The notes under the pieces are model-generated. The model saw nothing but the letters and a program-made list of their open reading frames with translations. It had not been told where the DNA came from and did no database searches. The position numbers and the translations under genes were made by a program. Of a stretch of DNA of 42,488 nucleotides, positions 1 through 42,488 are shown in pieces. How positions within the stretch are numbered: the first letter of the stretch is position 1; every line of letters begins with the position of its first letter. The DNA comes from Terriglobia bacterium (lineage in GTDB: Bacteria; Acidobacteriota; Terriglobia; Bryobacterales; Bryobacteraceae): positions 1-42,488 of the forward strand of contig JAIQEX010000050.1 in assembly GCA_020073615.1 (NCBI GenBank). The letters run 5' to 3'.

Positions 1-479
1 CCGCGGCACAGATCCGGATCGGGGAAGGTGCGGGCCGCGCGCCGCAGACGCCACAGCCCCACAGCCGCCAGCAGCATTTGCGCCATGGCCGCGGCTGCTC
101 CAGCCGCCCACAACAGCAGCAGCCACAGCCGGGCATCGGGCTGCCACGCCGCCGGCTGGGCCACGCGCCGCGAGCCGCCGGGTAGCGGAGGCGGCGCCGG
201 CTGTTCCCCGGCCGCCGCGGCCTCGGCGTGAAACCAAACGCCGATGCTGCCCGGCAGAATCGCCGCGGCCGCGGGAACCGGCAACGCCGGCAGCGTCACC
301 GAAAGGAAGGGCAGGGCCAGCAGGGCCGCCGCCGCCCCCGTCCACACCAGGTGGCGCGCCGCCGCCGACCGCCGGCCGAGAGCCCACGCCACCAGTCCCG
401 CCGCGGCCAGCACTACCGTGCCCTTAACTGCCGCTCCCAGGAGAATCGCAAACCACGTCGCTTCGCTGCCGCTCGACAT
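1..479 (-). CDS. BlaR1-type M56 family membrane metallopeptidase/sensor, N-terminal part (runs off the window)
   Basis: Only the N-terminal 159 or so residues are present; the gene continues past the left edge, so the zinc-site HEXXH is not visible. The protein starts MSSGSEATWFAILLG, has a hydrophobic first segment, then the R-H-L-V-W motif and an Ala/Leu-rich second segment ending in LPFLSVTLPALP. That pattern is typical of the first membrane helices of M56/BlaR1 proteins. A second hydrophobic pair (WLLLLWAAGAAAAMAQMLLAA) follows a Pro-rich loop. The start codon abuts the BlaI stop directly (TAAATG), so the two are translationally coupled. By family knowledge it would sense a signal and cleave the BlaI-type repressor. 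In Acidobacteria the signal is often unknown, so beta-lactam sensing is not implied. Confidence 0.75.
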   Translation of the reverse strand, partial: MSSGSEATWFAILLGAAVKGTVVLAAAGLVAWALGRRSAAARHLVWTGAAAALLALPFLSVTLPALPVPAAAAILPGSIGVWFHAEAAAAGEQPAPPPLPGGSRRVAQPAAWQPDARLWLLLLWAAGAAAAMAQMLLAAVGLWRLRRAARTFPDPDLCR

Positions 480-854
480 TTATTTCTCCTCCCTCCGGGC
501 CTTCTCGATCATTTCCGACATGCGGTCCAACTCCGCCCGCGTCAGACGCGTCGCCGAGACATCCAGCAGCGCCGCCACGATCTGTTCCGGCTTGCCCGCA
601 AAAAAAGTGTCCAGCAGATGTTTCACCGCCGACCGCTTGGCCTTCTCGCGCGCCACCGTCGGCAGGTACACGTATTTCAGGCCTTCCGCCTGGTGGCGCG
701 CGTGGCCCTTTTCCTCGAGCACCCGCAGCATGGCGCGCACCGCCGAGTAGCCCGGCGCGTCTTCCATGGCTTCCCGCACCTCGGAGGCCGACGCCTTGCC
801 GCGCTGGTACAGAATCTCCATGATCTGCCGCTCGCGCCGGCTCAGACCGGTCAT
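480..854 (-). CDS. BlaI/MecI-family transcriptional repressor
   Basis: A 124-residue winged-helix protein, the usual length for BlaI/MecI/CopY repressors. It opens with LSRRERQIMEILYQRGKAS, followed by the helix-turn-helix (ASEVREAMEDAPGYSAVRAML) and wing (LEEKGHARHQAEGLKYVYLP). The C-terminal half carries the dimerisation segment, including VKHLLDTFFAGKPEQIVAALL. The partner M56 sensor starts immediately downstream with no gap. A perfect palindrome lies 21 bases upstream of the start codon and is the obvious binding site, so the pair is probably autorepressed. Target genes outside the pair are not evident here. Confidence 0.9.
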   Translation of the reverse strand: MTGLSRRERQIMEILYQRGKASASEVREAMEDAPGYSAVRAMLRVLEEKGHARHQAEGLKYVYLPTVAREKAKRSAVKHLLDTFFAGKPEQIVAALLDVSATRLTRAELDRMSEMIEKARREEK

Positions 855-875
855 CGCGCGCGCCCCATCTGCTGG

Positions 876-898
876 TTTTCTAGCATCATGCTAGAAAA
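876..898. promoter_or_regulatory. Perfect 11-bp-arm palindrome, probable BlaI operator
   Basis: The arms TTTTCTAGCAT and ATGCTAGAAAA flank a single central C, giving a 23-base perfect dyad. It sits just upstream of the blaI-type start codon in an otherwise GC-rich background. BlaI/MecI dimers bind dyads of about this size at their own promoters. The position and perfection of the repeat support an operator; binding by this protein is inferred. Confidence 0.75.
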
Positions 899-990
899 AT
901 AGCACCTGTCGTGGCCGCCTGTCAAGGGGGTTTCCGAGTGCCGTGTGGAGGACGGCCGCGCTTCGGGATATGATAAAGCGGAATTGCCCG

Positions 991-1659
991 ATGACCACCG
1001 CATCCACCGCCAAATCCGTACCGTTCCGCAACAACCGTGTGCTTCAGGTCCTGTGCCTCCTGTTTCTGGCCGTCTGGATCGTTTCCGCCATTCATCCCGT
1101 GATGGTGGACGACTGGATACTGGAAAACATGCTGGTGTTCGGGTTCGTGGGACTGCTGATCGCGATCTACCGCTGGGTGCCGCTTTCCGACCTGTCCTAT
1201 CTGCTGATTTTCGTGTATCTGAGCATGCACGAATGGGGGGCGCACCACATGTATGCCAACGTGCCGCTGGGCGAGTGGATGAAGCCCTGGCTGCACACGT
1301 CGCGCAACCATTATGACCGCGTGGTGCATTTCGCCTTCGGGCTGATGTTGGCCTACCCGGCGCGGGAAGTTCTGCTGCGCAAGGCCCGCCTGGGCGGCCT
1401 CTGGGCGCTGTCGCTGCCGGTGGTGTTCGCCCTGGGATTCGGCGCGGCTTTCGAAATCCTGGAAGCGGCCGCGGCGGTCACGCTCAGCCCGGACCTGGGG
1501 GCCGCCTACATCAGCCTGCAGGGCGATCCCTGGGACACGCACAAGGATATGTTCATGGGGTTCGCGGGTGCGGTGGTGTGCATGAGCGCGGTCGGTTTTT
1601 ATACTTACCGCAGGGCGGCCAATGGATCGGGCCGGCTGGGGCGCCGCGCGGGCGCCTGA
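991..1659 (+). CDS. DUF2238 (YjdF-like) inner-membrane protein
   Basis: A 222-residue polytopic membrane protein with about six hydrophobic segments. The conserved acidic and histidine-rich stretches of the DUF2238/YjdF family are visible: LSMHEWGAHHMYANVPLG, then NHYDRVVHFAFG and FEILEA, then GDPWDTHKDMFMGF near the end. The function of the family is unknown. I chose the ATG at 991 because homologous-looking sequence begins there; an in-frame ATG at 970 is possible and no strong ribosome site decides between them. The stop lies three bases from the convergent stop of the permease on the other strand, so no independent terminator fits between the two genes. Confidence 0.8.
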   Translation: MTTASTAKSVPFRNNRVLQVLCLLFLAVWIVSAIHPVMVDDWILENMLVFGFVGLLIAIYRWVPLSDLSYLLIFVYLSMHEWGAHHMYANVPLGEWMKPWLHTSRNHYDRVVHFAFGLMLAYPAREVLLRKARLGGLWALSLPVVFALGFGAAFEILEAAAAVTLSPDLGAAYISLQGDPWDTHKDMFMGFAGAVVCMSAVGFYTYRRAANGSGRLGRRAGA

Positions 1660-1662
1660 CAC

Positions 1663-4119
1663 CTACTGGTCCCTGAGGGTCCGCATGGGATCGACGCGCG
1701 CCGCGCGCCAGGCGGGAAGGCTGCTGGCCGCGAGCGAGATCGTCAGCAGAATGGCCGGCACCACCAGGAAGGTAGCGGCGTCGAGCGGGGGCGTGCGAAA
1801 GAGCAGGTCCGTGAGATAGCGCGTGAGGATGGCGGAGACGCCGAGGCCGATGACGAGTCCGGCGGCGGCGAGCAGGATGCCGCGCTTGAGGACCATGGCC
1901 AGCACGTCGGCCCGCTGCGCCCCGAGGGCCATGCGCACGCCGATTTCGCCGGTGCGCCGAACCACCATATAGGAGAGGACGGCATACAACCCGACCGCGG
2001 AAAGCAGCAGCGCCATGGCGGCGAAGCAGGCCAGCAGGAAGGCCTGAAAGCGCGGCTGGGCGGCGGCCTTGTAGACCGCGTCTTCGAGCGTGCCCACGCG
2101 ATACAGGGGAATGTCGCGGTCCATGGCGGCCAATTGGGCGCGCAGTGCGCCGGCCAGCGCGGATGCATCGCCGGCGGTGCGGATGCACAGCGTGGGCGAA
2201 AGGATCACGGCCTGCGCCCAGGGCAGATAGTACTGCGGATCGACCGCCGCGGTGAGCGCCTGGCTCTTCACATCGCCCGCGATGCCGACCACTTCGCGCA
2301 TGGGCGATTTGATCACGCCATCGCCCAGATCGGACTGGATGTGTTTGCCGATGGGGTTTTCGGCGGGGAAATATTTTCGCGCGAAGCTCTGGTTGATTAT
2401 GATGACCGGAGCGCCGCGGGTATCGTCGCGCTCCGTGAAGGCGCGTCCCGCGAGGATCGGAATGCGCATGGTGCGGAAGTAGTCCGCGGTGACGATACTG
2501 AGCGCTTCGCTTGGTTCATCGGCACTGGCCACGGGGCGACCCTCGATCTGAAACGAGATCCCGATGCTGGCGCCCGAAAGCGGCAAGGGCCAGCCGGCGG
2601 CCGCCGATTGCACTCCCGGCAGCGCGGCCAGGCGCGGCAGCAACCGGCCATAGAAGCGGATGCGCTCGTCGCGCGAATAGCGATTGTCCGGCAGGTTGAG
2701 GCTGGCCGTCAGCACCTGCCGCGGATCGAAGCCCGGATCGACCGCGAGCACTTGCACAAAGCTGCGGATGAGCAGACCGGAGGCCACCAGCAGGACCAGC
2801 CCGATCGCGGTCTCGGCAATCACCAGCCCATCGTGGAGGCGGTGCTGGCCGCGCCCGCCGGCCACGCCACGGGAGCCCTCGCGCAGGGAGGCGGCCGGAT
2901 CGAGTCGGGACATGCGCCACGCCGGCAGCCCGCCGAACAACAAGCCGGTCAGCAGAGAAACCAGGAGGACGAAAGCGAGCACGGGGCCGTCGATCGAAAC
3001 CTGGTTGACCCGCGGCAGAGCTTCGGGCACGAAGCGCGGCAGCACTTCGATGATCCAACTGCAAAGGCCCACGCCCAGCGCGCCCCCGCAGAGCGACAGA
3101 AAGACCGCTTCCACCAGGATCTGGCGCGTGATTTCGAAGCGGCTGGCGCCCAGGGCGGCGCGCAAAGCGATTTCGGGACGCCGGTGCGAGGCGCGGGCCA
3201 GCAGCAGGCCGGCCACGTTGGCGCAGGCGATGAGCAGAACCAGGGCGACGGCGGCGAACAGCAGGCGCATGGCGGGGCGGAAATCTCCCGCCAGGCGCTC
3301 CAGGACGGGCAGAGCGATAGTCGCGGTATAGGCCTTGTTCGTGTCCGGGTACTGCGCCGCCAGGTTGCGCGCCATCACGTTCAATTCGGCGCGCGCCCGC
3401 ACCAGGGAGACGCCGGGTTTCAGCCGCGCGACTACGTCCAGCAAATTGGCGCCGCGCTGCTCAGCCATGGATTTGCCGGCGTCGGTGACGGCGTCGTCGG
3501 CAAGCGTAGTCCACAGGGCGGGCGCTGGATTGCGGATGGGGAAGGTGAACTCCAAGGGCATAACCCCGGCTACGGTGTAACGATGGTTGTCCAGCGTGAT
3601 GGCGCGGCCGGCGATGTCGCGCGCGCCGCCGAAGGTGGACTGCCACAAGCGGTAACTCAGCATGGCGACGCGCGCACCCGGCTCCTCGTCGTCGGAGAGG
3701 AAGTCCCGGCCGAGCACGGGACGCATGCCCAGCACGCGGAAAAACTCCGCCGAGACGATCTCCGCGTCGAGATGCTGGGGTGCACCGCTGCCGCTGAGGG
3801 TCACGCTGTCGTTACGGTAGGAGGCCATGGCGGAGAACGACCGGGTCTGTGCGCGCCAGTCGAAGAAATCCGGGTAGCTGAGCATCTCCGGCTGTTGGGC
3901 GGCGGCCGCGCCCAGGGTCTGGTCGAGCTGGCGCATCCACACCAGGCGATCCGGTTCGGGAAACGGCAAGGGGCGCAGCAGGACGGCGTTGACCAAGCTG
4001 AAGATGGCGGTGGTGGCGCCGATGCCAAGACCCAGCGTCAGGATCGTCGTCATGGCAAAGCCCGGGCTCTTGCGAAGCTGGCGGAGAGCGAAACGGAAGT
4101 CCTGGAACAGGGTTGGCAT
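1663..4119 (-). CDS. ADOP-type ABC transporter permease (duplicated MacB/FtsX domains)
   Basis: An 818-residue protein starting MPTLFQDFRFALRQLRKSPGF, the standard opening of acidobacterial duplicated orphan permeases. A first helix (TILTLGLGIGATTAIFSLVN) leads into a MacB-like periplasmic domain. Three FtsX helices follow, then a second MacB periplasmic domain (ITADYFRTMRIPILAGR-like segment) and a second FtsX block ending in LPAWRAARVDPMRTLRDQ. The open frame extends another 84 codons upstream to 4371, but that part is Arg/Pro-rich and lacks family features, so I start at 4119. No ATPase subunit or PadR regulator sits beside it, which is common for this class. The substrate is unknown. Confidence 0.88.
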   Translation of the reverse strand: MPTLFQDFRFALRQLRKSPGFAMTTILTLGLGIGATTAIFSLVNAVLLRPLPFPEPDRLVWMRQLDQTLGAAAAQQPEMLSYPDFFDWRAQTRSFSAMASYRNDSVTLSGSGAPQHLDAEIVSAEFFRVLGMRPVLGRDFLSDDEEPGARVAMLSYRLWQSTFGGARDIAGRAITLDNHRYTVAGVMPLEFTFPIRNPAPALWTTLADDAVTDAGKSMAEQRGANLLDVVARLKPGVSLVRARAELNVMARNLAAQYPDTNKAYTATIALPVLERLAGDFRPAMRLLFAAVALVLLIACANVAGLLLARASHRRPEIALRAALGASRFEITRQILVEAVFLSLCGGALGVGLCSWIIEVLPRFVPEALPRVNQVSIDGPVLAFVLLVSLLTGLLFGGLPAWRMSRLDPAASLREGSRGVAGGRGQHRLHDGLVIAETAIGLVLLVASGLLIRSFVQVLAVDPGFDPRQVLTASLNLPDNRYSRDERIRFYGRLLPRLAALPGVQSAAAGWPLPLSGASIGISFQIEGRPVASADEPSEALSIVTADYFRTMRIPILAGRAFTERDDTRGAPVIIINQSFARKYFPAENPIGKHIQSDLGDGVIKSPMREVVGIAGDVKSQALTAAVDPQYYLPWAQAVILSPTLCIRTAGDASALAGALRAQLAAMDRDIPLYRVGTLEDAVYKAAAQPRFQAFLLACFAAMALLLSAVGLYAVLSYMVVRRTGEIGVRMALGAQRADVLAMVLKRGILLAAAGLVIGLGVSAILTRYLTDLLFRTPPLDAATFLVVPAILLTISLAASSLPAWRAARVDPMRTLRDQ

Positions 4120-4344
4120 CGCCCGCGAAAGGGGCACTTCGCCATCCGTTCGCGGCTGGCGCGCAACCTCTTGAGGCGGCTTGGGATGGCGCTGGCGGTT
4201 CCGCCCCCGAGTGTCCGGATTCAAAAACCTCCTGTCCAGAAACGGGACGGGCATAATGCGTGACGTTTCGATCACACGTGTGGCGGCATTGCGGCGGGCG
4301 GCCGGTGAGAAAGCGGCGAACACCCGCGGCGGCGAAAGTGGAAG

Positions 4345-4524
4345 GAAACGCAGGCCTTTCAGGCGCTGCATGTGAGGAGCGGGGAGGGCGTGCGCGAAGG
4401 CCTGCTGCGCACGCAGCGGTCCGACGGCTCGTGGGTCAACCCGCAGAACCTGGTGAAGGAGGACGACCCGTTGATCGCCACGGGGTTCGCCGTGCGCGCG
4501 CTGGCGGGGGATGCCGTCAGATGA
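4345..4524 (+). pseudogene. C-terminal remnant of a prenyltransferase/squalene-cyclase repeat protein
   Basis: In the plus frame ending at the TGA at 4522-4524 the sequence reads ...REGLLRTQRSDGSWVNP, then LVKEDDPLIATGFAVRAL. The Q-x-x-D-G-S-W motif and the 'DPLIAT.FAVRAL' helix are the last QW-type repeat of squalene-cyclase-like alpha/alpha barrel proteins. Upstream the frame loses any family resemblance within about 25 codons and runs into the 5' flank of the permease gene. It is therefore a stub of a deleted gene, not an intact one. Its last codons overlap the end of the arsR-type gene on the other strand. Confidence 0.5.
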
Positions 4525-4867
4525 CCAGCTTGCGTTCGTTGCGGACTTGCGCGCGCAGCACGTCGCGGATGAGTTGGCACGCCTGCTTCACTTCCGGAAT
4601 GGTGAGCGAGCAGTAGATCTGCTTGCCGTCGCGGCGCGTCGTCACGACGCCCGCGGCCTTCAGGATGGCCAGGTGCTGGGACACGTTGGGCGTCGAGATC
4701 TCGAGCGCCGCCTGCAGGTCCGAGACGGTGTGCTCGCGTTTAGCCAGCAGGTCCAGCATGTGCAGCCGGGTGGAGTTGGCGAAGGCCTTGCAGATCCGGA
4801 CTTGCATCTCATAAATCTGGTCGCTTTCGCTCTTGGGCGCTTTGGGCATGACGGCTGTAGCCTGCAT
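4517..4867 (-). CDS. ArsR/SmtB-family transcriptional regulator of the respiratory operon
   Basis: A 116-residue winged-helix repressor: helix 1-2 (VRICKAFANSTRLHMLDLLA), the recognition helix in 'LEISTPNVSQHLAILKAAGVV', and a wing ending in RRDGKQIYCSL. Cysteines are at 26, 86 and 97. The classic arsenic motif in the recognition helix (ELCVCDL) is absent, so arsenite sensing is unlikely. Cysteine placement in the core and the C-terminal helix would suit a thiol, persulfide or other metal sensor, but this is inference. The start at 4867 has GGGAG ten bases upstream. It lies 54 bases downstream of the NrfD gene on the same strand, so it is probably the last gene of the molybdoenzyme operon. 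Confidence 0.88.
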   Translation of the reverse strand: MQATAVMPKAPKSESDQIYEMQVRICKAFANSTRLHMLDLLAKREHTVSDLQAALEISTPNVSQHLAILKAAGVVTTRRDGKQIYCSLTIPEVKQACQLIRDVLRAQVRNERKLVI

Positions 4868-4921
4868 TGTAACGTATCTCCCAGTTTCTGTTTTTGACGT
4901 ACCGGCGTCCGCGTTCGGCGC

Positions 4922-5872
4922 TCATCGGCTGAAGCTGCTCAACTGTCCGGCATAGACAAAGATGTAACGCAAAAGGTACCCGCCGCAGACCACCAGCACC
5001 GCGGCCAGCGCGGCGAGCCTCCGGTTATGGTGGAGGGGCGCTCCGGAGCCAAGCGCGGGAGCGATTTCCCACACCTCGATGGCCAACGGGACCAGCAGGC
5101 CGGTGCCCATGAACAGCAGCCAGAACACCAGCGTGTAGGGGCCGCCGAGGATGAGCGCGAGCGAGTTGCGAACGGCCTCGACGGACAGTTCGCCGTGAAG
5201 CAGGTACGGCAAGACGATGAAAAATTCGAGCGTGATCAGGCAGATGTCGAGGGTATAAAGAAAACGAAGCTGGGTGGCGTCGAGGCGCTTGCGGTTCAGC
5301 GAGAGCGCCAGGATCAGGACTCCGCAGCCGGTGGAGAGCGCGGAGAACAGGAACATCTGCGCCACCAGGTTGGTGTTCCAGAAGGGACGGGCCTGCACGG
5401 CGCCGAGCAGCACACCGGTGTAGATGGCCACGCCGACCGAGAGCGGGAATCCGGCGGCGGCCAGCAGGCGGCGCGAGCCGGCAAGATCGCGGTCCAGCCA
5501 GCGCGGCAAACGGAGGCGCGCCACCAGCGCCGTCCTGCGCTCTTCCGGCAGCCAGGCCCAGAAATTCACCAGCGTGAGCGCGGTAAACAGCAGCAGCAGC
5601 CAGGAGCCTATGGACATGGGGCTCTGCCAGCGGAAGTGCACGAACAGCTTATAGAAGCGCCACCAGTTTCCCAGGTCGAAGATGAGCAGCAGCGAACCGA
5701 GCGCTACCGGCCAGGGGGCCATCATGGCGCCATAGCGGGCGATGCGCGCGTAGGCCGTCTCGTCCTTCTCCTGGAGGTAGGTGGCGAGCGCGGCGATGAA
5801 GTAGATTCCGGCGGACAGCCCGCCCAGGAAGAGGTAATTGACAATCAGGATGCCCCATTCGATTTTCGGCAT
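4922..5872 (-). CDS. NrfD/PsrC-type membrane quinone-interacting subunit
   Basis: A 316-residue protein starting MPKIEWGILIVNYLFLGGLSAG, the signature N-terminus of NrfD/PsrC proteins. About eight hydrophobic helices follow, with the usual 'FDLGNWWRFYKLF' and SPMSIGSWLL segments after helix 2. By family knowledge this subunit anchors the ferredoxin and catalytic subunits to the membrane and exchanges electrons with menaquinone. The start at 5872 is chosen over a longer upstream frame because everything before it is out-of-frame translation of the ferredoxin gene. It begins 11 bases after the ferredoxin subunit stop and is therefore in the same operon. Confidence 0.9.
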   Translation of the reverse strand: MPKIEWGILIVNYLFLGGLSAGIYFIAALATYLQEKDETAYARIARYGAMMAPWPVALGSLLLIFDLGNWWRFYKLFVHFRWQSPMSIGSWLLLLFTALTLVNFWAWLPEERRTALVARLRLPRWLDRDLAGSRRLLAAAGFPLSVGVAIYTGVLLGAVQARPFWNTNLVAQMFLFSALSTGCGVLILALSLNRKRLDATQLRFLYTLDICLITLEFFIVLPYLLHGELSVEAVRNSLALILGGPYTLVFWLLFMGTGLLVPLAIEVWEIAPALGSGAPLHHNRRLAALAAVLVVCGGYLLRYIFVYAGQLSSFSR

Positions 5873-5883
5873 AAGCGCGCTCC

Positions 5884-6429
5884 TTAAAGCAGGTAATAGA
5901 TCTGCGGGTCGTTGCCGGTCTGCGGCTTCATGACGTGGAACTGGCGGGTGGCCAGCAGTTGCTGCAATTTGCCCGCAGGATCGGCGAGATTCCCGAAAAC
6001 CCGCACCTTGGAAGGGCAGGTCTCGACACAGGCCGGAGACTCGCCGCGGTCTACGCGGTGCGCGCAGAAGGTGCATTTTTCCACGACGCCTTTGTCCTCG
6101 CGGAAAAAACGGGCGTTATAGGGGCAGGCGATCATGCAGTAGCGGCAGCCGATGCAATCCTCTTCCTTGATGAGCACCACCCCATCGTCGCGCTGGTACG
6201 AGGCGCCGGTGGGGCACACCCGCACGCACGATGGGTTTACGCAGTGGTGGCACTGCTCGGGCTGAAAGGCGGCCAGCAGCCTGGGCCACGTTCCGCGGTG
6301 CTCCTCGCCGATCCAGTCGCGGCTGGCGCCCAGGGGAACCTGGTTCTCCGCTCGGCAGGCCACCACGCAGGCCTTGCAGTTGATGCATTTTCGGGAGTCG
6401 ATGACCAGGGCGTAGCGTTTGTCGTGCAT
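5884..6429 (-). CDS. Four-cluster [4Fe-4S] ferredoxin subunit (PsrB/DmsB/TtrB-like)
   Basis: A 181-residue protein with sixteen cysteines in the arrangement of electron-transfer subunits of molybdoenzymes: Cys 15, 18, 21, 25; 60, 63, 68, 72; 92, 95, 98, 102; and 119, 122, 134, 138. This predicts four [4Fe-4S] clusters that wire the molybdenum site to the NrfD subunit. There is no signal peptide, as expected for a subunit co-exported with a Tat-tagged partner. It starts 10 bases after the catalytic subunit stop and precedes the NrfD gene. Confidence 0.93.
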   Translation of the reverse strand: MHDKRYALVIDSRKCINCKACVVACRAENQVPLGASRDWIGEEHRGTWPRLLAAFQPEQCHHCVNPSCVRVCPTGASYQRDDGVVLIKEEDCIGCRYCMIACPYNARFFREDKGVVEKCTFCAHRVDRGESPACVETCPSKVRVFGNLADPAGKLQQLLATRQFHVMKPQTGNDPQIYYLL

Positions 6430-6439
6430 GGCGGTCTCC

Positions 6440-8608
6440 TCACACCTTTCGGATCTTCACAAACGTCTCGTGCATGGCGGCGTTGCCCGAGACCTTGTCC
6501 CAGGCGGTCTCCAGGATGGCGGCGTCGGATCCTCCGCGATGGTACGCGCGCTTCAGCCAGGGCGACTGCTTGCCGAAGCCGTGCAGCATGTACACACAGT
6601 CGGGGCGGATCTCCTGCGTCAGCCTGGCACGCAGCCGCACGGCGCCCACGCTGCTCGACACTTCGACCATATCGCCGTCGGCCACGCCCACCGACGCGGC
6701 CGCAGCCGGGTTGATCGACAGGTGGTTCTCGGGAGCGAAATCGAGCAGCCAGGGATTGCTGGTGCTGTTGGCGTGGGTGTAGTACGCCTTGCGGCCGAGC
6801 ACCAGGCGGAACCGGCCTTCGGGCGGACCGAGCGGCGGTTGATATACCGGCAGCGGGTCGTGGCCCGCCTCCTGCAGCCGCTCGGAGTAGAGCTCGATCT
6901 TGCCGCTCTTGGTGACGAAGCGGTGCTCCGGATTCAGCGTAGCTCCGTACTTCGGCCCGCCGGGAGGAGTGTACACGCCGTGCTTCTTCAGGTATTCGAG
7001 GGGCATCTCGAGCGGCAGCTCCTTGACCGCGGCATCGTTCCACTGCTCGATGGTGTAGTCGAAATACTGTTGCAGCCCGAGCCGCCTGGCGAGCCCCTGC
7101 ACGATATCGAGGCACGGCTTGGTATCGTACACCGGCTTGACCACCGGCTGGCGCAGGACCACCACGGGCCAGATGCCGGAGAGCACCTCGATGGGGTCCA
7201 GACGCTCCAGGTAGGTGGATTCCGGGAAGACCACGTCGGCGTACCAGGTGGTGTCGCTCATCTGAATGTCGATGGCGGCGATGAAATCCATCTGCTCGAT
7301 CATGCGCATGGTCTTGGCCTGTTCGGGCAGGGCGTTGAGCGGGTCCTGCTTCAGGATCATCCAGGCCTTGACGGGGTAAGGCGAACCCGCGAGCACGTTT
7401 TCGCGCAGCTTCAAGTAGGCGCCGTCGCCTTTGGCGGCCAGCGGGAAGTTCTTCTCCATTTCATCGACGCGCGGGGCCTGCGGGTCGTCCCAGGGGAGAA
7501 ACATGTACTCGCCGAGCGCGATTTTGGCGTTGGGCACCATGCCGCCTTCGCGGTCCCAGTTGCCCACGACAGCGTTCAGAATGGCCTGTGCGCGGCGCAT
7601 CTGGAAATCGTTCTGGTACGTGGAAGAGCGGCGGCCAGCGTAGAAGACGGCGCGCGGCGCGGCGTCGGAGAATTCGCGCGCGATGCGGACAATATCGGCG
7701 GCGGGGATCTCCGTCTCCTTCTCAGCCCACTCGGGAGTGTACTGCTTCACCAGCTCGGCGAGCTGTTCGAAGCCCTGGCAATAATTGGCCACGAACTCCT
7801 TGTCGTGGCGCCCCTCGGAAATGATCACGTGCAGCATGGCGAGTATGAACGCCATGTCGGTGCCGGGCTTCACGGGATACCACTCGTCGGCTCTGGAAGC
7901 GGTGACGGTGAAGCGCGGGTCGAGGCAGACCAGGCGCGTCTTCCGGTTCATGGTGGACTCGATCAGGTCCATGGTGTCGGGCGTGATCAGCGCCTCGAAG
8001 CGGTTGGCGCCGGCCATGATGACGTAGTTGGCGTTCAGCAGGTCGAAGGAGGGGACGGTGCCGAAAGTCATGGAGTAGGCCAGATTCACCGAGGCCAGGC
8101 AGAGCGTGGGGTGGCGCACGATGTTGGGCGATCCGAACGCCATGCCGAGATTCTTGAAGAACACCTCGGCGAACGCTTCTGTGGACGACCAGAGGACCCC
8201 CTGCGGTCCGTACTTCTCCTTGACCGCGGACAGCCTCTGCGCCGTATAGTCGAACGCTTCGTCCCAGGAGACCTCGCGCCATTTGCCTTCGCCGCGCGCG
8301 CCGGCGCGGATGAGCGGCCGCTTGAGGCGGTTGGGATCGTAGACCTGCAGCAGGCCGGCGTTGCCCCGCGCGCACAGCATGCCGCGCGATTTCGGGTTTT
8401 CGGGGTTGGGATTGAGCTTGCGGATGAGACCGTCCTCGACCACCGCAATCACCGAGCACTTGTTGGGGCACAGTTCGCAGGTGGTCGGGATTTCGCGGCG
8501 CTGCCCGAGCGCGATCTGGTGCCGCCCGCACCCGATCTGGGTAGCGGCCACGGCGCCGGCTCCGGCAATTTGGATAAACCTCCGGCGATCGAGGGAACTG
8601 ACTGGCAT
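6440..8608 (-). CDS. Tat-exported molybdopterin oxidoreductase, catalytic subunit (PsrA/PhsA/ArrA-like)
   Basis: A 722-residue protein with a Tat signal (D-R-R-R-F-I-Q at 7-13 followed by a small-residue helix). The N-terminal [4Fe-4S] motif is C44-x2-C47-x3-C51-x27-C79, the spacing seen in polysulfide, thiosulfate, tetrathionate and arsenate reductases. A candidate molybdenum ligand is Cys170 in PNIVRHPTLC. The C-terminal molybdopterin dinucleotide-binding domain contains YYTHANSTSNPWLLDFAPEN. Substrate cannot be read from the motifs: sulfur oxyanions, polysulfide, arsenate/arsenite or selenate remain possible. It lies between a cytochrome c and a ferredoxin subunit. No dedicated TorD/NarJ-type chaperone gene is in the cluster. 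Confidence 0.92.
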   Translation of the reverse strand: MPVSSLDRRRFIQIAGAGAVAATQIGCGRHQIALGQRREIPTTCELCPNKCSVIAVVEDGLIRKLNPNPENPKSRGMLCARGNAGLLQVYDPNRLKRPLIRAGARGEGKWREVSWDEAFDYTAQRLSAVKEKYGPQGVLWSSTEAFAEVFFKNLGMAFGSPNIVRHPTLCLASVNLAYSMTFGTVPSFDLLNANYVIMAGANRFEALITPDTMDLIESTMNRKTRLVCLDPRFTVTASRADEWYPVKPGTDMAFILAMLHVIISEGRHDKEFVANYCQGFEQLAELVKQYTPEWAEKETEIPAADIVRIAREFSDAAPRAVFYAGRRSSTYQNDFQMRRAQAILNAVVGNWDREGGMVPNAKIALGEYMFLPWDDPQAPRVDEMEKNFPLAAKGDGAYLKLRENVLAGSPYPVKAWMILKQDPLNALPEQAKTMRMIEQMDFIAAIDIQMSDTTWYADVVFPESTYLERLDPIEVLSGIWPVVVLRQPVVKPVYDTKPCLDIVQGLARRLGLQQYFDYTIEQWNDAAVKELPLEMPLEYLKKHGVYTPPGGPKYGATLNPEHRFVTKSGKIELYSERLQEAGHDPLPVYQPPLGPPEGRFRLVLGRKAYYTHANSTSNPWLLDFAPENHLSINPAAAASVGVADGDMVEVSSSVGAVRLRARLTQEIRPDCVYMLHGFGKQSPWLKRAYHRGGSDAAILETAWDKVSGNAAMHETFVKIRKV

Positions 8609-8662
8609 GGTGCGTCTCCAGAGTGGTGGCGGTGGGGCAGGCGGTGCCGCCTGCCCGTATTC

Positions 8663-9022
8663 TTATTTGCCGCAGGTTTCCGGTTGCAGCGAGTCGGCCG
8701 CGTGGTTCACCAGGAAGGTCTGCACATCGAGGATCTGCGTATCGGGCATGATCTTGGTGAGCGCTTCAGTGCCCCCTGCGTGCTTGCCCTTCAGGAAATA
8801 CGCCTTCCATTGCGCCGTGGTCTTGGTCAGCGGAGTGACTTCGCCGCCCTCGGCGCCTTTGGTATGGCATTCCTTGCAGGTCTGCTTGAAGTAATAGCGT
8901 CCCTTGCCTTCGTTGCCCTTGGGTTGCGGCGTGCCGGCGTTGACGGCGGTGGTGAGCACGACGGCCACGGCGATAGCCGCCAGACCGCTGATGACGAATC
9001 GAAATTTATGACTCTTAGACAT
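8663..9022 (-). CDS. Exported mono-haem cytochrome c
   Basis: A 119-residue protein with a signal peptide (Lys/Arg-rich start, hydrophobic helix 10-27, cleavage near V-N-A-G) and a single haem motif C-K-E-C-H at 49-53. A Met in TKIMPDTQ is the likely sixth haem ligand, making it a class I c-type fold. It sits 54 bases upstream of the molybdoenzyme gene in the same orientation. It is therefore a plausible electron partner of that enzyme in the periplasm, either feeding electrons in or carrying them away. Confidence 0.88.
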   Translation of the reverse strand: MSKSHKFRFVISGLAAIAVAVVLTTAVNAGTPQPKGNEGKGRYYFKQTCKECHTKGAEGGEVTPLTKTTAQWKAYFLKGKHAGGTEALTKIMPDTQILDVQTFLVNHAADSLQPETCGK

Positions 9023-9093
9023 GGCTAATCTCCTTTTTCGTTGCGGGGCCGGGGACGAAGGCAGGGGATAAGGCGGCCCGAAGGGCCAACCTT

Positions 9094-9125
9094 CCCCCAG
9101 CCCCCGGCCCCCAGTCCCCAGCCCC
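9094..9125 (-). repeat. G-rich tract with five G-runs (quadruplex-prone) between porin and cytochrome genes
   Basis: On the minus strand there are five runs of four or five G separated by two- or three-base loops, which fits an intramolecular G-quadruplex in the operon mRNA. It lies in the 110-base gap between the porin stop and the cytochrome start. A small GGCCC-GAA-GGGCC stem is next to it at 9075-9087. A related tract occurs at 29177-29213 in the pyr operon. Confidence 0.6.
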
Positions 9126-9132
9126 TGCTTTT

Positions 9133-10944
9133 CTAGAACCTGGTAATAATCCCCAGCGAAACCATGCTGGCGCCGCTATACGTCGGGAAGCCGAGAATGG
9201 GCGTGGAATCGATCGCCTTGGGCGCGCCGACGTGCCAGCCCGACCCGGAGTAATCGTACAGGTACTTGATGAAATCGCCCTTGAGGATGAAGCGGTCGTT
9301 GATGCGATGGGTCAGGTACGCTTCCACCACGTTGCCGCGCGTATTGGTCTTGGGCGCGATGATGTCGTCGGAGGCTTGCGCGAAGTTGAACCAGTACTGG
9401 CTGCCGTGGTTGAACTCGAAGCCCAGCTTGGTGCGCTCATCGTTGCCGAAGTTGTAGCGCAGGCCGCCCAGCATCATGTAGCCCGAGCGATTCACGGGCG
9501 TTTCAAAGGGGTCCGACATCAGCCCGCCGAAGGGCGTGGTGGTGCCGTTGGGGCGCGTAGCCGAGAGATTGCCGCTCACGTAGAAGTCGAATGCCTTGGC
9601 CTTGCGCGAGAAGTTCATGCCGAACAGGTGAATGCCCCCCAGGTTGGCGGAAGGCGTGTAGCGCATGACCACCGGCGCGCCCACCACATCGCCCGTGAGC
9701 GGATTGTTAGGCAGCACCATCAGGCCGTTGAAGCCGTCGGTCACGTTGAAGGCGTAGGCGTAGGTGGCCTGCACCAGGGTCTTGTCGGTGGTGAACAGGT
9801 CCAGGTTGGCGCCCAGGAAGTGCGTATCCTTGAGCCGGTCCTGCGGCAGTTTGAGCAGGTTGCCGTTGCCGAAGCCGGATTCATAGCCCATACCCCAGCA
9901 CAGCCGCCAGATCATGGTGTCGGTGAACTTGTAGCCCACCGTGATGCCGTCGAACTGGTAGTCGATCAGCGCGCCCGAGGGGGTTCCGCCGCGCGGTTCG
10001 TCCTGGCGGTAGTTCATCGGGGGACCGTCGGTGGAAGGCCGCCGTCCGACCGAGACATAGAGCTTGGAGCCGCCGATATTGTTCCAACTGAAATACGCGC
10101 GCTCCACGCGCAACTGGTCCGAATTGGGGACGCCCGACGTGGTGCCGTCGATGTTCAGGCTGTTCGCCTGGCCGTTGAACACCTGGACGCCGGTGGAATC
10201 GCCGAACACTTTGTACATGCTCAGCCGGCCGGTGAAGCTGATATTGTCGGAGATCTTGGCGTCGAACTTCAGCCGCAGGCGGTTGGTGAACAGCGCATCG
10301 TTGTTGTCCGTATAAGAGGGGATCAACGTGGAAGGCATCAACATCCCGAAGAGCTGCTGCTGCAAGGGGCCGGGGAACGAAGCCATTCCCTGCTTGAGCT
10401 GGTTGAAGGTCAGGTTGTTGGTGAACTGCAGGTAGTCGGCGTAGTGTCCACTGACGGTGTTGTTGATCTCGTTCACGCTGGCCGGCGGCCGGCCCAGGAT
10501 GGGCATGGCGAACATGGTCTTGACCACCAGGTTTTGCAGTTGCATGCCGTCGTAGTGGGTGGGCACGCTGCCCGTGATGCTGTGCGCCTCGAAGCGGTAG
10601 TCGCCAGTGAGCTTGAGCCGGTCGAGCGACTGCTCGCGCTCGGTCTGCGATACGCGCTGGTCGAGCTCTTTGACCTGGGACGCCAGGTCCGCGGCCGGCG
10701 GCGGCTGCACCAGCTTCTGCGCCTGGCTCTGTTGCTCCTGTGTCTTCAGCCGCTCTTCGAGGGCGGCAACTGCCTTTTTCAGGTTCTCGAGTTCCTGCTT
10801 CAACTGATCGGGGCTGTCCGCCGCCGCGCCCGCGGCCGCACCGGACGGTGCGGCTGAGCCTGAAGCCGGGTTTTCTGCCCATAACGCCGGCCCTGCCAGT
10901 TGCAGCAGGAGCATCAGCGAGAGGACGAAAGCGATTCTACGCAT
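9133..10944 (-). CDS. DUF3373 family outer-membrane porin-like protein
   Basis: A 603-residue protein with a signal peptide (MRRIAFVLSLMLLLQLAGPALWAE), then a coiled coil at roughly 45-115 (SPDQLKQELENLKKAVAALEERL and similar). The rest is a long beta-rich domain with alternating aromatic residues and a C-terminal F. The segments LKLTGDYRFEAH and VSVGRRPSTDGPPMNYRQDEPRGG are characteristic of the DUF3373 family, found in metal- and sulfur-respiring bacteria near cytochromes. A 16- to 18-stranded barrel is likely. As first gene of the molybdoenzyme operon it probably gives the substrate or product a path through the outer membrane. SD GGAGGT is eight bases before the start. Confidence 0.85.
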   Translation of the reverse strand: MRRIAFVLSLMLLLQLAGPALWAENPASGSAAPSGAAAGAAADSPDQLKQELENLKKAVAALEERLKTQEQQSQAQKLVQPPPAADLASQVKELDQRVSQTEREQSLDRLKLTGDYRFEAHSITGSVPTHYDGMQLQNLVVKTMFAMPILGRPPASVNEINNTVSGHYADYLQFTNNLTFNQLKQGMASFPGPLQQQLFGMLMPSTLIPSYTDNNDALFTNRLRLKFDAKISDNISFTGRLSMYKVFGDSTGVQVFNGQANSLNIDGTTSGVPNSDQLRVERAYFSWNNIGGSKLYVSVGRRPSTDGPPMNYRQDEPRGGTPSGALIDYQFDGITVGYKFTDTMIWRLCWGMGYESGFGNGNLLKLPQDRLKDTHFLGANLDLFTTDKTLVQATYAYAFNVTDGFNGLMVLPNNPLTGDVVGAPVVMRYTPSANLGGIHLFGMNFSRKAKAFDFYVSGNLSATRPNGTTTPFGGLMSDPFETPVNRSGYMMLGGLRYNFGNDERTKLGFEFNHGSQYWFNFAQASDDIIAPKTNTRGNVVEAYLTHRINDRFILKGDFIKYLYDYSGSGWHVGAPKAIDSTPILGFPTYSGASMVSLGIITRF

Positions 10945-10982
10945 GAGTTACGACCTCCAAAAATCTAGTATCAGATCCGTTA

Positions 10983-11017
10983 GTCTTAATATAAGACACA
11001 ATTGCGAAACTACGCAA
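10983..11017 (-). promoter_or_regulatory. Promoter of the porin-molybdoenzyme operon with two overlapping dyads
   Basis: On the minus strand, TATATT at 10993-10988 is a good -10 box and TTGCGT at 11017-11012 a weak -35 box, 18 bases apart. The -10 lies inside a perfect inverted repeat, GTCTTA-N3-TAAGAC (10983-10997). The -35 lies in a second one, TTGCG-N6-CGCAA (11002-11017). The first is a sensible site for the ArsR-type regulator encoded at the end of the operon; the second has CRP-family spacing. The first gene starts about 38 bases downstream. Confidence 0.6.
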
Positions 11018-11190
11018 GTGTTAAATTGAGAGAAGAGGGGCGGCCGTGGCGGCGGTACCGCCTGGTACTTCGCTTCGTTGCAGGATTCGACGCTGGAGCA
11101 GACGGCGCCTGCAAAATCCGCTCAGTTTTCCCACAACGGCATTTCCGCAGGGCGAAATGGCATTGGACGAGGCCGCCTACCGCCGGTGGC

Positions 11191-11514
11191 CTAGCCGGCC
11201 GCGGGCGGCAGATCGTCGGCGATCCACGTCATGGCAGCGTTGGCCGCGGGCCAGCCGATGGTGGTAATGGCCAGGATGGCCACATGTTCCAGCTCCTCGC
11301 GGGTGACGCCTCGCCGCAGCGCGTTCCGCGTGGCCGAGTGAACCGCCCCTTCGTGCCGCAAGGCGATGGCCAGCGCCAGTTTCACCAGGCGGCGCGTCTT
11401 TTCGTCCAGCGGTCCGGACTCATGGCAGCTCTCGCCCAGCCTGGCGAATGCGTCCCAGACGGCCGGATGTTTGCGCTCGAATCCCGCCACGGACGGCGGC
11501 AGCGGCTCCTGCAT
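11191..11514 (-). CDS. Carboxymuconolactone decarboxylase/AhpD-like family protein lacking the CxxC
   Basis: A 107-residue all-helical protein with the CMD core: GPLDEKTRRLVKLALAIALR, then HEGAVHSATRNALRRG and ITTIGWPAANAAMTWI. The redox cysteines of AhpD are replaced (the site reads E-G-A-V-H-S); the single Cys30 is elsewhere. It is therefore unlikely to be a peroxidase, and the reaction is unknown. SD AAGGAG lies six bases before the ATG. It starts 31 bases after the argD-like stop and is probably co-transcribed with it. Confidence 0.8.
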   Translation of the reverse strand: MQEPLPPSVAGFERKHPAVWDAFARLGESCHESGPLDEKTRRLVKLALAIALRHEGAVHSATRNALRRGVTREELEHVAILAITTIGWPAANAAMTWIADDLPPAAG

Positions 11515-11545
11515 GTTTGCTCCTTCGGGCGGAGGGCAATCCGCC

Positions 11546-12775
11546 TTACTGATCGGCCTTCACTTTGGCGAAAAGTTTCGCCAGAATTTTCAACGCCTGG
11601 TCCACTTCCTTCTCGGTGACAATGTAGGGCGGCAGGAAGCGCAGCACCGTATCGTGCGTGCAGTTGAGCAGCAGCCCTTCGGCAATGGCGTCGAGCACCA
11701 ATTGTTTGCCGGGCACGGCCAGCTCCACGCCCAGCATCAGCCCGAACCCGCGCACTTCCTTGACGAAAGCGTGCTTGCGCGCCAGTTCCTTGAGCATCAC
11801 GTGGAAGTATCCGCCCACCTCCTGAATGTGGGGCAGCAGCTCGTCGAGGATGTCGAAAAATTCGAGCGCCACGCGGCAGGCCAGCGGTCCGCCGCCGAAG
11901 GTGGTGCCGTGCATTCCCGGTTTGATGGCGGCCGCCGCCGTCTCGTTGGCCAGGATGAAGCCCAGCGGGATTCCGCAGGCGACCGGCTTGGCGGCCACCA
12001 CGATGTCGGGCATGATCACGGTCGCGGGGCGCTGGTACGCAAAATATGTTCCCGGCCGGCCCACGCCGCACTGCGTCTCATCGGCGATGAGCAGCGCGTG
12101 GTGCTGGTCCGCCAGTTGGCGTGCCTTGGCGGCGAATTCCTGCGTCAGGGGATTGACGCCCCCTTCGCCCTGGATCATCTCCACGATCATGCCCGCGGTG
12201 CGCTCGCTGAAGGCGGCTTCGAGCGCCGCCGTGTCGTTGGCCGGCACGAAGCGCACGCCGGGAATCAGCGGCTCGAAATCCTGCCGGTACTTGGCCTGTC
12301 CGGTCACCGAAAGGGCGCCCAGGGAGCGGCCGTGGAAGCCGTTCTCGAGGGCGATGATCTCGTATTTTTCGGGATGGATGCCGCGCCCGTGGGCGTGCGT
12401 CATTTTGAGCGCGCCTTCCACGGATTCGGTGCCGGTGTTGGAGAAAAACACGCGAGGCAGGCCGCTCGCCGCCGCCAGACGCTTGGCCAGCGGCCCCTGA
12501 TACTGGTGGTAGTAGAGGTTGGAAGTGTGGATCAGCAGCGCGGCTTGATCGCGTATTACTTTGATGATGCGCGGATGGGCGTGACCGAGAGCATTGACGC
12601 CGATGCCGGTGATGAAATCGAGGTAGCGGCGCCCCTCCAGATCGTAAACATAGCAGCCCTTGCCGCGCGCCAGGACGAGCGGATAGCGGGCATAATTCTG
12701 CAGCAGATACTCCCGTTCCAGGTCCATGATGGCCTGGGCGGAAGTTTCGAGAGCGGGGGGAAGGGCGCTGGACAT
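11546..12775 (-). CDS. argD: Class III aminotransferase, acetylornithine aminotransferase-like
   Basis: A 409-residue PLP enzyme. Motifs in order: YVYDLEGRRYLDFITGIGVN, RVFFSNTGTESVEGALK (phosphate-binding turn), NGFHGRSLGALS, IVEMIQGEGGVNP, LIADETQCGVGRPG (the Asp that contacts the pyridine nitrogen), and VVAAKPVACGIPLG with the Schiff-base Lys. This order and the N-terminus match ArgD-type enzymes of arginine synthesis, but ornithine or other omega-aminotransferases cannot be excluded. No other arginine gene is adjacent. The annotated ATG has GAGGAA only two bases upstream; Met17 (12727) is an alternative start. Confidence 0.78.
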   Translation of the reverse strand: MSSALPPALETSAQAIMDLEREYLLQNYARYPLVLARGKGCYVYDLEGRRYLDFITGIGVNALGHAHPRIIKVIRDQAALLIHTSNLYYHQYQGPLAKRLAAASGLPRVFFSNTGTESVEGALKMTHAHGRGIHPEKYEIIALENGFHGRSLGALSVTGQAKYRQDFEPLIPGVRFVPANDTAALEAAFSERTAGMIVEMIQGEGGVNPLTQEFAAKARQLADQHHALLIADETQCGVGRPGTYFAYQRPATVIMPDIVVAAKPVACGIPLGFILANETAAAAIKPGMHGTTFGGGPLACRVALEFFDILDELLPHIQEVGGYFHVMLKELARKHAFVKEVRGFGLMLGVELAVPGKQLVLDAIAEGLLLNCTHDTVLRFLPPYIVTEKEVDQALKILAKLFAKVKADQ

Positions 12776-13076
12776 TTCCTCATCATAACGTGACCGTCGA
12801 CCAGGTGCCCCGCGCCAACTGTAAACCGTTCCATTTCATACGAATAGGTTCGGCATCCAGGCGCTGGGCCCGGCCTTTGCTCCGTTCAGCCCCGTGTCAC
12901 GCCGTACAACCAATAATTTCAACGTTTTAATGGCATTTTATAGGCCCTCCCGGCGTCCCTCCCTATACTTTGGATAAGCGCGCCTTTCGTGTCCGGAGGA
13001 GGGGGGAGCCATGCGCGCGGCTCATGCCACGTGGTACTGGGAAAGCCGAATCACACCAGGGAGGAGTTCAAACGAG
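12776..13076. other. Divergent intergenic region between argD-like and radical SAM genes
   Basis: About 300 bases shared by two diverging genes. An AT-rich stretch spans roughly 12905-12943 and a TATACT box is at 12964-12969 on the plus strand. No convincing -35 lies at the right distance. Two purine-rich ribosome sites are present, one ahead of 13011 and one ahead of 13077. No gene or RNA structure was recognised. Confidence 0.4.
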
Positions 13077-15191
13077 ATGCACAAGCCGATTAAATATGTA
13101 GAAAAGGCCTTCACATATGCCGCGGGCGCGGCCTGGGTGGTCTTCGATAAACTCAACCAGATTCGCCAGAACCCGGGCTTTGTGCCGGCGTGGTCGGAGA
13201 AGCCGTTGTTGAAGTCGTGGGAGAAGACCAAGCCGCCGCTGGGCTGGCCGCGCGAGACCGATTCGCTTTGCCCGCGCTGCGTTCCCGAAATCCGGCAGCA
13301 GATTCTGGACGGCAAAACGCCGCTCGATGTGCTCTACACGGACAAGCCGGGCGAGATCAAAGCGCAGGTGATCGAGCGCGACGGCAAAATCCTGATGGTG
13401 AAGGATTGCCCCATCCACGGCCACTTCGAAGACGTGATGGCCATCGACACCGCCTTCTTCCAGCATCTCGAGGACGTTTTCCCAGGCCGCGACATCCGCG
13501 CGCACAACGACGCCACGCTGCACAAGCACGGCTCCAGCACGATCGTGCACGGGCGCGGCTCGGTGCTCACGGTGGATCTCACCAACCGCTGCAACATGAT
13601 GTGCGACCCGTGCTTCATGGACGCCAACCAGGTGGGCTTCGTGCACGAGCTGAGCTGGGAGGACATCAAGCGGCTGCTCGACAACGCCATCACCATCAAG
13701 CCCAAGCGGCAGATGTCAGTGCAGTTTTCGGGCGGCGAGCCCACCATTTCCCCCTACTTCCTGGACGCCGTGCGCTACGCGCGGGAAGTGGGCTACACCT
13801 CCGTGCAGGCGGCCACCAACGGCATCGAGTTCGCCAAGAGTCCGGAGTTCTGCAAGCAGGCGGCCGACGCCGGGCTGCGCTACGCATATCTCCAGTTCGA
13901 CGGTATCGGCAACGCCGCCAATCAGCATCGCAAGGTGGGCAACCTGTTCGACGTGAAGCTGCAGGCCATCGAGAACCTGTACGCCAACGGCGTCGATATC
14001 GTCCCGGTGATCACCATCATCAACGGCATCAATAACGAGCAGGTGGGACGCATCATCAAGTTCGCGCTCGACAATCCCAAGAAGATTCCGTTCCTTTCCT
14101 TCCAGCCGGTGTCCTTCACGGGGCGCGACGAGGCGGTCACCGACGAGCGCCGCACCGCGCAGCGCTACACCCTGTCGCACCTCGCGCACGACGTGAAGAA
14201 CCAGACCGGCCTCGGCGAGCCGGCGCGCGACTGGTTCCCCATTTCCTTCATCTCGACCTTCTCCGACTGGAGCGACCTGGTGCACGGCCCGCAGGCCGAT
14301 TGGGGGCAATTGAGCTGCGGCTGCCATCCCAACTGCGGCGTGGGGATGGCCGTGATGGTGGATAAGGAGACCCGGGAATCGGCGCCCGTGACCGCGTTCC
14401 TGAATGCCGACCGGCTGGCGCGCGACGTGGCGCGCATCAACGACGCCGCGCGCGGCAAGTGGCTCTCGGTGGCCGCCATGGCGCTGGCCGTGGCGCGCAA
14501 TTACGATCCCTTCCAGGCGCCGCGGCATTTCAAGCTCAGCGACATGATGAAGAAGTTCGACAAGACCTTCGGCGCCTCCGGCAAGAGCTACGGCAAGGTG
14601 GGCAAGGACCGCACCATGGCCGATATCGAGCAGCGCCGCCGCGACCGCTGGAACTTCCTGTTCATCGCCGGCATGTGGTTCCAGGATCTGTTCAATTACG
14701 ATTTCCGCCGCACCGAGCAGTGCATCATCCCGTATGCCACGCAGGAAGGCGAAATCTCCTTCTGCGCCTATAATACCGGCGTGGGCTGGCGCAACATCAT
14801 CGAGAAGATGCACATGACCGCGACGCTCACCAAGTGGTACGAGGAGCACGGCCGCCACGAGATCTTCGCCGGCGGCAAGGCCGTCCCCCTGCCCAGCAGG
14901 GACCACTCGATGGTGCTGCGCGAGGAGATCGTCACCAACGAAATCCAGCACGATCTTGACCGCCTGGGCATCGCCAAGAACGCGGGCGAGGAGAAGGCGC
15001 GCGCGCGCGACGCGAAGCTCAAGGAGCAGCAGGAGCACGAGCGCATGACCAGGCTCTACCGGCAGCACGTGCTGAAGGAGGAGCCCGGCCCGGACCTGGT
15101 GCAGATCGGTTCGATCCCGCCGGCGCCCGCCGCCAAGCCCGCCGCCAAGCCGGTGGAGGAGCGCGAGGAAGTCGGCAGCTTCGGGGATTAG
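13077..15191 (+). CDS. Large radical SAM protein of the MJ0619/COG1964 type (tetraether/membrane-spanning lipid synthase-like)
   Basis: A 704-residue iron-sulfur enzyme. An N-terminal Cys-rich domain has C65-P-R-C68 and later C111-P-I-H114 (K-x-C-P-x-H-G signature). The radical SAM cluster is C172-x3-C176-x2-C179, followed by the SAM-binding FSGGEPT. Further cysteines at 414, 416 and 420, and C549/C563 (EQCIIPY then ISFCAYNTG), are placed to hold auxiliary clusters. This layout is that of archaeal MJ0619 and Tes (tetraether synthase) proteins. It may join fatty acyl tails into membrane-spanning lipids in this bacterium, but that is inference. The C-terminal 65 residues are a charged helix and Pro/Ala tail. 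Start: GGGAGGAG before 13077; an in-frame ATG at 13011 has its own strong site. Confidence 0.85.
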   Translation: MHKPIKYVEKAFTYAAGAAWVVFDKLNQIRQNPGFVPAWSEKPLLKSWEKTKPPLGWPRETDSLCPRCVPEIRQQILDGKTPLDVLYTDKPGEIKAQVIERDGKILMVKDCPIHGHFEDVMAIDTAFFQHLEDVFPGRDIRAHNDATLHKHGSSTIVHGRGSVLTVDLTNRCNMMCDPCFMDANQVGFVHELSWEDIKRLLDNAITIKPKRQMSVQFSGGEPTISPYFLDAVRYAREVGYTSVQAATNGIEFAKSPEFCKQAADAGLRYAYLQFDGIGNAANQHRKVGNLFDVKLQAIENLYANGVDIVPVITIINGINNEQVGRIIKFALDNPKKIPFLSFQPVSFTGRDEAVTDERRTAQRYTLSHLAHDVKNQTGLGEPARDWFPISFISTFSDWSDLVHGPQADWGQLSCGCHPNCGVGMAVMVDKETRESAPVTAFLNADRLARDVARINDAARGKWLSVAAMALAVARNYDPFQAPRHFKLSDMMKKFDKTFGASGKSYGKVGKDRTMADIEQRRRDRWNFLFIAGMWFQDLFNYDFRRTEQCIIPYATQEGEISFCAYNTGVGWRNIIEKMHMTATLTKWYEEHGRHEIFAGGKAVPLPSRDHSMVLREEIVTNEIQHDLDRLGIAKNAGEEKARARDAKLKEQQEHERMTRLYRQHVLKEEPGPDLVQIGSIPPAPAAKPAAKPVEEREEVGSFGD

Positions 15192-15230
15192 CGGGGGAAG
15201 AGCCCTCCTGCCCGATTCCAGCGGCGTGCC

Positions 15231-16679
15231 ATGGGTCGATACCTGGCCTTCGATCTCGGCGCCGAAAGCGGGCGCGCGATTGCCGGCCGGCTCGAGGACG
15301 GCCGCCTGGCGGTGGAGGAACTGCATCGCTTCCCCAACACACCGATCGAGGACGGCCCCGCGCTTTATTGGGATACGCCGAGGCTATGGCGGGAGATCCA
15401 GCAAGGCATCGCGGTAGCCGCTGGCGACCGCAGGCTTGCGCTCGACGGCATCGGCATAGACACCTGGGGTGTGGATTTCGGGCTGCTCTCGGGCGAAGGC
15501 ACGCTCCTCGAGAATCCGCGGCACTATCGCGATCCGCGCACCGCGGGCGTGATGGAGAAGTTGTTCGCCACGGTGCCCCGCGAGCAGGTGTTCGGCTACA
15601 CCGGCATCCAGTTCATGCAGCTCAACACGCTGTACCAGTTGTACGCCATGAAGCTGGAGCATTCGCCCGCGTTGGGCGCGGCGCACCGGCTGCTCAACAT
15701 GCCGGACCTGTTCAATTACCGGCTCACGGGCGCGGCGAAGTCGGAAGCCACCATCGCCAGCACCACCCAGTTCTTCAATCCCGGGGCGATGGCCTGGGCC
15801 ACGGAGTTATTCGACCGCCTGGGGTTGCCGGGCGGGATCCTATGCCCCATCGTGGCGCCGGGCACACTGCTGGGGACGATGATCGATCCGCCCAACCTGC
15901 CGGTTTACGCGACCGCGGGCCACGATACCGCGGCGGCCGTCGCCGCCGTTCCGGCGGAAGGCGGCGCCCCCTGGTGCTACATCAGCTCGGGTACCTGGTC
16001 GCTGATGGGGATCGAGCTTCACCGGCCGGTGATCGACCGCCAGTCGCTCGCCCTGAACTTCACCAACGAAGTGGGCGCCGGCGGCAGGATCCGGCTGCTG
16101 AAAAACATTCCCGGGCTGTGGCTGTTGCAGGAATGCCGCGGCGCATGGCGCGCGGAGGGCGCGGATTACACCTACGACGAACTGGCCGGCATGGCGGCTG
16201 CAGCCCGCCCGTTTGCCGCAGCCATCGATTCCGACGCGTTCCTCGCCCCCGGCGATATGCCGCGCCGCATCGCGGAGCATTGCCGGCAGACGGACCAGGA
16301 GCCGCCTCAAACCCGCGGCGAATGCGTCCGCGCGATCCTGGAGAGCCTGGCATTGCGCTATCGCAGCGTACTAGAGAGCCTGGAAGCGTTGGGCGGGCGC
16401 CGGATCGAGGTCATCCACATTGTGGGCGGCGGCTCGCGCAACGCCCTGCTGAACCAGTTCGCGGCGGATGCCACCGGCCGCCCGGTGGTGGCCGGTCCGA
16501 GCGAGGCCACGGCCATCGGCAACATCCTGGTGCAAGCCCTGGGCGCGGGCGAGATAGCCGGCCTCGAGGAGCTGAGGTCGGTGGTGCGGCGATCCTTCGC
16601 GCCGGTGACGTTTCAACCGCGGCCCAGCGCGCAGTGGGATGCGGCGTATGAGCGATTCCGGAAGTTATTTGCGCAGTGA
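15231..16679 (+). CDS. rhaB: Rhamnulokinase (FGGY family)
   Basis: A 482-residue sugar kinase that begins MGRYLAFDLGAESGRA, the RhaB version of the FGGY phosphate-1 motif. It continues with GIGIDTWGVDFGLL, RHYRDPRT and the long MPDLFNYRLTG segment typical of L-rhamnulose kinase. The ATP-binding half contains YISSGTWSLMGIE and VGGGSRNALLNQF. It phosphorylates L-rhamnulose in L-rhamnose breakdown. No isomerase or aldolase is beside it, so the rest of the pathway must be elsewhere. It starts 39 bases after the radical SAM gene. Its last 15 bases overlap the end of the convergent glmU. Confidence 0.9.
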   Translation: MGRYLAFDLGAESGRAIAGRLEDGRLAVEELHRFPNTPIEDGPALYWDTPRLWREIQQGIAVAAGDRRLALDGIGIDTWGVDFGLLSGEGTLLENPRHYRDPRTAGVMEKLFATVPREQVFGYTGIQFMQLNTLYQLYAMKLEHSPALGAAHRLLNMPDLFNYRLTGAAKSEATIASTTQFFNPGAMAWATELFDRLGLPGGILCPIVAPGTLLGTMIDPPNLPVYATAGHDTAAAVAAVPAEGGAPWCYISSGTWSLMGIELHRPVIDRQSLALNFTNEVGAGGRIRLLKNIPGLWLLQECRGAWRAEGADYTYDELAGMAAAARPFAAAIDSDAFLAPGDMPRRIAEHCRQTDQEPPQTRGECVRAILESLALRYRSVLESLEALGGRRIEVIHIVGGGSRNALLNQFAADATGRPVVAGPSEATAIGNILVQALGAGEIAGLEELRSVVRRSFAPVTFQPRPSAQWDAAYERFRKLFAQ

Positions 16680-18062
16680 CCGCCGCTTCCGGGCCCAGTC
16701 TTCCTTCACTACCTGGCGGGCGCGGCCGATGGCCAGCGCATCCGGAGGCACCGCCTCGGTGATGACCGATCCCGCGCCCAGGTACGCGCCGTCGCCGATG
16801 GCCAGGGGCGCCACCAGCGTGGCATTGCTGCCCACAAAAGCGTCCGCGCCGATTTTCGTGGGGTGCTTGTGGAAGCCGTCGTAATTGCAGGTGATGGTGC
16901 CGGCTCCGATGTTGGTGCGGGCGCCGATCTCGGCGTCGCCCAAATAGGCCAGGTGGTTGGCCTTGGCGCCCGCGCCGAGGCGCGTCTTCTTGAGCTCCAC
17001 GAAATTGCCGATGTGCGCGCCCTGCTCGACGTGGTTGTCCATGCGCAGGCGCGCGAACGGCCCCGCATGAACGCCGCTCTCGAGGCGGGACGCCGTCACC
17101 ATGGTGAAGGGACCGATCTCCACGTCGCCGGCGAGCGTGGAGTCGCGCACGATGGCGCAGGCGCCGATGTGGCAGTTCTCGCCGATGGTGGTCGCGCCCA
17201 GGATCTGGGCGAACGGCTCGACCACGGTATCGATGCCGATGCGCACATCGGCGTCGATGGTCACCGTCTCGGGCTTCTCGATGGTCACGCCCGCCAGCAT
17301 CAGCTCGCGCAGTTTGCGCTCGCGCAGCAGGCGGTCCACTTCGGCCAGCTCCAGGCGGTTGTTGATGCCCAGCGCCTCGCGCGCGTCGTCCATGGGCAGG
17401 GCTTCCACGTAGTGGCCGGCGCGATGGAGAATGGCCACCAGGTCGGTGAGGTAGAACTCGTGCGCGGCATTGAGAGGACGGATTTCGTCCAGGTGCTTCC
17501 AGAACAGGTCCGCGCGGTAACAGTAGATACCCATGTTGGCTTCGCGCAGGGCGAGCTGTTCCACGGAAGCGGCCTTCTGCTCGACGATTTCCGCCACGTG
17601 CCCGCGGGCGTCGCGGACGACGCGGCCGTAACCGGTGGGATCGTCCATCAGGGCGGAAAGCAGCGTGCCCGCCGCGCTGCCGGCGGCCTGGGCGGCGATC
17701 AGCCGCTGGAGCGTCGCGGCGCGCAGCAGGGGGCCATCGCCGTAAAGGATCACCAGGTAGCCGGCGAGCGGCGAGAGCGCTGCGCGCCCCACCATCAAGG
17801 CGTGGCCGGTGCCTTTCTGCTCGGTCTGCTCGATGAAGCCGATTCCGGCGGTGGCCACGGCCCGGCGCACCTGGTCGGCCTGGTGCCCCACCACCACGAA
17901 GATGCGTTCGGGCGGGGCGAGCGAGAGCGCGGTGGCCACCACGTGCTCGATCAGCGGCTTACCCCCGGCGCGGTGCAGCACTTTGGCCTGGCGCGACTTC
18001 ATGCGCGTGCCGAGCCCGGCGGCGAGAATCACAACGGTTACGGGTGTGTGCATCAATTCCAT
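16665..18062 (-). CDS. glmU: Bifunctional UDP-GlcNAc pyrophosphorylase / glucosamine-1-phosphate acetyltransferase
   Basis: A 465-residue enzyme with an N-terminal nucleotidyltransferase domain (ILAAGLGTRMKSRQAKVLH, then YGDGPLL). A linker leads to a left-handed beta-helix acetyltransferase domain built of hexapeptide repeats. The catalytic His is in NHLAYLGDAEIG and the acetyl-CoA region includes NYDGFHKHPTKIG. It makes UDP-N-acetylglucosamine for peptidoglycan and lipopolysaccharide. Length is normal for GlmU. Its start lies five bases after the yvcK stop, and its 3' end overlaps rhaB tail to tail. Confidence 0.95.
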   Translation of the reverse strand: MELMHTPVTVVILAAGLGTRMKSRQAKVLHRAGGKPLIEHVVATALSLAPPERIFVVVGHQADQVRRAVATAGIGFIEQTEQKGTGHALMVGRAALSPLAGYLVILYGDGPLLRAATLQRLIAAQAAGSAAGTLLSALMDDPTGYGRVVRDARGHVAEIVEQKAASVEQLALREANMGIYCYRADLFWKHLDEIRPLNAAHEFYLTDLVAILHRAGHYVEALPMDDAREALGINNRLELAEVDRLLRERKLRELMLAGVTIEKPETVTIDADVRIGIDTVVEPFAQILGATTIGENCHIGACAIVRDSTLAGDVEIGPFTMVTASRLESGVHAGPFARLRMDNHVEQGAHIGNFVELKKTRLGAGAKANHLAYLGDAEIGARTNIGAGTITCNYDGFHKHPTKIGADAFVGSNATLVAPLAIGDGAYLGAGSVITEAVPPDALAIGRARQVVKEDWARKRRSLRK

Positions 18063-18067
18063 TATGG

Positions 18068-19072
18068 CTAGCCGGTCTTGCGGCGTCTGCCTTCCTGGGC
18101 CAGCTTCACCACCACGGCCGCGGTCGCGGCGGAATCGTGCCGCAATTTGTCGCTATGTTGGGCCAGATTGCCGGCCATGACCTTCAGACCCATCTTGAAG
18201 ATGGCATCGATATCGTTTTCCACCGGCAGGGCAGCCTGCCGGGCGTAGCGTTTCTTCATGGCCGAGGTGATGGCGCGGATGTTGACGACGGCGTAATCCA
18301 GGAATTTCCCGCGGGCATGGCGGTGGATGGCCCGAATGTGATCGGACGCGCGAAACTCCATGGTCTCTCCGGGCTGCCACATGAGGTTCACGAAATAGGC
18401 TTTGACCGCGCGCGAGCGGCGGATGGCGGAAGGAATCCCTTCCACCAGCAGGTTGGGTATCACGCTGGTGAAGAGCGAACCGGGTCCCAGGGTGATGACG
18501 TCGGCTTCGGCGATGGCGGTCAAGGCCGCGCCCAGCGGCTTCGCCTTGCGCGGAAGCAGGCGGATACTCTGGATGCGGTGACGGCTGCGGCTGATTCGGG
18601 TCTCGCCCAGCACGCGCGCGCCGTTGACGAGCGTGGCCTCGAGAGCCACGTTGGAGGCGGTGGCGGGATAGATGCGGCCGGCGATATTGAGCACTTCCGA
18701 GGAGACCTTGACGGCATCCGCGAAGTCGCCCATGATTTGCGTGAGGGCCATCAGGAACAGGTTGCCGAAGCTGTGTCCCTTGAGCCCGCGGCCGGTGGGA
18801 AACCGGTACTGGAAGAGCCGGGCCAGTAGCGCGGAATCCTCGCTCAGGGCCACCATGCAATTGCGAATGTCGCCCGGAGGGAGCACGTCGAATTCGCGCC
18901 GCAGGCGGCCGGAGCTGCCGCCATCGTCGGTCACGGTCACGATGGCGGTGATGTCCACAGCCGGGGCGGACGGATCGGAGCCTCCGGTATAGCGCTTGAG
19001 ACCGTCGAGCACGACCGAGAGTCCCGAGCCGCCGCCGATGGCGACCACGCGAAGTGGCGATTGGGCTGCCAT
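18068..19072 (-). CDS. yvcK: YvcK/CofD-like gluconeogenesis and morphology factor
   Basis: A 334-residue protein beginning LRVVAIGGGSGLSVVLDGLK and TAIVTVTDDGGSSGRLRREF, which are the nucleotide-sugar-binding motifs of the YvcK family (2-phospho-L-lactate transferase fold). The later GHSFGNLFLMALT and LGPGSLFTSVIPNLLV segments confirm it. In Bacillus and Listeria YvcK binds UDP-GlcNAc and is needed for cell-wall homeostasis on gluconeogenic carbon. The next gene downstream, five bases away, is glmU, which makes UDP-GlcNAc. The operon therefore places a maker and a binder of the same metabolite together. Confidence 0.93.
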   Translation of the reverse strand: MAAQSPLRVVAIGGGSGLSVVLDGLKRYTGGSDPSAPAVDITAIVTVTDDGGSSGRLRREFDVLPPGDIRNCMVALSEDSALLARLFQYRFPTGRGLKGHSFGNLFLMALTQIMGDFADAVKVSSEVLNIAGRIYPATASNVALEATLVNGARVLGETRISRSRHRIQSIRLLPRKAKPLGAALTAIAEADVITLGPGSLFTSVIPNLLVEGIPSAIRRSRAVKAYFVNLMWQPGETMEFRASDHIRAIHRHARGKFLDYAVVNIRAITSAMKKRYARQAALPVENDIDAIFKMGLKVMAGNLAQHSDKLRHDSAATAAVVVKLAQEGRRRKTG

Positions 19073-19111
19073 GAATCCTGTAACGAGCGGCGCTTGGGGC
19101 CGGCCCGGGTC

Positions 19112-19744
19112 CTACCAGCTCTTCTTCTCGGGGTAGAGGAGCGCTTCGAACGGCGGCTGATTGGCGAGCGGAGCAAAATCGACATCCTGCCGCGCCATGA
19201 TGCGGTTGCGCGGTTCCAGCTCGATGGCGCGCTTCAGGTTCGCATGGGCGTTGGCGAAGTCGCCCGCCAAAGCCTGCGCCAACGCCAGGGCGTAATGGAT
19301 GTGGTCCGAGCCGGGCGCAATTTCGAGCGCCTTTTCCAGGTGCGTACGCGCCTCGCTCACATTGCGGGTATTGAGCAGGGCCACCCCGTAGTTGTAATAA
19401 TCCTCGGCCGAGCCGAAATCCACCGTCGCATGCTGCAGCCGCCGGTCGCACATGGCAACATGCAGCCGCGCGCGCTGGGCCACGTCGCGCTCGGGCCCTT
19501 CGGCTACCAGCAAAAACAGTTCGCGGGCCTCTTTCAATTTGCGCGTGTGAAACAGCTTTATGGCGGCTTCAAAACTATCGAGCTGGTTGGGCGCGCCGGG
19601 GGGAGGCCCCAGGACCACGGCAGCGGCGCGCGAGGAACTGGTGGAGCGCACCGGTTCGGGAGCCTTGGCCACTTTGGATGCCGGTGGTCTGCTCACTCGC
19701 CGCTCGGTGTTTTTCGAACCGGAAGCCTTCTTTTTCTCACCCAT
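19112..19744 (-). CDS. Tetratricopeptide repeat protein
   Basis: A 210-residue protein starting MGEKKKASGSKNTERR. The first 50 residues are basic and Ala/Ser/Pro-rich. TPR-like helices follow: FEAAIKLFHTRKLKEAREL, YNYGVALLNTRNVSEARTHL (with EKALEIAPG), and HYALALAQALAGDFANAHAN (with LKRAIELEPRN). There is no signal peptide, so it is probably a cytoplasmic scaffold. An upstream in-frame ATG at 19810 is possible but the added 22 residues look non-homologous. It lies 39 bases ahead of yvcK in the same operon; the partner is unknown. Confidence 0.75.
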   Translation of the reverse strand: MGEKKKASGSKNTERRVSRPPASKVAKAPEPVRSTSSSRAAAVVLGPPPGAPNQLDSFEAAIKLFHTRKLKEARELFLLVAEGPERDVAQRARLHVAMCDRRLQHATVDFGSAEDYYNYGVALLNTRNVSEARTHLEKALEIAPGSDHIHYALALAQALAGDFANAHANLKRAIELEPRNRIMARQDVDFAPLANQPPFEALLYPEKKSW

Positions 19745-19827
19745 GACAGCCAGCCCAGTGCGCGGGTACAGCGATAAGCGTTTATAGCAGACCGCGAAGC
19801 ACCGGCGCAACCGCCCCGCTCAGCCCC

Positions 19828-20829
19828 TCACCCCAGCCCGGCCTCACGCAGGAACCGGGCGGATTCTTCGGGCGGGGTGGGGTTGATGTAGAACCCGGTG
19901 CCCCATTCGAACCCGGCCACCTTGGTCAGCTTGGGAATGATCTCGAGGTGCCAGTGATAGTGCGGGAGGGGAGGCTCCTGCACGGGCGCGCTGTGCACGA
20001 TGAAGTTGTAGGCCGGCCGCTCCAGCACCTTGTCGAGCTTGCGCAGGGTGGAGCGCAGCATCCAGGCCAGGTCCTGCAGCGTGGGCGCGTCGGCGTCCTC
20101 GAAGTGCGATTCGTGGCGCTTGGGCAGAATCCAGGTTTCGAAGGGAAAGCGGGGCGCGTAGGGTTCGAGCACGGTGAAGCGGTCGGTCTCCATGACCAGG
20201 CGCACGCCCGCGGCGCTTTCCTGGCGGATGATATCGCAGAAGATGCAGCGCTCCTTGAGGTCGTAGAAGGCCTTGCCGGCATCGACTTCCTCCTTGACGC
20301 GCTTGGGAATCACGGGCAGCGCGATGAGCTGGCAGTGCGGATGCTCGAGCGAAGCGCCGGCCGCTTCGCCGTGGTTCTTGAAGAGAATGATGTAGCGGAA
20401 CCGGCGGTCCTTCTTGAGATCGTGGACCCGTTCCCGAAAGGCCCACAGCACCTCTTCGATCTGGCGCTCGGGCATGTCGGCCAGGGTGGCGGCATGGTCG
20501 GGCGTTTCGATGATCACCTCGTGCGCGCCGATGCCGTTCATCTTGTCGTACATGCCTTCGCCCTCACGGCTCAACTCGCCTTCGATGCCGAGGACGGGGA
20601 ACTTGTTGGGCACCACGCGCACGCGCCAGCCCGGCTGGTCGCGTCCGCCGCTCGAGCGGTAGGCGAGAATCTCGGGAGGGGTCTTATGCTCGTTGCCGTA
20701 GTCGAACGGGCATACTCCATGAGAGGGGGGCGGCACCGATTTCCGAATGAAGTCGTTGGGGCGTTTGGCGCGATCGGTGGAGATGATGACCCACCGGCCC
20801 GTGATGGGGTCCTTACGCAATTCGGGCAA
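19828..20829 (-). CDS. galT: Galactose-1-phosphate uridylyltransferase
   Basis: A 333-residue histidine-triad enzyme starting MPELRKDPITGRWVIIS. The nucleophile motif H163-P-H165 lies in LEHPHCQLIA, and the second domain contains HYHWHLEIIPKLTKVAGFEWG. It exchanges UMP between UDP-glucose and galactose-1-phosphate in the Leloir pathway. The usual zinc motif CPFC near residue 40 reads C40-P-F-D43 here, so one ligand is replaced by Asp. A further Cys pair (CIFCD) is in the middle. A broader nucleotidyltransferase role is possible. No galK or galE is adjacent. Confidence 0.88.
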   Translation of the reverse strand: MPELRKDPITGRWVIISTDRAKRPNDFIRKSVPPPSHGVCPFDYGNEHKTPPEILAYRSSGGRDQPGWRVRVVPNKFPVLGIEGELSREGEGMYDKMNGIGAHEVIIETPDHAATLADMPERQIEEVLWAFRERVHDLKKDRRFRYIILFKNHGEAAGASLEHPHCQLIALPVIPKRVKEEVDAGKAFYDLKERCIFCDIIRQESAAGVRLVMETDRFTVLEPYAPRFPFETWILPKRHESHFEDADAPTLQDLAWMLRSTLRKLDKVLERPAYNFIVHSAPVQEPPLPHYHWHLEIIPKLTKVAGFEWGTGFYINPTPPEESARFLREAGLG

Positions 20830-20898
20830 CGGGGAATAAGCCTCCGGTATGGATAGCGAAAATCAAGAGACGATTATAGCGTGGCGGACGAACGGCGG

Positions 20899-21198
20899 TT
20901 ACTGAAGCGGGGGGCGCCGGGGGCCGTCGTCGACGAAGCGGATCAACCCGTTGAGCTTTTCTTCGATCTCCAGCATCTTCTCATCGAACACGGCCATGCG
21001 CTGTTCGTGAAGCCGGCGCATCTGATCGTGCCATTCGGTACTCTCTTTGATTACCGCGGCTTGCTGCCGCTGGATTCCCACAATGACGGTCATGTTGTCC
21101 TCGAATTCCTTGAGGAAGGAAGCATGCCCGCGGAGGAGTTGCTCATGATCTTTCATTACCGCCGCATGCTCTGCCCGCGCTTCCTCGTGGTCTTTCAT
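20899..21198 (-). CDS. Coiled-coil protein, second half of a probably frameshifted repeat gene
   Basis: A 99-residue frame starting MKDHEEARAEHAAVMKDHEQ. The first 30 residues are two more copies of the 14-residue unit found at the end of the upstream gene. A second coiled coil follows (VIVGIQRQQAAVIKEST then MLEIEEKLNGLIRFVDD). It begins with an ATGA overlap on the upstream stop. Relative to the other repeat copies, one base is missing at the junction near 21196-21199. The two frames are therefore best read as one 171-codon gene that has lost a base, or as a split pair kept going by translational coupling. Function unknown. Confidence 0.55.
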   Translation of the reverse strand: MKDHEEARAEHAAVMKDHEQLLRGHASFLKEFEDNMTVIVGIQRQQAAVIKESTEWHDQMRRLHEQRMAVFDEKMLEIEEKLNGLIRFVDDGPRRPPLQ

Positions 21199-21413
21199 GC
21201 GGACGCATGCCCCCGCAGCATCTCCCGGTGGTCTTTCATTGTGGACGCATGCCCCCGCAGCATCTCCTCGTGGTCTTTCAATGCGGACGCATGCCCCCGC
21301 AGCATCTCCTCGTGGTCCTTCATTGCGGCAGCCTGGCGCCGCTGCACCTCCTCGACGACCGTCAGGGTCTCCCTAAGTCCGGCGATGATGGCTTCGAATT
21401 CCACAGTTTCCAT
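21195..21413 (-). CDS. Coiled-coil protein with 14-residue tandem repeats, first half
   Basis: A 72-residue frame starting METVEFEAIIAGLRETLTVV. After an opening helix it consists of three nearly identical units of the form [ML]-K-D-H-x-E-M-L-R-G-H-A-S. It starts inside the yraN stop (TAATG) with SD AGGAG six bases upstream, so it is co-translated with yraN. It stops within a fourth unit because of the one-base difference noted for the next frame. I recognise no family; the heptad-like pattern and His/Asp-rich units suggest an extended helical rod. Confidence 0.6.
   Translation of the reverse strand: METVEFEAIIAGLRETLTVVEEVQRRQAAAMKDHEEMLRGHASALKDHEEMLRGHASTMKDHREMLRGHASA
21201..21326. repeat. 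Three tandem 42-bp repeats inside the coiled-coil gene
   Basis: Units at 21201-21242, 21243-21284 and 21285-21326 differ from each other at only two to four positions. Two diverged copies precede them at about 21121-21200. Each encodes one 14-residue protein unit. The near identity points to recent expansion by slippage or unequal exchange, and copy number may vary between strains. Confidence 0.85.
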
Positions 21414-21826
21414 TATCTCCTATCGCGTGAAAACGCGTCGCGCAGCCACGCGATGCGCACCGGCTTGGAAAGCACGACGCTGACGATATCGAAGCGTACC
21501 TTCTCCCACTCCACACCGGCGCGGCGGGCGTATTCGCGCGCGGCGTACTGCAGGTGGCGGCGCTTGGCGGCGTCCACGGCGCGGTCCGGCTCTCCGAATT
21601 CGGCGGTGGCGCGGGTCTTGACCTCGACGAACACCAGCGACTCGCCATGCCACGCCACCAGGTCGAGCTCGCCCGCTCCGAAGCGCGGACGGTAGTTGCG
21701 CGCCACGATGGTGCAGCCGCGGCGGCGCAGATAGCGGTGCGCCAGATCTTCGCCTACGCGGCCATGGTCCCCGGAGAGCCCGCGGCGCCTGAGGGCGTCG
21801 GCGGCGCGATAGATCAGCCCGATCAT
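21413..21826 (-). CDS. yraN: YraN/UPF0102 family endonuclease-fold protein
   Basis: A 137-residue protein. The core reads GRVGEDLAHRYLRRRGCTIVARNYR, then GELDLVAWHGESLVFVEVKTR and a C-terminal FDIVSV. The E-x-x-A, G-E-I/L-D-L and V-F-V-E-V-K residues form the PD-(D/E)XK nuclease site shared with Holliday-junction resolvases. The cellular role of YraN is not settled. I start at 21826 because that ATG overlaps the methyltransferase stop as ATGA; 39 upstream codons belong to read-through of another frame. The downstream coiled-coil gene overlaps its stop. Confidence 0.9.
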   Translation of the reverse strand: MIGLIYRAADALRRRGLSGDHGRVGEDLAHRYLRRRGCTIVARNYRPRFGAGELDLVAWHGESLVFVEVKTRATAEFGEPDRAVDAAKRRHLQYAAREYARRAGVEWEKVRFDIVSVVLSKPVRIAWLRDAFSRDRR

Positions 21827-22350
21827 TGCAACACTTCGAACTCGAACTCCATGGCCTTCCCCCGCACCACGTAACAGAGGTAGTATTCCCAAAAACGCCG
21901 GTAGCGGGGAAACCGGTTGACCAGGTATTCGAAGCCGAGCCACCTCCAGAAAGAGAGTAGTTTGACGCGCACCGAAATCTCGCGGAATTTGACGCGCGAA
22001 TAGTAGCCGAAGCCGCCGTGGTCCGGTCCGAAGCAGCGGAAGCTGAAGCTGTTGAGGTGGCTCTTGTGGGTGGGATCGCAGAACGAGCTGAAATCGGTGT
22101 AGTGCGGCGTCTCGATGCGCACCGTGCCGCCCGAGCGCACCAGGCGGTGAAACTCCTCCATGGTGCGGATCACGTCGGCGACGTGTTCGATGACGTGGAT
22201 GGCGGTAAGGCGGTCGAAGGAAGCGTCGGCGAACGGGTAGGGAAAGCGGTCCAGGTCGGCGAGAACGTCGGCGCGGCTGGCGGGATTCCGGTCGATTCCG
22301 ATGGAACCGGGCTGCTTGTGAATCCCGCAGCCGACGTCGAGGATTCTCAT
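21823..22350 (-). CDS. Class I SAM-dependent methyltransferase
   Basis: A 175-residue protein starting MRILDVGCGIHKQPGSIGID, a clear SAM-binding motif I with the acidic residue at the end of strand 2. FPYPFADASFDRLTAIHVIEHV (motif with D and H-V-I-E-H) and RLVRSGGTVRIETPHYTDF follow. It belongs to the Methyltransf_11-like group; the substrate is unknown. The C-terminus is rich in aromatic and basic residues. It is coupled at both ends by ATGA overlaps, to the aminotransferase upstream and yraN downstream. Confidence 0.85.
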   Translation of the reverse strand: MRILDVGCGIHKQPGSIGIDRNPASRADVLADLDRFPYPFADASFDRLTAIHVIEHVADVIRTMEEFHRLVRSGGTVRIETPHYTDFSSFCDPTHKSHLNSFSFRCFGPDHGGFGYYSRVKFREISVRVKLLSFWRWLGFEYLVNRFPRYRRFWEYYLCYVVRGKAMEFEFEVLQ

Positions 22351-23705
22351 CCGTGGGCCATTACCGTTTGCAGGCACTGCTCCAGGGTATCAATGGCGAA
22401 ATCGCACTGGTCCCGGGTAATCACCAGCGGCGGGCACAAGCGGATGGTGTTGTCGCCGGCGCCGAGCACCAGCAGCCCGCGCTCGAAGGCCAGGTTCACC
22501 ACGCGGTCGCGCAACTCCGGCGCCTTCTCCTTAGTGCCCTGGTCGCGCACCAGCTCGATGCCGATCATGAGCCCCAGCCCGCGCACGTCGCCCACCATGG
22601 GGAAGCGCGCCGGCCAGTTGAGCATCCGTTCCCGGAGGTGGGCGCCCATGCGCGCCGCGTTCTCCACGAGGCCCTCCTCGAGCAACGCGATGGTGGCCAG
22701 GGCGGCGACGCAGGCGACTGGGTTGCCGCCGAAGGTCGAGGCATGCGCTCCCGGCGGCCAGGTCATGAGGGAAGAGCGCGCCACGGTGGCGCCCAGCGGC
22801 ATCCCGCTGGCGATGCCCTTGGCCACGGCCATGATGTCGGGCACGGCGTCGAAATGTTCCGCCGCCCACATCTTGCCGGTGCGCCCCATGCCGCACTGAA
22901 CTTCGTCGAAAACCAGGAGGATGCCGTTCTGTTTGGCCAGGCGCGCCAGCTCATCCATGAATTTCCGCGGCGGCACGATATATCCGCCCTCGCCCTGCAC
23001 CGGTTCCACCACGATGGCGGCGGTTTCGTTGGCCGGCGCGATGGTCTTCAGCAGCGTGTCCTCGATGAACTTCACGCACTCGGTGGCGCAGTTCTCGGGC
23101 TCCTTGCCGAACGGGCAGCGGTAGCAGTTGGGATAGGGCGCGTGCACCACGCCCGGAATGAGCGGGCCGAAGCCGGCGCGCTGCACGGCTTTGCGCGCGG
23201 TGAGCGAGAGCGCGCCCATGGTGCGCCCGTGGAAGCTGCCGAAGAAGGCGATGATCTTCTCGCGGCCGGTCGCGTACCGCGCCAGCTTGATGCAGCCTTC
23301 AATCGCCTCGGCCCCCGAGTTGCCGAACGAGACGCACCGCTCGACGGCGCCCGGAGCGATGGCCGCCAGCTTCTCCGCCAGCGCGACCATCTCTTCGTAA
23401 TAAAAATCCGTGCCCGACATGTGGATCAGCCGCGCGGCCTGCTTCTGGATGGCCTCCACCACGCGCGGATGGCAGTGGCCCGTGGCCACCACCGCGATGC
23501 CCGCGTTGAAATCGAGAAAACGGTTGCCGTCCACGTCCTGGACAATGGCGCCCTCGCCCCGCTCCGCCACCAGCGGATAGCCCCGCGTATAGGACGACGA
23601 CACCACCCGGCTGTCGCGTTCGATGATGGCGCGGGCCTTCGGGCCCGGCATCGGGCCGGCCAGATGCGGAAGATCCGGACGCACTAGTTCCATAGTCTTG
23701 TTCAT
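22347..23705 (-). CDS. Class III aminotransferase (4-aminobutyrate aminotransferase-like)
   Basis: A 452-residue PLP enzyme starting MNKTMELVRPDLPHLAGPMP. Motifs in order: VQDVDGNRFLDFNAGIAVVA, SFGNSGAEAIEGCIKLARY, FHGRTMGALSLTAR, the Cys-containing insert YPNCYRCPFG, IVVEPVQGEGGYI, LLVFDEVQCGMGRTG and MAVAKGIASGMPLG with the Schiff-base Lys. The Y-P-N-C-Y-R-C-P-F-G insert and PGPKARAIIERDSRVV start are shared with archaeal-type GABA aminotransferases and amino-acid racemases, so substrate is open. AAAGGGGA upstream of 23705 supports this start over the longer frame. It heads the long minus-strand operon. Confidence 0.85.
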   Translation of the reverse strand: MNKTMELVRPDLPHLAGPMPGPKARAIIERDSRVVSSSYTRGYPLVAERGEGAIVQDVDGNRFLDFNAGIAVVATGHCHPRVVEAIQKQAARLIHMSGTDFYYEEMVALAEKLAAIAPGAVERCVSFGNSGAEAIEGCIKLARYATGREKIIAFFGSFHGRTMGALSLTARKAVQRAGFGPLIPGVVHAPYPNCYRCPFGKEPENCATECVKFIEDTLLKTIAPANETAAIVVEPVQGEGGYIVPPRKFMDELARLAKQNGILLVFDEVQCGMGRTGKMWAAEHFDAVPDIMAVAKGIASGMPLGATVARSSLMTWPPGAHASTFGGNPVACVAALATIALLEEGLVENAARMGAHLRERMLNWPARFPMVGDVRGLGLMIGIELVRDQGTKEKAPELRDRVVNLAFERGLLVLGAGDNTIRLCPPLVITRDQCDFAIDTLEQCLQTVMAHG

Positions 23706-23900
23706 AGTAAATTCCCCTTTCTGCTTTCCTGGGTTGATGACCCGCGCACCGCACAAGCGGTTACGCGCCGCATAGCGAGCGACGTGGAACTAGTCGGAGC
23801 CGAACAGGCCCGGGCGCGAGGTGGAGGGAGTACACTCCATGGCCTTATTGTACGCCCGCGCGGGAGAGCGGTGGTAGCTTAAGTCGTAGAGGCAAGGCGA

Positions 23901-24197
23901 ATGTGCAGGAATATCAAGACCCTTTTCAACTTCGATCCGCCGGTCACCGCGGAAGAGATTCGCGCCGCTTCGCTCCAGTTCGTCAGGAAGATCAGCGGGT
24001 TTACCAAGCCGTCGAAGGCTAACGAAGGCCCGTTCCTGGCCGCGGTGGATGAAATCGCCGAGGTTTCGGTCCGCCTGCTCCGATCGCTGGAAACGGACCG
24101 GGAGCCGAAGAACCGGGAGGAGGAGGCCGCCCGGGCGAGGTCGCGCGCCGCGAAGCGATTCGGCAGGCCGCGCGCCGGCGTTACTGGCCCACGGTGA
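23901..24197 (+). CDS. DUF2277 family small protein
   Basis: A 98-residue protein beginning MCRNIKTLFNFDPPVTAEEI and RAASLQFVRKISGFTKPSKA, the full signature of DUF2277. The rest is helical and basic. The family has no known function; it is widespread in soil bacteria. AAGG lies just upstream of the ATG. It is the only plus-strand gene in a long minus-strand stretch. Its last 17 bases overlap the 3' end of the convergent TIGR03437 gene. Confidence 0.88.
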   Translation: MCRNIKTLFNFDPPVTAEEIRAASLQFVRKISGFTKPSKANEGPFLAAVDEIAEVSVRLLRSLETDREPKNREEEAARARSRAAKRFGRPRAGVTGPR

Positions 24198-25533
24198 TGA
24201 ACAGACTCTGGGGAAGGGGTACGCCGCCGACATCCACGTTGAGCTGCATGTCGCCGGGCGCCACGTTGGGCACCACGATGTTGAACTGGTAGAGGCCGAC
24301 GAAGCCGGGGGCGAGGCCTGAGTATTTCACGTCGGCCGGCGTCTGGCCGAAACGGAAATTGACCTGGCTGGTGGTGGCGTCGAGTGCAGGAGTGACGGTG
24401 CCGGCCGGCGTGGCCGGGGTCACCGGTCCAAAGCCGCCCCCGAAGATGGAAAGCACGTCGCCCGGCTTGGGAAGGCGGAAGGTGAATGCGCTCACCAGGC
24501 CCGGTTGCCCGGCGAAGGTCAGCGGCCCGGTGGCGAACTCCGCCGCCGCCCACTGGCGCCCCTGCACGTTGAAGATGGCCGGCGCAAACAGGCCGGGAGC
24601 CACAGCTACCTTCTGGATGGTGAAGGGAGGGCTCGCTTGACCGGCGGGGTTGGTGATCACGACGGGAACGGACCCGATGGTGGGATCCTCGGGCGCCTGC
24701 GCGTTCACCTGTCCGGGGCTGACAAAGGCAATGGCCGCCGGGATGCCGTTGACGGTCACCTTCACGCCATCGAGCGAGAGCGGCGCCACGGTTCCGCCGC
24801 CGGTGAAATCGGCGAGCGTGAAGGGGCGCGTGGTGTTGGCGAAATTGGAGCCGTAGATTTCGATCCACGTGCCCGAAGCCACGCCCGCCTTGGGATTGAA
24901 GTCGCTGGCGCTCTGCACGCCGGCAATCGACGGCGGCCCGGCGTGAGCCTGCGAGCTCAGCACGTAGTCCGCGGTGTAGATGTGGTCGCCGGTGTCGTTG
25001 CCGTCCAGGTTGGCGGCGTTGGCCGCCACGTAGATGTGGACGTTGCCCACGTCGGTCGTGGGCGGAGTCCAGAGCACGGAGAACGTGTTGCTGAGCGAAG
25101 GCTGCGTGTGCTCGATGAACTCCAGCGGAAAATTGGCCGGACAGGGGCGCCCTGGGGCGCTGACGAAGGAGTTGCCGCACAGCACGACTTCTTTGCCGGC
25201 GGCGGTGAAATCTCCCGCCTGCCCACCGGACAGATTGCTTTCCAGGCGAGCCGTCATCTGAAAGCCATAGGCCCTGGCCACAGAGTCGGTGACGACGATC
25301 GAGAGCGTCTGCTGCACCCCGGGCGAATACGTCAGGCCGTTCGGGAAGTTGACCACCACATTGCCGCCGCCGCCGTTGAGCGGCGTGCCCGTGTGGCACG
25401 ACGCGCAGGCTAACGGATCGTCGCCCGGCGCCCCGGTGTAACCGGGATCCGGCCCGGCGGAAAACGCGTGAATCACGACCCCCGAAAGAACGATACCCGT
25501 GACAGCGGCGATGGCCCTGTGTGTCCGCTGCAA
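24181..25533 (-). CDS. Secreted protein with CxxCH motif, IPT/TIG-like region and C-terminal TIGR03437 domain
   Basis: A 450-residue exported protein with a TTG start preceded by AGGAG. A signal peptide (RAIAAVTGIVLSGVVIHAFS) is followed by C-A-S-C-H at about 43-47, a possible haem site, in a Reeler/choice-of-anchor-like N-terminal domain. A middle IPT/TIG-like section contains SGTWIEIYGSNFANTTRP. The C-terminal TIGR03437 domain includes YSGLAPGFVGLYQFNIVVP. TIGR03437 is abundant in Solibacter secretomes; its role is unknown. It starts nine bases after the CHRD gene and is probably co-expressed with it. Confidence 0.8.
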   Translation of the reverse strand: MQRTHRAIAAVTGIVLSGVVIHAFSAGPDPGYTGAPGDDPLACASCHTGTPLNGGGGNVVVNFPNGLTYSPGVQQTLSIVVTDSVARAYGFQMTARLESNLSGGQAGDFTAAGKEVVLCGNSFVSAPGRPCPANFPLEFIEHTQPSLSNTFSVLWTPPTTDVGNVHIYVAANAANLDGNDTGDHIYTADYVLSSQAHAGPPSIAGVQSASDFNPKAGVASGTWIEIYGSNFANTTRPFTLADFTGGGTVAPLSLDGVKVTVNGIPAAIAFVSPGQVNAQAPEDPTIGSVPVVITNPAGQASPPFTIQKVAVAPGLFAPAIFNVQGRQWAAAEFATGPLTFAGQPGLVSAFTFRLPKPGDVLSIFGGGFGPVTPATPAGTVTPALDATTSQVNFRFGQTPADVKYSGLAPGFVGLYQFNIVVPNVAPGDMQLNVDVGGVPLPQSLFITVGQ

Positions 25534-25542
25534 GATCCACTC

Positions 25543-27708
25543 CTACTGGGACGCGACCTGGATGTTGACCGTGTTCGAGGTGGCGGTACCCTGCTTGAGC
25601 ACCAACTGCGCATTGCCGCTCACGCCGCTGGGCACCTGCACAGCGACCTGGTAGAGGCCGACAAAACCCGGCGAGCCAACCGAACCGATCACGTTGGCGG
25701 TCTGGCCGCCCAGGGTCGCGGTCACCCCAGCCGTGTTATTGAAACCGCTGGAGGGCAACACCAGCAGGGCGCCGGTGGTCATCGGCGGCGTGGTCTGGCC
25801 TAACCCGATCGACCAGACGGTCAGTACGTCGCCGGCCTTCGCCGGGTTGGTGGCGCTGACCAGCGAAAAGTCCGGTTTGGTGACCACGGCGATGCTGAGG
25901 TCGTTGCCGCCCGTTAGAATAGCGGGCGCGGTGGTGTTCACCGTAATACTGAACGCGGTGGTGGGACCCGCCGGTGTCGTGATGACCAGCTGCTGGTTGC
26001 CCGCCGGGACTTCAAACGGGACCTGCACGTTCATCTGCCCCGGAATGACACCATATATGGGCGCCTTCACCCCGCCGATGGTCGCGGTTACGCCGTCAAT
26101 GGATGTGGGCACCGCGGTCAACCCGATCACGTCGCTCAGATCGGGGTCGCCGAACGCGACAAGGTTGGTGCCGAAGATCGACATAGCGGACCCGGGGGCG
26201 CCCGCGGTGATGGTGGGCGCGTTGTTGGCGTTCGCCTTGGTAATAGTCGGCGTGGCGAGCGCCGGCGCAAGCTGCGCGCGCATGGCCCCGTTGGGATTCA
26301 CCGCGGTATGGAGATTCTCGTAGAATCCGTTGGGGGTCTGCATCAGTTGCGCCAGGGCGGCGATGCCCGCGGTGTCGGCCACGGTCACGATCCGCTGAAT
26401 GTTCCCGTTGCCGCTGGCGGTGACTACTTTGTTGGCGTTATTGTCCAGACCGCTGAAGATCACCGGAGATCCGTTCACGCCGGCCGCGCCCTGGTGAATA
26501 TGCATGTTATTGAATGTGGTGTTGGCCGGGAAGCCGCGGAAATTCACGTCGAAGACGACCGTACCGGCGGCGATGGTGCCATCCGCATTCCGGACCACGA
26601 AAATGGGGACTTGTGTGGTTGCGGTAGCGCTGAGGCCCGTGACCGGCGGCGTTTCGTTGGCCGGATCCAGGATCACCTGCGCCACCGACTTCTCGGTACG
26701 CCTCACCTGATCGCGCATGGTGCCGCCGGGATTCACGGTGGTGTGGAGGTTGATGTAATGGCTCGAGGGATTGTTGAACAGGTCGTTCAGCGTATTGACT
26801 TCGGCGGCGAACTGGGCGTCGGGGGGCGAAACATCCACCCGGCGGTTCAGGGTGCCGGACCCGGAAGGATCCGCCTGAACCGCATTCGCCCCGGCGGCGA
26901 TTCCGGTATTGAGCACCACACCGGCGGTCACACCGGGAGCGCCAACGCCGTGAATGTGGAAGCCGGTAAACGTGGTACCGGAGACCGCGTCGAGGTTCGA
27001 GTAGATCAGGTTGAAAATCGCCGCGCCCTGAACCACATTGCCGCTCGAGTCGCGCGCGCGCAACGCGGTTACCGAGGCGATGCCCGAAGCGTTCGAAGGC
27101 GGCACCGCCGGAATCTCGTTAGCCGGCTTCATGAGGCCCATGAGGACCGTCATATCCGCCTTCACCAACTGGCCGCGCATGGCGCCACCCGGATGGTCCG
27201 TGGTGTGAATGTTGGCGTAATACTGCGACGGGTTTTGCAGCATGTCCTGGATGACATCGACGGTGGTCGCGGGATTGATCGTGTTGTCCGGGAAATTGAC
27301 CTGTTTGAAGATACTCGCCTTGCCGGTGGCGTCGATGGCGATGTTGTTGGCGGCGTTGGCGCCGATATCCGTCGGAATCACGACGGCCGCCGACACGCCC
27401 GCGGGCCCATGGTGGATGTGCATGTTGTTGGCCGTCACCGCTCCCGAGAACCGGGTCACGAGGTCGAAATCCACCGTCCCGGACAGGATGTTCTTTCCGC
27501 CGCTGTCGCAGACCACATGGACCCAGACGATAATATTCCCCACCGAAGTATCGACAATCGTCGGCACCTCGTTGGTCGCTTGCATGAATGCCAGGAAAGG
27601 TATGGTGTTGGCCCGCTGGCCGCCGCAAGCGGCGGAGTCGTCGGCCCACAACCCGGAAGCACAGACCAGCAGCAGTACAGCGCACAAAACCAGCGTCAAA
27701 TTTTTCAT
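25543..27708 (-). CDS. Secreted protein with three CHRD domains and C-terminal TIGR03437 domain
   Basis: A 721-residue exported protein starting MKNLTLVLCAVLLLVCASGL, with SD GAGGGG upstream. Three CHRD-type domains follow, each with the pattern N-E-x-P, a central H-I-H and a closing L-H-T-x-x-x-P-x-G-x-M-R: compare NNMHIHHGPAG, TGFHIHGVGAPG and NNMHIHQGAAG. A TIG-like region (SIFGTNLVAFGDPDLS) and a TIGR03437 domain (GSPGFVGLYQVAVQVPSG) close the protein. CHRD occurs in chordin and in many bacterial secreted proteins; no enzyme activity is established. It is probably a surface or extracellular protein. Confidence 0.85.
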   Translation of the reverse strand: MKNLTLVLCAVLLLVCASGLWADDSAACGGQRANTIPFLAFMQATNEVPTIVDTSVGNIIVWVHVVCDSGGKNILSGTVDFDLVTRFSGAVTANNMHIHHGPAGVSAAVVIPTDIGANAANNIAIDATGKASIFKQVNFPDNTINPATTVDVIQDMLQNPSQYYANIHTTDHPGGAMRGQLVKADMTVLMGLMKPANEIPAVPPSNASGIASVTALRARDSSGNVVQGAAIFNLIYSNLDAVSGTTFTGFHIHGVGAPGVTAGVVLNTGIAAGANAVQADPSGSGTLNRRVDVSPPDAQFAAEVNTLNDLFNNPSSHYINLHTTVNPGGTMRDQVRRTEKSVAQVILDPANETPPVTGLSATATTQVPIFVVRNADGTIAAGTVVFDVNFRGFPANTTFNNMHIHQGAAGVNGSPVIFSGLDNNANKVVTASGNGNIQRIVTVADTAGIAALAQLMQTPNGFYENLHTAVNPNGAMRAQLAPALATPTITKANANNAPTITAGAPGSAMSIFGTNLVAFGDPDLSDVIGLTAVPTSIDGVTATIGGVKAPIYGVIPGQMNVQVPFEVPAGNQQLVITTPAGPTTAFSITVNTTAPAILTGGNDLSIAVVTKPDFSLVSATNPAKAGDVLTVWSIGLGQTTPPMTTGALLVLPSSGFNNTAGVTATLGGQTANVIGSVGSPGFVGLYQVAVQVPSGVSGNAQLVLKQGTATSNTVNIQVASQ

Positions 27709-27894
27709 ATACAACCCCTCGATGCTGATAAGGATACAGGAACGGTACTTACAGGGCAATGACAGGGACGCCAGATTTAACATCGTCGGCGGGAATATCT
27801 CAGCGGCCGGTGTGGTCCCGCGTACGCGGGCTTGCCGTGTGCCCGGAACTGCGGTTTGCGCGATGTACGGTTTTTAACTTCGGCGGCCTGGTTG

Positions 27895-29169
27895 CTACTT
27901 TTGCCACACCAGCTCGCCGTTCACCACGGTAGCCATGGGTCCGCCGCGGAACGTCCTGCGGTGGAATGGGGAATTGCGGCTGCGCGAGAAGGACTGATTC
28001 ACATCGTACGTCCAGGCGGCCTCCGTGCTGAACACGGTCACGTCACCGGCGCCGCCGGTGGCCAGCGTGCCCCGTCCCAGCCGCATCACCGACTCCGGCC
28101 CGGTGGTGAACAGCTCCACCATGCGGTTGACGGTGATCCTGCCGGGGTGGACCAGTTCTTCGAGCGCCAGTGCGACGGCGGTCTCCAGGCCAATGATGCC
28201 GAAGGGACACCTTTCGAACTCTTGCATCTTTTCGCTGCCCGGGTGCGGCGCGTGGTCGGTGGCGATGGCGCTCACCGTGCCCGCCGCGATCCCTTCCACC
28301 ACCGCGCGCAGGTCGCAGCCGGAGCGCAGCGGCGGCTTCATCTTGTAATTGCTGTCGTAGGGCGCCATGGCCCGGTCGGTGAGCGAGAAATGGTGCGGAG
28401 TGGCTTCGCAGGTCACCGGCAGGCCCTGCGCGCGGGCGTAGGCCACCATGGCCACCGCGTGGCGCGTGGAGATGTGGGCCACGTGGTAGCGCGCGCCCGT
28501 GAGCTCGGCCAGCACCAGGTCCCGCGCCACCATCACGTCTTCGGCCGCGGCGGGTATGCCGCGCAGTCCCCAGCGCACCGACTGCGCACCTTCGTGCATG
28601 TCGCCGCCGGCGCTGAGGTGCAAATCCTCGCAATGCTGGATCACCGGCAAGTCGTACGACCGCGCGAACTCCAGGGCACGGCGCATGACGCGCGCGCTCA
28701 TCACCGGCAGGCCGTCGTCGGATACGGCCACGGCGCCGGCGGCCTTCATGGCGCCGATGGCCGCCAGCTCCTCGCCCGCGCTGCCCTTGGTGATGGCCCC
28801 GATGGGAAACACGTTGACCAGCGCCTTGTGGCGGGCGCGCTCCACGATGTAGCTGGTCACCGTCGCGCTGTCGTTCACCGGTTTGGTGTTGGGCATCGCG
28901 CAGATGGAGGTAAACCCGCCGGCCGCCGCCGCCCGCGAGCCGCTCTCGATGGTCTCGGCATGCTCGAAGCCCGGCTCCCGCAGGTGCACGTGCATGTCGA
29001 TGAACCCCGGCGCCACGATCATTCCCGTGGCGTCGAACACCTGCGCCTTGGGCGAGGAAAGATCGGGCGCCACCCCCGCGATCCGCCCGTCCACGATCAG
29101 CACGTCGGCGATGCGGTCGGTCTGTGACGCGGGGTCGATCACCCGCCCGTTCTTAATAACGATGCTCAT
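27895..29169 (-). CDS. pyrC: Dihydroorotase (type I)
   Basis: A 424-residue amidohydrolase starting [20 protein letters not shown]. Metal-site motifs: [36 protein letters not shown] and ATDHAPH, so all ligands are present and the enzyme should be active. It closes carbamoyl-aspartate to dihydroorotate in pyrimidine synthesis. The start overlaps the pyrB stop as ATGA. The frame stays open far upstream, antisense-like through pyrB and beyond, but that extension is not homologous to anything expected. The 186 bases between its stop and 27709 hold no recognised element. Confidence 0.94.
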
Positions 29170-30116
29170 TGCCTTTCCCCGGCCCCCGGCCCCTGGCTCC
29201 CGGCCCCCGGCCCGATCACCTTCTCCAGCACCGCCATGCGCACGGCCACGCCATTCTCCACCTGGTTCAGAATCACCGAGCGCTGGAAATCGGCCACCTC
29301 GCTCGAGAGCTCGCGGCCGCGGTTGATGGGCCCCGGGTGCATCACGATGGCCTCCGGCTTGGCCAGGTCCAGGTGCTCCAGGCGCAGGCCGTAGAATTGG
29401 AAATATTCGCTCGCCGGAAACGCCGCTTCGTGCTGCCGCTCGAGCTGCACGCGCAGCATCATGATGACGTCGGCGTCGCGGATGGCTTCGCGGATGTCGG
29501 TGGTGAGCCGCACGCCGGGCGCCAGTTGCGCCAGCTCCACGGGCAGCAGCGAGGCCGGGCCGCACAGCACGATATCGGCGCCGAACCTGGCCAGCAGGTG
29601 CACGTTGGAGCGCGCCACGCGGCTGTGCGCGATGTCGCCGATAATCGCCACGCGCAGCCCCTCCAGCGTGCCACGGTGGTCCAGGATAGTGCGCGCATCG
29701 AGCAGCGCCTGGGTGGGATGCTCGTGCGTGCCGTCGCCCGCGTTGATGATGGGCGTGGGCAGATGGCGTGCCAGAAAATGGGGCGCGCCGGAGGCCGCGT
29801 GGCGCATCACGATGGCGTCGGGCCGCATGGCCGCCAGCGTGTTCAGCGTGTCCACCAGCGATTCGCCCTTGGACACGCTGGAGCCCGAAGCCGTGATCGA
29901 AATGGCGTCGGCGCTCAGCCGCTTGGCGGCGATCTCGAAGCTGGTGCGCGTCCGCGTGGAGGCTTCGTAGAACAGGTTCACGATCATTTTCCCGCGGAGC
30001 GTATCCAGTTTCTTCAACGACTGGCTTTGTACGGGCTGAAAATATTTGGCGCGCGCCAAAATGGCTTCGATCTCGGCGCGTTCCAGCTCCTCGATTCCGA
30101 GCAGTCCGGCGGGCAT
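29166..30116 (-). CDS. pyrB: Aspartate carbamoyltransferase catalytic chain
   Basis: A 316-residue enzyme with the carbamoyl-phosphate motif [12 protein letters not shown], the aspartate-side [10 protein letters not shown] and MHPGPINRG. It joins carbamoyl phosphate and aspartate. The last 15 residues ([15 protein letters not shown]) are low complexity and are encoded by a G-rich repeat that does not belong to the enzyme fold; the protein is slightly long for the family because of it. It starts six bases after pyrR and ends in an ATGA overlap with pyrC. Confidence 0.94.
29177..29213 (-). repeat. G-rich tract with six G-runs at the pyrB/pyrC junction
   Basis: The minus strand has six runs of three to five G with loops of two to five bases, overlapping the last pyrB codons and ending eight bases before the pyrC start. 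It shares GGGGGCCGGG-type blocks with the tract at 9094-9125. Quadruplex formation in the mRNA could affect pyrC translation. The AAAGG that serves pyrC lies just after the tract. Confidence 0.6.
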
Positions 30117-30122
30117 TTGGGT

Positions 30123-30686
30123 CTAAGCGACTTCGGTCGCGGCCTTTTCCACGAGCAGCACTTTCTCCATTTGGTCGATCTCCTGGAGCTTCACTTCGAT
30201 GATCTCGATGTCGGTGGTTTGCACCACGCGGCCAATGAATTTGGCCTCGATGGGCAGCTCGCGATGGCCGCGGTCGATGAGCGCCAGGAGCTGCACGCGC
30301 GCCGGACGGCCGTGGTCGAACAGCGCGTCGAGCGCGGCGCGGATGGTGCGGCCGGTGTACAGCACGTCGTCCATCAGGATGATGTCCTTGCCCTGCACGG
30401 AAAACGGAATTTCCGTGGCGCTGACCACGGGCTTGATGTCCACGGTGGTGAGATCGTCGCGATACAGGTTGATATCCAGGATGCCCACCGGGATTTTGCG
30501 CTGTTCGAGCGCTTCGATCTTCTTCGCCAGGCGCTGCGCCAGCGGAACGCCGCGCCGCCGGATGCCGATAAACGCGAGCTGATCGAGGTCTTTCGTCTTT
30601 TCGAGAATCTCGTGCGCCAGGCGGACCAGCGTCCGATCGATCTCCGAAGCGCTCATGAGCTGGGCTTTCTCGCGGGTGAGGGACAT
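30123..30686 (-). CDS. pyrR: PyrR bifunctional regulator / uracil phosphoribosyltransferase
   Basis: A 187-residue type I phosphoribosyltransferase with the PRPP loop IILMDDVLYTGRTIRAAL and the conserved FIGIRRRGVPLAQRLA. In Gram-positives PyrR binds pyr mRNA in response to UMP; in other phyla the regulatory mechanism is less clear. As first gene of pyrR-pyrB-pyrC it fits an autoregulatory role. I saw no typical PyrR-binding anti-antiterminator in the 50 bases before the start codon. Residual uracil phosphoribosyltransferase activity is likely from family knowledge. Confidence 0.92.
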   Translation of the reverse strand: MSLTREKAQLMSASEIDRTLVRLAHEILEKTKDLDQLAFIGIRRRGVPLAQRLAKKIEALEQRKIPVGILDINLYRDDLTTVDIKPVVSATEIPFSVQGKDIILMDDVLYTGRTIRAALDALFDHGRPARVQLLALIDRGHRELPIEAKFIGRVVQTTDIEIIEVKLQEIDQMEKVLLVEKAATEVA

Positions 30687-30735
30687 AGTGCTCCGAAGGA
30701 CAGGGTATCACGCGAGGCGCCCGGCACATTGCGTC

Positions 30736-30780
30736 TTGACACGATATAGCGTGATGCGATACAGTTGAAGACGATGTATC
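30736..30780 (+). promoter_or_regulatory. Promoter and inverted repeat upstream of the rhodanese-PadR genes
   Basis: TTGACA at 30736-30741 and an extended -10 (TGC then GATACA at 30758-30763) are 16 bases apart. GATACA is also the left arm of a dyad whose right arm TGTATC is at 30775-30780. A regulator bound there would cover the start of transcription. The PadR protein encoded second in the unit is the natural candidate, by inference only. Confidence 0.5.
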
Positions 30781-30805
30781 TGTGCGAGGGGAGGAGAACA
30801 AAAGC

Positions 30806-31750
30806 ATGAGCATTTCGCGATGGACGCAAACCGCGGGCCTGCTGGCGTGTCTGGCGCTGGCGCCGGCGAACCACGCCGCTGCACCGGCATGCGGAGGGCA
30901 CGGCGACCGCGGCACGATGCTAGTGTCGAGCGCGTGGCTGGCCGAACACCTGCGGGACGCGAACCTGGTGATCCTGTCGGTAGGGGAGAAGAGCGAGTAT
31001 GACGCGGGGCACATCCCCGGCGCGCTCTTCGTGGACTACATGGAGACGCATACCATGCCGGAGCCGGGGCATGGGCTGGCTGTGGAACTGCCGCCCATGG
31101 CGGAGCTGGCGCAGACCTTCGGCAAGCTGGGCGTATCCAACGATTCGCGCATCGTTCTTTATATGAGCCACGACTGGAACTCGCCCACGGCGCGTATCTT
31201 CCTGACGCTCGATGCCATGGGACTGGGAGCGCACACCTCGATCCTCGATGGCGGCTTCCCGGTCTGGAAGGGCGAAGGAAGGGCGGTATCGGCCGAGGTG
31301 CGCAAGGTCACCGCGGGGAAGCTGACGCCGTGTCCGCAGAGCGACATCATCGCGGACGTGGATTACGTGCGCACCCATCTGCGCCAGCCGGGCGTGGATA
31401 TCGTGGATGCGCGCGACCCGGAGTTTTACAGCGGCGCCCGGATTCCGCGGGACCAGCGCGCGGGCCACATCCCCGGCGCCAGTAATATCACCTTCTCGAC
31501 GCTGGTGGATGACCAGGGAAAGCTGAAGTCCGTCGAGGCCCTTCAAGAAAAGTTCCGCGGCGCCGGCATCAAACCGGGCGACCGCGTGGTGTCGTATTGC
31601 CACATCGGCCAGCAGGCCAGCCTGGTCTACTTTGTGGCGCGCTACCTGGGGTACGACGCGCGTCTCTACGACGGCTCCTGGCAGGATTGGAGCGCGCACC
31701 AGGAACTGCCCGTCGAAAAACCCGCGGAGGCCGCTTCAGCCAAGCAGTGA
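30806..31750 (+). CDS. Exported tandem-rhodanese thiosulfate sulfurtransferase
   Basis: A 314-residue protein with a signal peptide (SRWTQTAGLLACLALAPANHA), then two rhodanese domains. The N-terminal domain keeps the fold markers (EKSEYDAGHIPGALFVDY) but the active loop reads Y-M-S-H-D-W, with no Cys, as in classical two-domain enzymes. The C-terminal domain has Cys265 in SYCHIGQQAS. It would move sulfane sulfur from thiosulfate to cyanide or thiols in the periplasm. SD GGGGAGGAG precedes the start at 30806. A PadR regulator follows 24 bases later. Confidence 0.88.
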   Translation: MSISRWTQTAGLLACLALAPANHAAAPACGGHGDRGTMLVSSAWLAEHLRDANLVILSVGEKSEYDAGHIPGALFVDYMETHTMPEPGHGLAVELPPMAELAQTFGKLGVSNDSRIVLYMSHDWNSPTARIFLTLDAMGLGAHTSILDGGFPVWKGEGRAVSAEVRKVTAGKLTPCPQSDIIADVDYVRTHLRQPGVDIVDARDPEFYSGARIPRDQRAGHIPGASNITFSTLVDDQGKLKSVEALQEKFRGAGIKPGDRVVSYCHIGQQASLVYFVARYLGYDARLYDGSWQDWSAHQELPVEKPAEAASAKQ

Positions 31751-31774
31751 GGCACGTTGGAAAGGTCGCTACCA

Positions 31775-32128
31775 ATGAAAGATGAATTGCCGTTGCCCCT
31801 GACCGCCGCGCTCTTCCAGGTTCTCGTCGCGTTGAGCGACGGCGACAAGCACGGCTACGCCATTCTGAAGGAAGTGGAGGAGCAGAGCGGCGGAGAAGTA
31901 CGCCTGAGCACGGGGACGCTCTACGGCATCATCAAGCGCCTGCTGACGGATGGCATGATCGTCGAGGTGCGGCAGCGGCCGCCGGCGGAGGACGACGACT
32001 CGCGCCGCCGCTACTACCGCCTGACGCCCTGGGGCCGCCAGGTAGCCGCGGCCGAGGCGGAGCGGATGGAGAAAGCCATTGCGGCCGCCCGCGTGAAGCG
32101 GCTCCTAAAGAGACCCGTCACCACGTAA
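31775..32128 (+). CDS. PadR-family transcriptional regulator
   Basis: A 117-residue winged-helix protein of the short PadR class: LTAALFQVLVALSDGDKHGY and LSTGTLYGIIKRLLTDGMIV are the family core, followed by RRRYYRLTPWGRQVAAAEAE and a C-terminal dimerisation helix. In Acidobacteria such regulators often sit next to ADOP permeases. Here the neighbour is a rhodanese, 24 bases upstream in the same transcript. GGAAAGG before the ATG at 31775 supports this start; a TTG at 31757 is less likely. Confidence 0.88.
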   Translation: MKDELPLPLTAALFQVLVALSDGDKHGYAILKEVEEQSGGEVRLSTGTLYGIIKRLLTDGMIVEVRQRPPAEDDDSRRRYYRLTPWGRQVAAAEAERMEKAIAAARVKRLLKRPVTT

Positions 32129-32200
32129 CCGGGTCACCGCTTACCGGCCGTAAGGTTGGCCGCGCCCACCGTCCACTCGTCCGGGATTAACCTGGAGTTC

Positions 32201-33265
32201 ATGCCCGTCCTGTCAGCCGCCGAGCTCACGCAATTCGCCCTGGACATCCTGCGAGCCGCGGGCGTGCCGCCGCACAAGGCCGAAGCCGCGGCCGTCTCCC
32301 TGGTGGCCTCGAACCTGCGCGGCGTGGATTCGCACGGCATCCAGCTCCTCCCTTTCTATGTGGACCAGTTGCTGGCCGGCGAAGTGGATGCGCGCGCCGA
32401 TGGCCGCATCGTTTCCGAAAGCGGCGCCTGTTTACTGTTCGACGGCCAGAACGGGCTGGGCCAGTGGATTGCCGGCGTGTGCTGCGAGCACGCCGTGCGC
32501 CTCGCCGGGCAACACGGCCTGGGGATGGTGGTGGCGCGCGAATCGAACCATTTCGGGGCGGCGGCCTGGTGGGCGCAGAAGATCCGCGCGGCGGGGCAGA
32601 TCGGCATCGTGATGTGCAACGCGTCGCCCATCGTGCCGCCGTGGCAGGGCCGGGAAGGGCGGCTGGGCACCAATCCCATCTGCATGTCGGTGCCGGGGCC
32701 GTGGCTGCTGGACATGGCCACCACCACGGTGGCCGCGGGCCGCATCTTCAAAGCGCTCATCAACGGGCAGCCGGAGATTCCGCCCGGCTGGGCACTCGAC
32801 TCCGCGGGCGTGCCCACCACCAAAACCGCCGACGCGTACAAGGGCTTGCTGATGCCCCTGGGCGGGTACAAGGGCAGCGGCCTCGCCATGATGGTGGAAA
32901 TTCTCTGCTCCGTGGTGGGCGGCGGCGCCATGGCAAACGAGGTGGGCGGCATCCGCTTCCGCGGCAAAACGGTGCGCACCAGCCAGATGTTCCTGGCCAT
33001 AGACGTGGCGCGTTTCCTGCCGGTGGACGAGTTCGCGGCGCGCGTGGCGCAGCTTGTGAGCCTCATGAAGAGCACGCCCGCGGCTCCGGGCTTCGACGAA
33101 GTGCTGGTGGCGGGCGACCCCGAGTGGCGTAACGAAGCGGAGCGGCGCGCGAGCGGCATCCCCATCGTCGAAGGCAACTGGGACAAACTGTGCCAGGCGG
33201 CCGCGCGGCTCGGCGTGCCCGCGCCCCAGACCGATGCGGAAAGGCGACCGCAAGAAGGACGCTGA
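32201..33265 (+). CDS. Ldh2/malate-L-lactate dehydrogenase family oxidoreductase
   Basis: A 354-residue NAD(P)-dependent enzyme. It has the family's catalytic His region (LRGVDSHGIQLLPFYVDQL), the cofactor-binding VARESNHFGAAAWW, and TNPICMSVPGPWLLDMATT. Members reduce 2-oxo acids such as malate, ureidoglycolate, sulfolactate or imino acids; the substrate cannot be told. The ATG at 32201 is preceded closely by TGGAG. A TTG at 32156 would add 15 residues without family support. It lies 72 bases after padR. Confidence 0.87.
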   Translation: MPVLSAAELTQFALDILRAAGVPPHKAEAAAVSLVASNLRGVDSHGIQLLPFYVDQLLAGEVDARADGRIVSESGACLLFDGQNGLGQWIAGVCCEHAVRLAGQHGLGMVVARESNHFGAAAWWAQKIRAAGQIGIVMCNASPIVPPWQGREGRLGTNPICMSVPGPWLLDMATTTVAAGRIFKALINGQPEIPPGWALDSAGVPTTKTADAYKGLLMPLGGYKGSGLAMMVEILCSVVGGGAMANEVGGIRFRGKTVRTSQMFLAIDVARFLPVDEFAARVAQLVSLMKSTPAAPGFDEVLVAGDPEWRNEAERRASGIPIVEGNWDKLCQAAARLGVPAPQTDAERRPQEGR

Positions 33266-33317
33266 AAGCTGCTGGTGGAAAGCCGGGTTCTAAGCTAAGA
33301 AGAGCGGGTATGCCAGC

Positions 33318-33383
33318 GGGCGACAGCTTGTTCCTGCCGGCGAGAGGTGGAGGGGTGGGTGCCTCCGGGCGACAGCTTGTTCC
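33318..33383 (+). repeat. Pair of 17-bp direct repeats in the 366-base gap after the Ldh2 gene
   Basis: The block GGGCGACAGCTTGTTCC occurs at 33318-33334 and 33367-33383, 49 bases apart, with similar GC-rich flanks ending in GGTGG. The rest of the 33266-33631 gap shows no gene. The pair may be a degenerate dispersed repeat. Confidence 0.6.
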
Positions 33384-33590
33384 CGGGGGCAGGTGGTGGG
33401 TTTTCGATAGTGAACCGTGTCGTCGAGTTCGCTCTCCTGGAAGGACGCATCGAATGTGTCCTACGCTGTCGATTCTAAAGGCGGCGCGGCGCGCATGGTA
33501 TCCGTAATATCCTGTAGATGCGGCGCGAATTTGTGCCGTCCGTAGTTTCCGCAACCCCATTTGCGTGGAATACCCGCTTTTTATGTACCG

Positions 33591-33624
33591 GTCCTTCGCC
33601 TTACGCTCATTTCAGGCGAAGGAC
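33591..33624 (+). promoter_or_regulatory. 11-bp hairpin covering the ribosome site of the small Cys-rich gene
   Basis: GTCCTTCGCCT (33591-33601) pairs perfectly with AGGCGAAGGAC (33614-33624) around a 12-base loop. The right arm contains GAAGGA, which is the only purine-rich site ahead of the GTG at 33632. Folding would hide it. No T-run follows, so a terminator is unlikely. Confidence 0.5.
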
Positions 33625-33631
33625 TAGCCAC

Positions 33632-33841
33632 GTGAAGAAGCCTGCCAGTCACGGCGAGAAGGGGCAACCAGCGAAGGTCGCGAAATGCGGCGAAGTGGTA
33701 TGCCCCGTGGAGGGCTACCTGCAGTTCGTCATGGGCCGGGGCGGCTGCATCTTCTGCCACAACGGCGTCTGCACCGCCTCTCATGACATGCTGACCATGT
33801 TCACCCCGCCGAGACCCAAGTCCTCCGGCAGTTCCCGCTAG
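33632..33841 (+). CDS. Small cysteine-rich hypothetical protein
   Basis: A 69-residue frame from GTG (VKKPASHGEKGQPAKVAKCG...) with five cysteines in a short span: KCGEVVCPVEG, then GGCIFCHNGVC. Adding the nearby His this could bind zinc or an iron-sulfur cluster. The N-terminus is Lys-rich and the C-terminus Pro/Ser-rich. I do not recognise the family. Coding status is supported by the dense C-x-x-C-H pattern and by a suitably placed but hairpin-locked ribosome site; the opposite strand has a long frame here that looks like a shadow of the kinase gene. Confidence 0.4.
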   Translation: MKKPASHGEKGQPAKVAKCGEVVCPVEGYLQFVMGRGGCIFCHNGVCTASHDMLTMFTPPRPKSSGSSR

Positions 33842-33940
33842 ACCCACCGCCGCCGGAACGTCCCAACAATCGCCCATCCTGCGACACGCCCATCCTGCGA
33901 CGCCGCGCGGGGCATAACCGAATGCTAAACTCCGAAGGGT

Positions 33941-36052
33941 ATGCCGGCCGCGCCACAGGAGCAACCCGCTGTCCGCCCGAACTGGAACCGCGCGCCTGCC
34001 CTGGCCACCGGGACGCTCTGTACCCTGCTGGGAGCGTGCGTGCTGGCGGGCTGGTACACACACACCGAGGTGCTGGTTCATTTCCGCCCCGACATGGAGC
34101 CTATGTGGCCCAACGGAGGGCTCTGCCTGCTCCTCTGGGGCGCGGCGCTGCTGCTGGCCGCCGCCGGGTACCGCAAGACGTCCGCAGCCGGTATCGTCTT
34201 TACCCTGGCAGTGGCCGCTTTGTCCGCCATTGAGTACCTGTTGGGCGTGGATCTCCACATCGACCGCGCCCTGGTCCGGCCTTTCCTTACCATGGGCTGG
34301 CACCCCGGACGCATGGCCCCCAATGCCGTGCTGCTGTTTCTGATGGCCGGCGCGACGCTGCCGTTCCATCCCGCCCGGCCGCGCCGGCCGGTTTGGGTGG
34401 GCATTATCGGCTCCGTCGTCCTGGCGAACGGAGTCATCGGGGTGGGCGGCTATCTGATCGGAGTGCCGACCTACGGCTGGTGGGAAGTGACCCGCATGCC
34501 GCTGTATGCGGCGGTCGGATTCACCATCCTCGGGGCCGGGTTTGTCGCCATGGCGTGGTGCGCGGAGGAGTCCCGCGAATCGGGTGCTCCGCGGTGGCTG
34601 CCCGCCATCACTGGCGTGGCCTGCCTGATGGCCACGCTCTACTTGTGGCAGGGGCTGCAGGCCACCGAGGACCTCCACGTCCGCCGGGCCCATGAGATCG
34701 CGACCGAACTCGGGCCGGCGGGGGAAGCCAGGCTGGGCGACCTGCTGGCGGAAACCGAAACCCCCTTGCCGGAGTTCGCCCTGGCGCTGGGCATCGTCCT
34801 CAGCACCCTCCTGGTAGCCGCCATCTATTTCGCCCAGGTGTCGCGCCGCCGCGAACGAGCCGCCGAGAATTCCCGCCGCGAGCTGGAGCAGGCCATTGCC
34901 GGGCGCCATCGCGCCGAAAAGGAGCTCGGGCTGAGCGAGGAGCAGAGAAGCCTGGCCATGGAGGCCGCCGGCATGGGGGCCTGTTCCTGGGATGACGCCC
35001 GCGCCGAGCTGAGCTGGGACGCGCGCGGCAAGGGTCTGCTGGGATTCGCGGCCGAGGACGCGGTGAGCTATGCCGCCTTTTTGGATGCCGTCCATCCCGA
35101 GGACCGCCAGCGGGTGCGCGAGGCCGTCGAAGCCGCCTCCCCCGGTGCCGGCGGGTTCGCCATAGATTACCGCGTGGTCTGGCCTGGCGGCGAGGTGCAC
35201 TGGCTCGCTACCAGGGGGCGGTCGCGGCAGCAGGGCGTGACCGTCGATGCCACCCCCCGCAAACTCGCCGAGCAGGCCCTCCGCCGCTCGCGCGACGAGC
35301 TCGAAGGCCTGGTGCAGGAACGCACCCACGAGATCCATGCCCTCAATCGCGACCTGGAGCAGCACAATCAGGAGCTGGCCGCCGTCAACCACGAGTTGGA
35401 GGCTTTCACCTATTCGGTTTCGCACGACCTGCGCGCCCCTCTGCGGCATATCGACGGCTTTTCCAAGATCCTCGCCGACCAAACCGCGGGGCAGTTGAAC
35501 GATTCCGCCCGGAGGGCTTTGGAGCGCATCCGCTACGGCGCGCACCAGATGGGCCGCATGATCGACGACCTGCTTCAGTTCTCACGTATGGGAAGGCGTG
35601 AATTGGTCAAGCACACCATCGATTTACATCCCATAATTGAAGAAGCGATCGAGTTTCTCAAGAGCGCTCTGGAAGGCCGCGAAATCGACCTCCGCATCGG
35701 CGAACTGCCGGCTTTGGAGTGCGATCCCGGCCTCATGAAACACGTCATCATGAACCTGCTCTCCAATGCCATCAAGTTCACCCGCGAGCGGAATCCCGCG
35801 GTGATCGAAATCGGCTCCCTCCCCGGCGACGGAACGCCCGTGGTGTACGTACGCGACAATGGCGTGGGTTTCGACATGCGCTATGCCGACAAGCTGTTCG
35901 GCATCTTCCAGCGGTTCCACCGGAGGGAAGAATACGACGGCATCGGCGTGGGTTTGGCCACCGTGCAGCGCATCGTGCACAAGCACGGCGGCCGGGTTTG
36001 GGCGGAGTCGGAGGCCGGCAAAGGCACGACCTTTTACTTCACGGTGGGGTAG
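33941..36052 (+). CDS. Membrane-bound PAS sensor histidine kinase
   Basis: A 703-residue kinase. The N-terminal 230 residues hold about six hydrophobic helices (TGTLCTLLGACVLAGWY first), a MASE-like membrane sensor. A further helix near 285 (LALGIVLSTLLVAAIYFAQV) leads to a coiled coil, a PAS domain (about 345-435) and a second coiled coil. The HisKA domain has the phospho-accepting His495 in YSVSHDLRAPLRHIDGF, and the ATPase has NLLSNAIKFT, DNGVGF and the G-box GIGVGLATVQRIVHKHGG. The HisKA type is that of phytochrome-like kinases, which usually pair with a Rcp1-type single-domain response regulator; one is encoded at 37363. Confidence 0.9.
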   Translation: MPAAPQEQPAVRPNWNRAPALATGTLCTLLGACVLAGWYTHTEVLVHFRPDMEPMWPNGGLCLLLWGAALLLAAAGYRKTSAAGIVFTLAVAALSAIEYLLGVDLHIDRALVRPFLTMGWHPGRMAPNAVLLFLMAGATLPFHPARPRRPVWVGIIGSVVLANGVIGVGGYLIGVPTYGWWEVTRMPLYAAVGFTILGAGFVAMAWCAEESRESGAPRWLPAITGVACLMATLYLWQGLQATEDLHVRRAHEIATELGPAGEARLGDLLAETETPLPEFALALGIVLSTLLVAAIYFAQVSRRRERAAENSRRELEQAIAGRHRAEKELGLSEEQRSLAMEAAGMGACSWDDARAELSWDARGKGLLGFAAEDAVSYAAFLDAVHPEDRQRVREAVEAASPGAGGFAIDYRVVWPGGEVHWLATRGRSRQQGVTVDATPRKLAEQALRRSRDELEGLVQERTHEIHALNRDLEQHNQELAAVNHELEAFTYSVSHDLRAPLRHIDGFSKILADQTAGQLNDSARRALERIRYGAHQMGRMIDDLLQFSRMGRRELVKHTIDLHPIIEEAIEFLKSALEGREIDLRIGELPALECDPGLMKHVIMNLLSNAIKFTRERNPAVIEIGSLPGDGTPVVYVRDNGVGFDMRYADKLFGIFQRFHRREEYDGIGVGLATVQRIVHKHGGRVWAESEAGKGTTFYFTVG

Positions 36053-36281
36053 GCCTTCCCGCGCCCCAATGGCACGTGGCGCTATTACGTTAATTTAAGA
36101 CCTGAAATACCGATTGCATCTCCAATTGAAATGGTAGACAATTGTATTTCCATGACCGCCGGGTTGTGTTTCGGGTGGCGCAGGGGTGTGGCAACCTGTG
36201 CGAAATTCGGCATCGCCGTGGTACGAGGCAAGCCCATGACCAGATCGGCAGTTTCAGCCCGTCGCGGTACAATAACCCACC

Positions 36282-37355
36282 ATGGCACCCGGTGAAAGGC
36301 ACGCGGAGCCCGTAGTTGGAGGGAAGCCACTGAGAGCTCTGGTGCTGGAGGACGACCCCGCCGATTTCGAGATCCTCGAGCACCACCTGCGCGCCGCCGG
36401 CTTTCGCCCCGAGTGCACACGCGTGGAGACCGAGGCCGAGTTCGCGGCGCAGCTGCTGCCGAATATCGACGTAGTCCTGTCCGACTACAAGCTGGCGGGC
36501 TGGGACGCGCTCCGCGCGCTGGAGTTGTACCGCACCAGCCGCCTGGACATTCCGTTCATCCTGGTGAGCGGCACCATCAGCGAGGAAGTGGCGGTCGAGT
36601 GCATGAAGCGTGGCGCGGCGGACTATCTGCTGAAGGACCGGCTGGGCCGCCTGGGGCCGGCCATTACGCGCGCCCGCAACGACATCGCCGAGAAACGCCT
36701 GGCCGAGAGCCTCTCCTCGCGGCTCCTGAAAGCCCACGAAGAGGAGCGCAAGAAGGTGGCGCGCGAGTTGCACGACCAAGTCGGGGGGGCCATGGCCACG
36801 CTGCTGCTGGGGCTCAACGATCTCGATTCCGGCCTGCCGCCGGACGGTCCCGCGCAGGTGCAGCTCCAGGCCTTGAAGCGCCTGGCCGAGGAGAACGTCG
36901 CCATCGTGCGCAATATCGCGCTGCTGCTGCGGCCTTCCATGCTCGACGAGCTGGGTCTCATCCCCGCCCTCAACTGGCAGGCCCGCGAGGTCTTCCGCCG
37001 CACCGGGATGGAGGTCGCCGTGGATGCCGACGACGCCTGCGACCATCTCCCCGACGAGTACCGCACGTGCATCTACCGCCTGGTGCAGGAGTCGCTGCAG
37101 AATGCCGCGCGCCACGCCAAGGCCGCCCACGCGCGCGTGACCGTGCGCGAAGAGCCCGCGCAGATCCGCTTATCGATCCAGGACGACGGTGCGGGGTTCG
37201 ACCCGCGCCACCAGAAGGGGATGGGTATCCTGGGCATGGAGGAACGCGTGCGGCACGTGGGCGGCGTGTTCCACATCGATTCCCAACCCGACCAGGGGGC
37301 CCAGATATCGATTCTGCTGCCGCGCGGCAGAACCGGCGACGGAACAAAGGAGTGA
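36282..37355 (+). CDS. Receiver-histidine kinase hybrid (NarX/LiaS-type kinase with N-terminal receiver)
   Basis: A 357-residue cytoplasmic protein. The receiver domain (residues 17-130) has the acidic pair in VLEDDPADFE, phospho-accepting Asp68 in LSDYKLAGWD and Lys118. A HisKA_3 domain follows with His164 in ARELHDQVGG, then an ATPase ending in DDGAGFDPRHQKGMGILGME. There is no transmembrane or DNA-binding domain, so it relays signals from an upstream kinase, probably the one 229 bases before it. The gap 36053-36281 is unusually AT-rich near 36090-36150, with two CAATTG copies at 36123 and 36139, and is the likely promoter. Confidence 0.88.
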   Translation: MAPGERHAEPVVGGKPLRALVLEDDPADFEILEHHLRAAGFRPECTRVETEAEFAAQLLPNIDVVLSDYKLAGWDALRALELYRTSRLDIPFILVSGTISEEVAVECMKRGAADYLLKDRLGRLGPAITRARNDIAEKRLAESLSSRLLKAHEEERKKVARELHDQVGGAMATLLLGLNDLDSGLPPDGPAQVQLQALKRLAEENVAIVRNIALLLRPSMLDELGLIPALNWQAREVFRRTGMEVAVDADDACDHLPDEYRTCIYRLVQESLQNAARHAKAAHARVTVREEPAQIRLSIQDDGAGFDPRHQKGMGILGMEERVRHVGGVFHIDSQPDQGAQISILLPRGRTGDGTKE

Positions 37356-37362
37356 GCCGATC

Positions 37363-37812
37363 ATGGAATACCAAGAGCTGGAAGTTCTGCTGGTGGAGGA
37401 CGACCCCGACGACCTGGAACTGACGCTCCACACGCTCAAAGAGGCGCGCATCACCAACCCCATGCAGGTGGCGCGGGATGGCGAGGAAGCCTTGGATTTC
37501 ATCTTCTGCCGCGGCGCCCACGCCGGCAGCGCGGCTCCCAAACTGCGCCTGATTCTACTCGATCTCAAGCTTCCCAAGGTGGACGGCCTGCAAGTACTCC
37601 GCGAAATCAAATCCGACCCGCGCACCAAAAATATTCCGGTGGTGATTCTGACTTCTTCCAAAGAGGAGAAGGACCTGGTGGCCGGATACGACCTGGGAGC
37701 GAACAGCTATATCCAGAAGCCGGTGGATTTCTCTCAGTTCCAGAACACCATCCGCGAAACGGGCTTCTACTGGCTGCTGGTGAATCAACCCTTGCTCCCC
37801 GCGGCGCGGTAG
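37363..37812 (+). CDS. Rcp1-like single-domain response regulator
   Basis: A 149-residue CheY-type receiver with VLLVEDDPDDLELTLHTLKE, phospho-accepting Asp67 in LLDLKLPKVDG, TSSKEEKD and Lys119 in IQKPVDFSQF. The D-D-P-D-D and K-x-D-P-R-T-K signatures are those of Rcp1-type regulators of phytochrome-like kinases. There is no output domain, so it may act by protein contact or as a phosphate shuttle. SD AGGAG overlaps the end of the hybrid kinase gene; the two are seven bases apart and co-translated. Confidence 0.9.
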   Translation: MEYQELEVLLVEDDPDDLELTLHTLKEARITNPMQVARDGEEALDFIFCRGAHAGSAAPKLRLILLDLKLPKVDGLQVLREIKSDPRTKNIPVVILTSSKEEKDLVAGYDLGANSYIQKPVDFSQFQNTIRETGFYWLLVNQPLLPAAR

Positions 37813-37860
37813 GTGGACGGCAGGGCCGGCCGTGCCGGAAAGCGCCTGCTCCCGAGAACG

Positions 37861-38631
37861 CTATTTCTTGTTCAGGAGGGCCTTGATCTCATCGGGCACG
37901 TCGAACCGGTCCTTGGGGATGTCGACGTTGTACTTGACGGTGTCGATGGTGATGGCGATCTCCTGGCCGGCCGCCTTCTGCATCACTTTGTGGGGCAGCA
38001 GAATCTCGCCTTCCTTGCGATACTCGCCGAGCGTTTGCTCCACGGGGAACTCGCCCATGGCGGTCTTGGCGGTCTGGGTGCTTTTCACCAGCAGGCTGGA
38101 CTGCTTGTCGTAGTAATGCGTCAGCGGGTTGCCTTCCTTGGGCGTGAGGACAACCTTGTAGCAGTCCTTGCCGTCCACGCTCTCGGTACCGGCGGTCTGC
38201 ACCTGCTTATAGAGGTCCCTCCAGTTCAGCTCGCCGTTGAACCGCCCGGTCCGCAGGGCGTCGGCCTTCTCCTCGCCCTCCTTCACGTGAGGGCCCTGAA
38301 TGGCCGAGAGCGACCAGGCCACCTTGCCGTCGGTTCCTTCCATTAGTTTGCCGACGCCCTCGATGTTGATTTCCGTGTAGCTCTTGTCTGGTTCGGCATG
38401 GTAGACCGTCAGGGTCCCCGAAATTCCGTTGGCGGCGATGGTCATGGCACCGGTGGTCATCTCGTTGTGAATCTTCTGGTACGCGGCTTTGCCGCCGGTG
38501 GCGTCGATGAATTTATCGAGGATGGTTTCGGCCTTGGGCAGATCGTCGGCGGCGGCCAGGCGGGCGGCGCCCGTGGCAAACAGCACCGCCGCGGCGAGGG
38601 CGATATTTCGTCCGGCAAAATGACGGTTCAT
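37861..38631 (-). CDS. Exported LolA-like / outer-membrane lipoprotein-sorting family protein
   Basis: A 256-residue protein with a signal peptide (MNRHFAGRNIALAAAVLFAT, cleavage near AAA-DD). The mature part begins LPKAETILDKFIDATGGKAA and is predicted beta-rich. It matches the acidobacterial LolA-fold group by its opening 'ILDKFIDATGG' and the closing IDTVKYNVDIPKDRFDVPDE. It is probably a periplasmic lipid- or lipoprotein-binding protein; a direct LolA role is not shown. It starts nine bases after the S41 peptidase stop, so the two are one operon. Confidence 0.75.
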   Translation of the reverse strand: MNRHFAGRNIALAAAVLFATGAARLAAADDLPKAETILDKFIDATGGKAAYQKIHNEMTTGAMTIAANGISGTLTVYHAEPDKSYTEINIEGVGKLMEGTDGKVAWSLSAIQGPHVKEGEEKADALRTGRFNGELNWRDLYKQVQTAGTESVDGKDCYKVVLTPKEGNPLTHYYDKQSSLLVKSTQTAKTAMGEFPVEQTLGEYRKEGEILLPHKVMQKAAGQEIAITIDTVKYNVDIPKDRFDVPDEIKALLNKK

Positions 38632-38640
38632 AGCGACTCC

Positions 38641-39927
38641 TTAGTTTTTCTGCTTCAGAATCCAGCTTACCGCGGCATCCACCACGGAATCCTGCCCCGC
38701 CAGCAACTGCTGGCGCGTGAGCTTCACCTCTTCGTCGGGTATCACCCCGATCCCCTCCAGCGGCTTGCCGCCCTGGGAGATGTAGTTGGCGATGGCGTAC
38801 TGGAAGCCATCGCCGTTGGGCAACTTTTCGAACACCGAGGGCAGGGCCGCGCCAGCGGTGCGCGTGCCGAAGATACGGGCCCGCGCGAGATCCTTCAGAC
38901 CTCCGGCGAAGATTTCCGAAGTCGATGCCGAACAGCCGTCCACCAGGATGGCCAGCGGCCCGCGGAAAGGCTGAGGCCGCGGAAACACGACGAACTTGAT
39001 GGTGTTGGCGCGCAGGAACATGTTGCCCAGTTGGAGGCCCTGCCGGTCCATAAACCAGCCCGCCAGCCCCATGGCCAGGGCACCGATGCCGCCCGGGTTG
39101 CCGCGCACGTCAATGATGAATCCGCGGCACTCGCCGCACGACTTCAGGGCATCGCCCACGGCTTTCATGAGCTGCTCGGGCTCGAAGAAAATATCGAAGC
39201 GCACGTACCCGATACCCGGACGGATGGCGCGCGACTCGGTCCAGAAGTACATGGGCGGCAGATAGCCCAGCCTGGCCATGATGCCGCGCGGGCGGGCGCG
39301 GTCGAGGCTCAGGGCCACGGGTTTGCCGGCGCCGTTCACGAAATCGGCCTTCACGGGCGTTCCCGCGGCGCCGGACAGGCGCGAGGTGACGGCGCGGGTG
39401 CGGATGAGATCGAGAAGCGTGGATTTTGCGAAACTCTCCTGGATGCGGCCGAGCGCGGGCGCCAGCTCCTTGCCGTCGACGCGCACGATCTGCCATCCCG
39501 GTTTGACGCCGCGCGCGGCGGCCGGCGAATCCGCGTCCACCGACGTCACCACCGCCTGCCCTTCGAGGATGCGCACGTCGATTCCCGGATTCCCTTCGCG
39601 GCTGCCGGGCTTGTCGAGCTCCTCGTACGCCTCGGCGGGGACGATGTGGAAATGCGTCTCCTTCAGCCTCTCCAGCATGGATTGCATGATCTGGCGTGCC
39701 TCCTCCATGGTGGTGGATTGATCGAGTTTGACGCGAAGCTCGTCGTGCACCGCCTGCCAGTCCAGGCCGCCCAGCTTGGGGTCCCAATGCTTGTCGCGCA
39801 CGGTCTTCCAGACGTACTCGAAGGAATCGGCGTTCGACTGCCGCGCGGCGGGCGTGAGGGTATTCTTGTCGGCGGCCGGGCCGGCGCACGCCACCGCCAG
39901 GGCCAGGACGCATATGCGAAACCACAT
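38641..39927 (-). CDS. Exported S41 family peptidase (CtpA/tricorn-like) with PDZ domain
   Basis: A 428-residue protein with a signal or weak lipobox sequence (MWFRICVLALAVACAGPA). An N-terminal helical domain (YVWKTVRDKHWDP) is followed by a PDZ domain at about 115-205 (VVTSVDADSPAAARGVKPGW) and the protease domain. The core has GFIIDVRGNPGG and DGCSASTSEIFAGGL, where the serine of the S-x-S-x-S-E segment is the nucleophile. The Lys that follows in CtpA-type enzymes is not at the expected place; the segment reads GTRTAGA, closer to tricorn-like members. It is co-transcribed with the LolA-like protein. Confidence 0.85.
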   Translation of the reverse strand: MWFRICVLALAVACAGPAADKNTLTPAARQSNADSFEYVWKTVRDKHWDPKLGGLDWQAVHDELRVKLDQSTTMEEARQIMQSMLERLKETHFHIVPAEAYEELDKPGSREGNPGIDVRILEGQAVVTSVDADSPAAARGVKPGWQIVRVDGKELAPALGRIQESFAKSTLLDLIRTRAVTSRLSGAAGTPVKADFVNGAGKPVALSLDRARPRGIMARLGYLPPMYFWTESRAIRPGIGYVRFDIFFEPEQLMKAVGDALKSCGECRGFIIDVRGNPGGIGALAMGLAGWFMDRQGLQLGNMFLRANTIKFVVFPRPQPFRGPLAILVDGCSASTSEIFAGGLKDLARARIFGTRTAGAALPSVFEKLPNGDGFQYAIANYISQGGKPLEGIGVIPDEEVKLTRQQLLAGQDSVVDAAVSWILKQKN

Positions 39928-39985
39928 GATCAGACCATGGTATCAGGGCGGCCGGGTTGGGCATGCGCGCGCGTGAGCGCGTTCG

Positions 39986-40159
39986 CACGCTCTTTACAGC
40001 AAGCGTGTTCTCTACGGCCCTTGGTTCCGCGCCAGCGCCCAAACTCCGACCGAGATTGCCGCCGACCCCAGGGGCCAGAATCTTCTCCAGAACCCGCACG
40101 TGCATGGTGTCATCCCCGCGGGCGGTCTGAGCCCGGACCACGCCCGCTGGGAGCGAAAC
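39986..40159 (+). pseudogene. IS91-family transposase remnant
   Basis: In one plus frame the sequence reads LYSKRVLYGPWFRASAQT, then EIAADPRGQNLLQNPHVHGV and IPAGGLSPDHARWERNRH. This matches the middle of IS91/IS801-type transposases around the H-x-H metal site (usually W-G-Q-N-L..H-P-H-x-H..G-G-G-L-S). About 20 residues normally found between D-P-R and G-Q-N are missing, and neither the N- nor the C-terminal domain is present. It is a decayed fragment. Confidence 0.65.
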
Positions 40160-40478
40160 CGTCACGATGTTTCAGAAAACCGTGTCGCCATCTATGCGGT
40201 ACGCCAAACGGGGGTAGGCGCAAAGGGGGGACACCCATCGGCGCGGGAGCTTGGCGAGACGGGCGAAAAGAGGGAGGCGAAATCGGGTGTGGGTGCTGAG
40301 GATGGAGCGGCAGAGCGGCAAGGTTGAATCGGAAGGGGACCGGGGATGCAGCCGCTCGTGGTCTATCGTGCTTCGATCGGCGATGCGGCATGGCTTGGTC
40401 TTACCACGTCATTTTGCCGGATCGTACGGCAGGTGTGCCCACGTACAATTGACCATCGAGAACAGGTGCATTGCATAG

Positions 40479-40810
40479 ATACTGTCCCGCCGCCTCAGCG
40501 CCCGCCTGAATCACCTGCTTCGCCACTCTCCGGCGGTAGTCCTGCTGGGACCGCAGCGCACTACTACCGAACCTCCAATGGGACCGAGGTTGATCTCGTC
40601 CTTACGCTTCCCGGCGGAAAGCTGTGGGCCATCGCGGTCAAACGCAGTTCTGCACCCAAGATCGAGCGCGGATTTCATTCGGGGTGCGCCGATCTCGATC
40701 CGCAGAAGCGTTTTGTCGTGTATCCGGGAACCGAGCGATTTCCGCTCGACGAAATTACCGACGCAATCGGCGTCGTCGCGCTGGCGAAGGCGCTTCAATC
40801 GGCAAAGTAA
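40479..40810 (+). pseudogene. AAA/DUF4143 ATPase gene, internally deleted
   Basis: The left part, in one frame, reads LSRRLSARLNHLLRHSPAVV then LLGPQR, the N-terminus of AAA_14/DUF4143 ATPases up to just before the Walker A loop. At about 40555 it jumps into another frame that encodes the family's C-terminus: YYRTSNGTEVDLVL, then WAIAVKRSSAPKIERGF and RFVVYPGTERFPL, ending at the TAA at 40810. Roughly 300 internal residues are gone, and the start codon position reads ATA. It lies 18 bases from the 3' end of tRNA-Leu. Confidence 0.7.
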
Positions 40811-40827
40811 TGCCGTCTAGCTGGGAA

Positions 40828-40914
40828 TGGTGCGGTCGAGAGGACTTGAACCTCCACGGGATTGCTCCCGCTGCCACCTCAAGGCAGTGCGTCTGCCAAT
40901 TCCGCCACGACCGC
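40828..40914 (-). tRNA. tRNA-Leu (GAG) with encoded CCA
   Basis: A class II tRNA on the minus strand. The acceptor arm GCGGTCG pairs with CGACCGC. The anticodon stem is CTGCC/GGCAG with loop TTGAGGT (anticodon GAG), followed by a long variable arm (CGGGAGCAATCCCG). The T-arm is GAGG-TTCAAGT-CCTC. Discriminator A and CCA follow at 40831-40828. It lies downstream of secG in the same orientation, an arrangement also known from Escherichia coli. Confidence 0.93.
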
Positions 40915-40972
40915 GTATCAACTGCAACCAAAATCGACTCGTACGACTGATACCGACTAGCCCTCGCTCTTG

Positions 40973-41010
40973 CCTCAAGCTAGTGCGTCTGCCAATTCCG
41001 CCAGCAACGC
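40973..41010 (-). pseudogene. Broken 5' half copy of tRNA-Leu
   Basis: A 22-base block identical to the tRNA-Leu D-arm region (40886-40907) recurs at 40982-41003. The anticodon TTGAGG is also kept, but the anticodon stem no longer pairs and no T-arm follows. It lies between secG and the intact tRNA, in the same orientation. Confidence 0.75.
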
Positions 41011-41022
41011 GTGGTCCTGGTG

Positions 41023-41448
41023 TTACTTCTTGGCCGGCGCTGCCGGCGCTTTGGCCGGCGGCTGTGCCGGCTCAAGAGGAATCGGAACCGGCTTCGAACC
41101 CGGCGCACCCACATCGATCGATTTCGGGACTCCGGGACGCTGCGGTGGAGGCTGCTGCTGGACCGGAATGCCCTTCTGCGGCGCGCCCTCCAGCACGGTC
41201 GTAGCCAGGCCTGCCTGCCGCGTCGCCAGGATCGAGAGCGAGAGCGACGTCACCATGAAGAGGACCGCCGAAATCGTGGTCGCCCTGGAGAGCAGGGTCG
41301 CCGAGCCGCGCGGGCCAAAAGCGGTCTGCGAGCCCATGCCGCCAAAGGCCCCCGCCAGGTCCGCCGCCTTCCCGCTTTGCAGCAGCACGACAATGATCAA
41401 GAAGACGCAAACCGCGATGTGAACAAGGGTTATCAATACCAACAACAT
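41023..41448 (-). CDS. secG: Preprotein translocase subunit SecG
   Basis: A 141-residue protein. The first helix (LVLITLVHIAVCVFLIIVV) is followed by the cytoplasmic loop GAFGGMGSQTAFGPRGSATL and a second helix (SAVLFMVTSLSLSILA), the standard SecG two-helix hairpin. The C-terminal 70 residues are a Pro/Ala/Lys-rich tail, longer than in E. coli. It helps SecYE during protein export. AAGGA precedes the ATG at 41448. It starts 37 bases after the mqnA stop. Confidence 0.92.
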   Translation of the reverse strand: MLLVLITLVHIAVCVFLIIVVLLQSGKAADLAGAFGGMGSQTAFGPRGSATLLSRATTISAVLFMVTSLSLSILATRQAGLATTVLEGAPQKGIPVQQQPPPQRPGVPKSIDVGAPGSKPVPIPLEPAQPPAKAPAAPAKK

Positions 41449-41485
41449 AAGTGTCCTTCCAGTATAAGTTACCGTTCCTCCCCGG

Positions 41486-42283
41486 TCAAACCGCTGTGCG
41501 GCGGCTGCCGCGGCTCTCTGCGGCATAGCTCAGGAACAACTCCATGCCCTGGTAATCGCGCGGCCCCAGTTGGTGCACAATGTGGTGCGTCAGATACTCG
41601 CGCACCAGGGGCGGCGGGAAATCGCGGCGCGCGGCCTCGGAGGCCACAATCTCCTCCATACGCTCGCAGCCATAGCGCCAGGAGCCCAGAAACGCTTCCA
41701 CCACTTCAGGAGTGACCGCGCCCCGGCGGCCTGCCCATACGGCGAAGACCATAGGCTGCCCGGTCATATCGACCCACTCCGCGCCGAGGTCGTAGACATG
41801 ATACGGCAGATGCGCCGGGTCGATGCGCAATGCCGGGTCCCCGATGATTAAGGCCGCATCGGCCCGGCGCAGCATGGCGTCCAGGTCGGGCGGATGCGGG
41901 AAACACTGCGGCTCGGCGCCGTAGCGCCGTTGCAGGATCACGCGGGCCAGTTCCACCGAAGTGCGCGAGCTCGCGTCGGCGGCCAGCGTGCGGATCTCTC
42001 CGGCCGGGCGGGAGGAAACCAATAGGATACTGCGCACCGGCCCGTGACATGCGATTCCCGTACCGGGAAGGATTTCCAGATCCTGGCGGGTCAACTCGAA
42101 GGAGGGGATGATGCCTATGTCCGCCTCCCCCGCCGCCATCCGGTCGGCGCAGCCCGAGGGGATGCGAAAATCGAGGTCGAAAAGCCCGCGCTGTGGCCCA
42201 TGCAGCATGCCCCAGACGAGCGGAGTGGTGTTCAGAAAGCTGACCGCGCAGACGCGCAGCCGCTGGGAAGTGTCTTGGCGCAA
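41486..42283 (-). CDS. mqnA: Chorismate dehydratase MqnA (futalosine menaquinone pathway)
   Basis: A 265-residue periplasmic-binding-protein-fold enzyme: VCAVSFLNTTPLVWGML, then PSGCADRMAAGEADIGIIPS and ADAALIIGDPALR are typical MqnA blocks. It removes water from chorismate to give 3-enolpyruvylbenzoate, the first step of the futalosine route to menaquinone. The most upstream start is a TTG at 42283, directly after an in-frame TGA; its GAGGG is too close to be a normal ribosome site, so the true start is uncertain by a few codons. Confidence 0.9.
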   Translation of the reverse strand: MRQDTSQRLRVCAVSFLNTTPLVWGMLHGPQRGLFDLDFRIPSGCADRMAAGEADIGIIPSFELTRQDLEILPGTGIACHGPVRSILLVSSRPAGEIRTLAADASSRTSVELARVILQRRYGAEPQCFPHPPDLDAMLRRADAALIIGDPALRIDPAHLPYHVYDLGAEWVDMTGQPMVFAVWAGRRGAVTPEVVEAFLGSWRYGCERMEEIVASEAARRDFPPPLVREYLTHHIVHQLGPRDYQGMELFLSYAAESRGSRRTAV

Positions 42284-42330
42284 CCCTCAGTCTAGCAAAC
42301 GCGCGCAGCGAGTTCTCGTCCCAGTCTTGT

Positions 42331-42387
42331 CTCATACAAGATGAGCCTGGAGTGGGGGTGCGTTTCTCATACAAGATGAGCCTGGAG
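42331..42387 (+). repeat. 35-bp-period tandem repeat upstream of the transposase start
   Basis: The 22-base block beginning CTCATACAAGATGAGCCTGG occurs at 42331-42352 and 42366-42387. Each contains a CTCAT-N5-ATGAG dyad. A related piece, TTGAGCCTGGAACAG, recurs in the coding start at about 42440, so the repeat may derive from duplicated 5' coding sequence. Confidence 0.75.
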
Positions 42388-42397
42388 GAGCGATCCG

Positions 42398-42425
42398 GCA
42401 TGCTGGGAGTTGATCATCAGCATGC
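42398..42425 (+). promoter_or_regulatory. Hairpin that encloses the transposase start codon
   Basis: GCATGCTG (42398-42405) and CAGCATGC (42418-42425) form a perfect 8-bp stem with a 12-base loop. The ATG at 42422 lies within the right arm and the GGAG in the loop. Such folds limit translation in several insertion sequences. Confidence 0.5.
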
Positions 42426-42488
42426 AAGCACCAGAGAAGTTGAGCCTGGAACAGATCCGGGCGTTTTTGGAAGGGAGCAATGAGGTCC
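42422..42488 (+). CDS. Probable transposase/integrase, first 22 codons (runs off the window)
   Basis: The frame reads MQAPEKLSLEQIRAFLEGSN and continues past the right edge. The opening 'LSLEQIRAFLE.S.EV' is one I associate with DDE-type integrase/transposase genes (IS481-like) common in Acidobacteria; that is recall, not a search. Only 22 residues can be seen, so the family is tentative. Confidence 0.5.
   Translation, partial: MQAPEKLSLEQIRAFLEGSNEV

Follow-up and report, generated by a model that had tools for sequence, protein, structure and literature searches.

The closest described system is tetraether lipid synthase (Tes, or GDGT-MAS; MJ0619, NCBIfam model NF045702, PDB entries 7TOL and 7TOM), whose superfamily, Tes/MJ0619, we take to be class D of the radical SAM enzymes. 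As described by Lloyd et al. (2022, PMC9433317), MJ0619 carries a rubredoxin-type iron site with the ligands C9, C12, C33 and H36, a surface cluster, [Fe4S4]N, held by C73, C77, C80 and a histidine, a radical SAM cluster, a SAM loop with Q268, S271 and R275, and a C-terminal cluster, [Fe4S4]C, which has Met439 as a labile ligand and has been proposed to keep the first chain radical bound through a C-S linkage; Tyr459 is reported to lie close to the chain end, yet not to be essential. On the side of the lipids, iso-diabolic acid has been reported from Acidobacteria of subdivisions 1, 3, 4 and 6 (PMC13274423); it made up 11.8-30.4% of the fatty acids of six Edaphobacter strains (PMC11354219) and 26.8-49.2% of those of five strains of the Occallatibacter group (PMC12935467), and was also reported for Pyrinomonas, an obligate aerobe of subdivision 4 (PMC4644332). 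The brGDGTs, which are built on the iso-diabolic chain, serve as proxies for the temperature and pH of the past (PMC13274423). The enzyme coupling the iso-C15 tails in Acidobacteria is described as still unknown in one report (PMC10087280), and the activity of the bacterial Tes homologues as unconfirmed in another (PMC11868695). Membrane-spanning lipids were proposed as products of the acidobacterial Tes homologues by Zeng 2022 and Halamka 2022; the former reported a single Tes homologue with 32% identity in Edaphobacter aggregans, and homologues with 42% in Koribacter and 40% in Solibacter (PMC8941075). Added here are a separate clade of these proteins (clade B), the cluster that it lacks, its occurrence in most of the class with no Tes alongside and its link with another radical SAM gene, c6. 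No account of clade B as a group apart from Tes was found in the article texts and listings that our literature search covered; these sequences may appear in the supplementary trees of the two 2022 studies.

The window, that is, the whole stretch of DNA analysed here, comprises 42,488 nucleotides from a Terriglobia bacterium of the Bryobacteraceae (contig JAIQEX010000050.1). One reading frame is open on its forward strand from position 13077 to the stop at 15191 (704 codons plus the stop), and the 704-aa product, P0001, was assigned to clade B of the Tes-like radical SAM proteins by its NCBIfam and PDB matches, alignment and tree. An alternative, longer ATG start is located at 13011; the start at 13077 (MHKPIKYVEKA...) is common to the close relatives L227 and L228. 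Comparison with these two relatives gave dN/dS of 0.059/0.60 and 0.062/0.74, which indicates that P0001 is under purifying selection, and the gene proposed at 13077-15191 by the first-pass annotation was confirmed. Its placement beside rhaB rather than beside lipid genes also held: the gene is followed by a rhamnulokinase-like gene (TIGR02627, 440.6 bits, below the cut-off of 527.95) and then by GlmU and YvcK, it is preceded on the opposite strand by a carboxymuconolactone-decarboxylase-like gene and an acetylornithine-type aminotransferase, and no known lipid gene was found among its annotated neighbours in the window. Also upstream, at 8663-10944 (minus strand), a small cytochrome c-like protein, below the Pfam cut-off, adjoins a DUF3373 protein.

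Pfam searches with P0001 returned the radical SAM core (3e-19) and, at the N-terminus, the zinc-ribbon-like PF23545 (1.4e-12). The best NCBIfam model was that of Tes, NF045702 (E 8e-94, 314.9 bits, residues 61-580), below the curated cut-off of 450 bits for this equivalog, whereas the TrsS profile (NF045646) gave 206.1 bits (E 7e-61). The best PDB sequence match was 7TOL, the Methanocaldococcus Tes/GDGT-MAS (6e-62). Four other members of clade B scored 313.7-347.7 bits with the Tes model and the matches in 37 genomes of the window's class 308.3-328.1 bits; no clade-B member tested with this model (range 308.3-347.7) reached 450 bits. A tree was computed from 99 rows (short search, SH-aLRT support only). 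In it, the 57 clade-B rows formed one clade with support of 100, distinct from MJ0619 and the remaining Tes rows and set on a long stem of 2.29 changes per column. L107 and L108, two Tes rows from Acidobacteria, joined the clade-B side with support of 94; both retain the [Fe4S4]N cysteines, and L107, with 522.9 bits, lies above the Tes cut-off. Because some Tes branches are long, it is uncertain which group is the exact sister of clade B. Median identity to 16 archaeal Tes was 32.7% for 58 clade-B proteins versus 49.8% for 24 bacterial Tes. Judged by its sequence, P0001 is a Tes/MJ0619-type radical SAM protein in a distinct clade B, and not Tes by the curated cut-off. The kinship with Tes that had been claimed for it stands as far as the protein type, the catalytic groups and the best-scoring model are concerned; it falls short in that P0001 stays below the cut-off and sits in a clade of its own with full support, that one Tes cluster is missing from it, and that its genome encodes a separate canonical Tes.

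Other relatives were found along with clade B. A row from an Acidobacteriaceae genome (L200) branches among those of family f2 in the tree. A second, divergent clade-B copy, 51-55% identical to P0001 (L056-L060), accompanies the first one in several f20 and f27 family genomes, and that of L056 has a Cys- and Gly-rich tail at its C-terminus. A third kind of Tes-like relative, group C (L219-L222), is present in four genomes of the class; it scores 178-248 bits with the Tes profile, keeps the [Fe4S4]N cysteines and lacks the presumed [Fe4S4]C ligands, and its two tested members, L219 and L220, scored best with TrsS, below the TrsS cut-off.

The metal sites were compared in an alignment of 187 rows (109 Tes, 73 clade B, four group C and MJ0619). 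All the motifs listed in the first-pass annotation were found (C65-P-R-C68, K109-D-C111-P-I-H114-G, C172-x3-C176-x2-C179, C414-G-C416-x3-C420, C549 and ISFC563AYN), and clade B retains all checkable MJ0619 sites except [Fe4S4]N. The rubredoxin-type iron domain (residues 58-122, 13248..13442, plus strand; PF23545 and ligand table) has C65, C68 and C111 in the 69 ungapped clade-B rows and H114 in 68 of them. The radical SAM motif CX3CX2C, identified by Pfam and alignment (C172, C176 and C179; 13590..13613, plus strand), occurs in every ungapped row, and the SAM-closing loop QPVSFTGR (14103..14126, plus strand) has Q343, S346 and R350, aligned with Q268, S271 and R275 of MJ0619 (roles from PMC9433317), in 73/73 clade-B rows, as in a member of the superfamily. 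The cysteine ligands of [Fe4S4]C, presumed from conservation (C338, C455 and C470 in MJ0619), would be C420, C549 and C563 of P0001; C420 is kept in 73/73 clade-B rows, C549 and C563 in 71/73 each, and M533 (14673..14675, plus strand), which aligns with the labile Met439, in 73/73. The region with C549 and C563 (14721..14765, plus strand) includes Y553, at the position of Tyr459, which is tyrosine in 71/73 clade-B rows, 107/109 Tes rows and MJ0619. C420 closes the group C414-x-C416-x3-C420 (14316..14336, plus strand), of which the first two cysteines are extra: C414 is Cys in 73/73 clade-B rows versus 6/109 Tes rows, and C416 in 73/73 versus 47/109. The helices between C420 and M533 (441-494) keep their hydrophobic positions much as in Tes. 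Near-invariance over the 73 clade-B rows argues that the rubredoxin, radical-SAM and C-terminal ligands are not there by chance.

The [Fe4S4]N site, on the other hand, is absent from all clade-B rows, and the claimed MJ0619/COG1964 layout applies to the listed motifs and not to the third Tes metal motif, CPxxCGLC, which holds the ligands of this cluster. At the place of the lost site (residues 141-158, 13497..13550, plus strand; located by alignment, with pLDDT <50), C73 corresponds to a gap, C77 to His151 in 69/69 ungapped rows and C80 to Ser154 in 68/69. Loss of this cluster was rejected as proof of lost function, since 16 Tes rows also lack it, all of them archaeal loci, mostly from Methanomassiliicoccales and other Thermoplasmatota; three of these were scored and reached 572.6-593.5 bits, above the Tes cut-off. 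The archaeal rows without these cysteines are L163, L164, L166, L169-L173, L175, L176, L180, L182-L184, L186 and L187.

Both ends of the protein are specific to clade B. At the N-terminus, residues 5-31 (13089..13169, plus strand) contain an amphipathic helix and putative membrane contact, with a hydrophobic residue about every 3-4 positions in 69 clade-B rows (helix 16-31 in the model, with low pLDDT); its conserved hydrophobic face is a possible membrane contact. At the C-terminus, the charged tail that had been pointed out (14874..15188, plus strand) proved to be a feature of the clade: beyond position 600 of P0001, 71/73 clade-B rows have 38-118 aa, compared with at most 56 (median 2) in the 109 Tes rows. 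In the model this tail is part helical and part of low confidence.

An AlphaFold2 model of P0001 was obtained with a mean pLDDT of 75.3 and a pTM of 0.75, and with pLDDT <50 at residues 1-20, 39-49, 141-158, 596-629 and 668-704. Foldseek ranked 7TOM (3e-39) and 7TOL (3e-38) first, followed by SkfB (5e-8). VIA-align superposed the model on 7TOM with Z 39.3 and an rmsd of 2.7 over 482 aligned residues, the best other fold being MoaA (Z 18.3). The input consisted of P0001 plus 43 Tes rows, and the likeness of the model to Tes is a matter of compatibility rather than independent evidence. In summary, clade B resembles Tes/GDGT-MAS in its predicted fold, rubredoxin-type site, radical SAM motif, SAM loop, presumed [Fe4S4]C cysteines, labile methionine and tyrosine, and differs from it in the scores below the cut-off, the missing [Fe4S4]N, the extra C414 and C416 near [Fe4S4]C, the N-terminal amphipathic helix, the charged C-terminal tail and the separate clade.

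The window's genome (G000; 6.96 Mb, 98% complete) also encodes a canonical Tes at C140:64149-65786, which scores 572.6 bits, above the cut-off, and is 37% identical to P0001; the next match of the Tes profile in this genome, P0001 apart, was at 62.7 bits. Canonical bacterial Tes, such as this protein and the Solibacter and Koribacter homologues of Zeng 2022, belong to the same superfamily and are about 32-40% identical to clade B, but the aligned acidobacterial ones retain the [Fe4S4]N cysteines that clade B lacks. The closest named matches of the G000 Tes (81-91%) were contigs of Bryobacterales, Bryobacteraceae, Solibacteraceae and Ca. Solibacter, and once of Terriglobia. The clade-B gene was present, whole or in pieces, in 7/7 tested MAGs of Bryobacterales, Bryobacteraceae, Solibacteraceae and Ca. 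Solibacter (85-91% in the best piece), and none was found in the Terriglobia MAG tested (L114). Among the 26 named genomes tested, clade B was detected in 12 of 20 acidobacterial ones and in none of the six others.

In an even draw of the phylum, clade B was found in 138/297 Acidobacteriota genomes (best E <=1.3e-199); 165 genomes gave matches, the other 27, at E 1.6e-114 or weaker, were counted as negative, and G218 may hold a fragment. Canonical Tes, taken as at least 480 bits to the G000 Tes, was present in 30/297, 13 of them with clade B against 13.9 expected. Tes and clade B occur independently across the phylum, and the idea that they are obligate partners was rejected. In the larger class draw, clade B was present in 146/151 genomes and 66/68 genera of the window's class, and Tes above the cut-off in 16/151: 15 genomes have both, 131 clade B alone and one (G506) Tes alone. 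The remaining four (G477, G495, G540 and G574) have no clade B and no match to the Tes profile at E<=1e-60, and both lipid non-producers and draft gaps are possible explanations. When 37 genomes of the class were searched with the Tes profile at E<=1e-18, clade B was detected in 37/37, Tes above the cut-off in three and a group C relative in four others. Presence of clade B in every genome of the class is true of the 38 class members of the phylum draw and not of the larger one, and a purely acidobacterial invention was rejected, since 3/149 genomes of the phylum of a Planctomycetota MAG hold clade B. The genes from these three genomes (L250-L252) are clade-B-like, with 53-57% identity.

Gene neighbourhoods differ among the 39 loci flanking clade B that were compared, and no operon with lipid genes was found in them. 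Of the 15 class genomes with both, four have Tes and clade B within 6 kb of each other, on the same strand in G243, G107 and G065 and on opposite strands in G532 (loci L074, L217 and L218, and C32 of G532). The two are on separate contigs in the other 11, so that adjacency as a rule was rejected, and this neighbourhood link is weak.

As regards the lipids, Edaphobacter and Occallatibacter probably belong to the window's class. The lipid-gene match rests on the class and the published subdivisions, not on the same strains, and a gene so old and widespread as clade B may match any old trait. The Tes homologue of E. aggregans is, from its sequence identity, most likely clade B, because 32% fits the clade-B median of 32.7% and not the 49.8% of bacterial Tes. 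Solibacter usitatus was reported to make brGDGTs with undetectable iso-diabolic acid, and "one or both" of its Tes homologues were put forward in that study (PMC10087280); Tes, clade B or both may act there. Absence of clade B in Solibacter as the cause of the missing iso-diabolic acid was rejected, since the seven related MAGs tested all hold it. Two BcrAD_BadFG-type activation domains have been tied to the ether-forming Ger (PMC13274423). G000 encodes two large proteins with two BcrAD_BadFG stretches plus DUF2229, at L241:53-3136 and L242:1176-4760 (both minus strand), which are candidates for the ether-forming Ger/PlsA, a make-up that is not specific to Ger.

We consider it probable that clade B is a bacterial tail-to-tail coupling enzyme of the Tes superfamily, most likely joining iso-C15 lipid tails. 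Homology, predicted fold, ligand conservation and distribution were computed directly; action on lipids, substrate, product and every chemical step would follow by analogy with MJ0619. By this analogy, SAM would be cleaved at the radical SAM cluster, and the resulting 5'-deoxyadenosyl radical would abstract a hydrogen atom from the terminus of a phospholipid's iso-C15 chain; the C-terminal [Fe4S4]C cluster would then keep the chain radical bound through a C-S linkage, and a second chain radical, again made with SAM, would displace the bound chain to form the C-C bond. The product would be the membrane-spanning iso-diabolic (13,16-dimethyl C28) chain, either in tetraester form or, once the ether bonds are made, as brGDGT. 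In favour of lipid coupling we counted the Tes-profile match, the fold, the kept ligands, the presence in 146/151 class genomes, 131 of them without a Tes above the cut-off, the lipid reports, the relatives of S. usitatus and the Ger/PlsA-like proteins; against it, the score below the Tes cut-off, the missing [Fe4S4]N, the absence of an adjoining lipid gene, the lipids of S. usitatus, the 5/151 genomes without clade B and the independence from Tes. More speculatively, and with considerable doubt on our part, clade B could be a slimmed Tes, without the exposed [Fe4S4]N and with two added cysteines and a membrane-contact helix, that serves Acidobacteria, many of them aerobic, as an iso-diabolic acid synthase acting on ester-linked phospholipids together with a dedicated c6, canonical Tes acting on ether-linked lipids in some of these genomes.

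It is also conceivable, though unlikely, that clade B acts on lipid tails by the same radical chemistry with another outcome, such as a ring, a cross-link of other chains or coupling within one lipid. The related radical SAM enzymes Gms and Grs form other C-C bonds in lipids, clade B has the extra C414 and C416 and no [Fe4S4]N, and MJ0619 alone is reported to yield macrocyclic archaeol as well as GDGT (PMC9433317). Iso-diabolic acid is, however, an abundant product that needs such a reaction, and 131/151 class genomes have clade B without a Tes above the cut-off; both points count against another outcome.

A second system with the same proposed reaction as clade B, the coupling of iso-fatty acids, is Mss, the bacterial membrane-spanning lipid synthase, which has reportedly been studied in Thermotoga maritima. 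This bacterium has been described as making membrane-spanning diabolic acid lipids (PMC8788747), and a Tes-like architecture of Mss has been reported from models (2026 paper, PMC13274423). T. maritima gave no match to the Tes profile at E<=1e-18 or 1e-60, and from this search Mss is probably a branch other than Tes; going by the models, it may share the Tes fold. At 1e-3 T. maritima matches, like all 14 controls, and even 1e-18 is a loose limit, as it also admits Bacillus subtilis, Thermus and Deinobacterium. The first-pass label "Tes/MSS-like" combines two systems. Of 97 acidobacterial MAGs from the Black Sea, 11 were reported to have Mss homologues (PMC11868695). An unrelated enzyme of the Mss type, perhaps c6, might make iso-diabolic acid, clade B being accessory or otherwise employed, a reading that we regard as improbable. 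The c6 gene was detected in 95/297 Acidobacteriota genomes (E<=1e-50), 92 of which also have clade B (Fisher p 2e-37, from hand counts of related, non-independent genomes and thus descriptive only), the exceptions being G059, G116 and G205. In seven genomes, which represent five families (G238, G009, G117, G286, G292, G244 and G180), it directly precedes clade B in the same orientation. Nevertheless, c6 gave no match at E<=1e-50 in 46/138 genomes with clade B, c6 is below the cut-off of every NCBIfam model among the best 25 of the 46 matched, and the Tes model matches only 130 residues of its radical SAM core. Examples of c6 are L062:6532-7626 (plus strand) and, in G000, C170:61211-62182, apart from clade B. 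A different radical SAM gene, 32% identical to c6 over 108 aa, is located 122 bp downstream of clade B in G190 (L078:8409-9434, plus strand). Finally, that clade B is a radical SAM enzyme with a role outside lipids, such as one of the type of the (seleno)protein TrsS, with which it shares the radical SAM core and a profile match at E 7e-61, is very improbable, as P0001 scores 206.1 bits with TrsS against 314.9 with Tes and clade B keeps the presumed [Fe4S4]C cysteines that are missing in group C, whose two tested members score best with TrsS.

With iso-C15 tail coupling as the favoured role, the separation of clade B from canonical Tes parts two Tes-type proteins that go under one name in the literature consulted. 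Clade B has clear sequence marks, is near-universal in the class and usually occurs without a canonical Tes, which leaves one gene to target. From its sequence and distribution, it is a strong candidate for the source of membrane-spanning lipids in many soil Acidobacteria.
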